From the IMG/VR virus record IMGVR_UViG_3300036859_000142, positions 1-55,211 of that record: a DNA stretch of 55,211 nt. One strand, given 5' to 3'. Source of the DNA: a virus. The position numbers were made by a program, and so were the translations under genes. Each line of letters begins with the position of its first letter. Position 1 is the stretch's first letter. This document shows, one piece after another, positions 1-55,211 of this stretch. A model generated the notes under the pieces. It worked only from the letters and a program-made list of their open reading frames with translations. It was not told the origin of the DNA and searched no databases.

Positions 1-127
1 GCGGGATCCGCCGGTGATCCCTGGACCACGCCTCTACCCGGGGCGTACGGAGCAGGTACGGCAGGAAAGATCATTGGTGACAACGTGAACGCCACGATCA
101 GCAGTCGCGCCTCACAAGTCTCCGTCG
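1..127. repeat. Terminal direct repeat (contig circularisation overlap)
   Basis: The first 127 bases are identical to the last 127 bases of the window. The repeat lies inside one reading frame that continues across the joint, so it is best read as an assembler k-mer overlap on a circular or circularly permuted molecule and not as a biological terminal repeat. Removing one copy leaves 55,084 bp. Confidence 0.95.
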
Positions 128-492
128 ATGACGTGCCGACGAATGCCGAGCTCACGACGGCACTCGGAACCGCCGACGATGCCGTACTCGCGCAGGTCGC
201 ACTTGTGAAGGCGCAAACGGACTTGATTCCAGCGGCACCTGCAGCGGTCGGAGATGTGCCGACAGCCCTGCAGAATGCGGATGCGTTGCTCGCTCGAGAC
301 TTGGGATCGGGCACTGGAGCCGGTACGTTAGATGAGCGCACGGTGCGATCGGCCTTGCGGTTCAGCCGGAACAAATTTGCCATCGCCGGCGGCGTACTCA
401 CGGTGAAAAAAGAGGATGACACGACCACGGCATGGACCTCGGCGATTACGACGACGGCTGGCGATCCCGTGTCCGCCTCTGATCCGGCGTAG
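1..492 (+). CDS. Tail stalk/fibre protein, C-terminal part (continues from 54140)
   Basis: This is the 3' part of a gene that starts at 54140 and crosses the contig joint. Base 1 is in frame (first codon GCG), and the frame ends at TAG 490-492. The whole gene encodes about 478 residues. The part here is rich in Ala, Asp and Thr, with the linker GAYGAGTAGKIIGDNV that is common in phage fibre stalks, then short helix-like repeats and a polar C-terminus. It is followed after 2 bp by a 39-residue ORF and then a baseplate-like protein, which supports a tail-tip location. Specific receptor function cannot be told from sequence. Confidence 0.8.
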   Translation, partial: AGSAGDPWTTPLPGAYGAGTAGKIIGDNVNATISSRASQVSVDDVPTNAELTTALGTADDAVLAQVALVKAQTDLIPAAPAAVGDVPTALQNADALLARDLGSGTGAGTLDERTVRSALRFSRNKFAIAGGVLTVKKEDDTTTAWTSAITTTAGDPVSASDPA

Positions 493-494
493 CC

Positions 495-614
495 ATGTGG
501 GTCTGGCTGCTCATTCAGTTGACGTCTGGTTCAGGACTGGCGACTGCGCCAAGCGATATAGTCACGGTGGATGTGACGTTCCTGAAAACTGTCACCGTCA
601 ATACGGAGCGGTAA
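495..614 (+). CDS. Small hypothetical protein, 39 aa
   Basis: An ATG two bases after the stalk gene opens a 39-residue frame ending TAA 612-614, which abuts the next ATG at 615. The N-terminus (MWVWLLIQLTSGSG) is hydrophobic and could be a short signal or membrane anchor; the rest is Thr/Val rich. Its tight fit between two genes is the main support. No family recognised. Confidence 0.5.
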   Translation: MWVWLLIQLTSGSGLATAPSDIVTVDVTFLKTVTVNTER

Positions 615-1001
615 ATGCCAGGACTTGACGCACGTCCAGAAGTCCATGTCGGCGACCTTGGCACGCTCTACCGTGCGCGTGTCTGGGATGAAGATGTTCC
701 CTTTGATCCAAGCTCGGCGCTCATTAAGCAACTGATCTTCCGATTACCTAATCACGACGTGATCACGAAGAACGCTACGGTGGTTGATGATGGCCTGAGT
801 CCTCCAACCGCGTGGTACCTCACGTACATGATTCAAGCCGGAGACGGGTTAGGCAGCCCTCCGCAAGAATTTCACCTTGAGCCTGGCCCAATGAAGATCC
901 AAGCGTTCTTGGAGTGGGCTGATGGGACACATTTCCATTCAGACGTGAGAACCACAGACGATCAAGGGCGTGAACTGCGTATCTACAGGAACTTGGATTA
1001 A
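615..1001 (+). CDS. Baseplate upper-protein-like (BppU N-terminal-like)
   Basis: The 128-residue protein has the pattern of BppU-N-type domains: an early VGDLGTLYRARVWDED strand pair, then SALIKQLIFRLPNHDV, a turn, and a closing IQAFLEWADGTHFHSDV strand. In such proteins this small beta domain sits at the tail tip and holds receptor-binding parts. The TAA of the preceding ORF touches this ATG, and the next gene starts one base after the stop, so the genes are probably co-translated. Family match is by motif layout only. Confidence 0.6.
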   Translation: MPGLDARPEVHVGDLGTLYRARVWDEDVPFDPSSALIKQLIFRLPNHDVITKNATVVDDGLSPPTAWYLTYMIQAGDGLGSPPQEFHLEPGPMKIQAFLEWADGTHFHSDVRTTDDQGRELRIYRNLD

Positions 1002-1190
1002 ATGACACGTGTGTCCCTCATGTTCAAGAACGGCAAGGTAGTCGAGCATCGGTTGCCTGATGGGGACATCCCTCGGGTCAGCCTGCCTATTTCCACCGTG
1101 CACGGGAACGGTGATGTAGGGCCAGCGCAGTTCGTACGGACAGGCTTACGGGATGCAGAGGATCGGCTGATTTACAAGGAAGAACCATGA
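1002..1190 (+). CDS. Hypothetical protein, 62 aa
   Basis: ATG at 1002 directly follows the previous stop. The product is short, mixed-charge and without membrane segments; MFKNGKVVEHRLPDGD and FVRTGLRDAEDRLIYKEEP suggest a small beta-rich fold. It overlaps the next gene by four bases (ATGA). Located between baseplate-like and packaging genes. Function not recognised. Confidence 0.65.
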   Translation: MTRVSLMFKNGKVVEHRLPDGDIPRVSLPISTVHGNGDVGPAQFVRTGLRDAEDRLIYKEEP

Positions 1191-1405
1191 ATAGACGAGA
1201 AGCCTTAGCCGCCTTGATGTCCTTGCCTCAGGTCGCACGTATCAGTGTGGCCGATTTGAAACCTGATGATGTGCTGGTTTTTGAGTGTGAATCGCCCGTA
1301 TCCCAAGACACAGCCGAGCGCATCAAATCTTATGCGCAGGAAGTCTTTCCAGGCAGGAAGTGCATAGTTGTTTCGGACATGACGCTGAAGGTGATGAAGG
1401 GCTGA
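1187..1405 (+). CDS. Small phage protein, 72 aa
   Basis: Starts at an ATGA overlap with the preceding gene. The sequence begins with a helix (REALAALMSLPQVARISV) and continues with DLKPDDVLVFECESP, then a helix containing AERIKSYAQEVFPGRK and a last strand. Proteins with this helix-strand-helix-strand layout are common upstream of terminase genes in siphophages, but their role is unknown. Its stop overlaps the HNH start in TGATG. Confidence 0.7.
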   Translation: MNRREALAALMSLPQVARISVADLKPDDVLVFECESPVSQDTAERIKSYAQEVFPGRKCIVVSDMTLKVMKG

Positions 1406-1773
1406 TGCCGACGTCCGTGCTCCAATACTGTGCCGAGCCCTTATGTACCACCAAGGTCATGCATGGACGCTGTGCCCTACATAGTAGGCAGATCCAGCAG
1501 GCTCGAGGGAGTAGCACTGAGCGAGGCTATGGGTACCGCTGGCAGCAACGAGCTGCACGGTTTCTAAAGCACTTCCCTCTGTGCGGCATGCGCCCTGAGG
1601 AGCAAGCCCCAGTGATGAGTGAGTGTCATGCACAGCAGCGAGTCACCGAAGCCAAGCAAGTGGACCATGTAGTACCCCATCGAGGCGATCAGTCCTTGTT
1701 CTGGGATGAACTCGGGAACTGGCAATCCCTCTGTGCAAGCTGCGGCGCGAGGAAGTCGAAGGCGGGATTGTGA
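1405..1773 (+). CDS. HNH endonuclease, packaging-associated
   Basis: ATG at 1405 overlaps the previous TGA. The 122-residue protein has RGYGYRWQQ, a short Cys/His-poor linker, then QVDHVVPHRGD and a final NWQSLCASCGARKSK, giving the His-Asn-His core and a CxxC zinc site. HNH proteins placed just before terminase genes in HK97-like phages are needed with the terminase for genome end cleavage. The position here, next to TerS and TerL, fits that role better than a homing nuclease. An upstream ATG at 1360 is less likely because it lacks the overlap coupling. Confidence 0.85.
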   Translation: MPTSVLQYCAEPLCTTKVMHGRCALHSRQIQQARGSSTERGYGYRWQQRAARFLKHFPLCGMRPEEQAPVMSECHAQQRVTEAKQVDHVVPHRGDQSLFWDELGNWQSLCASCGARKSKAGL

Positions 1774-1917
1774 TGGGAGTATCACGCATAACCCTACGCA
1801 GTACCGACAACGACCGAAATCAGGGCACCGGGGGGTACGAAAATGTTAACAATTCTTTCGTTTCTAGACCGCTGCCGCCTTCACGCGAGTTTTCGGGGAA
1901 TTTGAGCCTCTGATTTT
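1774..1917 (+). other. Intergenic region before terminase, possible packaging site
   Basis: This 144-base gap has no gene. It contains a run of six G at about 1831-1836 followed by an AT-rich stretch with GTTAAC and TTCTTTCGTTTC. The terminase gene that follows has no clear ribosome site. A cos or pac site is often found just upstream of the small terminase gene, so this is a candidate; no cohesive-end evidence exists in the sequence itself. Confidence 0.3.
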
Positions 1918-2358
1918 ATGGCTGGAAACGAAAACAGCGGGCGCCGCCCGAATCCCACGTCATTGACGGTGCTCCGCGGGAACCCAAGTAAGAAAAGGCT
2001 TAATGAAAATGAACCTGTCCCACCACCTGGAGAGATTCAGAAACCGGCCGAGTTGTCGGCGGCTGGCGAGCAGGTGTGGGATGAGCTCGCGCCGATCTGC
2101 TTGGCCATGGGCACGCTGACGACGGCTGACGTGCGGCCGTTTACCACGATGTGCGAATTACAGGCGACGTTCACCGCGGCGGCCAGGGGGAAGGGCAGCG
2201 CGGCCTTTGACGCGAAGCTGGAGCGCGAGACGGCGAACGCGCTGCGGCCGTATTACGCGCTGTTCGGCTTGGAACCGGTTTCGAGGGCGCGGATTCAGGT
2301 GCCAAAAACTGGCCAGCCGGCGCCACCGGCCAGTAAGTGGGCAGGGGCGCTGAAGTGA
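1918..2358 (+). CDS. terS: Terminase small subunit, P27 family
   Basis: The 146-residue protein opens with MAGNENSGRRPNPTSL and LRGNPSKKRLNENEP, the basic leader and LxGNPxxR motif typical of P27-type small terminases, followed by helices around AAGEQVWDELAPICLAMG and DVRPFTTMCELQA. It binds the phage packaging site and recruits TerL. It overlaps the large-subunit start (GTG 2355) by four bases. Length is normal for the family. Confidence 0.9.
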   Translation: MAGNENSGRRPNPTSLTVLRGNPSKKRLNENEPVPPPGEIQKPAELSAAGEQVWDELAPICLAMGTLTTADVRPFTTMCELQATFTAAARGKGSAAFDAKLERETANALRPYYALFGLEPVSRARIQVPKTGQPAPPASKWAGALK

Positions 2359-3254
2359 CGCAGGAAACGGCGGCGGCCAGGGCGATTCGGTTAGTCAACC
2401 AGTTGACGCATACGAAGGGGCCGTTTGCCGATCAGCCGTTCAACCTTCGGCCGTGGCAAGTCCAGATTCTGAAGAAGTTGTTCAAGACGAAGCGCGACGG
2501 CTTGCGGCAATACCGGACGTGCCTGCTGATGCTGCCTCGGAAGAACGGGAAGACGGAACTCGCGGCCGCGCTAGCGATTTACTTTCTGCTGTTCGACAAC
2601 GAGATCGGGGCTGAGGTGTATTCAGCGGCAGCGGATAAGGACCAGGCGGCGCTCGTGTTCAACGTGGCTGCGCAGATGATCAGGAACGATGCCGAACTCC
2701 TGGCGCAGTGTGAACTGATCGATTCGCAGAAACGGATCGTGAACCGGCGCAGCGGGAGTTTCTATCGGGCGATTTCCGCTGAGGCCTACTCCAAGCACGG
2801 GTTCAACGCGTCGGCGGTGATTTATGACGAGCTGCACGCGGCACAGAGCCGGGAACTCTGGGATGTGCTGACGACGTCACAGGGCGCGCGGAAACACCCG
2901 TTGACACTAGCGATCAGCACCGCCGGGTACGACCGCCATTCGATCCTCTGGGAACTCTACCAGCACGCGAAGAAGGTATTAGAGAATCCCGCGCTCGATC
3001 CGACGTTCCTTGCAATTCTGTATGAAGCACCGATCGACGCCGACTGGACGGATGAACGCGTCTGGAAGAAAGCGAATCCGGCGCTCGGCGATTTCCGCAG
3101 CTTGGAAGAAATGCGTGTCGCTGCTGCGCGAGCTCAGGAAATCCCAGCGCAAGAGAACGTCTTCCGCAGACTCTATTTGAACCAATGGACGGAGCAGGCG
3201 GCACGGTGGATCCAGATGCCGACCTGGGATGCCTGCTGTGTGGTGAACGCATGA
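2355..3254 (+). CDS. terL: Terminase large subunit, ATPase part (split TerL)
   Basis: GTG at 2355 sits in a GTGA overlap with terS; an ATG at 2337 is possible but less well placed. The 299-residue product holds the packaging ATPase: Walker A-like LMLPRKNGKTE, a Walker B/catalytic region VIYDELHAA, and the coupling motif LAISTAGYD. The frame ends at TGA 3252-3254 right after RWIQMPTWDACC, the linker point of the family, so the RNase-H-like nuclease is missing. It is supplied by the next ORF, which starts inside this stop (ATGA). Either the terminase works as two polypeptides or there is a frameshift. Confidence 0.85.
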   Translation: MTQETAAARAIRLVNQLTHTKGPFADQPFNLRPWQVQILKKLFKTKRDGLRQYRTCLLMLPRKNGKTELAAALAIYFLLFDNEIGAEVYSAAADKDQAALVFNVAAQMIRNDAELLAQCELIDSQKRIVNRRSGSFYRAISAEAYSKHGFNASAVIYDELHAAQSRELWDVLTTSQGARKHPLTLAISTAGYDRHSILWELYQHAKKVLENPALDPTFLAILYEAPIDADWTDERVWKKANPALGDFRSLEEMRVAAARAQEIPAQENVFRRLYLNQWTEQAARWIQMPTWDACCVVNA

Positions 3255-3910
3255 CTCGCGCTGAATACCGCGCGAGCCTTCGTGGCCGACGGATGTATGT
3301 CGGACTGGACCTCAGCTCCACGAAGGATCTGACGGCTGCCGTCGGAACGTTTCCGGATGACGACGGCTTCGATGTGCTCCCCGCGTTCTTTTGTCCGAAG
3401 GATACGATCAAGGAAAGGTCGACACGGGATCGTGTGCCGTACGAGCAATGGATGCGCGATGGTCAGCTGATAGTCACGCCTGGAAACGTCGTGGATTACG
3501 AGGCGGTCCGCAAGCAGTTGCTAGATTGGGCCGACGAATTCGATCTACGCGAGATTGCCTACGATCCGTGGAACGCCACCGATCTCGTGACACGTCTTCA
3601 GGCGCAAGACGGCTTCGCCTGCGTGCCGATGCGCCAGGGGTTTGCCTCGCTGTCCTCGCCGACGAAATCACTCGAAAAGGCGGTCTTGTCCCGGACGTTG
3701 CGGCACGATGGCAATCCGATTTTGCGGTGGAACATGTCGAACGTGTCGGTCGAAAGCGATCCGTCAGGGAATATCAAAGTCTCCAAGAAAGTCTCGACGG
3801 AGCGGATCGACGGCGCGGCGGCATTGGTGATGGCAGTGGACGTCATGGAACGGAACAACAGCCAGAAGACGCCGAATTATGAAGTCCGGTTCTTTGGAGG
3901 GGTGCGGTAA
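3251..3910 (+). CDS. terL: Terminase large subunit, nuclease part (split TerL)
   Basis: ATG at 3251 overlaps the ATPase ORF stop in ATGA and lies in the -1 frame relative to it. The 219-residue product begins MTRAEYRASLRGRR and goes straight into MYVGLDLSSTKDLTA, the first acidic motif of the terminase nuclease. Further acidic positions are in REIAYDPWNATD and STERIDGAAALVMAVD. This is the complete nuclease domain that headful or cos terminases use to cut concatemers. ATGA coupling would give near-equal amounts of both halves. Split or frameshifted cannot be decided from one sequence. Confidence 0.85.
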   Translation: MTRAEYRASLRGRRMYVGLDLSSTKDLTAAVGTFPDDDGFDVLPAFFCPKDTIKERSTRDRVPYEQWMRDGQLIVTPGNVVDYEAVRKQLLDWADEFDLREIAYDPWNATDLVTRLQAQDGFACVPMRQGFASLSSPTKSLEKAVLSRTLRHDGNPILRWNMSNVSVESDPSGNIKVSKKVSTERIDGAAALVMAVDVMERNNSQKTPNYEVRFFGGVR

Positions 3911-4098
3911 TGGCCAAGCCAGGCCGTCCTCCGTTGGACGCCGCCGCGACAGCTCCGTCGGCTAATGTGCAATTACGTATTGCCGCCTCCGACTACGATC
4001 GGGCTCAAAAACTCGCCAAAGAATGCCGAGAGTCCGTCTCGGACACGATTCGTCGCGGCCTCAAGCGACTCCTAGACGAGCGCGGCAATAGCATTTAG
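3910..4098 (+). CDS. Small ribbon-helix-helix-like DNA-binding protein
   Basis: Starts in a TAATG overlap with the terminase nuclease gene. The 62 residues begin with a Lys/Pro-rich arm and continue with NVQLRIAASDYDRAQKLA and ECRESVSDTIRRGLKRLL, the strand-helix-helix layout of CopG/Arc-like proteins. These usually dimerise and bind operators with the strand. A role in packaging or late-operon control is only inferred from position. Confidence 0.6.
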   Translation: MAKPGRPPLDAAATAPSANVQLRIAASDYDRAQKLAKECRESVSDTIRRGLKRLLDERGNSI

Positions 4099-4128
4099 TA
4101 ACAGAAAATAGGTACCTCGTCGGTCACT

Positions 4129-4148
4129 CCGTAGCCTCTAAGCTACGG
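4129..4148 (+). other. Perfect 7-bp hairpin
   Basis: CCGTAGC, six-base loop, GCTACGG. It lies in the gap between the ribbon-helix-helix gene and the ATPase-protease-capsid gene. No T-run follows, so it is not a typical terminator; it might protect or regulate the capsid mRNA. Confidence 0.4.
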
Positions 4149-4225
4149 TAAAGCACTCCTTATTTCCGTCTGCTGGTCAAGCCGAGCCACTGCGCTGGAA
4201 TCGGCGTCTCTCCAAAGCGTTCGAC

Positions 4226-7200
4226 GTGGCTGGGGAGCAATTTCCTGCCCGATCTGTCGAGGAAGCGCTCGTCGCCAAGTACCTCGAAGTTGAAATCAAG
4301 CATCTCGAACGGCGGGAGACACGCGTCCCCGCTGTTCGCATGGGCGCCTTTCTCACGGCTGTCAACGATGTTCTGCGGAAGTGGTCAGTTGACGACGTTC
4401 GGAATCTGAATTCCCGCGGGGAAGAGACGCCGCCCAGCTACGACATCATTCAGTTGAATTCCACGCAGAGCGCAGACTTCCTCGTCGATGGCATGCGGTT
4501 TCTGCATACGGCGGATGTTGCCAACGGTCAGCGCGCCAGCCTCCGAGTGCAAGCAGCCTGGTATGGCTTGGACGTCACGGCCTATGGGTTGCGCACTACT
4601 GGCACGGCAGAAAAGCTCCTCGGCGAAATCACCCACCGGTCCAAGGAAATCAATTTTCTGAAGGGCGAGGCGTTTTCCCTCTCAGGGGAATTCCTGCCGA
4701 AGACTGACGAGACATTCGCGGATTTATTCCTTGAGCAGAAGAATGCCGCGGCGCTTGACCGCGTAGTGAAATTGGTGAACGCCCGCGGGAAGACACTCGA
4801 GAACCGTGGCGTGCTGTTAATGGGACCGCCTGGCACTGGTAAAACGCTGGCGGCGCGGATCGTCAGAAACGAAGCCAAGGCCACGTTTATCTGGGTCAGT
4901 TCGCGAGACTTCCATTACAGCGGCAGCTTCGGCGGTTTCACGCAGGCGTTTGACATCGCGCGCGAATGCGCCCCATCCGTCGTCGTCTTTGAGGACATCG
5001 ATAACTGGTTGTACGACACGACGGTCGACCTGATTAAGACCGAGATGGACGGCGTGTCGAAGAGCGCCGGCGTTGTCACGGTCATGACAACGAACTACCC
5101 AGAACTCCTACCTGCCGCGCTAATTGATCGCCCTGGTCGTTTCCATGACGTGTTGAAGTTTGACCTGCCGAACGAGGCTGCGAGAAGCCAGATGCTGCAT
5201 CGCTGGCTCCCCAGCCTCACCACGGCTGATGTTATCCGAGCAGTCAAGGCGACCGCCGACTATAGCGGCGCGCACGTCCGAGAATTAGCCAGGTTTGCGA
5301 AGATCATTGCGGAGCAAGACGCGCTACCGATCGATCAGGCGCTCACCGTTGCGCTCACCAAACTCGCCGAACAACGCGACCTGATCACGACGACGCAGCG
5401 GACAGGGTCTCGTTATCGGATGGCGCCGGAGCTGCTGCAGAAGGCTGGCGCCACGACGGCGCGCATTCCGCAGCGCGCCTACGCACTGCTGCGTGTCAAG
5501 TCGATCGATGGAACACGACGCGTGTTCTCAGGCATGGCGACGACACCAGAACCAGATCGGCACGGGGACATCGTCGATCCGGCCGGTGTGAAGTTCCACA
5601 ACCCGCTGCCGCTACTGTTCCATCACGATCCCAAACACCCCGTTGGTACGGTGACCTTCCATCCGGCGACCACCGCCGGGATCGCCTTTGAGGCCACCTT
5701 GCCGGTCATCGAGGAGCCCGGCATCTTGAAAGATCGGGTCGATGAGGCCTGGCAGTCGATTAAGGCCGGCCTCATCACGGGCGTCTCGATTGGGTATCGC
5801 GTGGTCGACAACGCGATCCAAGTTCTCAAGGATGGCTCCGCAAAGCTGCTCAAGACGGAGGTCTTCGAATTAAGCCTCGTCACGATTCCAGCCAACGCGC
5901 AAGCCACCATCCTCAACGTCAAATCGCTTGATCTGGCCGCGTCCGGCCTTCACTCGCCCGGCGTTACGGGCCTCCCCGTTGTCCGAGCGCGCAAGGACGC
6001 GCCAGCTATGACTATCACCGAACAAATTACGCAATGGTCGAATACGCGTGCGCCGAAAGCCGCGCGGATGACCGAGTTGATGGCCAAGGCCGCTGACACC
6101 GGCGTGACCCTCGACGAGACACAGGCCGAGGAATACGACGGCCTCGAGCAGGAGATCAAGAGCATCGATGTGCATCTCACGCGGCTGCGTTCGGCTGAAC
6201 AAGCCAACCTCGCGGCCGCGACGCCGATCACGCCTATCACGACACAGACCAAGGCGTCCGAGATGCGTTCCGGCATCTCACAGGTACATGTCAAGCCGAA
6301 TGTGCCCAAGGGCACGGCGTTCACCCGCTACGTGATGGCGAAGATCGTCGGCAAGAACAGCCTGTCCGATGCGATTCGCTACGTCGAACAGAACCAGCAG
6401 TGGATGGATCAGACGCCGGAAGTCGCGCTGGCCCTGAAGGCCGTTGTGAATCCTGGCACGATCGCGGAACCTGCATGGGCGGCGCCGCTCGCGGTGGCCC
6501 GGCCGATGGTCGACGAATTCCTCGACATCCTCCGACCGGAAACGCTGATCGGCAAGATTCCAGGCTTGCGGAATGTGCCGTTCAACATCTCCATTCCGGT
6601 GCAGACCGGTGGTGGGACGTACAACTGGGTCGGAGAAGGCGCCCCGAAGCCGGTGGGCCAGCTCCAGTTCGCGAGCGTGACGCTGGGGATCGCGAAGGCC
6701 GCGGGGATCATCGTGATCTCGGAAGAGCTCGCGAAGATCTCCAGTCCGTCGGCGGAAGGCGTCGTACGCAACGACATGATCCGCGGGATGGCGCAGTACC
6801 TCGATCTGCAGTTCATCGATCCGACGATCGCGGCGGTGGCGAATGTCTCGCCGGCCTCGATCACCAACCTCGCGAACGGCTTCGCCACGGCCGGCACCTC
6901 GGGCGACAACGCGCGCACCGACATCAAGAAAGCGATTACCTTGATGACGGCGGCGAACTATCCGATCTCGGAAGTCGTGCTGATCATGTCTGAGGCGAAC
7001 GCGTTCGCACTGTCAACCGCGCTCAGCACTAACGGCGTGCGTGTTAATCCGGATCTGACGGCGAAGGGCGGCAACATTCTCGGCGTGCCCGTCGTGACGA
7101 GTCAGGCGGCTGGGCAAGTTGTCGCACTCGTGCATGCGCAGTCGATTCTGTTTGCTGATGATGGTGGTGTGAACATCGATGTGAGCCGTGAGGCGAGTGT

Positions 7201-7357
7201 CGAGATGAACACCGCACCGACGTCACCGGCGACGGCATCGAGTGTCTATATCTCGCTGTGGCAACTGAACTTGATAGGTTTACGCGCAGAGCGCTTCATA
7301 AATTGGAAACGCGCGCGGACTACGGCCGTAGTGTATACGACCGCAACTTATGTGTAA
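4226..7357 (+). CDS. AAA+ ATPase - prohead protease - major capsid fusion
   Basis: One uninterrupted 1043-codon frame from GTG 4226 holds three modules. Residues 1-190 are an uncharacterised head; 195-395 are an AAA+ ATPase with Walker A GPPGTGKT (200-207), Walker B VVVFEDID (252-259), sensor MTTN (287-290) and arginine-finger-like RPGRF (302-306). Residues 415-570 resemble the HK97 prohead protease (U35/S78): LLFHHDP with candidate His 466/467, GVSIGYRV with candidate Ser 521, and FELSLVTIPAN. Residues 595-690 are helical and charged like the HK97 delta scaffold, and 695-1043 have the HK97 capsid fold signature. In HK97 these are separate gp4 and gp5, and no AAA+ partner is fused. The ATPase could unfold or assemble capsid subunits. 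Start has no clear ribosome site. Confidence 0.85.
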   Translation: MAGEQFPARSVEEALVAKYLEVEIKHLERRETRVPAVRMGAFLTAVNDVLRKWSVDDVRNLNSRGEETPPSYDIIQLNSTQSADFLVDGMRFLHTADVANGQRASLRVQAAWYGLDVTAYGLRTTGTAEKLLGEITHRSKEINFLKGEAFSLSGEFLPKTDETFADLFLEQKNAAALDRVVKLVNARGKTLENRGVLLMGPPGTGKTLAARIVRNEAKATFIWVSSRDFHYSGSFGGFTQAFDIARECAPSVVVFEDIDNWLYDTTVDLIKTEMDGVSKSAGVVTVMTTNYPELLPAALIDRPGRFHDVLKFDLPNEAARSQMLHRWLPSLTTADVIRAVKATADYSGAHVRELARFAKIIAEQDALPIDQALTVALTKLAEQRDLITTTQRTGSRYRMAPELLQKAGATTARIPQRAYALLRVKSIDGTRRVFSGMATTPEPDRHGDIVDPAGVKFHNPLPLLFHHDPKHPVGTVTFHPATTAGIAFEATLPVIEEPGILKDRVDEAWQSIKAGLITGVSIGYRVVDNAIQVLKDGSAKLLKTEVFELSLVTIPANAQATILNVKSLDLAASGLHSPGVTGLPVVRARKDAPAMTITEQITQWSNTRAPKAARMTELMAKAADTGVTLDETQAEEYDGLEQEIKSIDVHLTRLRSAEQANLAAATPITPITTQTKASEMRSGISQVHVKPNVPKGTAFTRYVMAKIVGKNSLSDAIRYVEQNQQWMDQTPEVALALKAVVNPGTIAEPAWAAPLAVARPMVDEFLDILRPETLIGKIPGLRNVPFNISIPVQTGGGTYNWVGEGAPKPVGQLQFASVTLGIAKAAGIIVISEELAKISSPSAEGVVRNDMIRGMAQYLDLQFIDPTIAAVANVSPASITNLANGFATAGTSGDNARTDIKKAITLMTAANYPISEVVLIMSEANAFALSTALSTNGVRVNPDLTAKGGNILGVPVVTSQAAGQVVALVHAQSILFADDGGVNIDVSREASVEMNTAPTSPATASSVYISLWQLNLIGLRAERFINWKRARTTAVVYTTATYV
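5993..6010 (+). promoter_or_regulatory. Probable internal ribosome site and start for the capsid protein
   Basis: AAGGA at 5993-5997 is followed ten bases later by ATG 6008, in frame with the fusion gene, at residue 595 just after the protease module. Initiation here would give a 449-residue delta-domain-plus-capsid protein, close to the usual size of an HK97-type capsid precursor. This would let the phage make capsid in excess over the ATPase-protease fusion, as lambda does with nested C and Nu3. Confidence 0.5.
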
Positions 7358-7385
7358 AAGGTTGTAAAATAAAGACTTACACAAC

Positions 7386-7449
7386 GTGCGCGTCTAGGCT
7401 TAGCGGCCGAAATACCTGCCCTGATCAGGCTGACGCGCACGCTCTTTTT
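7386..7449 (+). ncRNA. Three-way-junction RNA element A / capsid operon terminator
   Basis: Outer stem GTGCGCGTC (7386-7394) pairs with GACGCGCAC (7432-7440). Inside are GGCT-TAGC-GGCC (7397-7408), the linker GAA, and CCTG...CAGG (7415-7429). A T5 run follows at 7445-7449. It lies 28 bases after the capsid stop. The same arrangement, with different stem sequences, occurs at 15349-15397. It may simply terminate capsid transcription, but the conserved internal hairpin and linker suggest a defined RNA fold. Confidence 0.55.
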
Positions 7450-7480
7450 ATCAGGTCGCTTTCTTATCAGGAGGAAGCAA

Positions 7481-8161
7481 ATGGCAGCGTGCGTGATCTG
7501 CGGCGATGTGACACCGCTACCGAAAAAGCGAGGACAAGCGCCGAAGTATTGCAGTCAGAAGTGCCGACTAGATGGGCGTGGCTTAGCGAGACAAACACTT
7601 AGAGCAACGACGCCTGACACCGTCCGAGGACGGAATCGACTCAAGCAAGCGAAGTGGCGTGCGAACAAGCCTGAGAGTTTCCGAGCGTATCGCAAAAAGC
7701 ACTACGCGGAGAATCGCCAACTGATTCTTCAGCAACGCAGAGAGAGACTGGATCTTGGGAAAGAGCGCGCGATGGCGCGACAGAGATATGCCAAGAACCG
7801 TGAGCATGTCAGGGCACGTGAGAATGCCAGGCGAGAGCGCGCTGACATCAAAGAGTCGGCTCGGCGCCGCACGGCGTTGTGGCGCATTCAGAATCCAGAA
7901 CGCTCCAAACAAAACAACTTCCGATCTGGGGCTGAGTGGCGTGCTCGAATTAAAAATCTGTTCATTGAAACTATCAGCCGCACGGTGGTCTTTGTTCGCG
8001 ACAAGGGTCAATGCGGCATCTGCTCAACGCCAGTCGATCCCGCCAGCCCGTGGGAAGTCGACCACATCATTCCGATCTCCAAAGGCGGGCCGCACTCGTA
8101 CGCCAACGTTCAACTCTCTCATCGGAAGTGCAATCGCCCTAAGAGCGCACGCCTGCTCTAG
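7481..8161 (+). CDS. HNH endonuclease, homing-type candidate
   Basis: ATG 7481 follows a strong ribosome site (AGGAGGA, about seven bases upstream). The 226-residue protein starts with a Cys-rich finger (CVICGDVTPLP, YCSQKCRLDGRG), then a long Arg/Lys/Glu-rich helical region with repeats of the type KxxxAENRxxI, and ends with an HNH core: CGICSTPV, WEVDHIIPISKGG, NVQLSHRKCNRPK. Such HNH genes often sit as intruders inside late operons. It separates capsid from portal genes and has its own strong ribosome site after a terminator, in line with a mobile nuclease. Confidence 0.85.
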   Translation: MAACVICGDVTPLPKKRGQAPKYCSQKCRLDGRGLARQTLRATTPDTVRGRNRLKQAKWRANKPESFRAYRKKHYAENRQLILQQRRERLDLGKERAMARQRYAKNREHVRARENARRERADIKESARRRTALWRIQNPERSKQNNFRSGAEWRARIKNLFIETISRTVVFVRDKGQCGICSTPVDPASPWEVDHIIPISKGGPHSYANVQLSHRKCNRPKSARLL

Positions 8162-8176
8162 TCAGGCGGTGGCCTA

Positions 8177-8371
8177 GTGGCCAAGAAGGACGGGAAAGAT
8201 CCGACCGTCTGGATGCGCACGATCCGCCCGCACACGTACGAGAACAAGCCGAAAGACGTGGGCGATATTTACCTCGCGCACGAAGACATGGTCGAGACCA
8301 TCGAAAAGGTCTTGCAGTTTGCCGTGCGGGACACCCCGCCCCCTCGAGCCACGCGGAAACCAGCCGAGTAA
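8177..8371 (+). CDS. Hypothetical protein upstream of portal, 64 aa
   Basis: GTG 8177 starts a short, charged protein (MAKKDGKDPTVWMRTIRPH, then DVGDIYLAHEDMVETIEKVLQF) ending one base before the portal ATG. Similar small proteins occur before portal genes in HK97-like phages. Function unknown. Confidence 0.65.
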   Translation: MAKKDGKDPTVWMRTIRPHTYENKPKDVGDIYLAHEDMVETIEKVLQFAVRDTPPPRATRKPAE

Positions 8372-9760
8372 ATGTCCTTCCTCGATCGCTTTACCGGCAC
8401 CACGCTCAGCCTGCAGACGAAGGCACAGCAGACGTTGCAGCCGTTGAATTCTCGCGGGTCATGGTGGCCGGTGATCCGTGAGAGTTTTTCAGGCGCGTGG
8501 CAGCGCAATGTGGACATCAACGTCGACACGGTTCTCACGTTCCACGCCGTGTATGCGTGCATCTCTTTGATCGCTGGCGATATTTCCAAGATGTGCCTGC
8601 GGTTGGTGGCCGAGGACGAGAACGGCATTTGGGAACCCGTTGAGAGCGCGGCGTTCTCTCCGGTGCTGCGCAAGCCGAATCGCTACCAGAACCGGATCAA
8701 GTTCTTTGAATGGTGGATGACCTCCAAACTGATCAACGGGAATACGTATGCGTTGAAGCAACGGGATCAGCGGGGCGTGGTGACGGCGCTCTACATCCTC
8801 GATCCGATGCGCGTCACGCCGCTCGTGGCTCCGGATGGTGCGGTGTTCTATCAGTTGAAGCGGGACGATCTGTCCGGGATCCCGGATGACGACCTGATCA
8901 AGAACACCGTTCCTGCGAAGGAAATCATTCACGACATCATGTGCGCGCTCTATCACCCGTTGATCGGGGTCTCGCCCATTCACGCGTGCGGGCTCGCGGC
9001 CTTGCAAGGGCTGAAGATTCAGAACAATTCGTACAAGTTTTTCGCGAATGGATCCGTGCCTGGGATGGTCGTGACCGTGCCAGGGCAGATCAAACAGGAA
9101 CAAGCGGACGCCATCAAAGCCGCATGGGATCTGAATTTCGGCGGCGACAACTTCGGCAAGGTCGCGGTGCTCAGCGATGGCATGACGGCCGAAGGGTTGA
9201 AGATCAGCAACGTGGACGCGCAGTTGATCGAGCAGTTGAAGTGGACGGCCGAAGTCGTGTGTTCGGTGTTCCACGTGCCCCCCTACATGATTGGCGTCGG
9301 GCCTCCCCCGAACTACAACAACATTGAAGCCCTGAACCAGCAGTACTACCAGCAGGCGCTGCAGCATCCCGTGGAATCGATCGAACTGTGCCTCGATGAA
9401 GGGTTGGAACTGCCGAAGCCTTACGGCACGGAATTCGATCTCGATGATCTGTTGCGCATGGACACGGCCGCGATGATCGATTCGGAAGGCAAAGCCGTCG
9501 GCGCCGGGATCAAGGCGCCGAACGAATCGCGCAAACGTATGAACCTGAAGCCGAAGCAGGGCGGGGATACGCCGTACCTGCAGCAGCAGAACTATTCCCT
9601 GGCCGCGCTAGATCGGCGCGATCAAACCCCTGCGCCGGCGACGAATGTGCAGCCAGTGCCACCGCTGGATGACGAACCTCAGGCGGATCTGGCGGCGAGT
9701 TTCGGCGAAGCCCTCCACCGCAAGATGATCGAGCGCCAGCTCTATGCCGCCTGGCGCTGA
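8372..9760 (+). CDS. Portal protein, HK97 family
   Basis: The 462-residue product has the portal-family layout: VDTVLTFHAVYACISLIAGDI, the FEWWMTSKLINGNTYALKQRD core, the DLSGIPDDDLIKNTVPAKEIIH region, the GLKISNVDAQLIEQLKWTAE and VFHVPPYMIGVG segments, and a C-terminal domain ending in a basic tail. Portal proteins form the dodecameric ring for DNA entry and exit at one capsid vertex. Length is normal. It overlaps the next gene by about 17 bases. Confidence 0.92.
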   Translation: MSFLDRFTGTTLSLQTKAQQTLQPLNSRGSWWPVIRESFSGAWQRNVDINVDTVLTFHAVYACISLIAGDISKMCLRLVAEDENGIWEPVESAAFSPVLRKPNRYQNRIKFFEWWMTSKLINGNTYALKQRDQRGVVTALYILDPMRVTPLVAPDGAVFYQLKRDDLSGIPDDDLIKNTVPAKEIIHDIMCALYHPLIGVSPIHACGLAALQGLKIQNNSYKFFANGSVPGMVVTVPGQIKQEQADAIKAAWDLNFGGDNFGKVAVLSDGMTAEGLKISNVDAQLIEQLKWTAEVVCSVFHVPPYMIGVGPPPNYNNIEALNQQYYQQALQHPVESIELCLDEGLELPKPYGTEFDLDDLLRMDTAAMIDSEGKAVGAGIKAPNESRKRMNLKPKQGGDTPYLQQQNYSLAALDRRDQTPAPATNVQPVPPLDDEPQADLAASFGEALHRKMIERQLYAAWR

Positions 9761-10748
9761 GGCGATGGCGGAGACGGTCGTGCTGGCGTTTGAGACGGCG
9801 ATTCGGCCAGTGCTCGCGAAGGTCACGAGCCTCGCTGAACAGGTGATGGGTCTTGAGGCACGGTGGGCGGATCTCAATGCGTTGCGGGACCGCGTAGCGG
9901 TGATGGAAATGAAAGAGATGCCGCTCGTGAGGCCGGAGCGCGGTGAACAAGGGAAACCCGGCGAGCCAGGGAAAGACGGCGAGAGCATCAAGGGGGATCC
10001 CGGTAAAGACGGCACCAGCGTCACGCTTGAGGATGTGGCCCCGTTGATCGTCGCGGAAGTTGCCAAGGCGGTGAGCGCGCTGCCGCCTCCCATAAACGGG
10101 AAAGATGGCGAGAGTGTGAAAGGCGAACAGGGCGATCCGGGCCTTCCAGGAAAGGACGGATCCAGCGTCACGGTGAACGACGTGGCCCCGCTCATCACTT
10201 CGGAAGTGGCGAAGGCAGTCCACGCGTTGCCACGCGCGATCGCTGGGAAAGACGGCCTCGGTCTCGTGAGCGCACTCGTGGATCGTGACGGGCATCTGGT
10301 GATGACGATGTCAGATGGGTCTACCAAGAATGTCGGGACAGTGGTCGGCCGCGATGTCGATCGCGCGGACGTCGTGCGCGTTATTGCTGAAGAAGTGGCG
10401 AAATTTCCCAAACCGCTCGACGGTAAGGACGGATTTGGATTTGACGACTTCGACTTCGAGTACGACGAGCACGGCCGTCTGTCGCTGAAGTTTGCGCGCG
10501 GGGATCAGATCAAGCGTGGGCGCGTTCCTGGCCACGTGGATCGCGGCGTCTACAAACAGGGCGACGCATATTTACGCGGCGATGAAGTGTCGTTCGGCGG
10601 CGGATTGTATATCGCACAAAAGGACATCGAGAGCGAAAAGCCTGGGGATGGATCAGGCGGGTGGCGGTTGGCGGTGAAAGCGGGCCGCGATGGCAGAGAT
10701 GCACGGGCGACACAATCGAATGCCCTGCCGATCATGAGAACGAAGTAA
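9744..10748 (+). CDS. Collagen-like protein with carbohydrate-binding-like tail
   Basis: The N-terminal 75 residues are helical. Gly-X-Y blocks follow (GEQGKPGEPGKDGES, GDPGKDGTS, GEQGDPGLPGKDGSS), separated by two copies of a DVAPLI-VAKAV helix. The last 70 residues (GVYKQGDAYLRGDEV, GGLYIAQKD, GWRLAVKAGRDGRD) match the small carbohydrate-binding module seen at the ends of phage virion proteins. It lies between portal and connector genes, so a head-surface decoration is likely. ATG 9744 is inside the portal gene; ATG 9765 is an alternative start. It joins the next gene at TAATG. Confidence 0.8.
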   Translation: MPPGAEAMAETVVLAFETAIRPVLAKVTSLAEQVMGLEARWADLNALRDRVAVMEMKEMPLVRPERGEQGKPGEPGKDGESIKGDPGKDGTSVTLEDVAPLIVAEVAKAVSALPPPINGKDGESVKGEQGDPGLPGKDGSSVTVNDVAPLITSEVAKAVHALPRAIAGKDGLGLVSALVDRDGHLVMTMSDGSTKNVGTVVGRDVDRADVVRVIAEEVAKFPKPLDGKDGFGFDDFDFEYDEHGRLSLKFARGDQIKRGRVPGHVDRGVYKQGDAYLRGDEVSFGGGLYIAQKDIESEKPGDGSGGWRLAVKAGRDGRDARATQSNALPIMRTK

Positions 10749-11080
10749 TGGAAGACCTCGTGACGCTGGAGCAAGCCAAGAAGCATCTGCGGTTGAGTGG
10801 TTCGCATGAAGACGACGATCTACGGATGAAGCTCACGCAGGCGCAAGACATCATCATCGACTATTTGGACGAGAGTCGAAGTACGGAGTGGGCTGCTGAA
10901 ATGGACGCGTGGACCGAAGAGACCGTCCCCGAACGCGTGCGCGGCGCGATTCTCCTGCAGTGTGCGGAGTTGGTCAGGTTCAGGGGCGATGACGTCGACG
11001 AGCCGAAACGCGAACGGGGATCGTTATCGCCGGCGATCGTCGCGTATCTCAATCGCACGCGGATGCCGGTGATTGCATGA
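10748..11080 (+). CDS. Head-tail connector, HK97 gp6-like
   Basis: TAATG overlap fixes the start. The 110 residues show the gp6 signature: LVTLEQAKKHLRLSGSHEDD followed by helices KLTQAQDIIIDYLDES and RGAILLQCAELVRFR, with a polar C-terminus. Gp6-type proteins form a ring under the portal. Order after the portal is usual, except for the intervening collagen-like gene. Confidence 0.85.
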   Translation: MEDLVTLEQAKKHLRLSGSHEDDDLRMKLTQAQDIIIDYLDESRSTEWAAEMDAWTEETVPERVRGAILLQCAELVRFRGDDVDEPKRERGSLSPAIVAYLNRTRMPVIA

Positions 11081-11724
11081 CACAGAACCCGCCACGCCTC
11101 GTGACGACCGCCACGGTACCAAAGCTGTGGCTCGGCGAGACGTGTGTGATTCTTGGCGGTGGGCCAAGCCTTAATCAGCAGGACGTTGACTACGTGCGTG
11201 GGAAAGCGAAAGTGATTGCGATCAAAGAGGCTGGCGCATGTAGCCTGCCAGGGTTCCCACCGTTGGCGCCGTGGGCGGACGCGTTATTTGCTTGTGATGG
11301 GAAGTATTGGGCCTATGAGAAAGGCGCTCCTGATTTCAAAGGGTTGAAGTACGCACTGGAGCCACAAACGACAGCATGGCCTGGTGTTCAGGTCTTGCGA
11401 AACACAGGCCACGACGGGCTTGAGCTGGATCCGAGTGGACTGCGCACCGGGCATAACTCGGGGTATCAGGCGCTCGGGTTGGCGTTTCATCTCGGCGTCA
11501 AGAAAATCATTCTGCTCGGCTTCGACATGTGGGCCGGTCCTGACCGTGCGAATTGGTTCGGTCCTCATCCTGGACACGTCGCCAGTCCGTATCCGATCTT
11601 TTTGATGCGCTTCGCGTCGATCGCGGAGCCGCTAAAAGCCGCTGGCGTCGAGGTGTTAAACGCATCTCGCTTTACGGTGTTGCAGGCGTTTCCACGCGTC
11701 ACGCTTCAGGACGTGCTGCCATGA
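11077..11724 (+). CDS. DUF115/MptE-like nucleotide-sugar related protein
   Basis: ATGA overlap with the connector gene. The 215-residue protein has CVILGGGPSLNQQDVDYVRG, a Rossmann-like glycine motif, then DALFACDGKYWAYE, GHNSGYQALGLAFHLGVKK and ILLGFDM. These are hallmarks of the DUF115 / 6-hydroxymethylpterin pyrophosphokinase-like fold that phages encode beside glycosyltransferases. Probably handles a sugar or activated precursor for glycan modification. It is the first gene of a five-gene block placed inside the head-tail operon. Confidence 0.7.
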   Translation: MTQNPPRLVTTATVPKLWLGETCVILGGGPSLNQQDVDYVRGKAKVIAIKEAGACSLPGFPPLAPWADALFACDGKYWAYEKGAPDFKGLKYALEPQTTAWPGVQVLRNTGHDGLELDPSGLRTGHNSGYQALGLAFHLGVKKIILLGFDMWAGPDRANWFGPHPGHVASPYPIFLMRFASIAEPLKAAGVEVLNASRFTVLQAFPRVTLQDVLP

Positions 11725-11843
11725 CCGCGAGCATCCCGTCGCTGAGTAGTCCGATCTTGCCAGTAGGCATCGTCAATGCTCGGCGAATAGTCCAACCACG
11801 GTTCAGTCGACCATTGCACGATTACAAAATGAGGGCGGCGTGA
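11721..11843 (+). CDS. Small coupled ORF, 40 aa
   Basis: ATGA overlaps the preceding stop and the frame ends in GTGA, overlapping the next gene. The product is short and basic (MTASIPSLSSPILPVG, then RRIVQPRFSRPLHDYK). The two-sided coupling argues it is translated; it may mainly relay ribosomes. No family recognised. Confidence 0.45.
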   Translation: MTASIPSLSSPILPVGIVNARRIVQPRFSRPLHDYKMRAA

Positions 11844-12604
11844 TCCCGGTCTCCTACTTCGTGCCGTCTGAGCAAACGTCGCCGATGTTTGCCTACGCCT
11901 TTGCGAAGGGGTGCGGCGGGACGATCACGGACGATCTCGACTATCTGTTCGATGGTCCGGTCGCGGCGTTTGGATCGCCGCCGGTGTGGCCAGTCTTGCG
12001 AATGGCCCAAGCTGCTGGAGTGGACTGGATCTATGGAGATCACGGCTATCTGGGCCGTGGCAAGTACTACCGAATCACCAAGAACGCGTATCAGCACGAT
12101 GGGACCGGGCCCGGATCCGCTGGGCGCTTCGAGGCCTTCCGTCGACCCATTCAGCCGTGGCGCAAGACCGGTCGGCACATTCTCATCTGCCCGAACTCCA
12201 ACGTCTATTTCAATCTCCACGGGATTGATGCGGCGAAGTGGCTGCGCACCGTGCAAGCGGAACTTCGGCAGCACACCGATCGCGAGATTCGAGTCCGCTG
12301 GAAGAATCAGGCGCGGTTCAATCCGATCAGCAACGACCTGAAGAACGCGTGGGCGGTTGTGGTGTTCAGTAGTGCGGCAGCGATTGATGGCCTTATTGTT
12401 GGCGTGCCATGCGTGACCTTGGCGCCGTTTGCGGCCACAGTGCGCATGGGATTGACGGACCTGTCGAACATTGAGGCACCGATCTATCCCGCAGATCGTG
12501 AATCGTTCCTGCATGCGTTGGCGGCCAATCAATTCACGATTCAGGAAATGCTCGACGGCAAGGCGTGGCGCCACATCCGCGCTGCGGAGGAGCAGGCCGC
12601 ATGA
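11840..12604 (+). CDS. Glycan-biosynthesis-like protein, GT-B-like
   Basis: GTG 11840 in a GTGA overlap. The 254 residues include VSYFVPSEQTSPMFAYAFAKG, GRHILICPNSNVYFNLHG, and a C-terminal SSAAAIDGLIVGVPCVTL segment that matches the donor-site region of capsule-type and GT-B-like transferases, where a conserved Ser/Ala-rich loop precedes a VPCV strand. It lies between a DUF115-like gene and a GT8-like gene. Substrate unknown; assignment to a numbered family is not possible by eye. Confidence 0.55.
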   Translation: MIPVSYFVPSEQTSPMFAYAFAKGCGGTITDDLDYLFDGPVAAFGSPPVWPVLRMAQAAGVDWIYGDHGYLGRGKYYRITKNAYQHDGTGPGSAGRFEAFRRPIQPWRKTGRHILICPNSNVYFNLHGIDAAKWLRTVQAELRQHTDREIRVRWKNQARFNPISNDLKNAWAVVVFSSAAAIDGLIVGVPCVTLAPFAATVRMGLTDLSNIEAPIYPADRESFLHALAANQFTIQEMLDGKAWRHIRAAEEQAA

Positions 12605-13311
12605 ATATCTTTATCGGCTACGACAGCGCGGAACCGGTGGCGTATCACACGCTGGTGCATTCGCTAATCACGCGATCCTCGGTACCGCTGACGATTACGC
12701 CGCTGGTGTTGGCGTCGTTACGACGCGGCGCGTATCGGCGCGAACGGGGTCCGCTCGAGTCGACGGAGTTTTCCCTCACGCGATTCCTCGTGCCCTATTT
12801 GTCGAATTACGAAGGCCGCTCGATTTTCATGGACTGCGACATGCTGTGCCGCGTCGACATCGCTGATCTGATGTTAGACGTCCTGTCGCAGCGGGCCAAA
12901 GCGGTCCTCGTGTGCAAGCACGATTACACGCCGACTTCCACGGTGAAGTTTTTAAACCAGCCGCAGACGGCGTACTACCGCAAGAACTGGTCTTCGTTCA
13001 TGGTGTTTAACAACCCGATGTGCAAGGCCTTGACACGGGACTATGTGAATACCGCGACGGGCTTGCAGCTCCATCGGTTCGAGTGGGTGCCAGAAGCGGA
13101 GATCGGGGAACTGTCGCTCTCGTGGAATTGGCTCGTCGGGGAATACCCCAAGAACGACGACGCCAAGATGCTCCACTTTACGCAGGGCGGTCCCTGGCAT
13201 GAAGGCTTTGAAGACGTGGACTACGCCGAAGACTGGCGGTTGGAACGCGCGGCCATGCTCTCGGCCTCTCGAATCAAGGAAGGTGTGCCATCGGCGTCGG
13301 TGACGAAATAG
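12601..13311 (+). CDS. Glycosyltransferase, GT8-like (GT-A fold)
   Basis: ATGA overlap sets the start at 12601. The protein begins MNIFIGYDSAEPVAYHTL and carries SIFMDCDMLCRVDIADL, where DCD is the metal-binding DxD motif of GT-A enzymes, followed by SSFMVFNNPMCK and a C-terminal HFTQGGPW motif typical of GT8-like enzymes. It should transfer a sugar from a nucleotide donor. Its target may be the virion or host glycans. The 3' end overlaps the open frame of the next gene by up to about 100 bases. Confidence 0.8.
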   Translation: MNIFIGYDSAEPVAYHTLVHSLITRSSVPLTITPLVLASLRRGAYRRERGPLESTEFSLTRFLVPYLSNYEGRSIFMDCDMLCRVDIADLMLDVLSQRAKAVLVCKHDYTPTSTVKFLNQPQTAYYRKNWSSFMVFNNPMCKALTRDYVNTATGLQLHRFEWVPEAEIGELSLSWNWLVGEYPKNDDAKMLHFTQGGPWHEGFEDVDYAEDWRLERAAMLSASRIKEGVPSASVTK

Positions 13312-14081
13312 TCGCGGCGGGCCAAGCGCAGAGGCTGTACGACGCCGATCCGGCGACGCGGATAGCGATCTGCGACATTAACGGGTATGCCCGCTGGCAT
13401 GACATCTGGGATCACAATCCGATCCTCGCGCGGCCGTCTGACGTTGCACGCGGGGAAGTCGTGCGCAAGGTGCGCAACGGTCCGAACTGTCGCCCCTACA
13501 TCGTGTATCCGTTCTCCAAAGAGACGGGTTGGACGTTTGATAAATCGTTTCGGTGCGCCGACCACGTCGCCAAGATTTACCTGACGGACGCGGAACTGGC
13601 CCGTGGCAAAGAGGCGCGGAAACAGCACGGCAAGTACATCCTGATTGAACCGTTTACCAAGCATCAGAACTTCCGCTGGCCGCTGGCAAAGTGGAACCAG
13701 CTCGTGGCCGCCTGTCCGGATCTGACCTTCGTTCAGCACACGCACAAAGACTCCGTGCAGCTCGTCACGGGTGCCATTCCCGAAGAAGCCACGTTCCGAG
13801 AGGCGTGCGGGTTGCTGACTGGGGCGGACGCCTACGTGCGGTCGGAAAGCGGGATGTGTCATGCGGCGGCAGCGCTCGGAGTCAGGCAAGTGACGATCTT
13901 CGGCGGGTGTATGGATCCAGAGGTGATGGCTGGCTATCCCTTGCAGACGGTCCTGGCTGAAGGGCCTCCGTGCGGCTCTTGGCTGCCCTGTGACCACTGC
14001 GCGAAGGTCATGGAACGGTTGGCGGTAGGCCAAGTGATCGATGCGCTACGGGGCTGTCTCAGGGCGAGAAAGGCCGCCTAA
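13290..14081 (+). CDS. Heptosyltransferase-like glycosyltransferase, GT9-like
   Basis: The family-like N-terminus (IGVGDEIVAAGQAQRLYD, ARWHDIWDHNP) is encoded from about 13290 but has no ATG, GTG or TTG in frame back to the TGA at 13209; the first normal start is GTG 13461, which would remove it. Candidate starts are ATC 13290, preceded by AAGGAAGG, or a -1 shift from the GT8-like gene. Later motifs are YILIEPFTKHQNFRWP, RSESGMCHAAAALGVRQVTIFGG and CDHCAKVMERL, which match the nucleotide-sugar site of GT9 enzymes. Coordinates of the start are therefore provisional. Confidence 0.75.
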   Translation: MGVGDEIVAAGQAQRLYDADPATRIAICDINGYARWHDIWDHNPILARPSDVARGEVVRKVRNGPNCRPYIVYPFSKETGWTFDKSFRCADHVAKIYLTDAELARGKEARKQHGKYILIEPFTKHQNFRWPLAKWNQLVAACPDLTFVQHTHKDSVQLVTGAIPEEATFREACGLLTGADAYVRSESGMCHAAAALGVRQVTIFGGCMDPEVMAGYPLQTVLAEGPPCGSWLPCDHCAKVMERLAVGQVIDALRGCLRARKAA

Positions 14082-14455
14082 TGCCGCTCACCCGATCTGT
14101 CCGCACGAATCAGCCGGCAGGGTCCGGGGAGCGTGATCGGTACGTCTATCTGGTGCCAATTATCCGATCGACTGGGCCGTCCGGATTCCCGATCGAGACG
14201 GACGGAACTCGGCTGGCGATGTGGGCGCACCAAACCGATGTGGACGGCCAGGAACTATTCGCAGCGGCGCAGCTGTCGGCACCCTATACCGCACGTTGGG
14301 AAGTGGATTACCGGCCAGAGATCGATCCGGATCTCGTGGAAGTGCCCAAAAACTTCTTACTTACGTATGAGGGCCGTCGGCACGACATTGTCACGGCGGA
14401 AACCATCGGGCGCAAAGCGGGTGTGCTCCTGTCAACCCTGGCGAGGATGGGGTGA
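14081..14455 (+). CDS. Head-tail adaptor/closure protein
   Basis: TAATG start at 14081. The 124-residue beta-rich protein shows YLVPIIRSTGPSGFPIET, MWAHQTDVDGQELFAA, ARWEVDYRPEIDPD and LTYEGRRHDIVTAETIGRK, the layout of SPP1 gp16/HK97 gp7-type adaptors that close the head and join it to the tail. It follows the sugar cassette and restores the normal connector order. Confidence 0.75.
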   Translation: MPLTRSVRTNQPAGSGERDRYVYLVPIIRSTGPSGFPIETDGTRLAMWAHQTDVDGQELFAAAQLSAPYTARWEVDYRPEIDPDLVEVPKNFLLTYEGRRHDIVTAETIGRKAGVLLSTLARMG

Positions 14456-14901
14456 TTACCGTCCGGTTTGAAGGCGGATCGGAACTCGCGAAGACGTTGG
14501 CGACGTTGTCGCAGCGGGTGTCCAAGAAGATCCAGCGCGAAGCGCTCGTGGACGCGGCGGAACCGATGCGGGCGCGGATGGCGCGCTTGGCGCCGTTTGA
14601 GCCAGGGAAGCCGGATCTGCGGGATGCGATGGTGATCAGCAACGCGCGCGGAACGGACGTGCAGGAAACCGCCGTCGCCGTTGGGCCGAGCAAGGCCGGC
14701 TTTTACGGATCGTTTCTCGAGCTCGGGACAAAGTTTCTGGCGGCACGGCCGTTTGCACGGCCGGCGTTTGATGAACTCGCGCCTACGTCTTTGGGGATCA
14801 TCGGCGCGGCGATGTGGACGGCGCTGGCTGCGCGTGGGATACGCCGTTCGTCCACCGTGGAAGCGCCCGTGCAGAGCGGCGGTGGAAGTGGTCTGCTGTG
14901 A
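14452..14901 (+). CDS. HK97 gp10-like tail component
   Basis: GTG 14452 overlaps the adaptor stop. The N-terminal VRFEGGSELAKTLATLSQRV and the ALVDAAEPMRARMARLAPF helix, followed by VAVGPSKAGFYGSFLELGTK and RPFARPAFDE, match the HK97 gp10 family. This protein acts at the head-proximal end of the tail. Length is normal at 149 residues. Confidence 0.85.
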   Translation: MITVRFEGGSELAKTLATLSQRVSKKIQREALVDAAEPMRARMARLAPFEPGKPDLRDAMVISNARGTDVQETAVAVGPSKAGFYGSFLELGTKFLAARPFARPAFDELAPTSLGIIGAAMWTALAARGIRRSSTVEAPVQSGGGSGLL

Positions 14902-15329
14902 GTCCCGAAGAAGCCGTGATTGCGCGGTTATCCCAGATCGCGGCCGTCACGGTGCTGGTCGGGGATCGGATCTACATGCTGGTCGTGCAACAGCACACCG
15001 ATCAGCCGTCGATCCGCGTGCAGTTGGTTGATGACGTGAGCGACTACCATCACCGTGGTGGCAATCGCAGCGGGCCAGCGCGGGTGCAAGTTGATTGCTG
15101 GGCAGCGGCAAGTTCAGGCGCGGATGCCTATGCGGCGGCGCTCGCACTGGCTGCGGCGGTCAACGGTGACGATGCGGGATCGGGGTTGTCTGGCTGGCGC
15201 GGCACGTTAGGCAGCCCCGCGTTTACGGTTCAGGGTATCTTTCGCGTCGATCGTAGTGTGGATTTTGAATCCGAGGAACGGCGAGAAGTACGAGTGCGAC
15301 AAGATTACCAAGTGCATTACCGCGCATGA
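14898..15329 (+). CDS. Tail completion protein, DUF3168-like
   Basis: GTGA overlap gives the start at 14898. The 143-residue protein has the DUF3168 layout: VIARLSQIAAVTVLVGDRIY, RVQLVDDVSDYHHRGG, ARVQVDCWAAASSGADAYAA and a final strand DYQVHYRA. These proteins, like SPP1 gp17, join the tail tube to the connector. Confidence 0.85.
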   Translation: MSPEEAVIARLSQIAAVTVLVGDRIYMLVVQQHTDQPSIRVQLVDDVSDYHHRGGNRSGPARVQVDCWAAASSGADAYAAALALAAAVNGDDAGSGLSGWRGTLGSPAFTVQGIFRVDRSVDFESEERREVRVRQDYQVHYRA

Positions 15330-15348
15330 CATAAACGATCTTTTGGCA

Positions 15349-15397
15349 GTGTCGCTAGGCTGGCCGGCCGAATCCCCGTAGTCCACGGGCGCGACAC
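15349..15397 (+). ncRNA. Three-way-junction RNA element B
   Basis: Outer stem GTGTCGC (15349-15355) pairs with GCGACAC (15391-15397). Inside lie GGCT-GGCC-GGCC (15358-15369), the linker GAA, and CCCGT...ACGGG (15375-15389). The same order of helices and the same GGCT/GGCC hairpin plus GAA occur at 7386-7440, while the outer and last stems differ in sequence but remain paired. It lies in the gap before the tail tube gene. Function unknown. Confidence 0.5.
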
Positions 15398-15415
15398 TCA
15401 CAAGGGCTGCAGAGA

Positions 15416-15471
15416 AAGGGCGCTCTGTCTTCACGGGTTACACCGTGAGCGACGGGGCGCCCTTTTCTTTT
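15416..15471 (+). terminator. Intrinsic terminator before the tail tube gene
   Basis: AAGGGCGC at 15416-15423 pairs with GCGCCCTT at 15457-15464, followed by a T-rich stretch to 15471. Inside is a second hairpin, TCACGG...CCGTGA (15431-15448). It would end or attenuate transcription between connector genes and tail tube. A new promoter for the tail genes would then be expected here. Confidence 0.7.
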
Positions 15472-15509
15472 GCAGTACGGCAACGGTTCGATAACGAGGA
15501 GTAACGCAC

Positions 15510-15998
15510 ATGTCTGATGTGACCGGCACCTATTACGCAGGCGAAGCCTTTATCGGCTACGGCGCCGAGCTGCTTGTGGGACAGGCGACCGGGTCGCCTG
15601 AACTCTTTGTCGCGATGGCGGACATCGCGTTGATCACGCCCGGCGATTGGACCACGGGCGTTCTGGAAAAGACGCATCTGCGTAGCCCGGATCGGCATCG
15701 GGAAAAACTCGCGACGTTGCGGGACAGCGGGCCGTTTCAGATCCAGGGCAACTATCGCCCTGGGCACGGCGAGCACAAGAGCGCTGGTGGCGACGGGTTC
15801 ACGGCGACACGCAATCTGGTCGTGTTGTGGCGGGATGTGATCGAGAACAACTTCAAGATCAACCTGCCTGTGTCGCCGCAGATTGTGCTGTCGTTTCGCG
15901 GGGTGATCACGAAGTACCAGGTCGGCGCGCTCGGCGTCGATGTGAAGTGCGACTTCACGGCCGAGATCACGCCACTCCAGGGCTTCACACTTCCATAG
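15510..15998 (+). CDS. Major tail tube protein
   Basis: ATG 15510 follows GAGGAGTAA with good spacing. The 162-residue protein is beta-rich (YYAGEAFIGYGAELLVGQ, LFVAMADIALITPGDWTTG, SGPFQIQGNYRPGH, VVLWRDVIENNF, DVKCDFTAEITPLQGF) in the pattern of siphophage tail tube subunits, which stack as hexameric rings. It is directly followed by the frameshifted chaperone gene pair, which is diagnostic of this position. Confidence 0.85.
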   Translation: MSDVTGTYYAGEAFIGYGAELLVGQATGSPELFVAMADIALITPGDWTTGVLEKTHLRSPDRHREKLATLRDSGPFQIQGNYRPGHGEHKSAGGDGFTATRNLVVLWRDVIENNFKINLPVSPQIVLSFRGVITKYQVGALGVDVKCDFTAEITPLQGFTLP

Positions 15999-16005
15999 GT
16001 GACAC

Positions 16006-16419
16006 ATGGCGAATCCAGAACGTGGGGAAGTGGGCTTGACCGCCACACGCACGGTGGACGGTCAGCCCCAGACGAAAGAGTACACGCTGAAGATGAGCAC
16101 CAATGCGGCTGTGGCGCTGCAGCGCAAGTGCAAAAAGCCGATGTCGGAGATCGTGGCGCATGTCGAGAAGATGGACTTTGAAGCCATTCGCGACATCGCG
16201 TTCATGTTGCTCCAGAAACATCACGCGGACGAAATCAAGACACAGGAGCAGGCGGGTGATGTGCTGGACGATCTCGGCAGCATCGGGAAGTTCTTCGATG
16301 CGTTCCGACAACTAATGGAAGTTAACCAGCCACCACAGGGGGAGGGTAGCGCAAACCCTCTGGTCACTCAGACACCGACTGGCGACAGCTCTATATCGAA
16401 GCCCGTCGCAGTGAACTGA
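16006..16419 (+). CDS. Tail assembly chaperone, G-like short form
   Basis: The 137-residue protein starts eight bases after the tail tube gene. It begins NPERGEVGLTATRTVDGQPQ and has helices around VALQRKCKKPMSEIVAHVEK and IRDIAFMLLQKHHADE. Such proteins bind the tape measure during tail assembly. In the zero frame it ends TGA 16417-16419. A slippery heptamer near its 3' end allows a -1 shift to the longer form. Confidence 0.85.
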   Translation: MANPERGEVGLTATRTVDGQPQTKEYTLKMSTNAAVALQRKCKKPMSEIVAHVEKMDFEAIRDIAFMLLQKHHADEIKTQEQAGDVLDDLGSIGKFFDAFRQLMEVNQPPQGEGSANPLVTQTPTGDSSISKPVAVN

Positions 16420-16703
16420 GGCCGGATGAGTTCTGGGATATGTCGCCGTGTGAGTTGTATCGAGAAATCGAAGTCGCGCGGCGTGTGCGCATCGATCGAT
16501 TCAACGATCAAATCATGCTGGCGTGGCGCATGGAGCAAATCCGTGTCCTGACGCAGAACCAGCATCGGCTCCCAGATCCGCGCACATTACTGATGCATCA
16601 GCAGCCACGCCGCCAGTCTGTTGATGAACAACGCACCGTGCTGCACCAATTGGCCGAGCAGTACGGCCTGACGCTCCAGATGAAGAAGAGGGATATGCAC
16701 TAA
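16006..16703 (+). CDS. Tail assembly chaperone, GT-like -1 frameshift product
   Basis: Ribosomes that slip -1 at 16353-16359 continue in a frame open from 16350 to TAA 16701-16703. The added part reads SGHSDTDWRQLYIEARRSEL, then FWDMSPCELYREIEV, FNDQIMLAWRMEQIR and RTLLM, a typical T-domain of tail chaperones. The internal ATG at 16440 would cut off the WRQLYIEARR segment, so it is less likely as a start. Fusion length is about 231 residues. The tape measure starts immediately after. Confidence 0.85.
16353..16359 (+). promoter_or_regulatory. -1 ribosomal frameshift site AAACCCT
   Basis: The heptamer fits X XXY YYZ with zero-frame reading A-AAC-CCT. After slipping, the tRNAs re-pair as AAA-CCC. 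It is inside the overlap of the two chaperone frames, at the place conserved in lambda-like G/GT genes. Confidence 0.85.
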
Positions 16704-19700
16704 GTGGCGTCCATCGTCGTTGGTACCCTGCGGGCGCTGCTCACCGCAGACACTGCCCAATTTGAAGCGGGGATCCGGAAGGCCACGAGTGGCCTGCAGG
16801 CCTTCTCGCGCGATTGGGGGCGTGTCGGTCAGCAGATGAGCACGATCGGCCGCTCGATGACCGCCGCGGTCACGCTGCCGATTGTGGGCGCTGGCGTCGC
16901 GGCGACGAAGTTGGCGATGGATTTTGAGTCGTCCTTCGCGGGGGTCCGCAAGACGGTGAATGCGACGGAAGTCGAATTCAAGCAGATGTCGAAGGCCTTC
17001 CGCGACCTCGCGAAGACGATCCCGGTTAACGTCAACGAACTGAACCGGCTTGGCGAGGCCGCCGGCGCCCTGGGCATTCCCAAGAAAGAAATCGTCGACT
17101 TCGCGCGTGTCATGGCCCTGCTCGGCCAGACGACCAACGTAACTGCCGATCAAGCCGCTGAAAGCATCGCCAAGATCCAGAACATCTTCGGGGCGGCTGG
17201 GCAAGACACCGACCGGTTTGCGTCCACGCTGGTCGCCCTCGGGAACGATGGGGCATCGACCGAGGCGCAGATCCTGGAGATGGCCACGCGCATTGCGGGC
17301 GCGGGGAACGTCATCGGCCTAAGACAAGGCCAGGTACTCGGGTTCGCCAGTGCATTGTCGAGCGTGGGCCTTGAGGCGGAAGCCGGCGGCACGGCGATCT
17401 CTCGCGTCTTTATCGACATTGCGTCCTCGGTCAGCAAGGGCGGCGATCAGCTGACGAATTTCTCGCACGTCGCTGGCTTGTCCACGGCGGAATTCTCGAA
17501 GATGTTCAAGACGGACGCTGCTGGGGCCGTCACCGCGTTCATTGAGGGACTCGGTCGCATCAAGACCTCTGGCGGGGACGTCATCGGCACACTCTCCACG
17601 CTCGGGATCGAAGAAGTCCGGCTGCGGGATACGTTGCTGCGCGCATCCGGCGCGGGCGATCTCTTACGGACCTCGCTGGAATTGCAGGGCAAGGCGTGGC
17701 GAGACAACTCCGCGCTCACCGAAGAAGCGCGTAAGCGATTCGAAACGACCGAGTCGCAGCTCACGTTGCTCTGGAATCGATTGAAGGACGTCGGGATCAC
17801 GCTGGGGAATGCCCTCCTGCCGCTCATCCAAGCCGCGGTTGAGGCCATGAATACCTTCGTCCCAGTCCTGGAGCGGGCCGCCCAACTCTTTGGCGAGTTA
17901 CCGGTGCCCGTGCAGGCGGTGGTCGTGGGTTTCGGTCTGCTGCTGGCCGCGGTCGGTCCTGTCCTGTTTGTGATGGGGCAAATGATTACGGCCGCGACCA
18001 CCGTCGCCGCGCTGTTCTCCGGGCCAGCCGCCGTGGGCATGGGCACGCTGGCACTCGCGGCGCGCGGTCTGACGTTGGCGCTTGGGCCTGTCGCGATTGC
18101 GATCGGAGCGATCTGGACCGCCTGGCAGATTGGCAATATCGAAGGGGTCAAAAACACGATCGCGGAATGGACGCTGCGCCTGCAGGGCTACACCAAGGAA
18201 GCGGCCCATGCCGCGGTGGCTGGACATGCCGCCGCAGTGGCCGCCGTGGCTCATGGCACGGCCACCAAAGACGCGCTCGCGCCGATGGCGAGCCATGCCA
18301 CGGCCATCAAGGCGTCGACCGCCGGAGCGTTGGGACTCATCGAGCCGGTGAAAAAACTGACGGCCGCGCAACGGGCGGACTTTGCCGCGGTGATGCACAA
18401 CGTCGAGGCGCAGATGCAGCTCGCGAAGCAATATGCCGCGACGCAACTCGCTTGGCGCAAGTTGGCGACGGAGATGAGCGATCAGACCATGAAGGATCTG
18501 ACGTCTCGAATCGAAGCGATCCAGAAAGCGCAGTTAGAAGCCATCGTCGACACGATGAAGGTTCGTCAATCAAGCGCGAAGATCCAGAAGGACATTGATT
18601 TCGATGTGGCCCAGTCCGCGATCGACGCCGCCAAGAAGCATGGCGCCGCCTGGCAGACCGTGTACCGGATGGAAACGGATCTGTCCAAAGCACGACTCGC
18701 TGCAGCGGTTGACGATGCGAATCGGCAGTTCCAGGCAGAGACGGCGCTGATCGATCGGACGACCCAGATCGGACGCGACCAATACGCGGCCTATGCGGAG
18801 GAACATCGTCTGCGCGTCGATCAGATGGTGGGCGATTGGCGCACTGGCGAAGAGGCCAAGATCGAGGCCTTACGTCACACCCACGACATCTGGGTACGGA
18901 CGTGGGACAGCCTGCGCGAACTGCAAGCCGGAATTGTCCAGTCAGTCACCGACGGATTCGCCAGCATCATTATGGGTGCCACGAGCTTTAAGGACGCCAT
19001 GCTGAACATCTGGCGATCGATTCAGCAGGGCATTGCGAAGATTCTCAGTGACATTCTGAGCGACTACATTGGGCGCTTCATCAAAGGGTTACTCGGGGCC
19101 TCGTCCTGGCTCGGCGGGAGCGGTGGGATCACCGGGCAACTCGGCGGGTCTGTCGCCGGCATGATCGGTCTTGGTGGCGCTGGGACAGGCGCCGCGGCTG
19201 GTGTGGCAGGCGTGGAAGCGGGCGTCTTGGGTGGGGTCGGCGGCGGTGCGGCGGCTGGCGGCGGTGCGGCTGGAACGGCCGGGGCTGTCGGCACGGGGAT
19301 CGGCGTGGGATCGACGATCGCGCTGACTGGGGGCATTGCGGCGGGTGCCCTGCTCGCGTGGGGCATCTGGAAGAAAGGATTATTCCGCGGCGGTGAAGAG
19401 AGCCTGAAAGTGAATCCGGCCCGCGATGTATTTCTGCAGCAGTTCGGCGGCGCGGGTACCGGGCCGGACTCTGGATTCAGGCACCTGGCCGATCAGTTGT
19501 TTGGGCTGGACAAGAACGAAGCGCTCTTCAAAGCCTTGACCGACGCAAGCTCCATGAAGGAGTTCGATGCGGCCGTCGCCGCGATCGCGACCCGTCTAGA
19601 CGAGGCCGCTGCTGCCGCCAAGGACCTCGGGGATCAGGCGGGGGACGCGGCCGGAACTGCGCGTTGGGGATTCAATGAGGCGCGAGACGCCATCAGCAAG

Positions 19701-20453
19701 CTCCATGACGCTGCGGCGGATCCCAAGGCGATCCATGACCTGACGAATCAGTTGGATGCAGCGGCACGGGCTGGTGTCACCGACTTTGGGTTCATGACGG
19801 TCGCGATCGCCAGGGCCATGAAGGAGGCCGGCGCGCATGTCTCCGACATGCGCGATCTCATCGCCAAGCCGATTGATATTCAAGTCCGTTGGGCGGTGGA
19901 GAACCTGCCGAATCTGCCATCACCGAGTGGCGGTGGCGCCGCGAGCCAGGGCGACATTGAAAAGTTCCTCCGCGAGAACACGAATCCGGACGGCTCCACT
20001 GACATCCACCGTCTGAAGCAAGCGTTTGGGAACATCCCTGGTCGCCATTTCGGCGGAATGATCACGGCGCACGAAGGCATGTACGTCGGTGGCGTTGGCA
20101 CCGGCGAGCGGATGATCAAAGCCTTAGTCGGCGAAGGCGTCTTGAGTAAATGGGCCACGTCCATGTTGGGCGGCAAGGCGGGCATTGATGCGATGAACGC
20201 CGGCCGGTGGGGAGAGGTGTCATGGCCGTCCAGCAGTCCGAGCTTGGGCGCATCGGTCGCGACAACGAAGGCTGTCGCCGCCGGCGGCGGTGGCAGCCTC
20301 ACCGTGAACATTCAGCCTGGCGCGATCGCCATTACGAGCAGCGGGAATCCTGAGCAAGACGCACGGCGTCTTATGCCTGCCCTGGTCACGGAAATTCGTC
20401 GGAACTTCAGCGGCACGCGGTCAGACCTCCAGACGGCGCTGGGAATTGCCTGA
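16704..20453 (+). CDS. Tape measure protein
   Basis: GTG 16704 directly follows the chaperone TAA. The 1249-residue protein is typical: N-terminal VVGTLRALLTADTAQFEAGIR, the TP901-type core (LNRLGEAAGALGIPKKEIVDF, ADQAAESIAKIQNIF), hydrophobic membrane-like segments near residues 400-480 (VVVGFGLLLAAVGPVLFVMG), long Ala-rich helices, a Gly/Ala-rich stretch about 820-900, and a C-terminal domain. Tape measures set tail length and help DNA entry; this length would fit a tail of very roughly 180 nm by the usual relation. ATGA joins the next gene. Confidence 0.92.
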   Translation: MASIVVGTLRALLTADTAQFEAGIRKATSGLQAFSRDWGRVGQQMSTIGRSMTAAVTLPIVGAGVAATKLAMDFESSFAGVRKTVNATEVEFKQMSKAFRDLAKTIPVNVNELNRLGEAAGALGIPKKEIVDFARVMALLGQTTNVTADQAAESIAKIQNIFGAAGQDTDRFASTLVALGNDGASTEAQILEMATRIAGAGNVIGLRQGQVLGFASALSSVGLEAEAGGTAISRVFIDIASSVSKGGDQLTNFSHVAGLSTAEFSKMFKTDAAGAVTAFIEGLGRIKTSGGDVIGTLSTLGIEEVRLRDTLLRASGAGDLLRTSLELQGKAWRDNSALTEEARKRFETTESQLTLLWNRLKDVGITLGNALLPLIQAAVEAMNTFVPVLERAAQLFGELPVPVQAVVVGFGLLLAAVGPVLFVMGQMITAATTVAALFSGPAAVGMGTLALAARGLTLALGPVAIAIGAIWTAWQIGNIEGVKNTIAEWTLRLQGYTKEAAHAAVAGHAAAVAAVAHGTATKDALAPMASHATAIKASTAGALGLIEPVKKLTAAQRADFAAVMHNVEAQMQLAKQYAATQLAWRKLATEMSDQTMKDLTSRIEAIQKAQLEAIVDTMKVRQSSAKIQKDIDFDVAQSAIDAAKKHGAAWQTVYRMETDLSKARLAAAVDDANRQFQAETALIDRTTQIGRDQYAAYAEEHRLRVDQMVGDWRTGEEAKIEALRHTHDIWVRTWDSLRELQAGIVQSVTDGFASIIMGATSFKDAMLNIWRSIQQGIAKILSDILSDYIGRFIKGLLGASSWLGGSGGITGQLGGSVAGMIGLGGAGTGAAAGVAGVEAGVLGGVGGGAAAGGGAAGTAGAVGTGIGVGSTIALTGGIAAGALLAWGIWKKGLFRGGEESLKVNPARDVFLQQFGGAGTGPDSGFRHLADQLFGLDKNEALFKALTDASSMKEFDAAVAAIATRLDEAAAAAKDLGDQAGDAAGTARWGFNEARDAISKLHDAAADPKAIHDLTNQLDAAARAGVTDFGFMTVAIARAMKEAGAHVSDMRDLIAKPIDIQVRWAVENLPNLPSPSGGGAASQGDIEKFLRENTNPDGSTDIHRLKQAFGNIPGRHFGGMITAHEGMYVGGVGTGERMIKALVGEGVLSKWATSMLGGKAGIDAMNAGRWGEVSWPSSSPSLGASVATTKAVAAGGGGSLTVNIQPGAIAITSSGNPEQDARRLMPALVTEIRRNFSGTRSDLQTALGIA

Positions 20454-21238
20454 TGCCAGGCCCGCTCTACGGCACGCCGGTCGATAACGTCACCGCTGTT
20501 GCCACGCCCTCACTGACCACAGGGGCAGCGGATGCCGCCTTCCCGCTCACGAATATCGATGACCTTGATCCGGGGGTCGTCTTCAAAGGGACGAGCGGCA
20601 CGATCACGATCCGGTTCACGTTTGGCGTGGCGCAGCTCCTCGCCGCCATCGCCCTGATCAATCACAACCTACACGGCATGACCCTCACCGTCACCAATAA
20701 CGCGGGGATGGCCTCGCAGAACTTGGTGGTGCCTGCTGTTCCTGAAGATGGCCTCTCGAAAAACCCCTGGTTGGACTTGCGCGCGGTCTCGAGCACCACG
20801 GCCACGCAATGGAACATCGCGATCAGTGGTGCGGCATCGAATGTGGCGATTGGCGAGATCGTGTTGCTCTCGGCGCTACGGGAATTGAATATCCGGTGGG
20901 ACTATTCCTACAAGGAACTGCATCCGGCCGTGCAGCACCGCACCGAGTACGGGAAGCGCTTGCAGTACGGGCTGGGCGTGCGCACGCGGCTGTTCTCCGG
21001 CGAAGCGCTGCTCTATCAGGATCGCAATGCGATTCGCACGCTTCGCCGGGCGGCCAAGGGCACGCTCCTGCCCTGGCTGTTCATTCCCGACGAAGACGAG
21101 AACGACGCGCTTCTTGCGCAGTTTGCAGATGGGGATGACGGATCAGAAGAGTACCAGTGGGTCCATCCGGACCTATCAGGTGGGATCGTGGACATGCCGG
21201 TGGCGGTGGAGGAAGTCCAGTCCGGCCTGGCGCTCTGA
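20453..21238 (+). CDS. Distal tail/tail tip protein
   Basis: ATGA overlap with the tape measure. The 261-residue protein has an N-terminal jelly-roll-like half (NIDDLDPGVVFKGTSGTI, IRFTFGVAQLLAAIALINHN) and a C-terminal half with LNIRWDYSYKELHP, TRLFSGEALLYQDRNAIR and LLPWLFIPDEDENDALL. Position after the tape measure and before the hub is that of a distal tail protein. No closer family recognised. Confidence 0.65.
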   Translation: MPGPLYGTPVDNVTAVATPSLTTGAADAAFPLTNIDDLDPGVVFKGTSGTITIRFTFGVAQLLAAIALINHNLHGMTLTVTNNAGMASQNLVVPAVPEDGLSKNPWLDLRAVSSTTATQWNIAISGAASNVAIGEIVLLSALRELNIRWDYSYKELHPAVQHRTEYGKRLQYGLGVRTRLFSGEALLYQDRNAIRTLRRAAKGTLLPWLFIPDEDENDALLAQFADGDDGSEEYQWVHPDLSGGIVDMPVAVEEVQSGLAL

Positions 21239-22029
21239 TGCCGCTCGAATTTGTCTCCACACCGATAGTCATCGCACCGGCCGCAGGATCTGCGGGTATC
21301 ACCTTAACGCCGAGCGCAACGTTCTATACGAACTCTGGCTGGTCTACGGTCATTGCGTCGACATCTAACGCGATCGTCCTGGTAGGGGTCTACATCAGCG
21401 ACGGCCCGGCAAGCATGCAAGTAGACATCGGCACCGGTGGTGCCGGGTCCGAGGTCGTCGTGGGCACGGTCATGAAGACGAGCCCACAAGATCGCACGTA
21501 TTATTTTCCGATCCCGATCGACAACGTTGGGTCAGGCGTGCGCGTGGCGGCACGCATTCGTGGCGAGGCGGCGACGGCGGCGCGCGTACGAGTGGTCTAT
21601 TACGATGGCACTGGGTTGCCGGGGTTCACCGCGACGGTCAACGCGTGCCTTGTGCTCCCAGTCGTGACGCCAGGTGGCGCATTTGTTGACGTGCCTACGA
21701 ACGGTGTCTGGACGAATGGCGCGTGGACGACGCTGGTCGCATCGAGCTCTAATGCCTACGCAATTACAGGCATCGCAGCGTGGATGTCAAGCCTGTCGGT
21801 CGAGTACGAAGTCGATCTCGGCGTTGGTGGGGCTGGGTCGGAGGTGGTGATCGCGACGCATCGAGCGACACGCTTTGCGAGTACGCGTGGGGGTATTGAA
21901 CAAGGTCTGCTGAAACCTGCGTACGCGACCGTGGCGTCGAGCTCCAGAATTGCGGCGCGTGTCCGCCATGAACAGACGGGTGTGAACAACGCCCGCGTCT
22001 TCTTTTACGCCTATCAAATGCCGATATGA
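21238..22029 (+). CDS. Tail tip protein with two GGAGSE repeats
   Basis: ATG 21238 overlaps the previous TGA (TGATG). The 263-residue protein contains two copies of a beta-sandwich-like domain of about 120 residues. Each copy has a WSTVIAS or WTTLVAS strand, a GVYIS or GIAAWMSS strand, the core VDIGTGGAGSEVVVGT or VDLGVGGAGSEVVIAT, and a last VRVAARIR or SRIAARVR strand with a tyrosine-rich end. Two more copies occur at the N-terminus of the next protein. Probably surface-exposed at the tail tip. Confidence 0.65.
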   Translation: MPLEFVSTPIVIAPAAGSAGITLTPSATFYTNSGWSTVIASTSNAIVLVGVYISDGPASMQVDIGTGGAGSEVVVGTVMKTSPQDRTYYFPIPIDNVGSGVRVAARIRGEAATAARVRVVYYDGTGLPGFTATVNACLVLPVVTPGGAFVDVPTNGVWTNGAWTTLVASSSNAYAITGIAAWMSSLSVEYEVDLGVGGAGSEVVIATHRATRFASTRGGIEQGLLKPAYATVASSSRIAARVRHEQTGVNNARVFFYAYQMPI

Positions 22030-25000
22030 GCATCACGACCTCGTTGGTGCTCAAAGCGATTCCATCTGCCGCTGACGGTGTGTCTATCACGCCGAGCGGG
22101 ACGGCCTGGAACAACTCGTCGTGGGTAGAACTCTCGGCATCGACACCTGGCATCTGGTATCTCCGGAACGTCACGTTATTTGAGGCCACAAATACAGCTG
22201 ATGACCTTCATTTCGAGGCCGACATCGGCGTGGGCAGCGCTGGCAGTGAGGCGGTCGTCGGAACGTTGGCCGGTGCCAAGGAGCAGAACTGGACCCAGGG
22301 TTCCTTCTATGTTGAGTTCGGCATCCCGATACAGATCGCGGCCGGCGTCCGCGTCGCCATCCGGCTACGCAAGCAAGGCACGAGCACGCTGGCCTGGACT
22401 GCGTCCCTAGGCTATTACGAGGGCAGCATCGGATCTGATCAGGTCACCACGCTTCCACAGCAATGTTATCCGTCCGCCGCGGACCCTGTTTCGATCGTGT
22501 CCTCCACGAGTTGGACCTTCGGGAGCTGGACGGAGGTGGCACCCGCACTCGCAGCGGGTGTGCGGATCGTCGGCGTCTCGGTGTATCGGCCGACGATGGT
22601 GTCGAACGAGGACTTGGTCCTGGAGATCGGCATCGGTGGTGCTGGAAGCGAGACCGTGCTCACGCGCATCGTGTCTGGGCCTAAGGATCGCGTATTCGGC
22701 GAAACGCTGTTCTGCGTGCCGCACCGATTGGATGCAACGTCTCGTATCTCTGCGCGTCTGGCGACGCAGAACGCTGGCACGCTCACCGCAAAGGTCAAAC
22801 TGATCTACTACGGACCGCAGGTAGCAGCTGCTCCAAGCGCAGAGGGTCTCAACCATCAGGTCATCGAGTACACCGGCAACGGCGTGGTTGGGCGACTAAT
22901 CCTCACGGACTTTCCGCTCGACGTTGGGGCCGTGGCTGTCTGGATTTATCCCGTGCTGCCTGCCGGGGCCGGCACGGCCACGCCGCCCGTGGTGCGGACG
23001 TCGGCTGATGCGACGAACAGTTGGCTGGATGGTACGGCGGGGACGTCCGCGAATTTCATCACCAGCCTCACGGCCGATGGCTTCACGCTTGGCGCTGGTG
23101 ATGCGTTTGGAAAAGTCAACACATCCGGAACTAAGTACATCGCCATCGTATGTTCGGACATATCGGCGACAAACGACTTGATCAGAGTGGGTACCTATAC
23201 CGGGACCGGCGGAGACGATCGACTGATCGAGGTGGCTGGCGGGTACGCATGGCAACCGACCCACGTCTGGGTGCAAGGCATCTCGCAGGTGTATCGGTCC
23301 TCGGAGTTTGTCGGGGACTCCTCGGTTACCCTGCGGAATTCGGTGGCTGGCGCGAACATGATCCAGTCCTTTGCTGCGACGGGCTTTGTCGTGGGCACGT
23401 CGGTGAACGTCAACACCAACACCAACGCGTACGGGTATGTGGCGTTCAAGGCCAACGCAGCATTTCTGGCGACCGGCTTCGGGAGTTTCACGCTCCAAGG
23501 CACGGCGGTCGATGACGTTGTCTCGGGGTTGGGGTTCACGCCCGGGTTTCTTCTCGCCAAGGAGTACAGCGCCAGCGGGGTGTCCTATTACAAAAGCACG
23601 ACCTTCCCGAACAACGTCGCCGATGGCGGCGATGACTCGCAGGGATGGAACAGCGTCAACGATACCGGCGCAGCGGTCAAGGCGCTGATCTCCGGAGGGG
23701 CCATTCTCGGCGCGGTGGTGGCTCCAGCAGGCGCCACCGTCTACGGATGGGCGTGGTCAGCCACGGTCAGCCCCGATCCCCCCCCGAGCACCTCGGCGTG
23801 TGCCGGTGGCGGGACGGTGGCGTCAGGGACGAACCCGGCCGCCGGCACCTCACTGGCTACCGCCACGGCCATTCATAAGTGGCTGGAGTTCACCGTCGGC
23901 GCCACGACGTACCGCTTCTCGGACGTGGCGATCAACTGGACGGCGCACAAACAACCCAAGGTGCTGTCGTGGGGGCGTACGGCCAGAGGGCTGACGGACG
24001 GACGCGGCGGGATCGAAAGCGCCGCGATGACGATCCGGATCTCGGACGTGGATCGCGTGCTCCGTGGCTTGCATTCCACCAGCGTCATGTTGAACAAAGT
24101 CGTGACCGTCTACGCCGCAGACGAAGCGACGATCCGTGCAGCCGGCACCCCGTGGACCGTCTTCACCGGTGTGATCAGAGATTTTCGCCCTGAGTCCGAT
24201 CTCACATACCGCCTGGTGCTCGAGGATGCGCTCACGTTTGCCCTGTCAGCCTTTGCGCAAGAACGACTTGTGCCGTCGTATGTGGTGTCCAACCAGATCA
24301 GTGACCGGACGCCGGTTGACAAGGTGCTCGATACGCCCGTGCAACTCTGTTACGGCTCGCTCAGTGACGAAGACGAGGACGAACCGATTGGGACGGTGCT
24401 CGCCACCTATGTTCAAGGCATCACGGTCACGGGCGCGGAGGCGCTCGGGAACCTATATCACTTCCTCGTCTGCCTCGGGGCCTGTCATGACGTGCAGGCG
24501 GTGTTCCTCGCAGATCCCTTTAGTGGCGATCCCCCGACGACACGCGCGAAAGCCGGCGCCAGCGAATACGGGACCCGAATATTTGTCCCACATCAAGCGG
24601 GGTGGTTTGGCGCAGGTCAGTATTACGAGACGGACGAACCCAGACGTTTTACCAGTGTGTTCGTCCAGGAGGAACATCCCGGTGCGGATCTCGCGCGCAA
24701 CGGAAAAATACCGATGCTGGTCAATCCGTGCGGACGTGAAACGGTTGGCGATGCGACGGGGAACACGATCGACTCGCTGCCGTTGCAGTTCCTGCACTTC
24801 CTGAATAACGAAGTGGCGCAAAGCGCAACAGGCAACTGGCTCGCGATCAAGGCGCTCGGTGCGTACAGCTTGTTTGATACGGCGTCGTTTGCGGCTGTGA
24901 AGACCGCGAGCGAAGCCCGGATCGCGGGCGGCTATAAAGGCGCCTTCGTGCTCGGGCACAGCTTCAAACAGATCACCCTGCGCGACGCGATTGCGCAGTT

Positions 25001-25625
25001 CTGTCAAAGCGGCGACTTCGATTTAGGGATCAATCGGTTCGGCCAGGTGATGCTGACGATGCTCGATCGCACGAGCACGGCATCGGCGGCCACGCTGTTC
25101 ACGGATGCCCTGCACATTCTCAAGGACAGCTTCAGCATTGATCCCAAGGCCGATGAAGTCGAAAACAAGATCCGGTACGCCTACAAGCGGAACTACGTCC
25201 CAGCGTTGCAGCAAATCAACCCTGACACGGGCACGCGGCTCCCACGCGAACCGTTCGATGGTCCATGGTTAAGTGGCCTGCAATCCGTGGAGGATGCTAC
25301 CTCGATCAGTGACATCGGCGAGACACGCGAATCCCAATTACTCGAACTGGAAATGGTGCGCCAGGCGTTGACCGCTGACGATGTGGCGGCCCAGCGCCTG
25401 GCGATGCGGAAGAACGCATCTGGGCGTGCCGTGGCCACGTTTGACGTCACCGTGTCTGCGGGCGCTGGTGTGGAGCTCGGCGACATTGTCAAGGTGACGC
25501 ACTTTCAAGGCTTGGGCGCCAGCGGGTGGACCGCCAGACGCGTGCAAGTGCGACGGATCGAAGTCGATCTGGATCGACTCACGATTACGTTCACGTGTCG
25601 GGATGTCCACGATCTCCTCGCATGA
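22026..25625 (+). CDS. Tail hub/tip protein with repeat and beta-sandwich domains
   Basis: ATGA overlap start. The 1199-residue protein has two GVGSAGSE/GIGGAGSE repeats (about residues 1-265), a beta-sandwich region with VSGLGFTPGFLLAKEYSA (about 270-540), a Gly/Ser/Pro linker, and a C-terminal 650 residues that look like a siphophage hub: DRTPVDKVLDTPVQLCYGS, a helical middle, FKQITLRDAIAQFCQSGDF, and KNASGRAVATFDVTVSAG with LGDIVKVTHFQGLG. Hub proteins cap the tail tube and often contact the host. It joins the next gene by ATGA. Confidence 0.75.
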   Translation: MSITTSLVLKAIPSAADGVSITPSGTAWNNSSWVELSASTPGIWYLRNVTLFEATNTADDLHFEADIGVGSAGSEAVVGTLAGAKEQNWTQGSFYVEFGIPIQIAAGVRVAIRLRKQGTSTLAWTASLGYYEGSIGSDQVTTLPQQCYPSAADPVSIVSSTSWTFGSWTEVAPALAAGVRIVGVSVYRPTMVSNEDLVLEIGIGGAGSETVLTRIVSGPKDRVFGETLFCVPHRLDATSRISARLATQNAGTLTAKVKLIYYGPQVAAAPSAEGLNHQVIEYTGNGVVGRLILTDFPLDVGAVAVWIYPVLPAGAGTATPPVVRTSADATNSWLDGTAGTSANFITSLTADGFTLGAGDAFGKVNTSGTKYIAIVCSDISATNDLIRVGTYTGTGGDDRLIEVAGGYAWQPTHVWVQGISQVYRSSEFVGDSSVTLRNSVAGANMIQSFAATGFVVGTSVNVNTNTNAYGYVAFKANAAFLATGFGSFTLQGTAVDDVVSGLGFTPGFLLAKEYSASGVSYYKSTTFPNNVADGGDDSQGWNSVNDTGAAVKALISGGAILGAVVAPAGATVYGWAWSATVSPDPPPSTSACAGGGTVASGTNPAAGTSLATATAIHKWLEFTVGATTYRFSDVAINWTAHKQPKVLSWGRTARGLTDGRGGIESAAMTIRISDVDRVLRGLHSTSVMLNKVVTVYAADEATIRAAGTPWTVFTGVIRDFRPESDLTYRLVLEDALTFALSAFAQERLVPSYVVSNQISDRTPVDKVLDTPVQLCYGSLSDEDEDEPIGTVLATYVQGITVTGAEALGNLYHFLVCLGACHDVQAVFLADPFSGDPPTTRAKAGASEYGTRIFVPHQAGWFGAGQYYETDEPRRFTSVFVQEEHPGADLARNGKIPMLVNPCGRETVGDATGNTIDSLPLQFLHFLNNEVAQSATGNWLAIKALGAYSLFDTASFAAVKTASEARIAGGYKGAFVLGHSFKQITLRDAIAQFCQSGDFDLGINRFGQVMLTMLDRTSTASAATLFTDALHILKDSFSIDPKADEVENKIRYAYKRNYVPALQQINPDTGTRLPREPFDGPWLSGLQSVEDATSISDIGETRESQLLELEMVRQALTADDVAAQRLAMRKNASGRAVATFDVTVSAGAGVELGDIVKVTHFQGLGASGWTARRVQVRRIEVDLDRLTITFTCRDVHDLLA

Positions 25626-25957
25626 CCATGCCTCCCTTGCTCATCGCGGCCGTCACGTTTGACTGGTCTATTTCGCTGGGCCAGATCGTGAACGCCTTAA
25701 TGGTGTTAGGAGGTGGCGCCTTCGTGGTGTTCCGGATGTTTCACGCGCTGGATAAACGCGTCTCCGAATTCGAGTTCAAGATCGAAACGCATGCGGAGAC
25801 GTTGAAGGATCATGCGACACGGATGGAACGATGGGAATCGACGTTGTTCAAAGTCGTCTCGGATTTAAGCCACGTACTCGGCCGACTCGAAGTGCGGCAG
25901 CACGAGAGCCAGTGGGACGGACGCAATCGACGGACGGACCCGCGCAACCGCGATTAA
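25622..25957 (+). CDS. Membrane-anchored coiled-coil protein, lysis-region
   Basis: ATG 25622 in an ATGA overlap. The 111 residues have one N-terminal membrane segment (LGQIVNALMVLGGGAFVVF) followed by a charged coiled-coil-like helix (LDKRVSEFEFKIETHAETL onward) and a polar end. This single-anchor plus coil layout is usual for inner-membrane spanins or accessory holins placed just after tail genes. Role inferred. Confidence 0.6.
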   Translation: MTMPPLLIAAVTFDWSISLGQIVNALMVLGGGAFVVFRMFHALDKRVSEFEFKIETHAETLKDHATRMERWESTLFKVVSDLSHVLGRLEVRQHESQWDGRNRRTDPRNRD

Positions 25958-25969
25958 AGGGAGGGTGAC

Positions 25970-26218
25970 ATGAACGAGATTACCGGCTGGCGGCGCTTAC
26001 TGAATGAACCGGCCCTGATCAGTGCGTTCGTCAATACGCTGCTGATTGCGCTGATCGAGTTCGGATTCACCCTCACGCAGGGCCAGATGGTGGCGACGAT
26101 GGCCTTGGTCAATGCCGCGTTGGCCATGTTTGTGCGTGTGTTCAGTGTGCCGACGCAGTTGGCGGAAGCGCGTGTCGCGGCAGGCTTACCGCCGACGACA
26201 CCGATGAACAAACCGTAA
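25970..26218 (+). CDS. Holin-like small membrane protein
   Basis: ATG 25970 follows a GGGAGGGTG ribosome site. The 82 residues have two hydrophobic stretches, ISAFVNTLLIALIEFGFTL and MVATMALVNAALAMFV, and a Pro-rich polar tail. Small two-span proteins in this place are often class II holins. No specific family match claimed. Confidence 0.6.
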   Translation: MNEITGWRRLLNEPALISAFVNTLLIALIEFGFTLTQGQMVATMALVNAALAMFVRVFSVPTQLAEARVAAGLPPTTPMNKP

Positions 26219-26230
26219 GGAGACCACACG

Positions 26231-26365
26231 ATGGTGACGTTGCATCTCGTCTTGCTGATCCTGTCGTTCTTGCTCTTTGCGCTGGCGGCGATGGGTGCGC
26301 CGAGCGCACGGGTCAATCTGGTTGCAGCCGGGTTGGCATGTTGGGTACTGACGTTGCTGGTGTGA
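26231..26365 (+). CDS. Small membrane protein, 44 aa
   Basis: ATG 26231 has a TAAGGAG ribosome site nine bases upstream. The product is almost entirely hydrophobic: MVTLHLVLLILSFLLFALA, a short APSARV turn, then LVAAGLACWVLTLLV. Two short membrane helices are likely. It lies inside the run of membrane genes and may be a holin or antiholin partner. Confidence 0.55.
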   Translation: MVTLHLVLLILSFLLFALAAMGAPSARVNLVAAGLACWVLTLLV

Positions 26366-26366
26366 G

Positions 26367-26462
26367 GTGAATCCATGGGCCGCCACGTTCCTGGTCGGCG
26401 CTGTGACAGGTAGTGTGCTGATGCTGGCCGCGGTCCTGCTGTATCGATGGGTCATGAAATGA
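26367..26462 (+). CDS. Small membrane protein, 31 aa
   Basis: GTG 26367 is next to the previous stop and the frame ends in an ATGA overlap with the following gene. The product (MNPWAATFLVGAVTGSVLML then AAVLLYRWVMK) is one membrane helix with a basic end. Both-side coupling supports translation. Possible lysis accessory. Confidence 0.5.
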   Translation: MNPWAATFLVGAVTGSVLMLAAVLLYRWVMK

Positions 26463-27655
26463 GCGCCGAACTCCGCACGCGCGACGGGCACTTGGTCTTC
26501 GCCGATCAGGATGACGGGAACAGCGTCGTCTACCTGATCACACCGAGCGGGTTGCGCCCAATCTGGGATGCCTGGTCATGGCAGGCGAGCACTGGGCTCA
26601 CGTTTCCGGAGCCAGCGCCTGGGCCGATCGGGGTGCCACCATTGCCACCCGTTGGCCCGGCGGTAGGGACCGGCGTCTCTGGACAGGTGATCCGCGTCAC
26701 GGCCGACAGCGACCGTCCGCGGCCGGTGGGGATGGCGTATTGGCCGGTCATCAACAACCACGCTGGTCAGGCGATGCTGCGCGTCCTGGTGAGCCTCGCC
26801 GATGCGCTGACCCTGTTCTATGTCGACAAGGCATCAGGTGTTGTGTCGCGCGGCGAGACGTTGCCCCTGCCACCGAACACCGGGGAGTTCTGCTACTGGA
26901 GTTTCTCAGATCCCGACCTGTTCTACTTCCCCTCTGGGAATGTGCTCTTCAGTTATCACGTCGTGACGGGCGAGCTCCGCGAGGTGGTGACGGCGCCAGT
27001 GCCCATTACGCAATGTCACTCGAGCGCTGACGGGCGGTCGCATTCCTGCACGATGGACGGCGGCGCGGCCGTCTCCCGAGAGGGGCGCATCACCACGTAT
27101 CCGTCTGCAGGCAGCTATGACGAGTGCCAGATCGACAAGAGCGGTGAATGGTTATTAATCAAAGAGGGTGCGGACAACCGCGTGGTGCACTTGTCATCCG
27201 GTCGCATGTGGACGATCACGGATAAAGGACTCGCCGTCGGGCACTCCGATATGGGCTGGGGCTACATGGTCGGCGAGGATGATCAAACGAATCCGGGCGG
27301 TGTCTTCCGGCGCTGGCGGTTCACGGAACAGGGGCCCGTCGATGAAGGGGTGGTGTATGCGTGGGGCGGCTGGGCACCGATGACCCGCTACGTCTCGCAC
27401 TGCAACGCGCGTCCTGGACAGGCTGATGGGCAGCGCGTCTTATTTAGTGACTCGGCGCACGGACTGGTGGCGAAGACGATGGGCCGTGACGATGCCTGGA
27501 TGATCGCGCCGAGCTTGACGGACCTGAATGCGAGCGGTGGCGGTGAACGGTACTGGAAACACACGCGCGCGACCCTTGACCCGACTGGCGAATGGGCCTG
27601 CTGGTCCGGCAACGACGGCACGGACCACATGGTGATTTTCCTGGTGCGTCTTTGA
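26459..27655 (+). CDS. Beta-propeller-like virion-associated protein
   Basis: The ATGA overlap favours ATG 26459 over the upstream ATG 26447. The 398-residue protein has repeated short strands with W/Y-rich turns (FCYWSFSDPDLFYFPSGNV, SADGRSHSCTMDGG, YDECQIDKSGEWLLI, GHSDMGWGYMVGEDD, LDPTGEWACWSGNDG) that resemble WD40/PD40-type blades. A Pro/Gly linker is at residues 55-75. It may be a receptor- or glycan-contacting protein. Its TGA is followed in frame by a long open stretch. Confidence 0.55.
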   Translation: MSAELRTRDGHLVFADQDDGNSVVYLITPSGLRPIWDAWSWQASTGLTFPEPAPGPIGVPPLPPVGPAVGTGVSGQVIRVTADSDRPRPVGMAYWPVINNHAGQAMLRVLVSLADALTLFYVDKASGVVSRGETLPLPPNTGEFCYWSFSDPDLFYFPSGNVLFSYHVVTGELREVVTAPVPITQCHSSADGRSHSCTMDGGAAVSREGRITTYPSAGSYDECQIDKSGEWLLIKEGADNRVVHLSSGRMWTITDKGLAVGHSDMGWGYMVGEDDQTNPGGVFRRWRFTEQGPVDEGVVYAWGGWAPMTRYVSHCNARPGQADGQRVLFSDSAHGLVAKTMGRDDAWMIAPSLTDLNASGGGERYWKHTRATLDPTGEWACWSGNDGTDHMVIFLVRL

Positions 27656-27718
27656 CGAGGCAACTATGAGAATCGAGCTTTCGGCTTCATCGAAACGCGG
27701 AACAACGGCGTCCGCGTC

Positions 27719-28288
27719 GTGTCGACCGTGGGCGATCCCGCCGAGATCGTGATCGCCACACAGCGTGGCGGATCACTCGCGAAGGTCTCTGCCGGCATCG
27801 TGCGCGAAGATGGCGAGATCGAGGAAATCGCGCTCTTTCAAATCAAGCGAGACGAACGGTACCGCCATGATCCGATGAACTGGTCCGGGGAATTAACGGT
27901 GCATGCGCGGGATGCCCGATTGCCAGGCGATGGCCTGGTCCACATCGCCACGTTGCGTCATGACGAACAATGGTTCAAGAACTTGGTGGCGCAGCCGACG
28001 CCAGGACTCTCGCAGGATCAGGACTGGTTCAACCGTCACCCCGGCCAGAATCCGTGGGAAGGCGCCGACCCGAATGTACCGCCCGTCGTCGCGGGTGCTG
28101 ACTACCCGCCTGGGACAGTCGGCATTCCGATCGGCGACTTCGCCGCGCTCGAAGCGTTCTACGGATTCGAGAGCGAGGATCGCCAGCACTATGCGGACGG
28201 CGATATACCGTGGGTCGCACCGAACACGCCAGGGACGTTTTCAGTGGTCTGGGAAATGGAAAAACGCAAGGCGAGCGACGCCGATTAA
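27719..28288 (+). CDS. Hypothetical virion-region protein, uncertain start
   Basis: The protein includes GDPAEIVIATQRGGSLAKV, EDGEIEEIALFQIKRDE, a linker with GQNPWEGADPN, and VWEMEKRKASDAD. GTG 27719 is the first normal start in frame, but the frame upstream (YENRAFGFIETRNNGVRV) also looks coding and runs unbroken to the TGA at 27653-27655, which ends the previous gene in the same frame. An ATG at 27666 with a GAGG ribosome site is out of frame. The gene may need readthrough or a frameshift, or one base may be lost. Confidence 0.6.
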   Translation: MSTVGDPAEIVIATQRGGSLAKVSAGIVREDGEIEEIALFQIKRDERYRHDPMNWSGELTVHARDARLPGDGLVHIATLRHDEQWFKNLVAQPTPGLSQDQDWFNRHPGQNPWEGADPNVPPVVAGADYPPGTVGIPIGDFAALEAFYGFESEDRQHYADGDIPWVAPNTPGTFSVVWEMEKRKASDAD

Positions 28289-28299
28289 CGCAAAGGGAT

Positions 28300-28377
28300 G
28301 GCTCGGCCTTTGATCGTTGCTGGGGACTCGTTGGCTGATACCCCGGCTGGCGAGATGCGCGGTTAGATGGCCGAGCC
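28300..28377. terminator. Inverted repeat between convergent genes
   Basis: GGCTCGGCC (28300-28308) and GGCCGAGCC (28369-28377) are perfect inverted 9-mers on either side of the rightward and leftward 3' ends. The 60-base spacer and lack of T-runs make it a weak terminator candidate; it may fold the ends of both transcripts. Confidence 0.35.
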
Positions 28378-28554
28378 TGCATGCACGACTGCTGTGGCAA
28401 TACGCTCAGCGTCCGCGTCGTCTTGTGCTGACAGAGTAATCATCAGCTTAAGGTAGTCATTCAGCTGTTCTGCTAAATCGACGCGTCCTCGTCTTCTCAG
28501 TCTCAGCACTCGACGCCATATGTTGACTAATTCAGGATCGACGCTGGTGCTCAC
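28363..28554 (-). CDS. Small helical protein of the leftward operon
   Basis: GTG at 28554 lies in a GTGA overlap with the upstream leftward ORF. The 63-residue product is helical and basic at its start (VDPELVNIWRRVLRLRRRGR), then AEQLNDYLKLMITLSAQDD. It has no membrane segment. As the last gene of a three-gene leftward unit starting with a lipoprotein, it may belong to prophage-state functions. No family recognised. Confidence 0.6.
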   Translation of the reverse strand: MSTSVDPELVNIWRRVLRLRRRGRVDLAEQLNDYLKLMITLSAQDDADAERIATAVVHAGSAI

Positions 28555-28733
28555 GGATTCGCGTCCTCACCTGCGAGAAACGGCCGCGCACTTTCCGGCA
28601 ACCGTTGCGCGCCGCACTGACAGCGGTCGCCGACGTCCGCGTGTTCGTCCCAGACATGGACGCAGACGCCCAACGGCGAGCGCGTGCCGCAGAGCGGCTC
28701 ACTCGAGGGTGGAAATTGGACGATATTCGACAC
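28551..28733 (-). CDS. Cys-containing small protein of the leftward operon
   Basis: GTG 28733 gives MSNIVQFPPSSEPLCGTR; TTG 28751 is an earlier option. The middle reads GVCVHVWDEHADVGD and RCQCGAQRLP, a short C..C...CxC pattern that may bind zinc. Many phages carry similar HVWD-CxCG mini-proteins of unknown role. The stop overlaps the next gene by GTGA. Confidence 0.55.
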   Translation of the reverse strand: MSNIVQFPPSSEPLCGTRSPLGVCVHVWDEHADVGDRCQCGAQRLPESARPFLAGEDANP

Positions 28734-28780
28734 GGCCCAAAATAGTAGCAAAGCGGCCGCGGGCCTGTCTGTCGCCTTCC

Positions 28781-29068
28781 TTACCCTCCGCAGACCGTCA
28801 CCACCCCATACGCCGCCGTGGTGGTTTTCTCCTCGCCGCTGTCAATTTCCACCGTCAGGAAGCCGCCGGTGGTTTGCTTCTGGACCGAGGCGCACTTAGG
28901 ACCGGAGCCGTAGCCAAGCGAGATGATCTGATTCCCTCGGCCGTCCACCGTCGTGCCGTCGAAGGATCCGGACCAGGACGTATCGGAGCGCACATGGGCA
29001 TCGGTGCGGAACACGCCGCAGGCGGCGACGAGCAACGACACAAAGAGCAGCGCAGGCAGTGCTTTCAT
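28781..29068 (-). CDS. Lipoprotein of the leftward operon
   Basis: The 95-residue protein starts MKALPALLFVSLLVAAC, a signal peptide with lipobox LVAAC, so the mature protein is probably lipid-anchored from Cys17. The rest is a small beta domain (SWSGSFDGTTVDGRGNQIIS, TTGGFLTVEIDSGEE). Leftward phage lipoproteins next to a repressor are often superinfection-exclusion or moron proteins; this is inferred from place only. It could also be an outer spanin, but it is far from the holin-like genes. Confidence 0.75.
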   Translation of the reverse strand: MKALPALLFVSLLVAACGVFRTDAHVRSDTSWSGSFDGTTVDGRGNQIISLGYGSGPKCASVQKQTTGGFLTVEIDSGEEKTTTAAYGVVTVCGG

Positions 29069-29189
29069 GGGGTGATGCTTTCTCTGTGAGCCGAGTGACC
29101 GAGCGCGAGGCGAGAAGTCTTCCGGAGAGGTGACGCGGTGTCGGATTCACACGAGCGCATTTCGACGTGCAAACTTACAGCGCTGGTAC

Positions 29190-29219
29190 TTGCAAGCCTG
29201 TTACGGACGGCCCTAGACT
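29190..29219 (+). promoter_or_regulatory. Rightward promoter, sigma70-like
   Basis: TTGCAA at 29190-29195 and TAGACT at 29214-29219 are 18 bases apart. A start near 29226 would place a GGAGG ribosome site (29230-29234) in the leader of the gene at 29243. Confidence 0.5.
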
Positions 29220-29242
29220 GTCGTTCTCCGGAGGCTTCCCCT

Positions 29243-29506
29243 ATGATTCGGCCTCGCGTCGTCGTTCCCTTCACGCCTGCTACCGTATCCGTCGATCCGG
29301 CCGCGTACGAATGGCTGATGCTGTGGCGTCGAATGACCCCCTCCCAGCGGGCGGCGCATCTCCGCCTCGCTCAGTGCGCTGCGCGCGCAACACGTCATCA
29401 ATCGCCTGTTCGATATACCGGCGATCGGACGGGCTTCCTGATCCGTGAGACCTTAATCCACCAGCGGCGCTGCTCCTTTTCTTCCGGGAGCAGCCCCGCA
29501 AAGTAA
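29243..29506 (+). CDS. Hypothetical protein overlapping the repressor 3' end
   Basis: ATG 29243 has GGAGG eight bases upstream and a promoter-like pair before that. The 87 residues include VDPAAYEWLMLWRRMTPSQR and AAHLRLAQCAARA, a helical region. The last 109 bases run opposite to the 3' end of the CI-like gene, so the C-terminus may be spurious or the genes may interfere by convergent transcription. Confidence 0.45.
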   Translation: MIRPRVVVPFTPATVSVDPAAYEWLMLWRRMTPSQRAAHLRLAQCAARATRHQSPVRYTGDRTGFLIRETLIHQRRCSFSSGSSPAK

Positions 29507-29856
29507 TCAAACATCGCCATGACCCGTTCCTGCACGTCGAGCGGGAAGTCGCGCCAGTGTGCAATCAAGCGCACTTCGTCCGGTGCCAATTCGTGCAGCG
29601 TGTTGCTCGGTAGCATGACCAGCAGGGCCGGCGGCACTCCAAAGTACTCGGCAATGACGTCCACATGCTTTAGACGGATCGCGTGCGAATCGCGGCCGTT
29701 GAGGGCGTTAGAAAGGGTGCCTGGCTCGATCCCGAGCTTTCCAGCGAGGCCCTTCTGCGTTCGGCGCTGGTAGGCCCGTGGTTTGTGCCGTTCCCGGTCG
29801 AATAGTTCTTTCGTGCGGAGCCGGACCCGCTCCGGTAAATCCTTGTCGTGCGCCAT
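29398..29856 (-). CDS. CI-like repressor, XRE-type HTH
   Basis: ATG at 29856 (MAHDKDLPERVRLRTKELF) is preferred to a start seven codons upstream. The 152-residue protein has a helix-turn-helix around RRTQKGLAGKLGIEPGTLSN and ALNGRDSHAIRLKHVDVIAE, then GVPPALLVMLPSN and a short helical C-terminus. It lacks the LexA-like Ser-Lys peptidase, so RecA-driven self-cleavage is unlikely. It faces away from a Cro-like gene across a 106-base operator region. A role as maintenance repressor is inferred. Confidence 0.8.
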   Translation of the reverse strand: MAHDKDLPERVRLRTKELFDRERHKPRAYQRRTQKGLAGKLGIEPGTLSNALNGRDSHAIRLKHVDVIAEYFGVPPALLVMLPSNTLHELAPDEVRLIAHWRDFPLDVQERVMAMFDYFAGLLPEEKEQRRWWIKVSRIRKPVRSPVYRTGD

Positions 29857-29926
29857 GTTGCACGGGGTAGTTACCACGGCTGCACGGAAAGAGTGCGGAG
29901 GCTTAGGGAAAGGCTAATAATGCCTA

Positions 29927-29954
29927 TTGACACTGTGTAGAGTGCCGATATACA
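29927..29954 (+). promoter_or_regulatory. Early rightward promoter for the Cro-like gene
   Basis: TTGACA (29927-29932), 16-base spacer and TATACA (29949-29954). The expected start falls at or within two bases of the ATG at 29963, so the mRNA is probably leaderless. Half-site-like repeats AGGCTTAGGGAAAGGCTA and the AT-rich centre nearby could be repressor operators. Confidence 0.7.
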
Positions 29955-29962
29955 GTTTACAC

Positions 29963-30283
29963 ATGGTTAGGAAAACGCTAACGCTCAACCCGCCAGCCAA
30001 GAGCGTGGCCGAATGGCTGGAGCGCACGGGTACCAACATCACGGAGCTGGCCGCCATGGTGCGGGCCAAGGGATTGCCACTCACGCTCGGTGGCCTGTCA
30101 AACGTTTTGCGCCGTTCGAGGCCCTGCCGTCTCGCCGTCGCGATCGCGTTGTCAGACATTACCGGTGTCCCGGTGCAGCAACTGGTGGCATGGGGCAAGG
30201 CTAAGCGCTATCCGGTGGGTGAAACACGCACACCGAAACGTCGGAAGTCCACGAAAAACGAACCTTCTGGGGCGGCTGCCTAA
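29963..30283 (+). CDS. Cro-like DNA-binding regulator
   Basis: ATG 29963 has no ribosome site and sits right after the promoter. The 106-residue protein contains SVAEWLERTGTNITELAAMV, LPLTLGGLSNVLRRSRPCRL and AIALSDITGVPVQQLVAW, an HTH-like helical core, with a basic tail. Divergent arrangement with a CI-like gene and first place in the early operon make a Cro role likely. Confidence 0.7.
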   Translation: MVRKTLTLNPPAKSVAEWLERTGTNITELAAMVRAKGLPLTLGGLSNVLRRSRPCRLAVAIALSDITGVPVQQLVAWGKAKRYPVGETRTPKRRKSTKNEPSGAAA

Positions 30284-30284
30284 A

Positions 30285-30422
30285 ATGCCTAAGAATTTCA
30301 GTCAGCACTATTCACAGGGTCGTGTAATAGATGCTCTGATCGCTAAGCGTGGCGCTAACTGCTACGTTTACCTCTTCTTACAGCCCGGCGCTCCCCCAAT
30401 CCCAGTTTGGAGACTCAAGTGA
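30285..30422 (+). CDS. Small early ORF, 45 aa
   Basis: ATG one base after the Cro-like stop, ending in a TGATG overlap. The product is basic and partly hydrophobic (MPKNFSQHYSQGRVIDALIA, YVYLFLQPGAPPIPVW). No ribosome site is seen, so translation would depend on coupling. No family recognised. Confidence 0.4.
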   Translation: MPKNFSQHYSQGRVIDALIAKRGANCYVYLFLQPGAPPIPVWRLK

Positions 30423-30493
30423 TGATTTCCTTTTGCCTGCTCGCGCTCGGCTTTATTGCCATTGGTTTGCTCGGCGGATGGGACGCAAAGTGA
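30422..30493 (+). CDS. Tiny membrane peptide, 23 aa
   Basis: ATG in TGATG, stop in a GTGA overlap with the next gene. The peptide is a single hydrophobic stretch (SFCLLALGFIAIGLLGG) ended by WDAK. Coupling on both sides is the only support. Confidence 0.4.
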   Translation: MISFCLLALGFIAIGLLGGWDAK

Positions 30494-30747
30494 CGGCCTG
30501 CGACTGCGGCTGTGAACACCTGACGGTTGATCAGTTCCTCGATCACCTCGAAGCGGAGATCGGGGAAGTGGATGAGTCCGGCCGAAATGTCGCGCCCACG
30601 CAGCACGACGCGCCGCTGCAGGCCGGCTTGCATTTCCGTATTCAGTGTTCATGGTGCGGCCTTGTGTTGGAACAGGGCAGTCCTGACGCTGAGACTTCCC
30701 ACACGATTTGCCCCGCGTGTCTCGCGGTGGAGATGGCGGCGGTATGA
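30490..30747 (+). CDS. Zinc-ribbon-like early protein
   Basis: GTG 30490 in a GTGA overlap; ATG 30478 is an alternative. The 85-residue protein has CDCGCEHLTVDQFLDHLEAE at the start and a CSWCG...CPAC pair at the end, a likely zinc ribbon. Small treble-clef or ribbon proteins are common in this early position. Function unknown. Confidence 0.65.
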   Translation: MTACDCGCEHLTVDQFLDHLEAEIGEVDESGRNVAPTQHDAPLQAGLHFRIQCSWCGLVLEQGSPDAETSHTICPACLAVEMAAV

Positions 30748-31214
30748 ACGCGACGAAGTCCGACACTAACGCGCGCGTCACCGCGCCGACCAACGGTGAC
30801 AACGTGGATCAGCCGAGCACGATCGAGGACATCGACCGCCGGATCGCTATCTTGCAAGAAGAGCGACGGGCTGCGCGGCGGAAGTATCAGACTTTTGAGA
30901 CGTTCGCGCGCCTGCCGTGGCGCCATTCCGGCGCTGGCGTGATCCGATCTGCGTCCGATGCGTGCGTTGTGTTGATTGCTGACGCCGACTTCGCGGCCGA
31001 CGGGGCCGAGAAGAACGTCGCCCGCGACACGCTGGCGCGCATGGTTGTCGGTGCGGTCAACAGCCATGACGATCTGCTTGTCGCGCTGAAGGAAGTCGCG
31101 CCACACGTCTGTTCGTTGCTCTGTCCGTCTACGTGGAGGACTGGACATCACCCACCGCATCACGAGCGATGTCAAGCCGTGACTGCTGCCATTGCGAAAG
31201 CCGAAGGCCGCTGA
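30744..31214 (+). CDS. Hypothetical early protein ending in IAKAEGR
   Basis: ATGA start. The 156 residues begin with a Thr/Asp-rich leader and a helix (IEDIDRRIAILQEERRAARR), then GAVNSHDDLLVALKEVAPHV and the end AVTAAIAKAEGR. The 'HDDLLxALK ... AIAKAEGR' ending occurs in two more proteins of this genome (36143 and 45606 genes), showing a shared C-terminal module. Role unknown. Confidence 0.7.
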   Translation: MNATKSDTNARVTAPTNGDNVDQPSTIEDIDRRIAILQEERRAARRKYQTFETFARLPWRHSGAGVIRSASDACVVLIADADFAADGAEKNVARDTLARMVVGAVNSHDDLLVALKEVAPHVCSLLCPSTWRTGHHPPHHERCQAVTAAIAKAEGR

Positions 31215-31429
31215 TGTTGTACGGCTATCCACCATTAGCGAGGCCCCTTCCGGATCCGCCGGCGCCACCGAAGCGCCAGCCTGAGCCGACGCACAGCCAG
31301 CGTGAGACGGATCTCCTCCAGGCGCTCACGGACTTTTGCGAAGCCTACGAAGACTCGGGCTACAGCTCCATGTGTCTGGGCGCGGCGTATCTCAACGCGA
31401 AACGGTTGCTGCGCGAGGCTGGCCGGTGA
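31214..31429 (+). CDS. Hypothetical early protein, 71 aa
   Basis: TGATG overlap start, GTGA overlap end. N-terminal half is Pro-rich (PPLARPLPDPPAPPKRQPEP), the rest a helix (LLQALTDFCEAYEDSGY, LNAKRLLREAGR). Possibly an adaptor peptide. No family recognised. Confidence 0.6.
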   Translation: MLYGYPPLARPLPDPPAPPKRQPEPTHSQRETDLLQALTDFCEAYEDSGYSSMCLGAAYLNAKRLLREAGR

Positions 31430-31824
31430 AGTCACAACGCGGTGATTCTCAGCTGACCTTCGGTCCTGCGGAAGTCCGGAATTCGGAAGAGGCCCAACCC
31501 GTACTCCGATCTTCGGAAGATGACGCGACAACGCCCGATTCTATTCATGAAATCTCGGCCTCTCTGTTCGATGACGCCTGCAAGGGCGCACGGCTGACGA
31601 ACAAGGAAGTCTCGTTCCTGTGGAAGTGCAGCGTCTCCAACGTTGAGAAGATGCGGCTGGTGGGTACGCGCACCTGTCCGTCGCTCGTGCAGTTGCTGCT
31701 CTTGCCTCCACGGTTCCATTACGAATTTCACAAGGCGATGAACAAGCGGTACGGCTACGGCCGGGCGGCGTTGCGCGAGGTGCTTGAGGCGCTGGGGACG
31801 CTGGCGTTGGTCACGGAACGCTAA
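31426..31824 (+). CDS. Possible DNA-binding early protein
   Basis: GTG 31426 in a GTGA overlap. The 132 residues have a polar, Ser/Glu-rich start and an HTH-like region (ARLTNKEVSFLWKCSVSN, VEKMRLVGTRTCPS), then a helical end (GRAALREVLEALGTLAL). It may be a regulator or a small replication partner. Its stop overlaps the next ATG (TAATG). Confidence 0.55.
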   Translation: MKSQRGDSQLTFGPAEVRNSEEAQPVLRSSEDDATTPDSIHEISASLFDDACKGARLTNKEVSFLWKCSVSNVEKMRLVGTRTCPSLVQLLLLPPRFHYEFHKAMNKRYGYGRAALREVLEALGTLALVTER

Positions 31825-31967
31825 TGAGTAACGCCGACATGTTCGCCTTGTTGCTCCGGCTCGTCGCCGCGCTGTCGGTGATGTTCCTGGTGATCTGTGG
31901 CGCGATGGTGATTGGCGCGGCGGTCAACCTCTATTTCTATCGGCGGGATCGACGGAGGTCACGGTGA
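31824..31967 (+). CDS. Small membrane protein, 47 aa
   Basis: TAATG overlap start. One membrane helix (FALLLRLVAALSVMFLVICG, MVIGAAVNLYFY) followed by RRDRRRSR, so the tail should face the cytosol. Ends in a GTGA overlap. Confidence 0.55.
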   Translation: MSNADMFALLLRLVAALSVMFLVICGAMVIGAAVNLYFYRRDRRRSR

Positions 31968-32173
31968 GTGAGTACCTCGCGTACGGCCTGTTCTTCCTGC
32001 TGGTTCTCGCGTGGATCTATTGGGATCGGCGCGACATAGACGGAAAGGATGCCGATGATTCGTATTACCGCGATCCAGCGAGCCCGCGCATGGGAGGCGG
32101 AAACGCCAACTCAGGCTGCGGAAGACCTACGGCCGTTGGCAGTCGATGGAAGTTTTGCGGCGAGCGCCGGTGA
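31964..32173 (+). CDS. Small membrane protein, 69 aa
   Basis: GTG 31964 in a GTGA overlap. The start (SEYLAYGLFFLLVLAWIYW) is a membrane helix and is followed by an Asp/Arg-rich stretch. The second half overlaps another likely gene (32055) by 119 bases, so the exact C-terminus is uncertain. Confidence 0.5.
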   Translation: MSEYLAYGLFFLLVLAWIYWDRRDIDGKDADDSYYRDPASPRMGGGNANSGCGRPTAVGSRWKFCGERR

Positions 32174-32264
32174 TCAAGTCGTTGCCAGCGAATTCCACGG
32201 CACAACGGCATTGAGACTTGAGCGCGTGAACGGTCAGCCAGTTGGAAATGCGAGGCGGCTATGA
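32055..32264 (+). CDS. Hypothetical early protein, 69 aa
   Basis: ATG 32055 lies after GGAAAGG with fitting spacing, and the frame ends in an ATGA overlap with the next gene. The product (IRITAIQRARAWEAETPTQA, SEFHGTTALRLERVNGQPVG) looks like a small beta-alpha protein. It overlaps the preceding gene heavily; coupling to the next supports it. Confidence 0.5.
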   Translation: MIRITAIQRARAWEAETPTQAAEDLRPLAVDGSFAASAGDQVVASEFHGTTALRLERVNGQPVGNARRL

Positions 32265-32500
32265 ACCCGATCACGGCTTGGTGGAAGGCTCGGCAGAAGG
32301 CCAAGCAAGACGCGTGGAGAAGGCAACTGGAGGCGCTGTGGGCAGCCTATCCCCATGACGAACGGTTCATCGTGGCGGGGTTGTTAAGTCCAGTGCCGGC
32401 CATTCAACTTGCCGCGTCTCAGACGCTGCGGCGCTCAGCAGAGCAGCGCGCATTTGAATTGACCCTACGCACGATTATTCGCGAGGAATGTCACAAGTGA
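32261..32500 (+). CDS. Hypothetical helical protein, 79 aa
   Basis: ATGA start. The 79 residues are helical and Trp/Arg-rich at first (ITAWWKARQKAKQDAWRRQL), then AYPHDERFIVAGLLSPVPA and AFELTLRTIIREECHK. The sequence GAACGGTCAGCCAGT near its end repeats a stretch at 32229. Function unknown. Confidence 0.6.
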   Translation: MNPITAWWKARQKAKQDAWRRQLEALWAAYPHDERFIVAGLLSPVPAIQLAASQTLRRSAEQRAFELTLRTIIREECHK

Positions 32501-32529
32501 ACGGTCAGCCAGTGCGGAGGCGCGCGTAG

Positions 32530-32979
32530 ATGGCATTCCACGTTTCCGAGCTATCGCGCGTGACGTCGGGGCGCATGAGAAGCAGTTTCATGGACGGCAA
32601 TAACGGCGCCTTTGACATCGAGTCCCCGGAGCCAGGATGGCGCCTCGCGATCATTGCCAGTGACGGAACGGAAGACATCGGCGTGCCTGAGGCACTTGGA
32701 TGGGAGCACGTCAGCGTTCACGCATACAGGCCTGGGTCGCAGCGCCCACGATCGGTGACCACGAAGCCCGATCTGGTGCGAACGCCTGCGTGGAAAGAAA
32801 TGGTCTACGTCAAGGATCTGTTCTGGGATGCCGAAGACGTCGTGATGCAGCTGCATCCGAAGCGTAGCGAATACATCAACCAACATCCGAAGGTGCTCCA
32901 TCTCTGGCGGTCACGCCTCCGCGAGATTCCAACACCGCCGCCTATTTTAGTTGGTGTACTTCAAGAGGTCGGCAAGTGA
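32530..32979 (+). CDS. Hypothetical phage protein, DUF7694-like
   Basis: ATG 32530 follows a 10-codon coupled mini-frame (GTG 32497). The 149 residues carry VSVHAYRPGSQRP, WKEMVYVKDLFWDAEDVVMQ and HPKRSEYINQHPKVLHLWRS, then IPTPPPILVGV. This Trp-Asp and HLWR pattern is widespread in early regions of siphophages infecting proteobacteria, where it has no known job. Family name by recall of motif. Confidence 0.75.
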   Translation: MAFHVSELSRVTSGRMRSSFMDGNNGAFDIESPEPGWRLAIIASDGTEDIGVPEALGWEHVSVHAYRPGSQRPRSVTTKPDLVRTPAWKEMVYVKDLFWDAEDVVMQLHPKRSEYINQHPKVLHLWRSRLREIPTPPPILVGVLQEVGK

Positions 32980-33188
32980 AGAAGACGCAGATCGAGAAAG
33001 CCATTGAGCAGTTGCAGGCGGAGATCGCGGAGCGCGAGAAAACGATCGCCTTGCTCAAACAGTATTCCGTGCCCAAGCGGAAACCGCGGGCTTTGAAGGC
33101 TGAGACGCTTGGACCGCACCCGCCGGACAGCGACAAGTTTCACACGGCCAGCGGTCTGAAGGCCGTCGGGGAAGGCAAGCCAGCGTAA
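32976..33188 (+). CDS. Coiled-coil early protein, 70 aa
   Basis: GTG 32976 in a GTGA overlap. The first 30 residues form a coiled coil (TQIEKAIEQLQAEIAEREKT, IALLKQY); the rest is basic and Pro-rich. It abuts the recombination-region gene at 33189. Confidence 0.6.
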   Translation: MKKTQIEKAIEQLQAEIAEREKTIALLKQYSVPKRKPRALKAETLGPHPPDSDKFHTASGLKAVGEGKPA

Positions 33189-33581
33189 ATGAGCGCGGTA
33201 GTTGTGGACGCCGTCGTGCGAGAAGGCCGACTCCACATTGTGGACGGACGCTTTCACCGCAAACGTGTCCTGCGTGCATGCAAGCGGTGGGGGAATGGCG
33301 CCGCGTTGAAGATCCGGATCGAGCCTGAAGAGGACGCGTACACGTACGGCCAGCTGAAACATTACTGGGGCCATGTCGTACAGCCGTTCTCTGAAGACAC
33401 CGGCTACCACAAGCACGAAGCGCACTTGCTGTTAAAGGCCGAATGTATGCCGGAAGGGAAGTCGTCGCTGACGCAATTGAACCGTGAGGAGTTGCGGGCG
33501 TACACGGAAGCCGCGGAACAGACCGCTCGCGAGTGGGCGCCGGACGCGTTCATTCTCTACGACCGGCACGCGTCGAACTGA
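33189..33581 (+). CDS. Recombination-region hypothetical protein
   Basis: ATG 33189 directly after the preceding TAA. The 130 residues include RVLRACKRWGNGAALKIRIE, AYTYGQLKHYWGHVVQPFSE, AHLLLKAECMPEGK and LRAYTEAAEQTAREWAPDAF. The layout (KI-RI-PEE-R-YGQL-YW-VQP) resembles NinB-like or lambda recombination-region proteins that bind single-stranded DNA. Position before ERF and YqaJ genes agrees. Assignment tentative. Confidence 0.6.
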   Translation: MSAVVVDAVVREGRLHIVDGRFHRKRVLRACKRWGNGAALKIRIEPEEDAYTYGQLKHYWGHVVQPFSEDTGYHKHEAHLLLKAECMPEGKSSLTQLNREELRAYTEAAEQTAREWAPDAFILYDRHASN

Positions 33582-33591
33582 CAAAAGAAAA

Positions 33592-33613
33592 GGCCGACGG
33601 TGCAACGCCGGCC
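33592..33613 (+). other. Hairpin upstream of the 33630 gene
   Basis: GGCCG (33592-33596) pairs with CGGCC (33609-33613), flanked by A-rich and TTAAGG sequence. The AAGGAC after it is the ribosome site of the next gene. Could be a weak terminator or mRNA-processing hairpin. Confidence 0.3.
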
Positions 33614-33629
33614 CTTAAGGACACCCGAA

Positions 33630-33913
33630 TGACAGAGAAGACTTTACCACAACCCGATCCCGTTACTGAAGGGTTGAAAGTGGCGAACGCGATCGCACAC
33701 GTCGTGTACTCGCCCTTGCGGATCGCCTATACGAACACAACCTGGCGGGACTTCAAGCACGCCATGCAACTCCTCGGCGTGAAGGACACCGACCCCCTTG
33801 CCAGCATTGAATACGGCGTGTCAGCCGACGGCGTCGGCGCGATCAAGGCGGAACGAGACGAACAAGGCGCCATTGAGATACGGGAAGTATCGCGCTCGGA
33901 AGGGGTGCGCTGA
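33630..33913 (+). CDS. Hypothetical early protein, 94 aa
   Basis: ATG 33630 follows AAGGACA with proper spacing. The product has GLKVANAIAHVVYSPLRIAY, TWRDFKHAMQLLGVKDTDP and ASIEYGVSADGVGAI, with an acidic end. Stop overlaps next ATG (TGATG). No family recognised. Confidence 0.65.
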
Positions 33914-34206
33914 TGAACGAACATTTAGCGCTACTCGGTTTCAAGGTGCGCGACGTCGTCACGGGTTACGAAGGCGTCTGCGAAAGTATCAGCTTCGATC
34001 TCTACGGCTGCATTCAGGGCGTGGTGCGTCCGCCAGTCGCGAAAGACAAACCGGACATGCCTGACGGCCGCTGGGTTGACGTGAAGCGGCTGATCAAGAT
34101 CAGCGACGCGCCAGTCATGGCCGCGCCACCATTCGCCGCTCTTCCAGTTGGCCGTGAAATAGGCGGTAGCGAGAAGCCAGTTCAGAGCGAAGGACGGGTG
34201 CGCTGA
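33913..34206 (+). CDS. Conserved phage protein, SH3-like
   Basis: TGATG overlap start. The 97-residue protein begins ALLGFKVRDVVTGYEGVCES and ISFDLYGCIQGVVRPPV, then DGRWVDVKRLIKI. This is a common small phage protein with an SH3-like barrel pattern (V-D-V-TG-EG-V-S-DLYGC). It precedes the ERF gene; role unknown. Confidence 0.7.
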   Translation: MNEHLALLGFKVRDVVTGYEGVCESISFDLYGCIQGVVRPPVAKDKPDMPDGRWVDVKRLIKISDAPVMAAPPFAALPVGREIGGSEKPVQSEGRVR

Positions 34207-34976
34207 TGGCCTCGCCCTTACTGGCCGCCGGCGAACGGGAGTTAGTGACGCGCGAGGACGCGCCGCAGAACGCCACGCTCGCGTTCTTCGAACGTCTCGC
34301 CCGGGATCCGGCCGCCTCCGTAGAGAAGATCGAGCGCCTCATGGCCATGTGGGAACGTAGCGAAGCCAGGAAGGCTGAGGCTGCGTTCAATGCCGCCATG
34401 TCGGCCGCACAGACGGCTATGCGGCCCGTCGCCACGGACTCAGCCAACTCCCAAACCCGCAGCCGGTATGCGTCCTACGAGGCGCTGGACCGCGTCATTC
34501 GACCGATCTACACGTCGAACGGGTTTGGCTTGTCGTTCGATACCGGCGACGGTGCGCCTGCAGACACGATCCGGGTGCTCTGTTACGTGACCCACAGGGA
34601 CGGCCACGCGCGGACGTATCACGTTGACATGCCTGCCGACGGTAAAGGGGCCAAGGGCGGCGACGTGATGACGAAGACACACGCCGCCGGCGCGGCGATG
34701 TCCTACGGGATGCGCTACCTGCTCAAGATGATCTTCAACGTGGCTGTCGGGGAAGACGATGACGACGGCAACAGCGCCACACAGAAGGAAGGCCCTGAAG
34801 CGCCGGCCGGTTATGACGCATGGTTCGCCGCCCTTGAAGGCGTTGCCGCGAACGGCATGCCAGCGTTCTCTGAGGCGTGGAACAAGTCGTCTGAGGCCTT
34901 TCGACGGTATCTCAGCTCCACCGCGCCGAAGGTACTGGCCTCGCTCAAGACGAAGGCCGGGAAGGTGAAGCCGTGA
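34206..34976 (+). CDS. ERF family single-strand annealing protein
   Basis: TGATG overlap start. In the 256 residues the ERF core is clear: EAAFNAAMSAAQTAMRPVAT, SRYASYEALDRVIRPIYTSN, GFGLSFDTG, VLCYVTHRDGHARTYHVDMP and HAAGAAMSYGMRYLLKMIFN. ERF proteins anneal complementary strands in phage recombination. Paired here with a YqaJ exonuclease, they make a two-component recombination system like Red. The C-terminal 70 residues are less typical. Confidence 0.9.
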   Translation: MASPLLAAGERELVTREDAPQNATLAFFERLARDPAASVEKIERLMAMWERSEARKAEAAFNAAMSAAQTAMRPVATDSANSQTRSRYASYEALDRVIRPIYTSNGFGLSFDTGDGAPADTIRVLCYVTHRDGHARTYHVDMPADGKGAKGGDVMTKTHAAGAAMSYGMRYLLKMIFNVAVGEDDDDGNSATQKEGPEAPAGYDAWFAALEGVAANGMPAFSEAWNKSSEAFRRYLSSTAPKVLASLKTKAGKVKP

Positions 34977-35485
34977 CTGCGCTCTGTCAGTGCGGCTGCG
35001 GCCTGCCGGCTCCGATCTCACCGGACAACGACGCATCGGAAGGTCGGGTGAAAGGTCAGCCCATGCGATTTCGTAAGGGGCATAGGCCAGCGTTACGCAG
35101 TAAATATCGCGTTCGCCGGCACACAGGCGGCGGGGTCAAGGCCGTCCACATCCTTATCGCTGAAAAGGCTCTCGGACGTCGGCTTCCAGCGACCGCCCAG
35201 GTGCATCACGTTGACGAGGACACTCGCAATAACGACAACAGCAATCTCGTTATCTGCGAGAGCGACAGTTATCACAAGTTCCTCCATGCGCGGACCCGCG
35301 TCGTCAAGGCCGGTGGCAACCCTAACACTCAACGCATCTGCGACCACTGCCACCAGTTGAAACCATTCGACGCGTTTGCGAAATGTCGCCGCCAGGACAG
35401 CGGCATTCAGACCCGCTGTCGTTTGTGCTCAATGGAGACGAGTCGCCTGCGAAGGCAACACCGGAGCGCCCATGCCGCAGCGTAA
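34973..35485 (+). CDS. HNH endonuclease
   Basis: GTG 34973 in a GTGA overlap with the ERF gene. The 170-residue protein has an N-terminal Cys cluster (CQCGCGLPAP), the HNH core (AQVHHVDEDTRNNDNSNLVI, CESDSYHKFLHAR), and a C-terminal CxxC pair (CDHCHQLKPFDAFAKC, CRLCSMETS). It separates ERF from YqaJ, which are normally adjacent, so it is probably a homing-type intruder. Confidence 0.8.
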   Translation: MTALCQCGCGLPAPISPDNDASEGRVKGQPMRFRKGHRPALRSKYRVRRHTGGGVKAVHILIAEKALGRRLPATAQVHHVDEDTRNNDNSNLVICESDSYHKFLHARTRVVKAGGNPNTQRICDHCHQLKPFDAFAKCRRQDSGIQTRCRLCSMETSRLRRQHRSAHAAA

Positions 35486-36146
35486 TTTCATTGTTGTGAA
35501 TTGCGATCAGAGATCCGAGGAGTGGCATCTGGCGCGCTGCGGGCGCCTCACTGGTTCCAGGGCTGCGGACGCCATGGCGACGATCAAGAGCGGGGAAGCC
35601 GCAGCCAGACGCGATCTTCGGATGCAGATCGTGTGCGAACGGTTGACCGGTTTCCCTCAAGAGGACGGCTACGTCAACGCTGTGATGCAGAGGGGGATCG
35701 ATATGGAGCCCGCAGCCCTGGCCGCCTACGAAGCCATTACCGGGACGCTGGCGCTGACGACTGGCTTCCTGTCACACACCTCACTGCTCGCGGGTTGTTC
35801 GCTTGACGGGCACGTCGGCGACTACGAAACAGTCGTCAGCTTGAAGTGCCCCAAGTCAGCCACACACCTTCGGTATCTGCGCGATGGCGTGTTCCCGTCC
35901 GAACACCGGCCGCAGATGTTGCACGAGCTCTGGATCTCAGGGGCGAAGTTCTATGACTTCCTGTCGTTTGACGGTCGCATGCCGGCTGGGTTGCAAACCT
36001 TCTGGGTACGTGTCGTGCGCAATGACGAACAAGTAGCGGAGTACGAACGGAAGGCGCTGGCGTTTCTTGCTGAATGCGATACCGAGACGCAAGCCATTCG
36101 CACCCTCGCCAATGTGAAAGCTCAACTCCAGGCGGCGGTCGCATGA
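35472..36146 (+). CDS. YqaJ-type viral recombinase exonuclease
   Basis: ATG 35472 lies inside the HNH 3' end. The 224-residue protein has the YqaJ motifs QRSEEWHLARCGRLTGSRA, MQRGIDMEPAALAAYEAITG, GCSLDGHVGDYETVVSLKCP and RPQMLHELWISGAKFYDFLS. These hold the D-E-xK metal site of lambda-exonuclease-like 5'-3' nucleases. With the ERF protein it should do end resection and annealing. It joins the next gene by ATGA. Confidence 0.88.
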   Translation: MPQRNFIVVNCDQRSEEWHLARCGRLTGSRAADAMATIKSGEAAARRDLRMQIVCERLTGFPQEDGYVNAVMQRGIDMEPAALAAYEAITGTLALTTGFLSHTSLLAGCSLDGHVGDYETVVSLKCPKSATHLRYLRDGVFPSEHRPQMLHELWISGAKFYDFLSFDGRMPAGLQTFWVRVVRNDEQVAEYERKALAFLAECDTETQAIRTLANVKAQLQAAVA

Positions 36147-36454
36147 ACCTTCCAACTGTTCCGCCGAACCGTGAAATCCGAGAAGGCGATCTACGCCCGC
36201 GCGAGTCGACGGCCGTGGATCTCAGCGGCTTAGAACAATCCGTTGATGACATTTGCGCCCTAGTGGATCGCCTCCGCGAAGAGCGGGCCGACTTACTGGA
36301 AGCCGTGCGCGCGGGAGGTCGTTATGCAGAGGCGCTAATGAGTTTTCAAAACCAGGGCCTGAACGGCCAGATGGGCACGGACGAACTCGAACGCCTCTTT
36401 ATGGACTGGTACGAAAAGGGCGGCGCTGCCATCGCAAAGGCGGAAGGCCGATGA
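36143..36454 (+). CDS. Hypothetical protein ending in IAKAEGR
   Basis: ATGA start. The 103 residues have a Pro-rich start, a helix (LEQSVDDICALVDRLREERA) and the end GGAAIAKAEGR, shared with the genes at 30744 and 45606. Function unknown. Confidence 0.65.
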   Translation: MNLPTVPPNREIREGDLRPRESTAVDLSGLEQSVDDICALVDRLREERADLLEAVRAGGRYAEALMSFQNQGLNGQMGTDELERLFMDWYEKGGAAIAKAEGR

Positions 36455-36642
36455 AACGCGGCTATTGCCTTGAATGCAACGCCATGTATGAAGCCCCAAC
36501 GGTTGAAGACGGCCTCTGTCCCAAGTGCCTGGCGTTAGGACCAAAGAACGATCCCTCAGCGTATGACGATCCCTTTCCGTGGAAGTACTCAAGGGAAGCG
36601 CTGCGTGAACGGCTTGGTGTCTCTGGAGACAAGGACGAGTAA
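36451..36642 (+). CDS. Zinc-ribbon small protein, 63 aa
   Basis: ATGA start. CLECNAMYEAPTVEDGLCPK and the following CLAL give two CxxC pairs, a rubredoxin-like knuckle, followed by an acidic-aromatic tail. Stop and next ATG overlap in TAATG. Confidence 0.65.
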   Translation: MKRGYCLECNAMYEAPTVEDGLCPKCLALGPKNDPSAYDDPFPWKYSREALRERLGVSGDKDE

Positions 36643-37052
36643 TGCCGGCGTCTCCGAAACCTGCCCGCGGCACGTTGGTGCTTGAACGTGAAGCCCGGCG
36701 GAAAGCGATCAAGGACGACGAGATCGCCGTGTCCAAAGCCGTGAAGGAACGTGACCACTATCGCTGCCGGTGGCCTGAAGCCCATAAGTGCAGAGGCGGA
36801 CTCGAGGCGGCACATATTCGAGACAAGTCGCTGTGCGGACCAACGATCACCAGCAACGAAATTACCTTCTGCGCCTGGATCCACCGCCGCGGCCCGCACT
36901 CCATTCACGGGAAGCAATTGAAAGTCACGTGCGACACGCCAGACGGCGCGGACGGACCCTGCGGTTTTTGGAAACAGGCCAGCGACAGTTCGTATGACGG
37001 GTATTACCTGGTTGCTCGCGAACGGGCGATCGGGATTTTAGAACACGACTGA
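36642..37052 (+). CDS. HNH-like nuclease
   Basis: TAATG start. The 136-residue protein has a basic N-terminus, then KERDHYRCRWPEAHKCRGGL and EAAHIRDKSL, EITFCAWIHRRGPHSIHGKQ: the Cys-His-His pattern of HNH nucleases used on 'information for customers'-type treble clefs. It precedes the gap with the methyltransferase leader. It may act in recombination or on host DNA. Confidence 0.7.
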   Translation: MPASPKPARGTLVLEREARRKAIKDDEIAVSKAVKERDHYRCRWPEAHKCRGGLEAAHIRDKSLCGPTITSNEITFCAWIHRRGPHSIHGKQLKVTCDTPDGADGPCGFWKQASDSSYDGYYLVARERAIGILEHD

Positions 37053-37151
37053 GGTTGTCAGGCTTGGTAGAGGACGAGGAAGGACACCGGCTGTCGTCGG
37101 TGCTTGTTCGATCCAGCCTTGACCACATTTTGTAAGGAAGTAAACGCGGGC

Positions 37152-37184
37152 GGGTGCGTTCTAGCTTGGCGGCACGACGCACCC
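37152..37184 (+). other. Hairpin element C upstream of the methyltransferase
   Basis: GGGTGCGT (37152-37159) pairs with ACGCACCC (37177-37184), enclosing CTAGCTTGGCGGCACG. The inside partly resembles elements A and B (CTAGGCT...GGCCGAA) but lacks their third helix. TTGACC with TAAACG upstream (about 37122-37149) is a promoter-like pair. Confidence 0.3.
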
Positions 37185-37217
37185 CACCCGACCACGACGA
37201 CCCGAGTAGGAGCGTTC

Positions 37218-37262
37218 ATGGCGGTGGGAATTCTATCTATTTGCGTGAGGTTGCGACAGTGA
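37218..37262 (+). CDS. Leader peptide of the methyltransferase, 14 aa
   Basis: TAGGAG and ATG 37218 open a 14-codon frame (MAVGILSICVRLRQ) whose TGA overlaps the GTG start at 37259. This arrangement would couple methyltransferase translation to the leader. The peptide has no known homologue. Confidence 0.45.
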   Translation: MAVGILSICVRLRQ

Positions 37263-38170
37263 GTCGTCTCGCGCAGCGCGTCGCAACTGACGTCGCGAAG
37301 CGGACGCCGATCGGTAAGCTCCGCAGCGAGTTAGCCCGCCTCTCAACCCCTACGGACGCACTTGATCTTGCCCAGCGCGCGTCGCGTGCCAAGCAAATCT
37401 ATCAAGCGATCGGCGCCAGCATCGAAGAGTGCAACCAATTCGCTGAGGTCTACCTCGGGGCGTATTGGAAATTCGGCGAGCTGGTCAAGGACAACCCCGA
37501 AGGTCGGCCCAGAAAACTACTCACCGATACGCAGTTTCCTGGTAGCCGGACTCAGCGCCAATACGGAAAGAGGCTGCAATCGGCGATCAAGGAATCAGAT
37601 ATTCCTGATTACGTCCGTAAGGCAACTGAGGATCTGGAGCCTGCCTCGATCGCCGGCTGCCTTGAGTGGATCGACCCAGGCCGACACGGAAATCTGAAGG
37701 GCGAGTACGAATGGTACACCCCGCCCGAGATCATTGAAACGGCGCGCGAGGTGCTTGGGGCAATAGACCTCGACCCCGCCTCCTGTGATGAAGCCCAGGA
37801 GACGGTGAAGGCCACGACGTTCTACACCGAAGAAGAGAACGGCCTTGAGCGCGAGTGGTCAGGTCGGGTGTTTCTCAATCCCCCATTCGCGCACCCGACG
37901 GTCAAGTACTTCGCCGAGAAGTTGCTGGCGTCGTTCTCCACCGGTGCGGTCCAGCAAGCGGTCTATCTCTCAAATGCCTGCACGGACACCGGTTGGTGGC
38001 AGGGGTTGGCGGCGCACGGCCTTGTGTGTTTCCCAGAGGGACGGATCAAATTTAAGGGGCCTCTCGATCAAGGCCAATCACCCACATTAGGACAAACACT
38101 GATCTATCTCGGAGAGAACACGGACAAGTTCAGGGAGGTATTCGGCAAGTTCGGCGTGGTGTTGTCGTGA
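37259..38170 (+). CDS. DNA N6-adenine methyltransferase, phage Dam-type
   Basis: GTG 37259 in a GTGA overlap is preferred to GTG 37154. The 303 residues have a helical N-terminal 140 and a C-terminal methylase: EWYTPPE (151-157), DLDPAS (170-175), catalytic NPPF (207-210), and a GWWQGLA...GRIKFKGP region. This is the phage 'DNA N-6-adenine-methyltransferase' type that modifies phage DNA, often against host restriction. The target cannot be read from sequence. It overlaps the next gene in GTGA. Confidence 0.85.
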   Translation: MSRLAQRVATDVAKRTPIGKLRSELARLSTPTDALDLAQRASRAKQIYQAIGASIEECNQFAEVYLGAYWKFGELVKDNPEGRPRKLLTDTQFPGSRTQRQYGKRLQSAIKESDIPDYVRKATEDLEPASIAGCLEWIDPGRHGNLKGEYEWYTPPEIIETAREVLGAIDLDPASCDEAQETVKATTFYTEEENGLEREWSGRVFLNPPFAHPTVKYFAEKLLASFSTGAVQQAVYLSNACTDTGWWQGLAAHGLVCFPEGRIKFKGPLDQGQSPTLGQTLIYLGENTDKFREVFGKFGVVLS

Positions 38171-38700
38171 AGTTCGAGAACCTCGCCAGCTACCGGAAGG
38201 GGCGCATTGGCGAACAGATCGTCGACGACTGGTTGATCGCTGACGCTTGGGTGCCGTATCGGCCACAGGAAGGCGTGGCGCACCCATTTGATCGCCTCAT
38301 GGCGAGTCGGGACAAGCAACGACTCTGTATCGTGGAAGTGAAGACAAAACCACACCGCAACGCCTACATGGATACCGGGATCAACCGCAGCCACTTTGGT
38401 GATTACGGGCGCGTCACGATCAAGCACGACGTGCCGTTGTTTCTGGCCTTCGTGGACGAGAACACGCGATCGATCTACGGCAATTGGTGGACGGAACTTC
38501 TACGAACGAGAGAGGCGGACCGCGAGAGCGCGCGACACGGTTGCACAAGTTACCCCTGGTTTCATGGCGGGCAAGTGTATTTCCAACTCGCAATCATGCG
38601 GACGATTAAGCACCTCAACGATCAACAGTGCGGCGAACTCAGGGCACTTCGGAAGACGGCTTGGGTAGACACCGCTGAGGGCGCGGCGGTCTCGAAGTAG
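38167..38700 (+). CDS. PD-(D/E)XK nuclease-like protein
   Basis: GTG 38167 in a GTGA overlap. The 177-residue protein has the nuclease core: KGRIGEQIVDDWL with Glu16, HPFDRLM with Asp42, and CIVEVKTK with Glu57 and Lys59. A C-terminal region (DVPLFLAFVDENTRSIYGNW) completes the fold. Hjc- or VRR-type nucleases with this short form act in recombination or as restriction partners. Coupling to an adenine methylase makes a modification-linked nuclease possible. Confidence 0.7.
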   Translation: MKFENLASYRKGRIGEQIVDDWLIADAWVPYRPQEGVAHPFDRLMASRDKQRLCIVEVKTKPHRNAYMDTGINRSHFGDYGRVTIKHDVPLFLAFVDENTRSIYGNWWTELLRTREADRESARHGCTSYPWFHGGQVYFQLAIMRTIKHLNDQQCGELRALRKTAWVDTAEGAAVSK

Positions 38701-38707
38701 GCGCTCT

Positions 38708-38744
38708 CGCTCGTAGGAAAGCTACGCAAAGGACCGCGCGAGCG
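38708..38744 (+). ncRNA. Hairpin in the structured gap
   Basis: CGCTCG (38708-38713) pairs with CGAGCG (38739-38744); inside, GTAG-GAAAG-CTAC forms a second hairpin, then GCAAAGGACC. It is the first of three adjacent structures between the nuclease gene and the 39021 gene. Confidence 0.35.
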
Positions 38745-38835
38745 GTGCCGGTTGTGTTAAGGGGACCAAAGGATGAACGGATCGCGGGGCGTGTAGCGTT
38801 CGCGGATCGTGCGGTGCAATTCCGCACCCGGCACC
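38745..38835 (+). ncRNA. tRNA-like structured RNA, possibly degenerate tRNA
   Basis: A 7-bp end stem GTGCCGG/CCGGCAC (38745-38751 and 38828-38834) encloses a T-arm-like hairpin GTGCGG-TGCAATT-CCGCAC (38809-38827) placed exactly as in a tRNA, directly before the 3' acceptor strand. A D-arm-like part (TGTT...AACG) and a 10-bp stem with one mismatch (ACGGATCGCG/CGCGGATCGT) fill the rest. No 7-base anticodon loop fits well and no CCA is encoded. It may be an inactive tRNA, a tRNA mimic, or another RNA. Confidence 0.35.
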
Positions 38836-38844
38836 TAACCAGGG

Positions 38845-38903
38845 GTGCTGTCCTCCCCGCCGCTGAGGCGTCGTCGTAAGGGCCTAACGTGGCGGCCCAG
38901 CAC
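38845..38903 (+). ncRNA. Third structured element of the 38.7 kb gap
   Basis: GTGCTG (38845-38850) pairs with CAGCAC (38898-38903), and inside CCGCC (38857-38861) pairs with GGCGG (38891-38895). GGCCTAACG appears here and again at 38938, a short direct repeat. The rest of the gap to 39020 shows nothing clear. Confidence 0.3.
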
Positions 38904-39020
38904 ACAAAAAGCCACTACATAGCGCGTACGACACTGGGGCCTAACGCTTTGAGGGATAGGTAAAAGCCGTCGTGTATTTGTTCTTCACGTAGATCGTTTC
39001 GGATCGTACAGAGGCCCGAA

Positions 39021-39359
39021 TTGTCGCACCGCGCCTTCGAAGAATTTTGGAAACGCTATCCGAGAAAAGTCGGAAAGCTCGCCGCGAAACGAAAGTGGGA
39101 CGCCTTGAATCCTGGCCCGATTGTGATCGCGCAGATCATGGATACCCTCGCCTGGCAGATCGAGGAGTGGACGGATCCGCGGTTCATTCCACACCCGGCG
39201 ACGTGGTTATTTCAAGGCCGCTACTTGGACGAACGGCCGGCGGTGCAGGCCGAAGACTCCGAGAGTTACCTGGAACGCATTGGCTTTTGCTTCCACGATC
39301 CCAAGTGCAAAGACTCCGACGTGTGCCGAGCGAAACGCGCGGCGGAGAAACGCGCGTGA
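39021..39359 (+). CDS. Replication-protein-like (helicase loader C-terminal type)
   Basis: TTG 39021 has AGAGG eight bases upstream. The 112-residue protein begins SHRAFEEFWKRYPRKVGKLA and AKRKWDALNP, the FWxxYPRKxGKxxA motif found at the ends of DnaT-like and phage replication proteins, and ends with a Cys/His patch (IGFCFHDPKCKDSDVCRAKR). A small stand-alone version of that domain; a replication role is plausible. Confidence 0.6.
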   Translation: MSHRAFEEFWKRYPRKVGKLAAKRKWDALNPGPIVIAQIMDTLAWQIEEWTDPRFIPHPATWLFQGRYLDERPAVQAEDSESYLERIGFCFHDPKCKDSDVCRAKRAAEKRA

Positions 39360-39454
39360 CGATTCACAACGTTGAATGCCCCAGGTGTTGGCAGGCGACC
39401 TCGGCGCATCTGCACCCCTCTTACGGTTGGTCCATCTTGCCTTGGAGGAGTTGA
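39356..39454 (+). CDS. Short Cys-containing ORF, 32 aa
   Basis: GTGA overlap start. The product (TIHNVECPRCWQATSAHLHP) has one CxxC. The next reading frame overlaps it fully, so one of the two may be an untranslated remnant. Confidence 0.35.
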   Translation: MTIHNVECPRCWQATSAHLHPSYGWSILPWRS

Positions 39455-39596
39455 AAGTGGTGCGCGCCCAACGTATGACTGCGTCCAGCTCGCGGCTGTC
39501 CGGGTTATCTATCAGGGCTGCGGACGGCCGTTTGACATGACGCATCCGAAGGAATTTTGCAAAGACTGCACGGTGGGGACACAGGAGCCGTCATGA
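39372..39596 (+). CDS. Possible Cys-rich ORF with uncertain start
   Basis: The C-terminal half (IYQGCGRPFDMTHPKEFCKD then CTVG) looks like a zinc knuckle and ends in an ATGA overlap with the next gene. Only TTG 39372 or ATG 39537 can start it. Either the gene is short and begins at 39537, or the region has suffered a frameshift. Confidence 0.35.
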   Translation: MNAPGVGRRPRRICTPLTVGPSCLGGVESGARPTYDCVQLAAVRVIYQGCGRPFDMTHPKEFCKDCTVGTQEPS

Positions 39597-39970
39597 GCCA
39601 AACGTTTTGCGATGTCGATTTTAGCGATGAGAGCGCGGACGCCGATCCAGTCGAGTTCCACGACACAACGACGCCAACAGCCCGCAAGGATTACGTCTGC
39701 GATGAATGCCGAGAGCCGATTTGTAAGGGCGACAAGTACCAGAAGACGGCGTTTAAGTTTGAGGGGAAGCTCGGCGTGGACCGGCTCTGCGCGTCGTGTG
39801 CGGAAGCGAAGGCCGAATTTGAATACCACATGTATGGCGGCGACTTCTGGGCGCATATGCGCGAGCAGTGGGACAACGGAGCCAACGTGCAGGGCTGTAT
39901 CAATCGGTTGACGACGATGCGCGCCAAGGACTTAATGCACCGGCAGTGGTTGAAATGGAAAGGTCTGTGA
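39593..39970 (+). CDS. Zinc-ribbon phage protein, 125 aa
   Basis: ATGA start. After an acidic leader the protein has RKDYVCDECREPICKGDKYQ and DRLCASCAEAKAEFE, a four-Cys zinc site, then an aromatic helical tail (YHMYGGDFWAHMREQWDN). Common in early phage regions with unknown task. Confidence 0.7.
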   Translation: MSQTFCDVDFSDESADADPVEFHDTTTPTARKDYVCDECREPICKGDKYQKTAFKFEGKLGVDRLCASCAEAKAEFEYHMYGGDFWAHMREQWDNGANVQGCINRLTTMRAKDLMHRQWLKWKGL

Positions 39971-39995
39971 GGCTTCCGCCTCCTGAGGAGCCGTC

Positions 39996-40151
39996 ATGAG
40001 CCACCAGACGCAAAAAGAGGTAATTATGGCTTTCACAAACCCAGCTAGAGAAAAACCGTCTTTAGCCTCAGACCGCGCCTTGAACCTTCCAGTAGTCGGG
40101 CTTCTTGAAGGGAATTATATACTTGACTCCCGTGGTCATTTCGAGCCATAA
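39996..40151 (+). CDS. ORF truncated by or fused to the insertion, 51 aa
   Basis: ATG 39996 has GAGGAG at good spacing. The frame (SHQTQKEVIMAFTNPAREKP onward) runs across the left end of the IS1595 element at 40110 and stops inside it, so the last 14 codons belong to the element. Probably the head of a phage gene whose remainder was lost or displaced. Confidence 0.45.
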   Translation: MSHQTQKEVIMAFTNPAREKPSLASDRALNLPVVGLLEGNYILDSRGHFEP

Positions 40152-40157
40152 TCCTCT

Positions 40158-41087
40158 ATGTCGAAAAGCACTATTTCCACCTTCCAATTGTTCGAGCGGT
40201 TCCCCGATAAGGAATCCGCCCGCGTCTATTTCGAGAAGCGGCTGTGGCCGAACGGCGTCGTCTGCCCGGTCTGCAAGAGCGGCGACCGGATCACCGTCAG
40301 GAAGGGCGGCTACTACCGCTGTAACGCCTGTAGCGAGGACTTCACCGTCCGCACGGGCACCGTCATGGAGCGCAGCCATATCCCGCTCCACAAGTGGCTC
40401 TACGCCATGTACCTGCTCGTCACGGCCCGCAAGGGCATCAGCTCCATGCAGCTCGCCAAGGAAATCGGCGTGACCCAGAAGTCCGCCTGGTTCATGCTCC
40501 ACCGGTTGCGCGAAGCCTGCGGCGGGAAGAACCTGACGAAGTTGCGCGGCATCATCGAAATCGATGAGTGCTTCGTCGGCGGGCTGGAAGGCAACAAGCA
40601 CGCGCACAAGAAACTGCACGCGGGGCGCGGGCCAGTCGGCAAAACGGCCGTACTCGGGATGCGCGAGCGCGGCGGGCGCACGCTGGCGCGTCCCTCGCAG
40701 CAGATGACCTTTGACGAAATCCACGGCTCGATTCACGAGCAGATCGAAGTCGGGTCGCAGCTCTACACCGACGATCACGCCATCTTCGACGGTCTGGACG
40801 GGCTGTTCTACCGTCACGACACGATCAACCACTCCACCGGGGAATACGCACGCGGCGACGCGCACACGAACAGCATCGAAAGCGTTTGGGCGGTTCTGAA
40901 GCGCGGGCTGATGGGTGTCTATCATCAGGTCAGCCCGAAGCATCTCGGCCGCTACGTGGACGAGTTCACGTTCCGGCTGAACGAGGGCAACGTCAAAATC
41001 CACACGCTTGACCGGCTCGATTCGTTCGTGAGCGGCATGGCCGACAAGCGGCTCACCTACAAGAGGCTCATCGCATGTCAAAACTGA
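40158..41087 (+). CDS. IS1595-family (ISXO2-like) transposase 1
   Basis: ATG 40158. The 309 residues start with a zinc ribbon (VCPVCKSGDRI, CNACSEDFTV) and an HTH segment (GISSMQLAKEIGVTQKSAWF). The DDE-type catalytic domain follows with IIEIDECFVGG, LYTDDHAIFDG and DAHTNSIESVWAVLKRG, the family's Asp-Asp-Asn/Lys pattern. Full length, so the element may still be active. Confidence 0.9.
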   Translation: MSKSTISTFQLFERFPDKESARVYFEKRLWPNGVVCPVCKSGDRITVRKGGYYRCNACSEDFTVRTGTVMERSHIPLHKWLYAMYLLVTARKGISSMQLAKEIGVTQKSAWFMLHRLREACGGKNLTKLRGIIEIDECFVGGLEGNKHAHKKLHAGRGPVGKTAVLGMRERGGRTLARPSQQMTFDEIHGSIHEQIEVGSQLYTDDHAIFDGLDGLFYRHDTINHSTGEYARGDAHTNSIESVWAVLKRGLMGVYHQVSPKHLGRYVDEFTFRLNEGNVKIHTLDRLDSFVSGMADKRLTYKRLIACQN

Positions 41088-41206
41088 AAACGCCGAAGGC
41101 TCTGGACGCCATCGCGGACCTGGTGCTGGCCTACCGGCCGAAGGCGAAGTCGAAACCGGCGCGGCGACGGAAGCGCCAAGCCACGAAGATCGCCAAGGCG
41201 AAATAA
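41075..41206 (+). CDS. Small basic ORF of the IS1595 element, 43 aa
   Basis: ATG 41075 overlaps the transposase end by 13 bases. The product starts SKLKTPKALDAIADLVLAYR and ends in a Lys/Arg-rich tail, so it probably binds nucleic acid. It sits between transposase and methylase and ends one base before the methylase GTG. Confidence 0.55.
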   Translation: MSKLKTPKALDAIADLVLAYRPKAKSKPARRRKRQATKIAKAK

Positions 41207-41207
41207 C

Positions 41208-41942
41208 GTGCTGGTGCTCTCTCTCTTTCCTGGTATTGGCTTGCTCGACATGGCGTTCGAGCAAGAAGGGTTTTGCATCGTGCGCGGACCTGATGCGCTG
41301 TGGGGCGGCGACGTGGCGCTGTTCCATCCGCCTGCGGACAAGTTCGACGGAATTATCGGCGGGCCGCCCTGCCAAAGCCATAGCCGCTTCAGGCATCTGG
41401 CGGAAGCAACCGGCAAGAGCACCGCGCCGGATTTGATTCCCGAGTTCGAGCGGTGCGTAGCTGAGGCGCGGCCGTCCTGGTTCCTGATGGAGAACGTGAT
41501 CGACTCGCCCGAGCCCGTTGTCGAAGGCTACAAGGCGTTCCGGTTCATCCTGCAAAACCGGCATCTGGGCGAAATCCAGAATCGAGAACGCGCGTTTACC
41601 TTCGGGACAACCGGAGCGCGCCAGGACCTGCGCCGCTACATTCAGCTCGCGCCGTTGGAGAACGTCGAATGGTGCGGGGCGATCCTCGCATCTGGCGGCC
41701 GGCGACCAGGCACGGAGTCCCGCCGCGGTAAAACGCAGGGCGCTTGGCACGGCTTCGTCGGGCCGCGCGAGTTCGCCCACGCGCTGAAGGCGCAAGGACT
41801 GCCCGAAGATTTCCTGGCTGACTCGCCCTTCAAGATGAAGGAACGATTTCGAGTCGTCGGCAACGGCGTCCCGCTCCCGATGGGCCGAGCAATCGCCCGA
41901 GCCGTGCGGGAAGCGACCGAGCGCCGGAAGCAGACGGCCTGA
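41208..41942 (+). CDS. DNA cytosine-C5 methyltransferase, IS passenger
   Basis: GTG 41208 follows the small ORF. The 244-residue protein has motif I (LSLFPGIGLLDMAFE), catalytic GGPPCQ (51-56), ENV (95-97), an RERAFTFG motif VIII, and a C-terminal VVGNGVPLPMGRAIARAV motif X. It is short, with a small target-recognition part. As a passenger of an IS it may protect the element or phage DNA from restriction. No partner nuclease is present in the element. Confidence 0.88.
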   Translation: MLVLSLFPGIGLLDMAFEQEGFCIVRGPDALWGGDVALFHPPADKFDGIIGGPPCQSHSRFRHLAEATGKSTAPDLIPEFERCVAEARPSWFLMENVIDSPEPVVEGYKAFRFILQNRHLGEIQNRERAFTFGTTGARQDLRRYIQLAPLENVEWCGAILASGGRRPGTESRRGKTQGAWHGFVGPREFAHALKAQGLPEDFLADSPFKMKERFRVVGNGVPLPMGRAIARAVREATERRKQTA

Positions 41943-42611
41943 GTTACGATTATGCGAGGGAGTCATGTATATAATTCCCTTCAAGAAGGTGTGCCCGGAA
42001 GTGGGATGAACAACGTCGTCAGGGAAATGGCAGAACTTGAGGAAATCGGTGGGAAGGTTCTTCCCGCTCGTCGCAGCTTGCCGCAATTCAGAGGCGTGCC
42101 TTTCATCGACGCCGTCCCTGGTAGGCGCGTAGACAACGACCCGCTTGAGGGGAAAGCGTTCCCGAATTACTTTAACCACCGGCACAAGGTCAGAGTCGCC
42201 GCTGACGAGAATCAACCGGTCAGACAGGTCGCGATATGCGTCGTCCATCATTTGCACAGCGATAGCTACGTCGGTTCGCTTTTCTTCCGGCTTGGTGAAG
42301 AAGCGATCACCAGTCAATGTGCAGCCCGGATGGGTGCAGTTGACCTTCTTTTCTTTAAACTTGCCCACGACGACATTTACCGATGGCAGCGTGCTCAGCG
42401 CGCCAATGTACGAGTACTGCCGAACTTGGGCGACCCCCGAGACGATGGATGTGAAGAAGCGGATATGGCGGATGTCGTCGTCTTTTCTAAGGCGACGACA
42501 AAATTCGGCCAGATTCAGCCACTTGTGCGGGGTGCCCTTGATGGCTCCGTAGTAGAAATTGAAGCCGTCAATGTAGACGATGGAGCGGTTGGCTGGAGTG
42601 GTCAAAAAAAT

Positions 42612-42656
42612 GGGCGGTCCTTGTCGAACCGCCCGCCGGCCCCTCTTGAGGGCCGG
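42612..42656 (-). terminator. Two hairpins with T-run at the NYN start codon
   Basis: On the minus strand GGGCGGT/ACCGCCC (42612-42634) is followed by seven T (42604-42610) that run into the TTG start of the NYN gene. A second hairpin, CCGGCCC/GGGCCGG (42636-42656), lies just upstream. This is a textbook intrinsic terminator shape, placed where it would stop transcripts at the very start of the NYN gene. It may be an attenuator or a leftover terminator of another gene. Confidence 0.5.
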
Positions 42657-42769
42657 GGAGTCGTATCCGAATGCTAAGCGGCAATGACCGCGTTGTCAAT
42701 CTGTACAGTTTTTCACAATTCAGAAAATTACGCCTTGATGAACCCATTGGGTTTGTGTAGTCTTAGTGC

Positions 42770-43723
42770 ATGGAAAAGAAGCCGCTGGCGTGGTCGAAAC
42801 TCGGGGCGCATCTAACCGACCCTGACAAGGCGCGGGAATACATGGAATTCCTGCGATGGGGTCAGTCTGGTCCTGCCTGCCCGCGTTGCGGCGGCGCCGA
42901 CCCCTACCGGCTGACGCCTAAGACGACCAGCAACAAGCCCGGTCGCAAGGGTCTATTGAAGTGCCGCGCCTGCCGAAAGCAGTTCACCGTGACGGTGGGC
43001 ACCGTGTTCGAGGATTCACATATTCCCCTTCACAAGTGGTTGCAGGCGATTTACCTGATGGGCGCGTCGAAGAAAGGCATCTCCGCGCATCAGCTCCACC
43101 GGATGCTCGGCGTCACGTACCGCTCGGCGTGGTTCATGGCGCATCGTCTCCGCTACGCAATGGGTGTTCAGCCAATGGCCGACAAGTTGCGCGGCATCGT
43201 CGAAGTCGATGAGGCGTACATCGGCGGCAAGCGCAAGGATGGCCGTGGCCGAGTTCCGGCTGACGGTGGCCGCAAGGTGTCGGTGCTCGCCCTGGTTGAG
43301 CGCAACGGCCGCGCACGTTGCTACCCGGTCGAGAACGTCGATACCAAGACCTTGCACGCCGCGATGATTCAGCATATTGATCCCCTCAACACGGCGGCGA
43401 TCATGACGGACGGCGCTTCGCGCTACGGCGGCGACAAGGTCGGACGTATCCCGCGCCACAGCGTCAACCATCAAGCTGGCGAATTCGTGCGGGGTCAAGC
43501 CCACACGAACTCCGTAGAGGGCTTCTTCTCGCTCTTGAAGCGTGGCATCGTCGGCACGTTCCACCACGTCAGTAAGGGCCATCTGGGGCGCTACGCGACG
43601 GAATTTGAGTTCCGCTACAACAACCGTAAGGTTGGCGATGCGGGCCGTCCTAAGCTGATTGTGGAAGGCGCGGAAGGCAGACGCCTCACCTACAAGCAGC
43701 CAGCTTCAACTAGCACGCATTGA
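42770..43723 (+). CDS. IS1595-family (ISXO2-like) transposase 2
   Basis: ATG 42770. The 317 residues show a zinc ribbon (CPRCGGADPYR, CRACRKQFTV), HTH-like KGISAHQLHRMLGVTYRSAW, and catalytic motifs VEVDEAYIGGKRK, IMTDGASRYGG and QAHTNSVEGFFSLLKRG, then FEFRYNNRK. It is clearly different from transposase 1. No intact inverted ends were found: TGGGTTTGTG at 42748-42757 matches inverted CACAAACCCA at 40034-40043, but nothing similar lies to the right. The element may be decayed. Confidence 0.88.
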   Translation: MEKKPLAWSKLGAHLTDPDKAREYMEFLRWGQSGPACPRCGGADPYRLTPKTTSNKPGRKGLLKCRACRKQFTVTVGTVFEDSHIPLHKWLQAIYLMGASKKGISAHQLHRMLGVTYRSAWFMAHRLRYAMGVQPMADKLRGIVEVDEAYIGGKRKDGRGRVPADGGRKVSVLALVERNGRARCYPVENVDTKTLHAAMIQHIDPLNTAAIMTDGASRYGGDKVGRIPRHSVNHQAGEFVRGQAHTNSVEGFFSLLKRGIVGTFHHVSKGHLGRYATEFEFRYNNRKVGDAGRPKLIVEGAEGRRLTYKQPASTSTH

Positions 43724-43732
43724 GAGAGAGCT

Positions 43733-43769
43733 ATATCGCGGGCGCGTGTGGCACCAAGGCCCGCGATAT
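43733..43769. other. 11-bp perfect inverted repeat after transposase 2
   Basis: ATATCGCGGGC (43733-43743) and GCCCGCGATAT (43759-43769) enclose a 15-base loop. It begins nine bases after the transposase stop. It could be a hairpin end of the element or a transcription barrier. Confidence 0.45.
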
Positions 43770-43774
43770 GATGA

Positions 43775-43802
43775 TGGTGGAGGGCAGGGGGATCGGACCC
43801 CT
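43775..43802 (-). tRNA. tRNA/tmRNA 3'-end-like fragment with CCA
   Basis: On the minus strand AGGGG-TCCGATC-CCCCT forms a perfect 5-bp T-arm with 7-base loop, followed by GCCCTCC, A and CCA. No matching 5' half (GGAGGGC) lies within about 100 bases upstream. CTCCACCA is typical of tmRNA and of some tRNA-Ala ends. Fragments like this are often phage or element attachment sites. Confidence 0.4.
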
Positions 43803-43859
43803 CGCTTGCACGACTCCAGACGCCGCCAGCGGCACCACGCGCCCCCCAAACAACGGGCG

Positions 43860-43891
43860 GGTAGGGTCGAACCTAAGCAGCCGACCCTACC
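43860..43891. other. 10-bp perfect hairpin
   Basis: GGTAGGGTCG (43860-43869) pairs with CGACCCTACC (43882-43891). It is part of the gene-free stretch 43724-44137, upstream of a promoter-like TAGAAT. Confidence 0.4.
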
Positions 43892-43924
43892 ATTCGATTA
43901 ACGCACCCGTGGTGGCGGTCGTGC

Positions 43925-44025
43925 TAGAATGCGCACGAAGCCACGCAGCTTCACCGCTGCCATCGCGTACCCCGCAGATGAGCTTCAGGGCTGTGCAGTT
44001 CGCACCTGCACAGCCCATTGTTTTT
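43925..44025 (+). ncRNA. Candidate small RNA unit ending in a strong terminator
   Basis: GTGCTAGAAT gives an extended TAGAAT -10 (43925-43930). About 55 bases later GGGCTGTGCAG (43988-43998) pairs with CTGCACAGCCC (44006-44016), followed by ATTG and five T (44021-44025), a perfect intrinsic terminator. A transcript would be about 90 bases and contains another hairpin, GAAGC...GCTTC. No clear -35 is seen. It could also be the end of a longer transcript. Confidence 0.4.
43988..44025 (+). terminator. Intrinsic terminator
   Basis: 11-bp perfect GC-rich stem, 7-base loop, then ATTG and T5. Faces right, so it ends transcription coming from the transposase region before the next early genes. Confidence 0.75.
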
Positions 44026-44028
44026 CCG

Positions 44029-44169
44029 CTAGACCAATTGCTCAAAGAGTCGTCGCGCGAGATCCTCAGCTTTAGAAAACCCGGTGTTTGTCAATCGGTA
44101 GACGCCGCCCTTGGCGCGTCCGGCCTTGCGGTGGGGGATGGAGCCGTGGACGGCTGCGGCCTTCCTGCA
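44029..44169 (-). pseudogene. Remnant of a leftward gene, C-terminal 46 codons
   Basis: Minus-strand frame with no start codon reads IPHRKAGRAKGGVYRLTNTG and FSKAEDLARRLFEQLV before TAG at 44029. The amphipathic, protein-like pattern suggests the end of a real winged-helix-like or small phage protein. Its upstream part is lost under the rightward gene at 44138. It may mark where the foreign DNA recombined in. Confidence 0.4.
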
Positions 44170-44305
44170 CTATCTCCGCACGACCAAGATGTTCTCGCTC
44201 GACATGGGCTATGACGAATTATGGAAGTGGTGGGAAAGTGGGATCGCGGCTGATGCGCACGTCCGGGCGCTGCTGATCGATGCTGCGAAGGACGACCGGC
44301 TATGA
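44138..44305 (+). CDS. Hypothetical protein, 55 aa
   Basis: ATG 44138 follows GTGGGGG. The product (MEPWTAAAFLHYLRTTKMFS, then LDMGYDELWKWWESGI) is Trp-rich and helical. ATGA joins it to the next gene. Similar short Trp-rich proteins occur in phage early regions; task unknown. Confidence 0.6.
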   Translation: MEPWTAAAFLHYLRTTKMFSLDMGYDELWKWWESGIAADAHVRALLIDAAKDDRL

Positions 44306-44487
44306 CTCGTGACGAGGTGGAGACACACGAAAAAGCTGTCTTACTGGGTTTGGTGACGGGTGCGTATATCGCACGGAAAGTCGAATGGCCGTTGGCAGAA
44401 TTTATGCGCGCTGCGCTGCTGGCGTGGGAATGGAAAAGGCACGAAGCGTCACCGTCCGCCGACGCGGTACGGGAGGAGCCTCGGTGA
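44302..44487 (+). CDS. Hypothetical helical protein, 61 aa
   Basis: ATGA start. VETHEKAVLLGLVTGAYIAR and FMRAALLAWEWKRHE are amphipathic helices, with an acidic tail. Stop overlaps a 14-codon frame. No family recognised. Confidence 0.6.
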   Translation: MTRDEVETHEKAVLLGLVTGAYIARKVEWPLAEFMRAALLAWEWKRHEASPSADAVREEPR

Positions 44488-44528
44488 ACACCGGATTCGC
44501 CTTCGCGTATGGGAAATTTCCTTCTTAG
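44484..44528 (+). CDS. Mini-ORF, 14 aa
   Basis: GTGA overlap start with GGAGGAG upstream; peptide MNTGFAFAYGKFPS. It ends 15 bases before the MazG-like gene and could relay ribosomes. Confidence 0.25.
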   Translation: MNTGFAFAYGKFPS

Positions 44529-44543
44529 CTTTTGAGGTTTTGG

Positions 44544-44873
44544 ATGCCCCGAGACACCCCTATGTGGCATTTCAACGAATTAACACCGGCCGAAGATGAG
44601 CGGTTGGCGCTGTTGCTCGAAGAGTGCGGCGAAGTCATTCAGGTCATCGGCAAGATTCAGCGGCACGGGTACCTGAGTCACGACCCAACATCACAGGCCC
44701 AGTATCCACCGAATAACCGCGATTTGCTGGCGAAAGAACTCGGGGATGTGCTCGCGGCGATCACGATGATGGAAGCGGGCCGGGATATTGTCTCTAGCGA
44801 AATACTGACTCGGCGCGACGTGAAGCTTAAGAAGGTTCGCAAGTATCTCCATCATCAGCCGGAGCCAAAGTGA
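44544..44873 (+). CDS. MazG-like NTP pyrophosphohydrolase
   Basis: ATG 44544 after TGAGG. The 109-residue protein has the MazG core: ERLALLLEECGEVIQVIGKI with the EExxE-type metal site, then LAKELGDVLAAITMMEAG with ExxD. MazG proteins hydrolyse NTPs or alarmones, and phages use them to shape host metabolism. Its first residues (MPRDTP) are repeated in the gene at 45606. TGATG joins the next frame. Confidence 0.8.
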   Translation: MPRDTPMWHFNELTPAEDERLALLLEECGEVIQVIGKIQRHGYLSHDPTSQAQYPPNNRDLLAKELGDVLAAITMMEAGRDIVSSEILTRRDVKLKKVRKYLHHQPEPK

Positions 44874-44926
44874 TGCCTGGCGCCACCCCAGCCGATCCCC
44901 GACAGCCGAGAGAGGCAGACATCTGA
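44873..44926 (+). CDS. Mini-ORF with shared leader, 17 aa
   Basis: TGATG start and TGATG end. The peptide MPGATPADPRQPREADI closely resembles the first 11 residues of the 45606 protein (MPRDTPAEPRQ). It looks like a detached N-terminus left by recombination. Confidence 0.4.
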   Translation: MPGATPADPRQPREADI

Positions 44927-45114
44927 TGAAGGTTAGCGTTGTTCGCTTATCGAGTGGGTATTTCCACGTACGCGGCGTTGGGCCGTGTAATTGGGCGCAA
45001 CCCGCATACTGGCCGTGTAGCGAAGAGTCATTGCGAAAGGCCGCGTTTCCACAAGCCTGCGAAGAATTTATCCGCTCAGCCTTGGCGCTCCCGCCGCAGG
45101 AGGAGGACGAGTGA
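44926..45114 (+). CDS. Hypothetical protein, 62 aa
   Basis: TGATG start. The product (KVSVVRLSSGYFHVRGVGPC, NWAQPAYWPCSEESLRKAAF) looks like a small beta protein with a helical end. GTGA joins a 14-codon frame (45111-45155, MTDRKDFARVGGQR). No family recognised. Confidence 0.6.
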   Translation: MKVSVVRLSSGYFHVRGVGPCNWAQPAYWPCSEESLRKAAFPQACEEFIRSALALPPQEEDE

Positions 45115-45155
45115 CGGATCGGAAAGATTTTGCGCGCGTGGGCGGACAACGCTGA
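45111..45155 (+). CDS. Mini-ORF, 14 aa
   Basis: GTGA overlap with AGGAGGA upstream; peptide MTDRKDFARVGGQR resembles the start of a truncated gene. No more can be said. Confidence 0.25.
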   Translation: MTDRKDFARVGGQR

Positions 45156-45199
45156 CTCGACCTACGGGATCTACCGCGTCATAAGCCGGAGGTGATTCG

Positions 45200-45598
45200 A
45201 TGCGCGGCGACTTCGACGAAGACGAGATTGAAGACGAGAGGTATTACCAGGACATTGAGGATCCGTACTGCCATCGGTGCGACAACAAGGGCACCATCAT
45301 CGTCTGTGTGGACGATATGTGTCGCGGCGCGGGCGAGTGTATGCACGGCGACGGGGAAATCATCTGTCCCGATTGCAAAGGCGAGAACAGTAGTCTCACT
45401 GAAGCGGAGATGCTGATCCGGTTGCACGCCGAGTGCATGCGGTATCCGTCCGACAGTCTGACGGCGCAGCGATTAGGCGTCTCACGGGGTCATCTGTGCC
45501 ACGTCCTGAAGGGGCGAAAGCCGATCACGGAGAGTCTCGCGCTGGCGATGGGCTATGAGCGACAGGTGTTCTATCGTAAACGTCAGAGGCCAAAGTGA
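45200..45598 (+). CDS. Zinc-finger and XRE-HTH regulator
   Basis: ATG 45200 has a near-perfect ribosome site GGAGGTGATTCG, the same as at 47091. The 132 residues have an acidic start, a four-to-eight-Cys zinc region (YCHRCDNKGTIIVC, CRGAGECMHGDGEIICPDCK) like DnaJ fingers, and a C-terminal HTH (LTAQRLGVSRGHLCHVLKGR, SLALAMGYER). This joins a nucleic-acid zinc module to an XRE domain. It may regulate middle or late genes. Confidence 0.7.
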   Translation: MRGDFDEDEIEDERYYQDIEDPYCHRCDNKGTIIVCVDDMCRGAGECMHGDGEIICPDCKGENSSLTEAEMLIRLHAECMRYPSDSLTAQRLGVSRGHLCHVLKGRKPITESLALAMGYERQVFYRKRQRPK

Positions 45599-45605
45599 GG
45601 TGTGG

Positions 45606-46043
45606 ATGCCCCGAGACACCCCAGCCGAGCCCCGACAGAATGAGAAAGAGAAAGATTTAGAGTCGCGAATGGACACACAAGCTAATTCCAACGACGCCCG
45701 TACCGCGCCGACCGTTGCGCCCAGTTCGCACACGCCTGGACCGTGGGATTACCGGCCGATGGAGTTTGACGATTGGGGATGGGTGCGCGCTCGCAACGGC
45801 GGCGAGATCGTCGCGCGCGCTGGCGGCTTCGCGTCTGAGGAAGAGCAGGCGAGACACCGCACGGCTGGTACGGACCCATACGAGGCCAACGCGCGTCTGA
45901 TCGCCGCTGCGCCTGACTTGTTGGTCGCGCTCAGGATGTGCCGAGCCGTCATTGGTTGCGGTTCACGTGGAGCACGGATCCGCGCTGAACCAGAAGCGAT
46001 TGCGATCGCTGAGGCCGCCATCGCTCGCGCGGAGGGCCGATGA
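45606..46043 (+). CDS. Hypothetical phage protein ending in IARAEGR
   Basis: ATG 45606 (MPRDTPAEPRQNEKEKDLES); ATG 45669 is an alternative. Middle GPWDYRPMEFDDWGWVRARN and DPYEANARLIAAAPDLLVAL are typical of a widespread phage protein (xPGPW...ANARLIAAAPDLL...). The end EAAIARAEGR is shared with two other proteins here. Role unknown. Confidence 0.75.
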   Translation: MPRDTPAEPRQNEKEKDLESRMDTQANSNDARTAPTVAPSSHTPGPWDYRPMEFDDWGWVRARNGGEIVARAGGFASEEEQARHRTAGTDPYEANARLIAAAPDLLVALRMCRAVIGCGSRGARIRAEPEAIAIAEAAIARAEGR

Positions 46044-46768
46044 GCGGAGAAGAGAATCGTTTTCTTGTTGGTCAGGAGCACATGCCTGACTGCCCGGCGA
46101 CGACGCCACCGTTTGCGGGTAGTTGCACCTGTCCGAAAGACGGTGGGAACCAGCCTCCAAGTGGAGTGCGCGGAGATCCAGGGGTCGATCGTACGTCCAA
46201 CGATGACACTCGCGACAACGGATCTTCTTTATCTTCAACAACTTATCTGGGTGACGCCAGCCCCGGACTCGTGGAGAGGCTGATAAAAGCTGCGCGTAAT
46301 GCGGATTGGATACAAGTGGTGCTGAATCAAGGCCCGCCATGTTTTCATTTCGAGGCTGATCGCGTGCGGTTCTGTCTACGCGCACAGCGGTGGGCTGGGC
46401 ATTCTGACGACGCTGGTGACATCGGGCACCGATTTATCTCACTAGCCGATTTACTTGAAGCCGCGTTGGCCCTCTCCGGAGCGGAGCTCGCCCAACTCAA
46501 GAGCGACCTTGCAAGAACAACTGAGGCCTGGGCTATTGCAGCTGATGATCGAGACGAGGCTAACGGATTATTGCGGGCGGCGGAAGCCGAACTCGCCCGC
46601 CTGGCGCCGTATGTCCAACACAAGAGCGATTGCGCGTCTCAGGGTGGATACGACCATGTCGGCCAAGACGAAGACGGGAATGCCGTTCATCTTGGTCACG
46701 AACCTTATCCCTGCACCTGCGGGTTACAGCAAGAGCACGACGCGCCCACCCAGCAGGAGACGCCGTGA
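46040..46768 (+). CDS. Hypothetical phage protein, 242 aa
   Basis: ATGA start. The N-terminal part is Cys/Pro-rich (CPATTPPFAGSCTCPKDG), the middle holds FEADRVRFCLRAQRWAG and a coiled helix (LAQLKSDLARTTEAWAIAAD), and the end has HKSDCASQGG and PCTCGL, a Cys-His pattern common in phage proteins. No function known. Confidence 0.65.
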   Translation: MSGEENRFLVGQEHMPDCPATTPPFAGSCTCPKDGGNQPPSGVRGDPGVDRTSNDDTRDNGSSLSSTTYLGDASPGLVERLIKAARNADWIQVVLNQGPPCFHFEADRVRFCLRAQRWAGHSDDAGDIGHRFISLADLLEAALALSGAELAQLKSDLARTTEAWAIAADDRDEANGLLRAAEAELARLAPYVQHKSDCASQGGYDHVGQDEDGNAVHLGHEPYPCTCGLQQEHDAPTQQETP

Positions 46769-47022
46769 CCAACTGGCAGCCGATTGAGACAGCGCCGAAG
46801 GATGGGACCGTGCTCCGTCTCAAGCGCGTCTACAACGGTGCCGTCATTGCCGATGGGCGCGGCTATTTCGGCAGCGCGACAATCCACTATGCGATCGAAG
46901 ACGGTGGACCCGCGACATTCCACCTCATCTGGGCTGCTGAGGATGGGCGCCATTTCTTTCCGATGCCCACGCACTGGGCTCCTGTAGCGCCGCAGGAGGA
47001 GGAGCCACGAGTAGAAAAATGA
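46765..47022 (+). CDS. DUF551-like phage protein
   Basis: GTGA start. The opening NWQPIETAPKDGTVLRLKR and the later GYFGSA, HLIWAAEDGRHFFPMPTHW match the DUF551-type pattern WQPIETAPKDGT...W. Common in temperate phages; function unknown. Confidence 0.8.
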   Translation: MTNWQPIETAPKDGTVLRLKRVYNGAVIADGRGYFGSATIHYAIEDGGPATFHLIWAAEDGRHFFPMPTHWAPVAPQEEEPRVEK

Positions 47023-47108
47023 GAAAGACTATGCGCGAAGGTGTACTCCCAAAGTCATTCGCTAAGACTTCCGTACCGCGTCAACGGCTGGAGGTGATTC
47101 GATCATGA
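47019..47108 (+). CDS. Small coupled ORF, 29 aa
   Basis: ATGA overlaps at both ends. The basic product starts MRKTMREGVLPKSFAKTSVP. The 3' part contains the strong ribosome site of the next gene, so it may only serve coupling. Confidence 0.35.
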   Translation: MRKTMREGVLPKSFAKTSVPRQRLEVIRS

Positions 47109-47542
47109 GCAGAAGCGGCTATTCGGACGATTGCGACGACGAGATTCCCATCCAGTTGTATCGTCAGGCTGTTTGTAGGGCCACGAGAGGCTACCGAGGG
47201 CAGCATCTCCTTCGCCAGCTCCTCGCTGCGTTGGATGCGATGCCCTCGAAACGCCTTATCACCAAAGCCATTCGGGACACGTCAGGAGATGTCTGCGCAC
47301 TCGGCGCGCTGGATCCAAATGCGCCAGCCTCTGATGCTGACGATTTAGACGACTGGGAATACTCGCAAAAGCTCGCCAAGCATTTCAATGTGGCTCGTGC
47401 GCTCGCCTCCGAGATCGTCTACATGAACGACGAATACGACGCGTGGCGAACGGACAACGAGACGCCAGAGGAGCGCTGGACGCGCATGCGCGCATGGGTA
47501 GCCAGCCAGATTTTGCCCACCCAGACGCCTGAGACCCCATGA
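47105..47542 (+). CDS. Conserved phage protein (SGYSDD type), 145 aa
   Basis: ATG 47105 after GGAGGTGATTCG. The sequence MSRSGYSDDCDDEIPIQLYR, RGYRGQHLLRQLLAALDAMP and ASEIVYMNDEYDAW, then ETPEERWTRMRAWVASQ is a well-spread phage protein of unknown task in proteobacterial siphophages. ATGA joins the next gene. Confidence 0.8.
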   Translation: MSRSGYSDDCDDEIPIQLYRQAVCRATRGYRGQHLLRQLLAALDAMPSKRLITKAIRDTSGDVCALGALDPNAPASDADDLDDWEYSQKLAKHFNVARALASEIVYMNDEYDAWRTDNETPEERWTRMRAWVASQILPTQTPETP

Positions 47543-47739
47543 ACGCCGAGCGCCTTCCAGATCCGGAACGCTGTAAACGTTGCCCGACATTCGGGTGGGT
47601 CATTGCCAGTCGGAAGCGTCGCGGCTTTCGCTGGCGTCGCCATATATGTCCCAACTGCGGATTGAAATGGAGCTCGTGGCAGTCACGGCTCAACCCGCGG
47701 AATATTCGGATCAGCTCGCGCGGCGGTGCTAGCCGATAG
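47539..47739 (+). CDS. Zinc-ribbon small protein, 66 aa
   Basis: ATGA start. CKRCPTFGWVIASRKRRGFR and CPNCGLKW give two CxxC pairs around an Arg-rich turn. Likely nucleic-acid binding. Confidence 0.6.
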   Translation: MNAERLPDPERCKRCPTFGWVIASRKRRGFRWRRHICPNCGLKWSSWQSRLNPRNIRISSRGGASR

Positions 47740-47829
47740 CACTGTTGCGTTTCCAGCCAAATTAAAGCGCACACTTCCGTTCCAGCCTTCTTCGCCGTGC
47801 ACCGGCGCCACTTCGTTTACCGCAATGTT

Positions 47830-47991
47830 ATGGAAATACAAGTGCGCCTTGCGTTGGACGATGACTTCGTGACGCTCCTGAAGGCGTTATTTGCCCCTCG
47901 TGGGTTGACGGCGGAGGATGAGGATCTGGTGTATCTCAGGCTGAAACAGGCCGTGGAGCGCGTTGAAGCTGTTGCCATGAAACAATTGTGA
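47830..47991 (+). CDS. Hypothetical protein, 53 aa
   Basis: ATG 47830 (MEIQVRLALDDDFVTLLKAL) is a better start than 47797. The protein is helical and ends in VERVEAVAMKQL. It is 9 bases before the next gene. No family recognised. Confidence 0.55.
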   Translation: MEIQVRLALDDDFVTLLKALFAPRGLTAEDEDLVYLRLKQAVERVEAVAMKQL

Positions 47992-48000
47992 GGAGATGAG

Positions 48001-48228
48001 ATGGCCACGAAAGGTGATTTTGACGCACTGGTGACCCGGCTGAATGCAGCCACGAACGTGATCGCGGCCAAGCTCGCGGCGGCTCGCACGGCCCTCGCTG
48101 ACGCGCTGGCCACAGCAGGCGTCCCCGCCGATCAGGAAGCGGCAGCCTTGGCGGACATTGACAACGCGGTGAAAGCGCTCGAGGCCATGGGCGCGGATCC
48201 GGCGGCACCCGTTCCCGATCAGGTCTAA
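48001..48228 (+). CDS. Helical small protein upstream of the fibre cluster
   Basis: ATG 48001 has GAGGAGATG at good spacing. The 75 residues form one Ala-rich coiled helix (DALVTRLNAATNVIAAKLAA, DIDNAVKALEAMG) with a Pro-rich end. Proteins of this form precede fibre genes in many phages and may be chaperones or stalk parts. Confidence 0.65.
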   Translation: MATKGDFDALVTRLNAATNVIAAKLAAARTALADALATAGVPADQEAAALADIDNAVKALEAMGADPAAPVPDQV

Positions 48229-48233
48229 AGGGT

Positions 48234-51062
48234 ATGCGCTGGTTCTGGCTGGCGCTGCTTCTGGTCGCGGCGCCGGCCTCTGCGCAACTCCATACCGGCC
48301 ATTCCGGCCTCGCGCACGGGATCCCGGATCTCTGCGCAGCGGATGCAGTGGCGTTGATCGTCCCGGCTGGACAATCGCGCGTGTTCTCTGGTGTCCAGTC
48401 TATATCTTGTCTCGGCATTCACGGAACCGCGACGCTGGATGGCACCGCGCGGCTGTTGGTCACGACGATCCTGATCTATGACGATGGATCGTTGACTGTG
48501 CAGGACGGCGCGCAGATCACCTATCGGAACACCCCTCTCAATACCACCCTCGATCCAGAACAGTACGGCAATGGTCTGATCGGGCTTGGGCGGTTGCGGG
48601 TCCTCGGGGCTCCCGTTGCGCCGTTCGTGCGCCTCACGGCGGATGTGGAGGCTGGGGCGACCGTCCTTCGGCTTTCCGTCCAAGGCAACTGGCGTGTCGG
48701 GCATCGCCTCTGGATCCCAGACACGCATCAGACCGTAGCGAGTGATCTGCTTCCAGGCTTCCCTGATACAAACGTGGCCGCCCGGCGAATCGATCAAGGC
48801 GAAGTCTGCACGCTGGCCGCAATCACAACCACAACTGTCACGTGTGCGCAGCCGCTGCAGTTCGCCCACCTGGGCGCGCATAGTCCGGCCATGAATGGAC
48901 GGCCGGCGATCGATCTCTACCCGCACGTCGCGAACCTGACGCGCGGGATCGTGTTCCGGTCGGAGAACCCGTTAGGCGTACGCGCCCATTCCCTCTTCAG
49001 TCAACGGGCTGACGTTCAGATCCGAGGCGCGGCCTTTGTCGACATGGGCCGGACGCTCGGCATCCGGTTGGACGACACCACGTTCAACTCAGACGGACTC
49101 GTCGCGCATGTGGGCCGCAACCAACGTGCGCGGTATCCGGTCCATTTCCATCACGTCTTCGGCCCGGTGACTACGCCCGATCCCTATCAATTCATCATCG
49201 CCGACAGCGTCATCGAGCACGGGCAGAAGTGGGGGATCGCCATTCATAACAGCTCGTGGGGCCTCGTGCAGGAGAACATCGTTGTCGATGCGAGTGGCGC
49301 GGGCATTCTCACCGAAGATGGCAACGAAACAGAGAATACGTTCGACCGAAATTTCGTCTCGAGCGTAGAGAACCGGGCGGGGAGCGAAGAGTTCTCGCCG
49401 TTGTTTACCTACGACGTGGACGCCACTGGCGGCACGGCGGTGCGCGGAACCGCCTTTTGGTTCAAAGCCATGAACCAGCGGGTAACGAACAACATCGCAT
49501 ACGCGTCGCGGTCGTGTTATGCCTGGTACACCGGCAATTCGGAAGGCGAACCCACCGATCCTCAGGCGACGTCCCACCCACAACGAATTCCCCGGTTCAG
49601 AGGCGCGGATACCACGGTCGACGCGAACATCCGCATGGAGCCGAACTTCCTGCGCCCCATGCTGCCGATTGACGGCAACGAATGCGCGAGTGCCAGCCAT
49701 TTCGGCATAGAAGCCTGGTGGACGCAGGCCGGATTGGAAGGGCTGCGTCCGGACGTCACCTTCCACAACCTGCCGATCACGAACTCCACCTTCTGGCACA
49801 TCGGCGGCGTCGACAGCACAGGACAGTCGCAGGGCGGCGCGATCTCAGTCCATTACGCGGACGCGGTCGTCGACGGCGTGACGGCGGTCAACGAGGGCGG
49901 GGTCGGGCTCGCCATCGTGGCGGTGAACGATGGCGGCGGCATGGGGCTCGGCAACGGCTACGGGACGGTCAGGAACGCGGACATGCGCGGCTTCGACGGG
50001 ACGTTCCAGCACGGCGGGCAGCTCGCGCTGCCGGCGCACTGGCGCTTCACCAACTCATTCTTTCAGAACCGCGTTGGGATCGACCTGACCAACGTTGGTG
50101 AGCAAGCCAGCATCGATCACACGCTCGACGCGAACGGGAACTGGTCGCAGATCAGCACCGTCGATCTCGAGAACGTGATCTTCACGGCGTATCCCGGCGC
50201 TGCCCTGAACGCTATCCGCACGCGCTACGTCCCAGGCACGAGTCGCGGGTTCGAGGGACGGCGGCGCATCCGCATCAATGTCAAGGGACATCAAGGCAAA
50301 GCGGGGGATGACTTCCGGGTCTACTTCACGGGCCAAGCGGCAAGCGCGCCAGCGCCTGGGCCAAATGACAACCCCAGCGCCGATCCGTATTCGTTTGGGT
50401 GCCCAGAACCGCTGACCAATCAGGCGTGTTTCGACAAGTACAAGATTGCGACGCTGATGCAAGTCGCACCCGCCACGGCCACGTTGCGGCCGGAGATCGT
50501 GGGGCTGATCGGGCCGATCCCCTCTGACGAGATTCAACCGTTGCCCGCGCCTGGAGTGCCGCCGGCGCCGCCAGCGTCGGTGATTGAATGCGTGGAATGT
50601 GTTTCAAGCGTGACGCTCGGCGTGACTGTCTGGACCCTGGGCGCTGCCCATCCTGCCGGCTGGCGCATGGTACTGAGAAATGGCGTGGACACTGGCGCAG
50701 CTGGTCTCGGCTTCATTCTCGCGATCGACGGATTTCTCTACCTCTATACGGCACAAGGGAACTGGTATCGGTGGGAGCCGGCGGGCAGTTTCTGGAATGG
50801 GCCTGGCTTTCTGAAGCCCACACCAGCAACGCCAGTTCCTACGCCAACAACAAAGACGTGCCGCTATGTGGCGCCGGGATCAACAACTGAACAACAGCTC
50901 CCGGTCGGCACTGCGATTAGCGGGATCAATCAGATCGCGACGCAGGCGATCCGCTGGCCGTTGCTGCTGAGCTGGTGGTGGCAGATTGAGGCGGTACCGC
51001 GTGCATCGGCCGGTACACCCACGGCGATCGACATCACGATCACCTGTCAGGGGCCACCATGA
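48234..51062 (+). CDS. Exported G8-domain/CEMIP-like beta-helix protein
   Basis: ATG 48234. The 942-residue protein begins with a Sec signal peptide (MRWFWLALLLVAAPASAQ). A G8-like domain follows (VALIVPAGQSRVFSG, LGIHGTATLDG, DDGSLTVQDGAQI), then LRLSVQGNWRVGHRLWIPDT and RYPVHFHHVFG, which match the VGDxI and RYPIHFH motifs of CEMIP/TMEM2-type proteins, whose animal members act in hyaluronan breakdown. A right-handed beta-helix continues to about residue 700, then a Pro-rich linker and a small C-terminal domain. It could be a secreted or tail-bound glycan depolymerase. Export signals are unusual on phage virion proteins. Confidence 0.75.
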   Translation: MRWFWLALLLVAAPASAQLHTGHSGLAHGIPDLCAADAVALIVPAGQSRVFSGVQSISCLGIHGTATLDGTARLLVTTILIYDDGSLTVQDGAQITYRNTPLNTTLDPEQYGNGLIGLGRLRVLGAPVAPFVRLTADVEAGATVLRLSVQGNWRVGHRLWIPDTHQTVASDLLPGFPDTNVAARRIDQGEVCTLAAITTTTVTCAQPLQFAHLGAHSPAMNGRPAIDLYPHVANLTRGIVFRSENPLGVRAHSLFSQRADVQIRGAAFVDMGRTLGIRLDDTTFNSDGLVAHVGRNQRARYPVHFHHVFGPVTTPDPYQFIIADSVIEHGQKWGIAIHNSSWGLVQENIVVDASGAGILTEDGNETENTFDRNFVSSVENRAGSEEFSPLFTYDVDATGGTAVRGTAFWFKAMNQRVTNNIAYASRSCYAWYTGNSEGEPTDPQATSHPQRIPRFRGADTTVDANIRMEPNFLRPMLPIDGNECASASHFGIEAWWTQAGLEGLRPDVTFHNLPITNSTFWHIGGVDSTGQSQGGAISVHYADAVVDGVTAVNEGGVGLAIVAVNDGGGMGLGNGYGTVRNADMRGFDGTFQHGGQLALPAHWRFTNSFFQNRVGIDLTNVGEQASIDHTLDANGNWSQISTVDLENVIFTAYPGAALNAIRTRYVPGTSRGFEGRRRIRINVKGHQGKAGDDFRVYFTGQAASAPAPGPNDNPSADPYSFGCPEPLTNQACFDKYKIATLMQVAPATATLRPEIVGLIGPIPSDEIQPLPAPGVPPAPPASVIECVECVSSVTLGVTVWTLGAAHPAGWRMVLRNGVDTGAAGLGFILAIDGFLYLYTAQGNWYRWEPAGSFWNGPGFLKPTPATPVPTPTTKTCRYVAPGSTTEQQLPVGTAISGINQIATQAIRWPLLLSWWWQIEAVPRASAGTPTAIDITITCQGPP

Positions 51063-52993
51063 CGCGTGTAGCGCTTCTGCTGGCGTGTCTTCTGTTCGCC
51101 GTCACGGCGAACGCGCAAACCGTAGTGACGCGCACCTCTCGCCTCCATTGGACGCAAGCGGCGGCCTCGTTGGAGTTGGCGCAGGCTTTTGAGTACCGGG
51201 CGTATGTCGACGGGGTGACGCTCTGGATTCTGCAGGCGACGTGCATGGGGAGTGTCTCGCCATTTGACTGCACGGCGCCGATCCAGCCGTTATCGGTTGG
51301 GATCCATGCGATCGAATTAGCTGCCGTGGATCTTGCGGAAGGTCCACGGACCGCGCCCTTCTCTGTGGAGGTCCAAGCGGCGCCGGCGGCCCCTGGGAAC
51401 TTGGGGATCGTGGGCGAAGCGCCGCCAAATCCAGATCCACCGCCGGTCAACGCTGGACAAGTCTGCACGCCCTCTTATACGGCGCCGATAGGTATTCCCT
51501 GTCCCTCGTTCGGGATGACGGAGGTAACCGACGACGTCACGTTTACGCATTGGGTCGACAACTCGGGCACCTGTTCCGACAGTGGCGGCCGTGCCGGTAC
51601 GCCTGCCGATCCGCGCTGCACCATTCCCACGACGTTTCCGGCTGGGAGCATTGTTCAAATCCGCGGTACGCTCTATAACAACGCCGGGGCGAATAAGACC
51701 TGGACCTGCCAAGGCACGGTATCGGAGCCGGTCTTTGTGCATGGACCAAGTACGGGCACGAAGCCGGAAGTCTTCAACACGGGCCGCATCACGCTCACTG
51801 GGAGCTACTGCATCATCGAGTATCTCAATTTCAACAAAGGCCGCTTCATTGGCAATCTCGTGAGCGATAACCATCTCGTGATCCGACATACCGACGTCCA
51901 CGATCAGCTCCTTGGTGGCTGTGTCGCGATGATCGGATCGGATCTGGTGGTCTGGGACAACCATCTGCATCATTGTCAGGGGAACGATAAGCACGGCGTC
52001 AACTTCGGATTGGGGTCGGTGCGTGTGTGGGTGCTCGACAACCACATTCACCACAACGGCGGAGACGGCGTTCAGTTTCTGCATAACGGATCCGCGAATC
52101 CGCCCCAGTTCGCCTACGTCGGCCGCAACATCTTCCACAGTGACCGCGAGAACTGCATTGACATCAAGTGGGCCAGGCACGTCGTCATTTCGCAGAACAC
52201 GTGTTACGCCTATCGTGGGGCTCCACCAGATGTGGGGTTTACGTTTGACGACGGGACGACAGGCAGCGGCACGATCTACACCAGCGGATCGGATGGCACC
52301 GCGATCGCGATTGGAAGTGATGGTGGGCCGACTGATGCGTGGGTGATCTACAACACGGTCTATGACGCGGAGATCGGGATTCGCCACGAAGAATCATGCC
52401 TCACGGCGGGGTGCAGCGAGAGTACGGCTCCGCTCTATATCGTTGGGAATGTGGTCTATGACGCGCTGAGCGATTGCTTTGCCGCTGAAAAGGTCAACGG
52501 CAATGGGTATTTTCTCTATAACACGTGCGATGACGCCGCGCGGGATGGGTTTCACTGGAATTTCGGCGCTCCGAAGGAGTTGCATTTCGAGAACAACATT
52601 TTTTCCAACGTCGCCGGCAAGTCGTTAAACGTGCCCTCGGCTGGTCTGCACGCCAATTCGACGGCGGCCAACAACCTATTTTTCCCAAGCCCGGCCACGC
52701 TCACCTGGGGCAGTAAAGACACGGTTGCGCTCACCACTGACGATCTCGCGCTCTTCCCAGGCGGCCCGAATAATCACATCGGCGATCCGCGCTATGTCAA
52801 TGCGCCGCAGCATGACTATGGGATCGGCCAAGGCAGTGCGGCGATCGATGTGGCGACAGAGACGCTCGCCACACTCAACGTGCTGTTTCAAACGACATAT
52901 GGGGTGGGTGTAACCATCCTGCTGGACCATGCGGGACACGTGCGGCCCCAAGGCGCGGCCTTTGACATCGGCGCCTTTGAAGGGGCTCCCTAA
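51059..52993 (+). CDS. Exported right-handed beta-helix protein
   Basis: ATGA overlap start. The 644 residues start with a signal peptide (TRVALLLACLLFAVTANAQ), then an Ig/Fn3-like domain (about 20-115), a Pro linker, and a beta-helix with repeated turns such as GSYCIIEYLNFNKG, HLVIRHTDVHDQ, VRVWVLDNHIHHNGGDGVQF and WVIYNTVYDAEIGI. Many Cys residues suit an oxidising compartment. The fold is that of pectate-lyase-like enzymes and tailspikes. It abuts the next gene by TAATG. Confidence 0.75.
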   Translation: MTRVALLLACLLFAVTANAQTVVTRTSRLHWTQAAASLELAQAFEYRAYVDGVTLWILQATCMGSVSPFDCTAPIQPLSVGIHAIELAAVDLAEGPRTAPFSVEVQAAPAAPGNLGIVGEAPPNPDPPPVNAGQVCTPSYTAPIGIPCPSFGMTEVTDDVTFTHWVDNSGTCSDSGGRAGTPADPRCTIPTTFPAGSIVQIRGTLYNNAGANKTWTCQGTVSEPVFVHGPSTGTKPEVFNTGRITLTGSYCIIEYLNFNKGRFIGNLVSDNHLVIRHTDVHDQLLGGCVAMIGSDLVVWDNHLHHCQGNDKHGVNFGLGSVRVWVLDNHIHHNGGDGVQFLHNGSANPPQFAYVGRNIFHSDRENCIDIKWARHVVISQNTCYAYRGAPPDVGFTFDDGTTGSGTIYTSGSDGTAIAIGSDGGPTDAWVIYNTVYDAEIGIRHEESCLTAGCSESTAPLYIVGNVVYDALSDCFAAEKVNGNGYFLYNTCDDAARDGFHWNFGAPKELHFENNIFSNVAGKSLNVPSAGLHANSTAANNLFFPSPATLTWGSKDTVALTTDDLALFPGGPNNHIGDPRYVNAPQHDYGIGQGSAAIDVATETLATLNVLFQTTYGVGVTILLDHAGHVRPQGAAFDIGAFEGAP

Positions 52994-54135
52994 TGGCGCT
53001 TCAGGTGGTTGCAAATCGGTATGGGTGGGCGCTTGGTCCGTGGCCGAGTCGATCGTGGGTGCATCCCACCGTCACGACGCGGATCATGGATGCGGCTGGA
53101 GAATCGGTCTTCGGCATCGGGCAAATCATGTTGTCGACCGGGCCAGGGACATCGAAAGTTATTTCTCCAGGCGGCGGCGGGAAGCTGTATTGGCGCGCTG
53201 TGTCTGCGACCTTTGCCAACGCTGGGACGAACCTCCGGATTGGTGTGCAGGATCTGTCTGTTGGCCTTGAAGACGGCACCTTCGACGTATATGCGGATCT
53301 CGTCGGCGGCACCGACACCTTGACGGCTGGCGTGATGGGCACGGCGATGGAAACCGGGACCAAGACGATCGCGCATGGGGATTATGTGGCGATCGGGATG
53401 GAGATGACCACGCGGGCCGGTGCGGACACGGTCAGTATTCGCAACTACAGTTCTTCAGCGGACGCGCTGAATACCTACTGCAGTATTGATACCGGTGCAG
53501 GACCGACGCGCCAAGTTGGTCTACCTATGTTCACGTTGCAGTTCGATGATGGCACGATTGGATGGCTGGTTGGGGCTCCGCCGGTCTTTGTTGAGGTGGG
53601 GACGACGTTTGGGAATGCCTCAACACCAGATGAATATGCCCTACTGTGGCAGCAGCCATTTCCAGCCAAGGCGGTCGGGATCGTCGCGATTCTCGATAAC
53701 GTGATCACCACCGACACCTTCGACTTGGTGTTGTATTCCGATCCGCTTGGGACACCGATCGCTGAAAAGACCGTGACGATTGATCCAAATGTCATCGTCG
53801 ATACAACTGGCGACGGGGGCGTAACAGGGTTGTTCACCAGCGCCTTTGATTTAGTCAAAAACACAACGTACGGCGTCGCTGTGAAAACGACATCGGCTGG
53901 CACGATCACGTTGTCACGGATGCAGTTTGGCACCGGCAATGGTGTCTTGCGTGGCCCCACGAGCCTAGGCACGAACTGGTCTGAAGGGACGCGATCGGAT
54001 GTGACGGGCGCATTTGCCTCAAGCACCGAGAATTTGCCACTGATCGGCGTGTTGCTGGATGCCTTTGATGATGCGGTGAGCGCCAGTGGTGGCCTATTGA
54101 CTCATCCCGGCATGGCCGGCGGAATGAGAGCCTAA
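52993..54135 (+). CDS. Tail-associated beta-structured protein, 380 aa
   Basis: TAATG start. The protein is rich in beta strands and Gly/Thr (VHPTVTTRIMDAAGESVFGI, LYWRAVSATFANAGTNLRIG, DYVAIGMEMTTRAGADTVSI) and ends in a short Gly-rich tail. Several phages carry a like-built protein beside fibre genes; the role may be in host or glycan contact. No specific family claimed. Confidence 0.55.
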   Translation: MALQVVANRYGWALGPWPSRSWVHPTVTTRIMDAAGESVFGIGQIMLSTGPGTSKVISPGGGGKLYWRAVSATFANAGTNLRIGVQDLSVGLEDGTFDVYADLVGGTDTLTAGVMGTAMETGTKTIAHGDYVAIGMEMTTRAGADTVSIRNYSSSADALNTYCSIDTGAGPTRQVGLPMFTLQFDDGTIGWLVGAPPVFVEVGTTFGNASTPDEYALLWQQPFPAKAVGIVAILDNVITTDTFDLVLYSDPLGTPIAEKTVTIDPNVIVDTTGDGGVTGLFTSAFDLVKNTTYGVAVKTTSAGTITLSRMQFGTGNGVLRGPTSLGTNWSEGTRSDVTGAFASSTENLPLIGVLLDAFDDAVSASGGLLTHPGMAGGMRA

Positions 54136-54139
54136 ACTT

Positions 54140-55211
54140 ATGCAACGTCCAATCACACGCGGTGCGGCGGCTGGGGCTGGGCTCATCTTCCATATCTTCG
54201 CGCAAGATTCTGCGTCGACGGTTGGTGCTGGGAAAGCGAGTGTGGCGTTCGGCTCGTGGACCTGTCGGTATATCCGAAACGGCGAAGCCATCTCTGGCGC
54301 GATCACGCCTGAAGACATCACGACGATCGGCACCTATGGTGCGCCAACCGCCAACACGAACATCCGGATCAAAGCCGTCGACAATACCAACATGATTGGC
54401 GTGTACGAAGTCCATATTCATTTGGATTGGGTGAACGTCACAAACACCTGTCAGAGCCTCACGATTTATCTGACAGCGTCAGGCGTGGCAGTTTTGCCGG
54501 TGCAGATTCCGCTCGAAGGCTTCAATCGGCAAGACACGGTACGCGCAGGATTGACGGCGCTTCCGAATGCGGCAGCCGAAGCGACAGGCGGCCTCTACAC
54601 ACGCGGATCAGGGGCAGGACAGATCAACCAGCAAGCGAATGGACAGATCGACAGCAATTTGGAACGCTGGATTAATGTGGCGCCTCTGGCGCTCAGTGCT
54701 CAGCGCGTGCAAGTGCTGGTAGGCGCGATCACCAACGGCGTGATCGTCGCAGCGACATTCGCGGCGAATGCCCTTGACGCCGTATGGTCAACGGCGACTC
54801 GTATTCTGACCGCCGGCACGAACATCGCCCTCGCCAAAGGCACCGGCGTGACCGGATTCAACGATCTGAGCGCCGCCCAAGTAAATGCGGAGGCGGATAC
54901 GGCCTTGTCCGATGTCGGTGTCACGACGACGGTCACAGGGCGCATCGACGCGGCGATCTCTAGTCGCTTAGCGACAGCAGGCTATACCGCGCCTCCAAGC
55001 GCCGCCGACAATGCCGATGCGGTCTGGAATGAAGCGATTGCGGATCATCTAGGCGCAGGATCGACCGGCGCCGCACTCAATGCCGCGGGATCCGCCGGTG
55101 ATCCCTGGACCACGCCTCTACCCGGGGCGTACGGAGCAGGTACGGCAGGAAAGATCATTGGTGACAACGTGAACGCCACGATCAGCAGTCGCGCCTCACA
55201 AGTCTCCGTCG
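54140..55211 (+). CDS. Tail stalk/fibre protein, N-terminal part (continues at base 1)
   Basis: ATG 54140. N-terminal beta domain (GLIFHIFAQDSASTVGAGKA, VYEVHIHLDWVNVTNTCQSL, VLPVQIPLEGFNRQDTVRAG) then a stalk of Ala/Asp-rich helical repeats with SAADNADAVWNEAIADHLGA and GSTGAALNAAGSAGDPW, motifs often seen in siphophage fibres. The frame continues across the joint to base 492. Adjacent proteins and composition place it at the tail tip. Confidence 0.8.
   Translation, partial: MQRPITRGAAAGAGLIFHIFAQDSASTVGAGKASVAFGSWTCRYIRNGEAISGAITPEDITTIGTYGAPTANTNIRIKAVDNTNMIGVYEVHIHLDWVNVTNTCQSLTIYLTASGVAVLPVQIPLEGFNRQDTVRAGLTALPNAAAEATGGLYTRGSGAGQINQQANGQIDSNLERWINVAPLALSAQRVQVLVGAITNGVIVAATFAANALDAVWSTATRILTAGTNIALAKGTGVTGFNDLSAAQVNAEADTALSDVGVTTTVTGRIDAAISSRLATAGYTAPPSAADNADAVWNEAIADHLGAGSTGAALNAAGSAGDPWTTPLPGAYGAGTAGKIIGDNVNATISSRASQVSV
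55085..55211. repeat. Terminal direct repeat, second copy
   Basis: Exact copy of bases 1-127. Base 55085 corresponds to base 1, and the coding frame entering it matches the frame at the start of the window. Confidence 0.95.

Follow-up and report, generated by a model that had tools for sequence, protein, structure and literature searches.

What is an AAA+ ATPase doing in the same polypeptide as a phage prohead protease and a major capsid protein? The window analyzed here, itself a virus record of 55,211 bases, carries a gene of this kind. Prohead maturation of tailed phages is generally taken to be free of ATP apart from the terminase. Fusions of the protease to the capsid protein are known; judged from sequence, the addition of an AAA module to the prohead protease appears to be undescribed.

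One reading frame for four domains

The frame has no stop across 4226-7357, or 1043 codons from the listed GTG at 4226, as the preliminary description had claimed, and it even remains open from 4142 (1071 codons counted from that position). Along the chain follow the AAA ATPase, the S78 prohead protease, a coiled-coil delta segment, and the HK97-type major capsid protein (Table 1). Pfam matches to AAA (PF00004; residues 196-313, 3.1e-20), Peptidase_S78 (residues 461-563, 1.5e-9, 38.6 bits against a cut-off of 21), and Phage_capsid (residues 787-990, 9.9e-16, 58.4 bits against a cut-off of 24.2) all lie above their cut-offs. PHROG 617, a family of protease-capsid fusions, matches residues 416-1041 (2.9e-129), and PHROG 10 also matches the capsid. 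The three modules originally named were thus correctly identified, and the motifs cited for the ATPase (GPPGTGKT and VVVFEDID) and for the protease (HHDP and GVSIGYRV) are present, but the three-module picture missed a fourth part, the helical delta or scaffold segment between protease and capsid.

Table 1. Features of the fusion gene and its flanking head genes, in window coordinates.
Feature	Position	Strand	Basis or remark
Large terminase (context), two overlapping ORFs	2337..3910	+	Pfam, PHROG
Whole fusion open frame	4142..7357	+	Listed start GTG 4226
Conserved N-terminal EPLRWNRRLSKAFDV segment ("RWN segment")	4181..4225	+	Upstream of listed GTG 4226
AAA module: pre-AAA alpha/beta domain (about residues 25-170), AAA core, lid	4181..5404	+	pLDDT 93, Foldseek
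Walker A GPPGTGKT, Lys codon 4841	4823..4846	+	Lys and Thr invariant, 55/55
Walker B VVVFEDID	4979..5002	+	E-D-x-D invariant, 55/55
DRPGRF, putative arginine fingers	5126..5143	+	Invariant, 55/55
Disordered linker between AAA and protease, with Met codon 5420 (RYRMAP)	5405..5467	+	Full-length model
S78 prohead protease domain	5468..5899	+	Pfam, PHROG, model
Protease His, Ser, and Glu	Codons 5624, 5786, and 5867	+	Invariant in alignments
Disordered linker, candidate cleavage region	5900..6013	+	Full-length model
Helical coiled-coil delta/scaffold segment	6014..6217	+	Full-length model
Disordered linker 5' of capsid domain, candidate cleavage region	6218..6295	+	Full-length model
HK97-type major capsid protein	6296..7354	+	Pfam, PHROG, model
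Portal protein (context)	8372..9760	+	Pfam, PHROG

By their residues, both enzymes appear intact. The AAA module carries the Walker A, Walker B, sensor 1, and arginine finger elements by which AAA ATPases (PF00004) are recognized, with the sensor Asn and DRPGR invariant in 55/55 aligned modules. The S78 protease likewise looks active, its catalytic His and Ser and a conserved acidic residue being kept. Structure prediction for the full chain (46 sequences), which the preliminary description had proposed, gave four confident parts separated by disordered linkers. The overall pTM is 0.46, a low value that is expected for beads on a string. Counting residues from nt 4181, the parts are AAA 1-408, linker 409-429, protease 430-573, linker 574-611, coiled coil 612-679, linker 680-705, and capsid 706-1058.

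The listed start of this gene is doubtful. The conserved EPLRWNRRLSKAFDV segment lies in frame just 5' of GTG 4226 and is also present in three other loci with this domain order (L002, L023, and L101), and no Shine-Dalgarno pairing was found at GTG 4226. For both reasons, translation probably does not begin at GTG 4226, which corrects the start adopted in the preliminary description and leaves its unbroken frame intact. No ATG, GTG, or TTG was found between the preceding stop and EPLRWNRRLSKAFDV (window 4142-4226), and the fusion gene may use an unusual start codon within 4142-4226.

A fusion of this kind might be an assembly artefact that joined adjacent genes, a concern already voiced in the preliminary description, given that the source is a metagenomic virus contig and that the upstream terminase is split over two frames. 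However, the order AAA-S78-capsid recurs in one frame on three other contigs (IMGVR 3300050821_004703, 3300050821_017996, and 3300010362_000050), corresponding to loci L002/L099 and L023/L100 in metagenome 3300050821 and L101 in metagenome 3300010362. The terminase split, too, is no sign of error, since three relatives share it, with start/stop overlaps. Together, these observations rule out an artefact for all practical purposes. The preliminary description had further looked to relatives with separate genes, combined with a stop or frameshift in this sequence, as a sign against a fused gene; relatives with a separate ATPase gene do exist (L108, L131, L143, and L144), but the frame here has no such break.

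Linkage and history of the AAA module

Over residues 416-1041, along protease, delta, and capsid, the window protein resembles the PHROG 617 fusions of Pseudomonas phage PAJU2 and Escherichia phage JLK-2012, with 38.6-39.8% identity to isolates and up to 70-75% to IMG/VR relatives. These PHROG 617 fusions have no AAA in front, and the window's matches to them begin at about residue 416. Fusions of S78 protease and capsid also occur in thaumarchaeal proviruses (PMC6563490). The head module of HK97 (gp4 protease, gp5 capsid) has the same order of S78 protease, delta coiled coil, and capsid, but its genes are separate, whereas those of the window are fused and have an ATPase added.

No counterpart of the complete AAA module was found among 50,697 phage records, in which only the generic AAA core was matched. 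No relatives of the full module were found in 398 Pseudomonadota genomes (a search run without a positive control), and a scan of genome contigs returned distant bacterial AAA proteins only. The AAA protein annotated as a "proteasome regulatory subunit" in the N4-like phages Rexella, Zuri, and Pylas shares the generic core at 26-37% identity, but the match is limited to that core, and the protein is annotated as stand-alone, unfused to head proteins. We found no description of an AAA-prohead protease fusion in the literature searched, which included few subscription journals, so that absence is weak evidence. The earlier statement that no known fusion of this kind starts with an AAA+ module accordingly agrees with cultured phages and with this literature, but it was made without sight of the commoner order, in which the AAA module follows the protease.

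That order emerged from searches of IMG/VR with a profile of the AAA module, which identified 77 loci and, in a second search, 42 that overlapped with these. Removal of near-copies and end-truncated ORFs left 70 non-redundant AAA modules. The order S78 protease-AAA-tail in a single ORF is common (62/70), whereas the AAA-first order of the window is rare (4/70). In the other 4/70, the AAA is a separate gene directly adjoining the S78 gene, with the protease just upstream in L108 and just downstream in L131, L143, and L144. Every one of the 70 modules is thus fused to, or lies beside, an S78 prohead protease gene in a head module. In one locus (L148, 2-2522), a break inside the pre-AAA domain leaves the protease-AAA frame as two overlapping ORFs, through a frameshift or a sequencing error.

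In ORFs of the common order, the N-terminal protease is a homologue of the protease of the window type (hhalign probability 99.6, E 7e-25); of 48 such sequences, 46 retain the S78 His, 47 the Ser, and 47 the Glu. Genes 5' of the S78-AAA ORFs encode portal or head-morphogenesis proteins, and a major capsid gene lies 3', with capsid families found in 19/20 cases. The motif GRVLS-x-x-NR follows the AAA in 32/49 tails, yet in the isolated Geobacillus phage GBK2, whose prohead protease has 233 residues, it stands directly after the protease domain, which places the AAA inside the protease-scaffold gene. By this comparison, the AAA module appears as an insertion between the protease domain and a scaffold-like tail. 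Comparison of the tails with PHROG families gave two weak protease matches and was otherwise uninformative.

Taken together, the genomic data define what looks to be an undescribed family in which the prohead protease has incorporated an AAA module, and there is good support for a genetic link of this module to head maturation. An ATPase wired to the prohead protease is conserved across a diverse set of about 70 uncultured phages, whether fused in either of two orders or encoded by a neighboring gene, and this is strong genetic evidence for an ATP-dependent assembly or maturation step in some lineages. The ATP-driven step suggested in the preliminary description is strengthened by the 70/70 linkage with S78, while its mechanism can only be proposed (see below).

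The AAA-first fusions have a mosaic history. The window AAA is 83% identical to that of L002, 82% to that of L023, and 59% to that of L101, but the window capsid is only 33-42% identical to the other AAA-first capsids (33-36% for L002/L023). Its closest capsids, at 84-87%, belong to L003, L004, and L008, phages without the AAA. The similarity of the AAA modules against the divergence of the capsids from L002/L023 indicates transfer of the AAA from one head module to another, with a breakpoint at RYRMAP, beyond which identity to L002 falls. The AAA tree separates the four: L101 falls with L178, a phage of the S78-AAA order, whereas the other three (the window, L099, and L100) fall with L176 and L177. 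A single origin of the AAA-first fusions, with the four rows held together, was rejected (AU p = 0.0006). The trees thus point to at least two origins of the AAA-first triple fusion, or to reshuffling by recombination.

Such mosaicism is what a mobile passenger might leave behind, for instance an anti-defense or host-takeover gene lodged at a tolerated site in a head gene and without a function in the head. A passenger would, however, be expected at other sites as well, yet all 70 modules sit with a prohead protease; in addition, the exact in-frame AAA-first fusion arose at least twice by the AU test, and both enzymes retain their catalytic residues. We therefore regard a passenger as very improbable. 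The ratio dN/dS of the window AAA is about 0.07 against L002 (0.12/1.67) and L023 (0.13/1.79), indicative of strong purifying selection on the module, and about 0.24 against L101.

Predicted fold and proposed role in the head

The AAA module is predicted to fold with a mean pLDDT of 92.8 (monomer model). In Foldseek searches, its top PDB matches were YjoB (8.5e-19) and Bcs1 (5.5e-17), both chamber-type AAA proteins, aligned across almost the entire module with its pre-AAA domain. Matches restricted to the AAA core extended to p97, i-AAA, and proteasomal ATPases. Of the two top matches, YjoB is a putative chaperone whose hexamer has an internal chamber. The similarity to YjoB/Bcs1 (PDB 7w42, 9gsn, and 8t14) spans about 400 residues at 18-20% identity, but the window AAA differs in having no visible transmembrane segment and in being attached to a phage protease and capsid. 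By inspection of the sequence and alignment, no hydrophobic stretch that could form a transmembrane helix lies N-terminal of the pre-AAA domain. TM-scores are about 0.5 (about 0.45 for Bcs1) with an rmsd near 10, so the domains are arranged differently and the relationship is one of resemblance to YjoB/Bcs1, not membership. Bcs1 transports a folded protein (PMC11143374, PMC12219900).

The AAA core is also shared with p97/Cdc48 and with i-AAA/FtsH. The window module nevertheless lacks the p97 N domain and an FtsH-type metalloprotease, its Walker B reads E-D where p97 has D-E (an order swapped from the usual), and its pore-loop aromatic is not conserved. No Lon, M41, or ClpP protease domain was found in the fusion, whose protease is S78.

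These comparisons bear on whether the module could be part of a threading protease analogous to Lon or FtsH, in which an AAA ring would unfold scaffold or unassembled capsid chains and feed them to S78. The hard-wired linkage of ATPase and protease in both orders fits this reading, as does a core sequence nearest to p97/Cdc48 (1e-34 to 1e-51) and, more weakly, to i-AAA. Some members, the window included, have Y-x-G at the position of pore loop 1. Against it, the aromatic-hydrophobic-Gly pore loop 1 is not conserved across the 55 aligned modules (Tyr in 20/55 and Gly in 36/55 at the respective positions), the best full-length folds are YjoB and Bcs1 rather than protease-linked unfoldases, and the ATPase is a separate chain in four phages. 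Threading thus seems unlikely, although it deserves serious attention. The full-length fold match to YjoB/Bcs1 and the unconserved pore-loop aromatic favor a chaperone-like remodeler over a threading protease, and the module is most likely a ring-type ATPase of the YjoB/Bcs1 kind.

On balance, we favor the reading that the ORF is a genuine head-module polyprotein, composed of a ring AAA of the YjoB/Bcs1 kind, an S78 protease, a delta/scaffold segment, and an HK97 capsid protein, in which the ATPase acts as an ATP-consuming chaperone. The chain would join the growing prohead so that its N-terminal half lay in the interior, where the AAA modules of neighboring chains would form rings. Acting as a chaperone or remodeler on capsid and scaffold chains, rather than by threading them, these rings would spend ATP on folding, holding, or rearranging those chains, and so promote correct lattice formation or presentation of the scaffold to the protease. 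The protease would then cut the linkers and release the capsid domain. Removal of both ATPase and scaffold by the protease, as first suggested in the preliminary description, would be compatible with the predicted linkers at 409-429, 574-611, and 680-705.

The copy number of the ATPase is constrained by space. In a rough estimate that assumes cavity radii of 20 and 24 nm, one AAA, protease, and delta per capsid subunit would occupy 1.16 of the cavity at T=7 and 0.86 at T=9, compared with 0.48 (T=7) and 0.36 (T=9) when the AAA is left out. A prohead in which every capsid subunit kept its AAA would thus be overfilled, which implies that most subunits lack the AAA, through an internal start or early cleavage, or that the head is larger. 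In the favored chaperone reading, only a fraction of the capsid subunits may carry the AAA at assembly.

The same estimate is in keeping with a different role, in which internal initiation or early self-cleavage would free a low-copy AAA, as a core or injected protein, to act after ejection or on the host, and the shared frame would serve co-delivery only. The Met of RYRM(A), at the same position within the disordered linker in all four AAA-first fusions, is a candidate internal start (Met codon 5420 in the window). However, its Shine-Dalgarno pairing in these fusions is weak (-1.7 to -4.6 kcal/mol), and in the protease-AAA fusions the AAA is usually flanked by the protease and the tail, a placement that speaks for a head function and against mere co-delivery. 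We consider this account improbable.

Beyond the single locus, there is a fair chance, somewhat below even, that these phages represent an undescribed class of tailed phages in which an ATP-driven ring machine in the protease-scaffold chain builds or matures heads. Its ATPase would lie inside the prohead and be separate from the terminase, possibly as AAA hexamers under the capsid hexamers. The Walker A lysine provides a defined target for a test of these proposals, and the family gives a name to proteins annotated just as protease or generic ATPase.

Genes around the fusion

In the window terminase, the ATPase (ORF 2337-3254) and the nuclease are encoded by different ORFs, and the stop of the first overlaps an ATG as ATGA. 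An equivalent split with ATGA or GTGA is found in L005, L006, and L008, so the terminase is probably a real two-gene enzyme, and a frameshift error is ruled out by these shared start/stop overlaps. L019 and L020 (1753-2040) have a terminase that breaks at the same domain boundary, but there about 290 bases separate the two ORFs, possibly an intron or insertion.

Directly before the fusion lies a small ribbon-helix-helix-like ORF (3910-4098), relatives of which precede the protease-capsid gene in L004, L005, L006, L007, and L100. Between the capsid and portal genes, an HNH endonuclease gene (7481-8161) may encode a homing endonuclease. Farther downstream, inside the structural region, the ORF at 11077-11724 matches PHROG 4603 (alpha-2,3-sialyltransferase; 2.1e-30) and has a weak MptE-like Pfam match.
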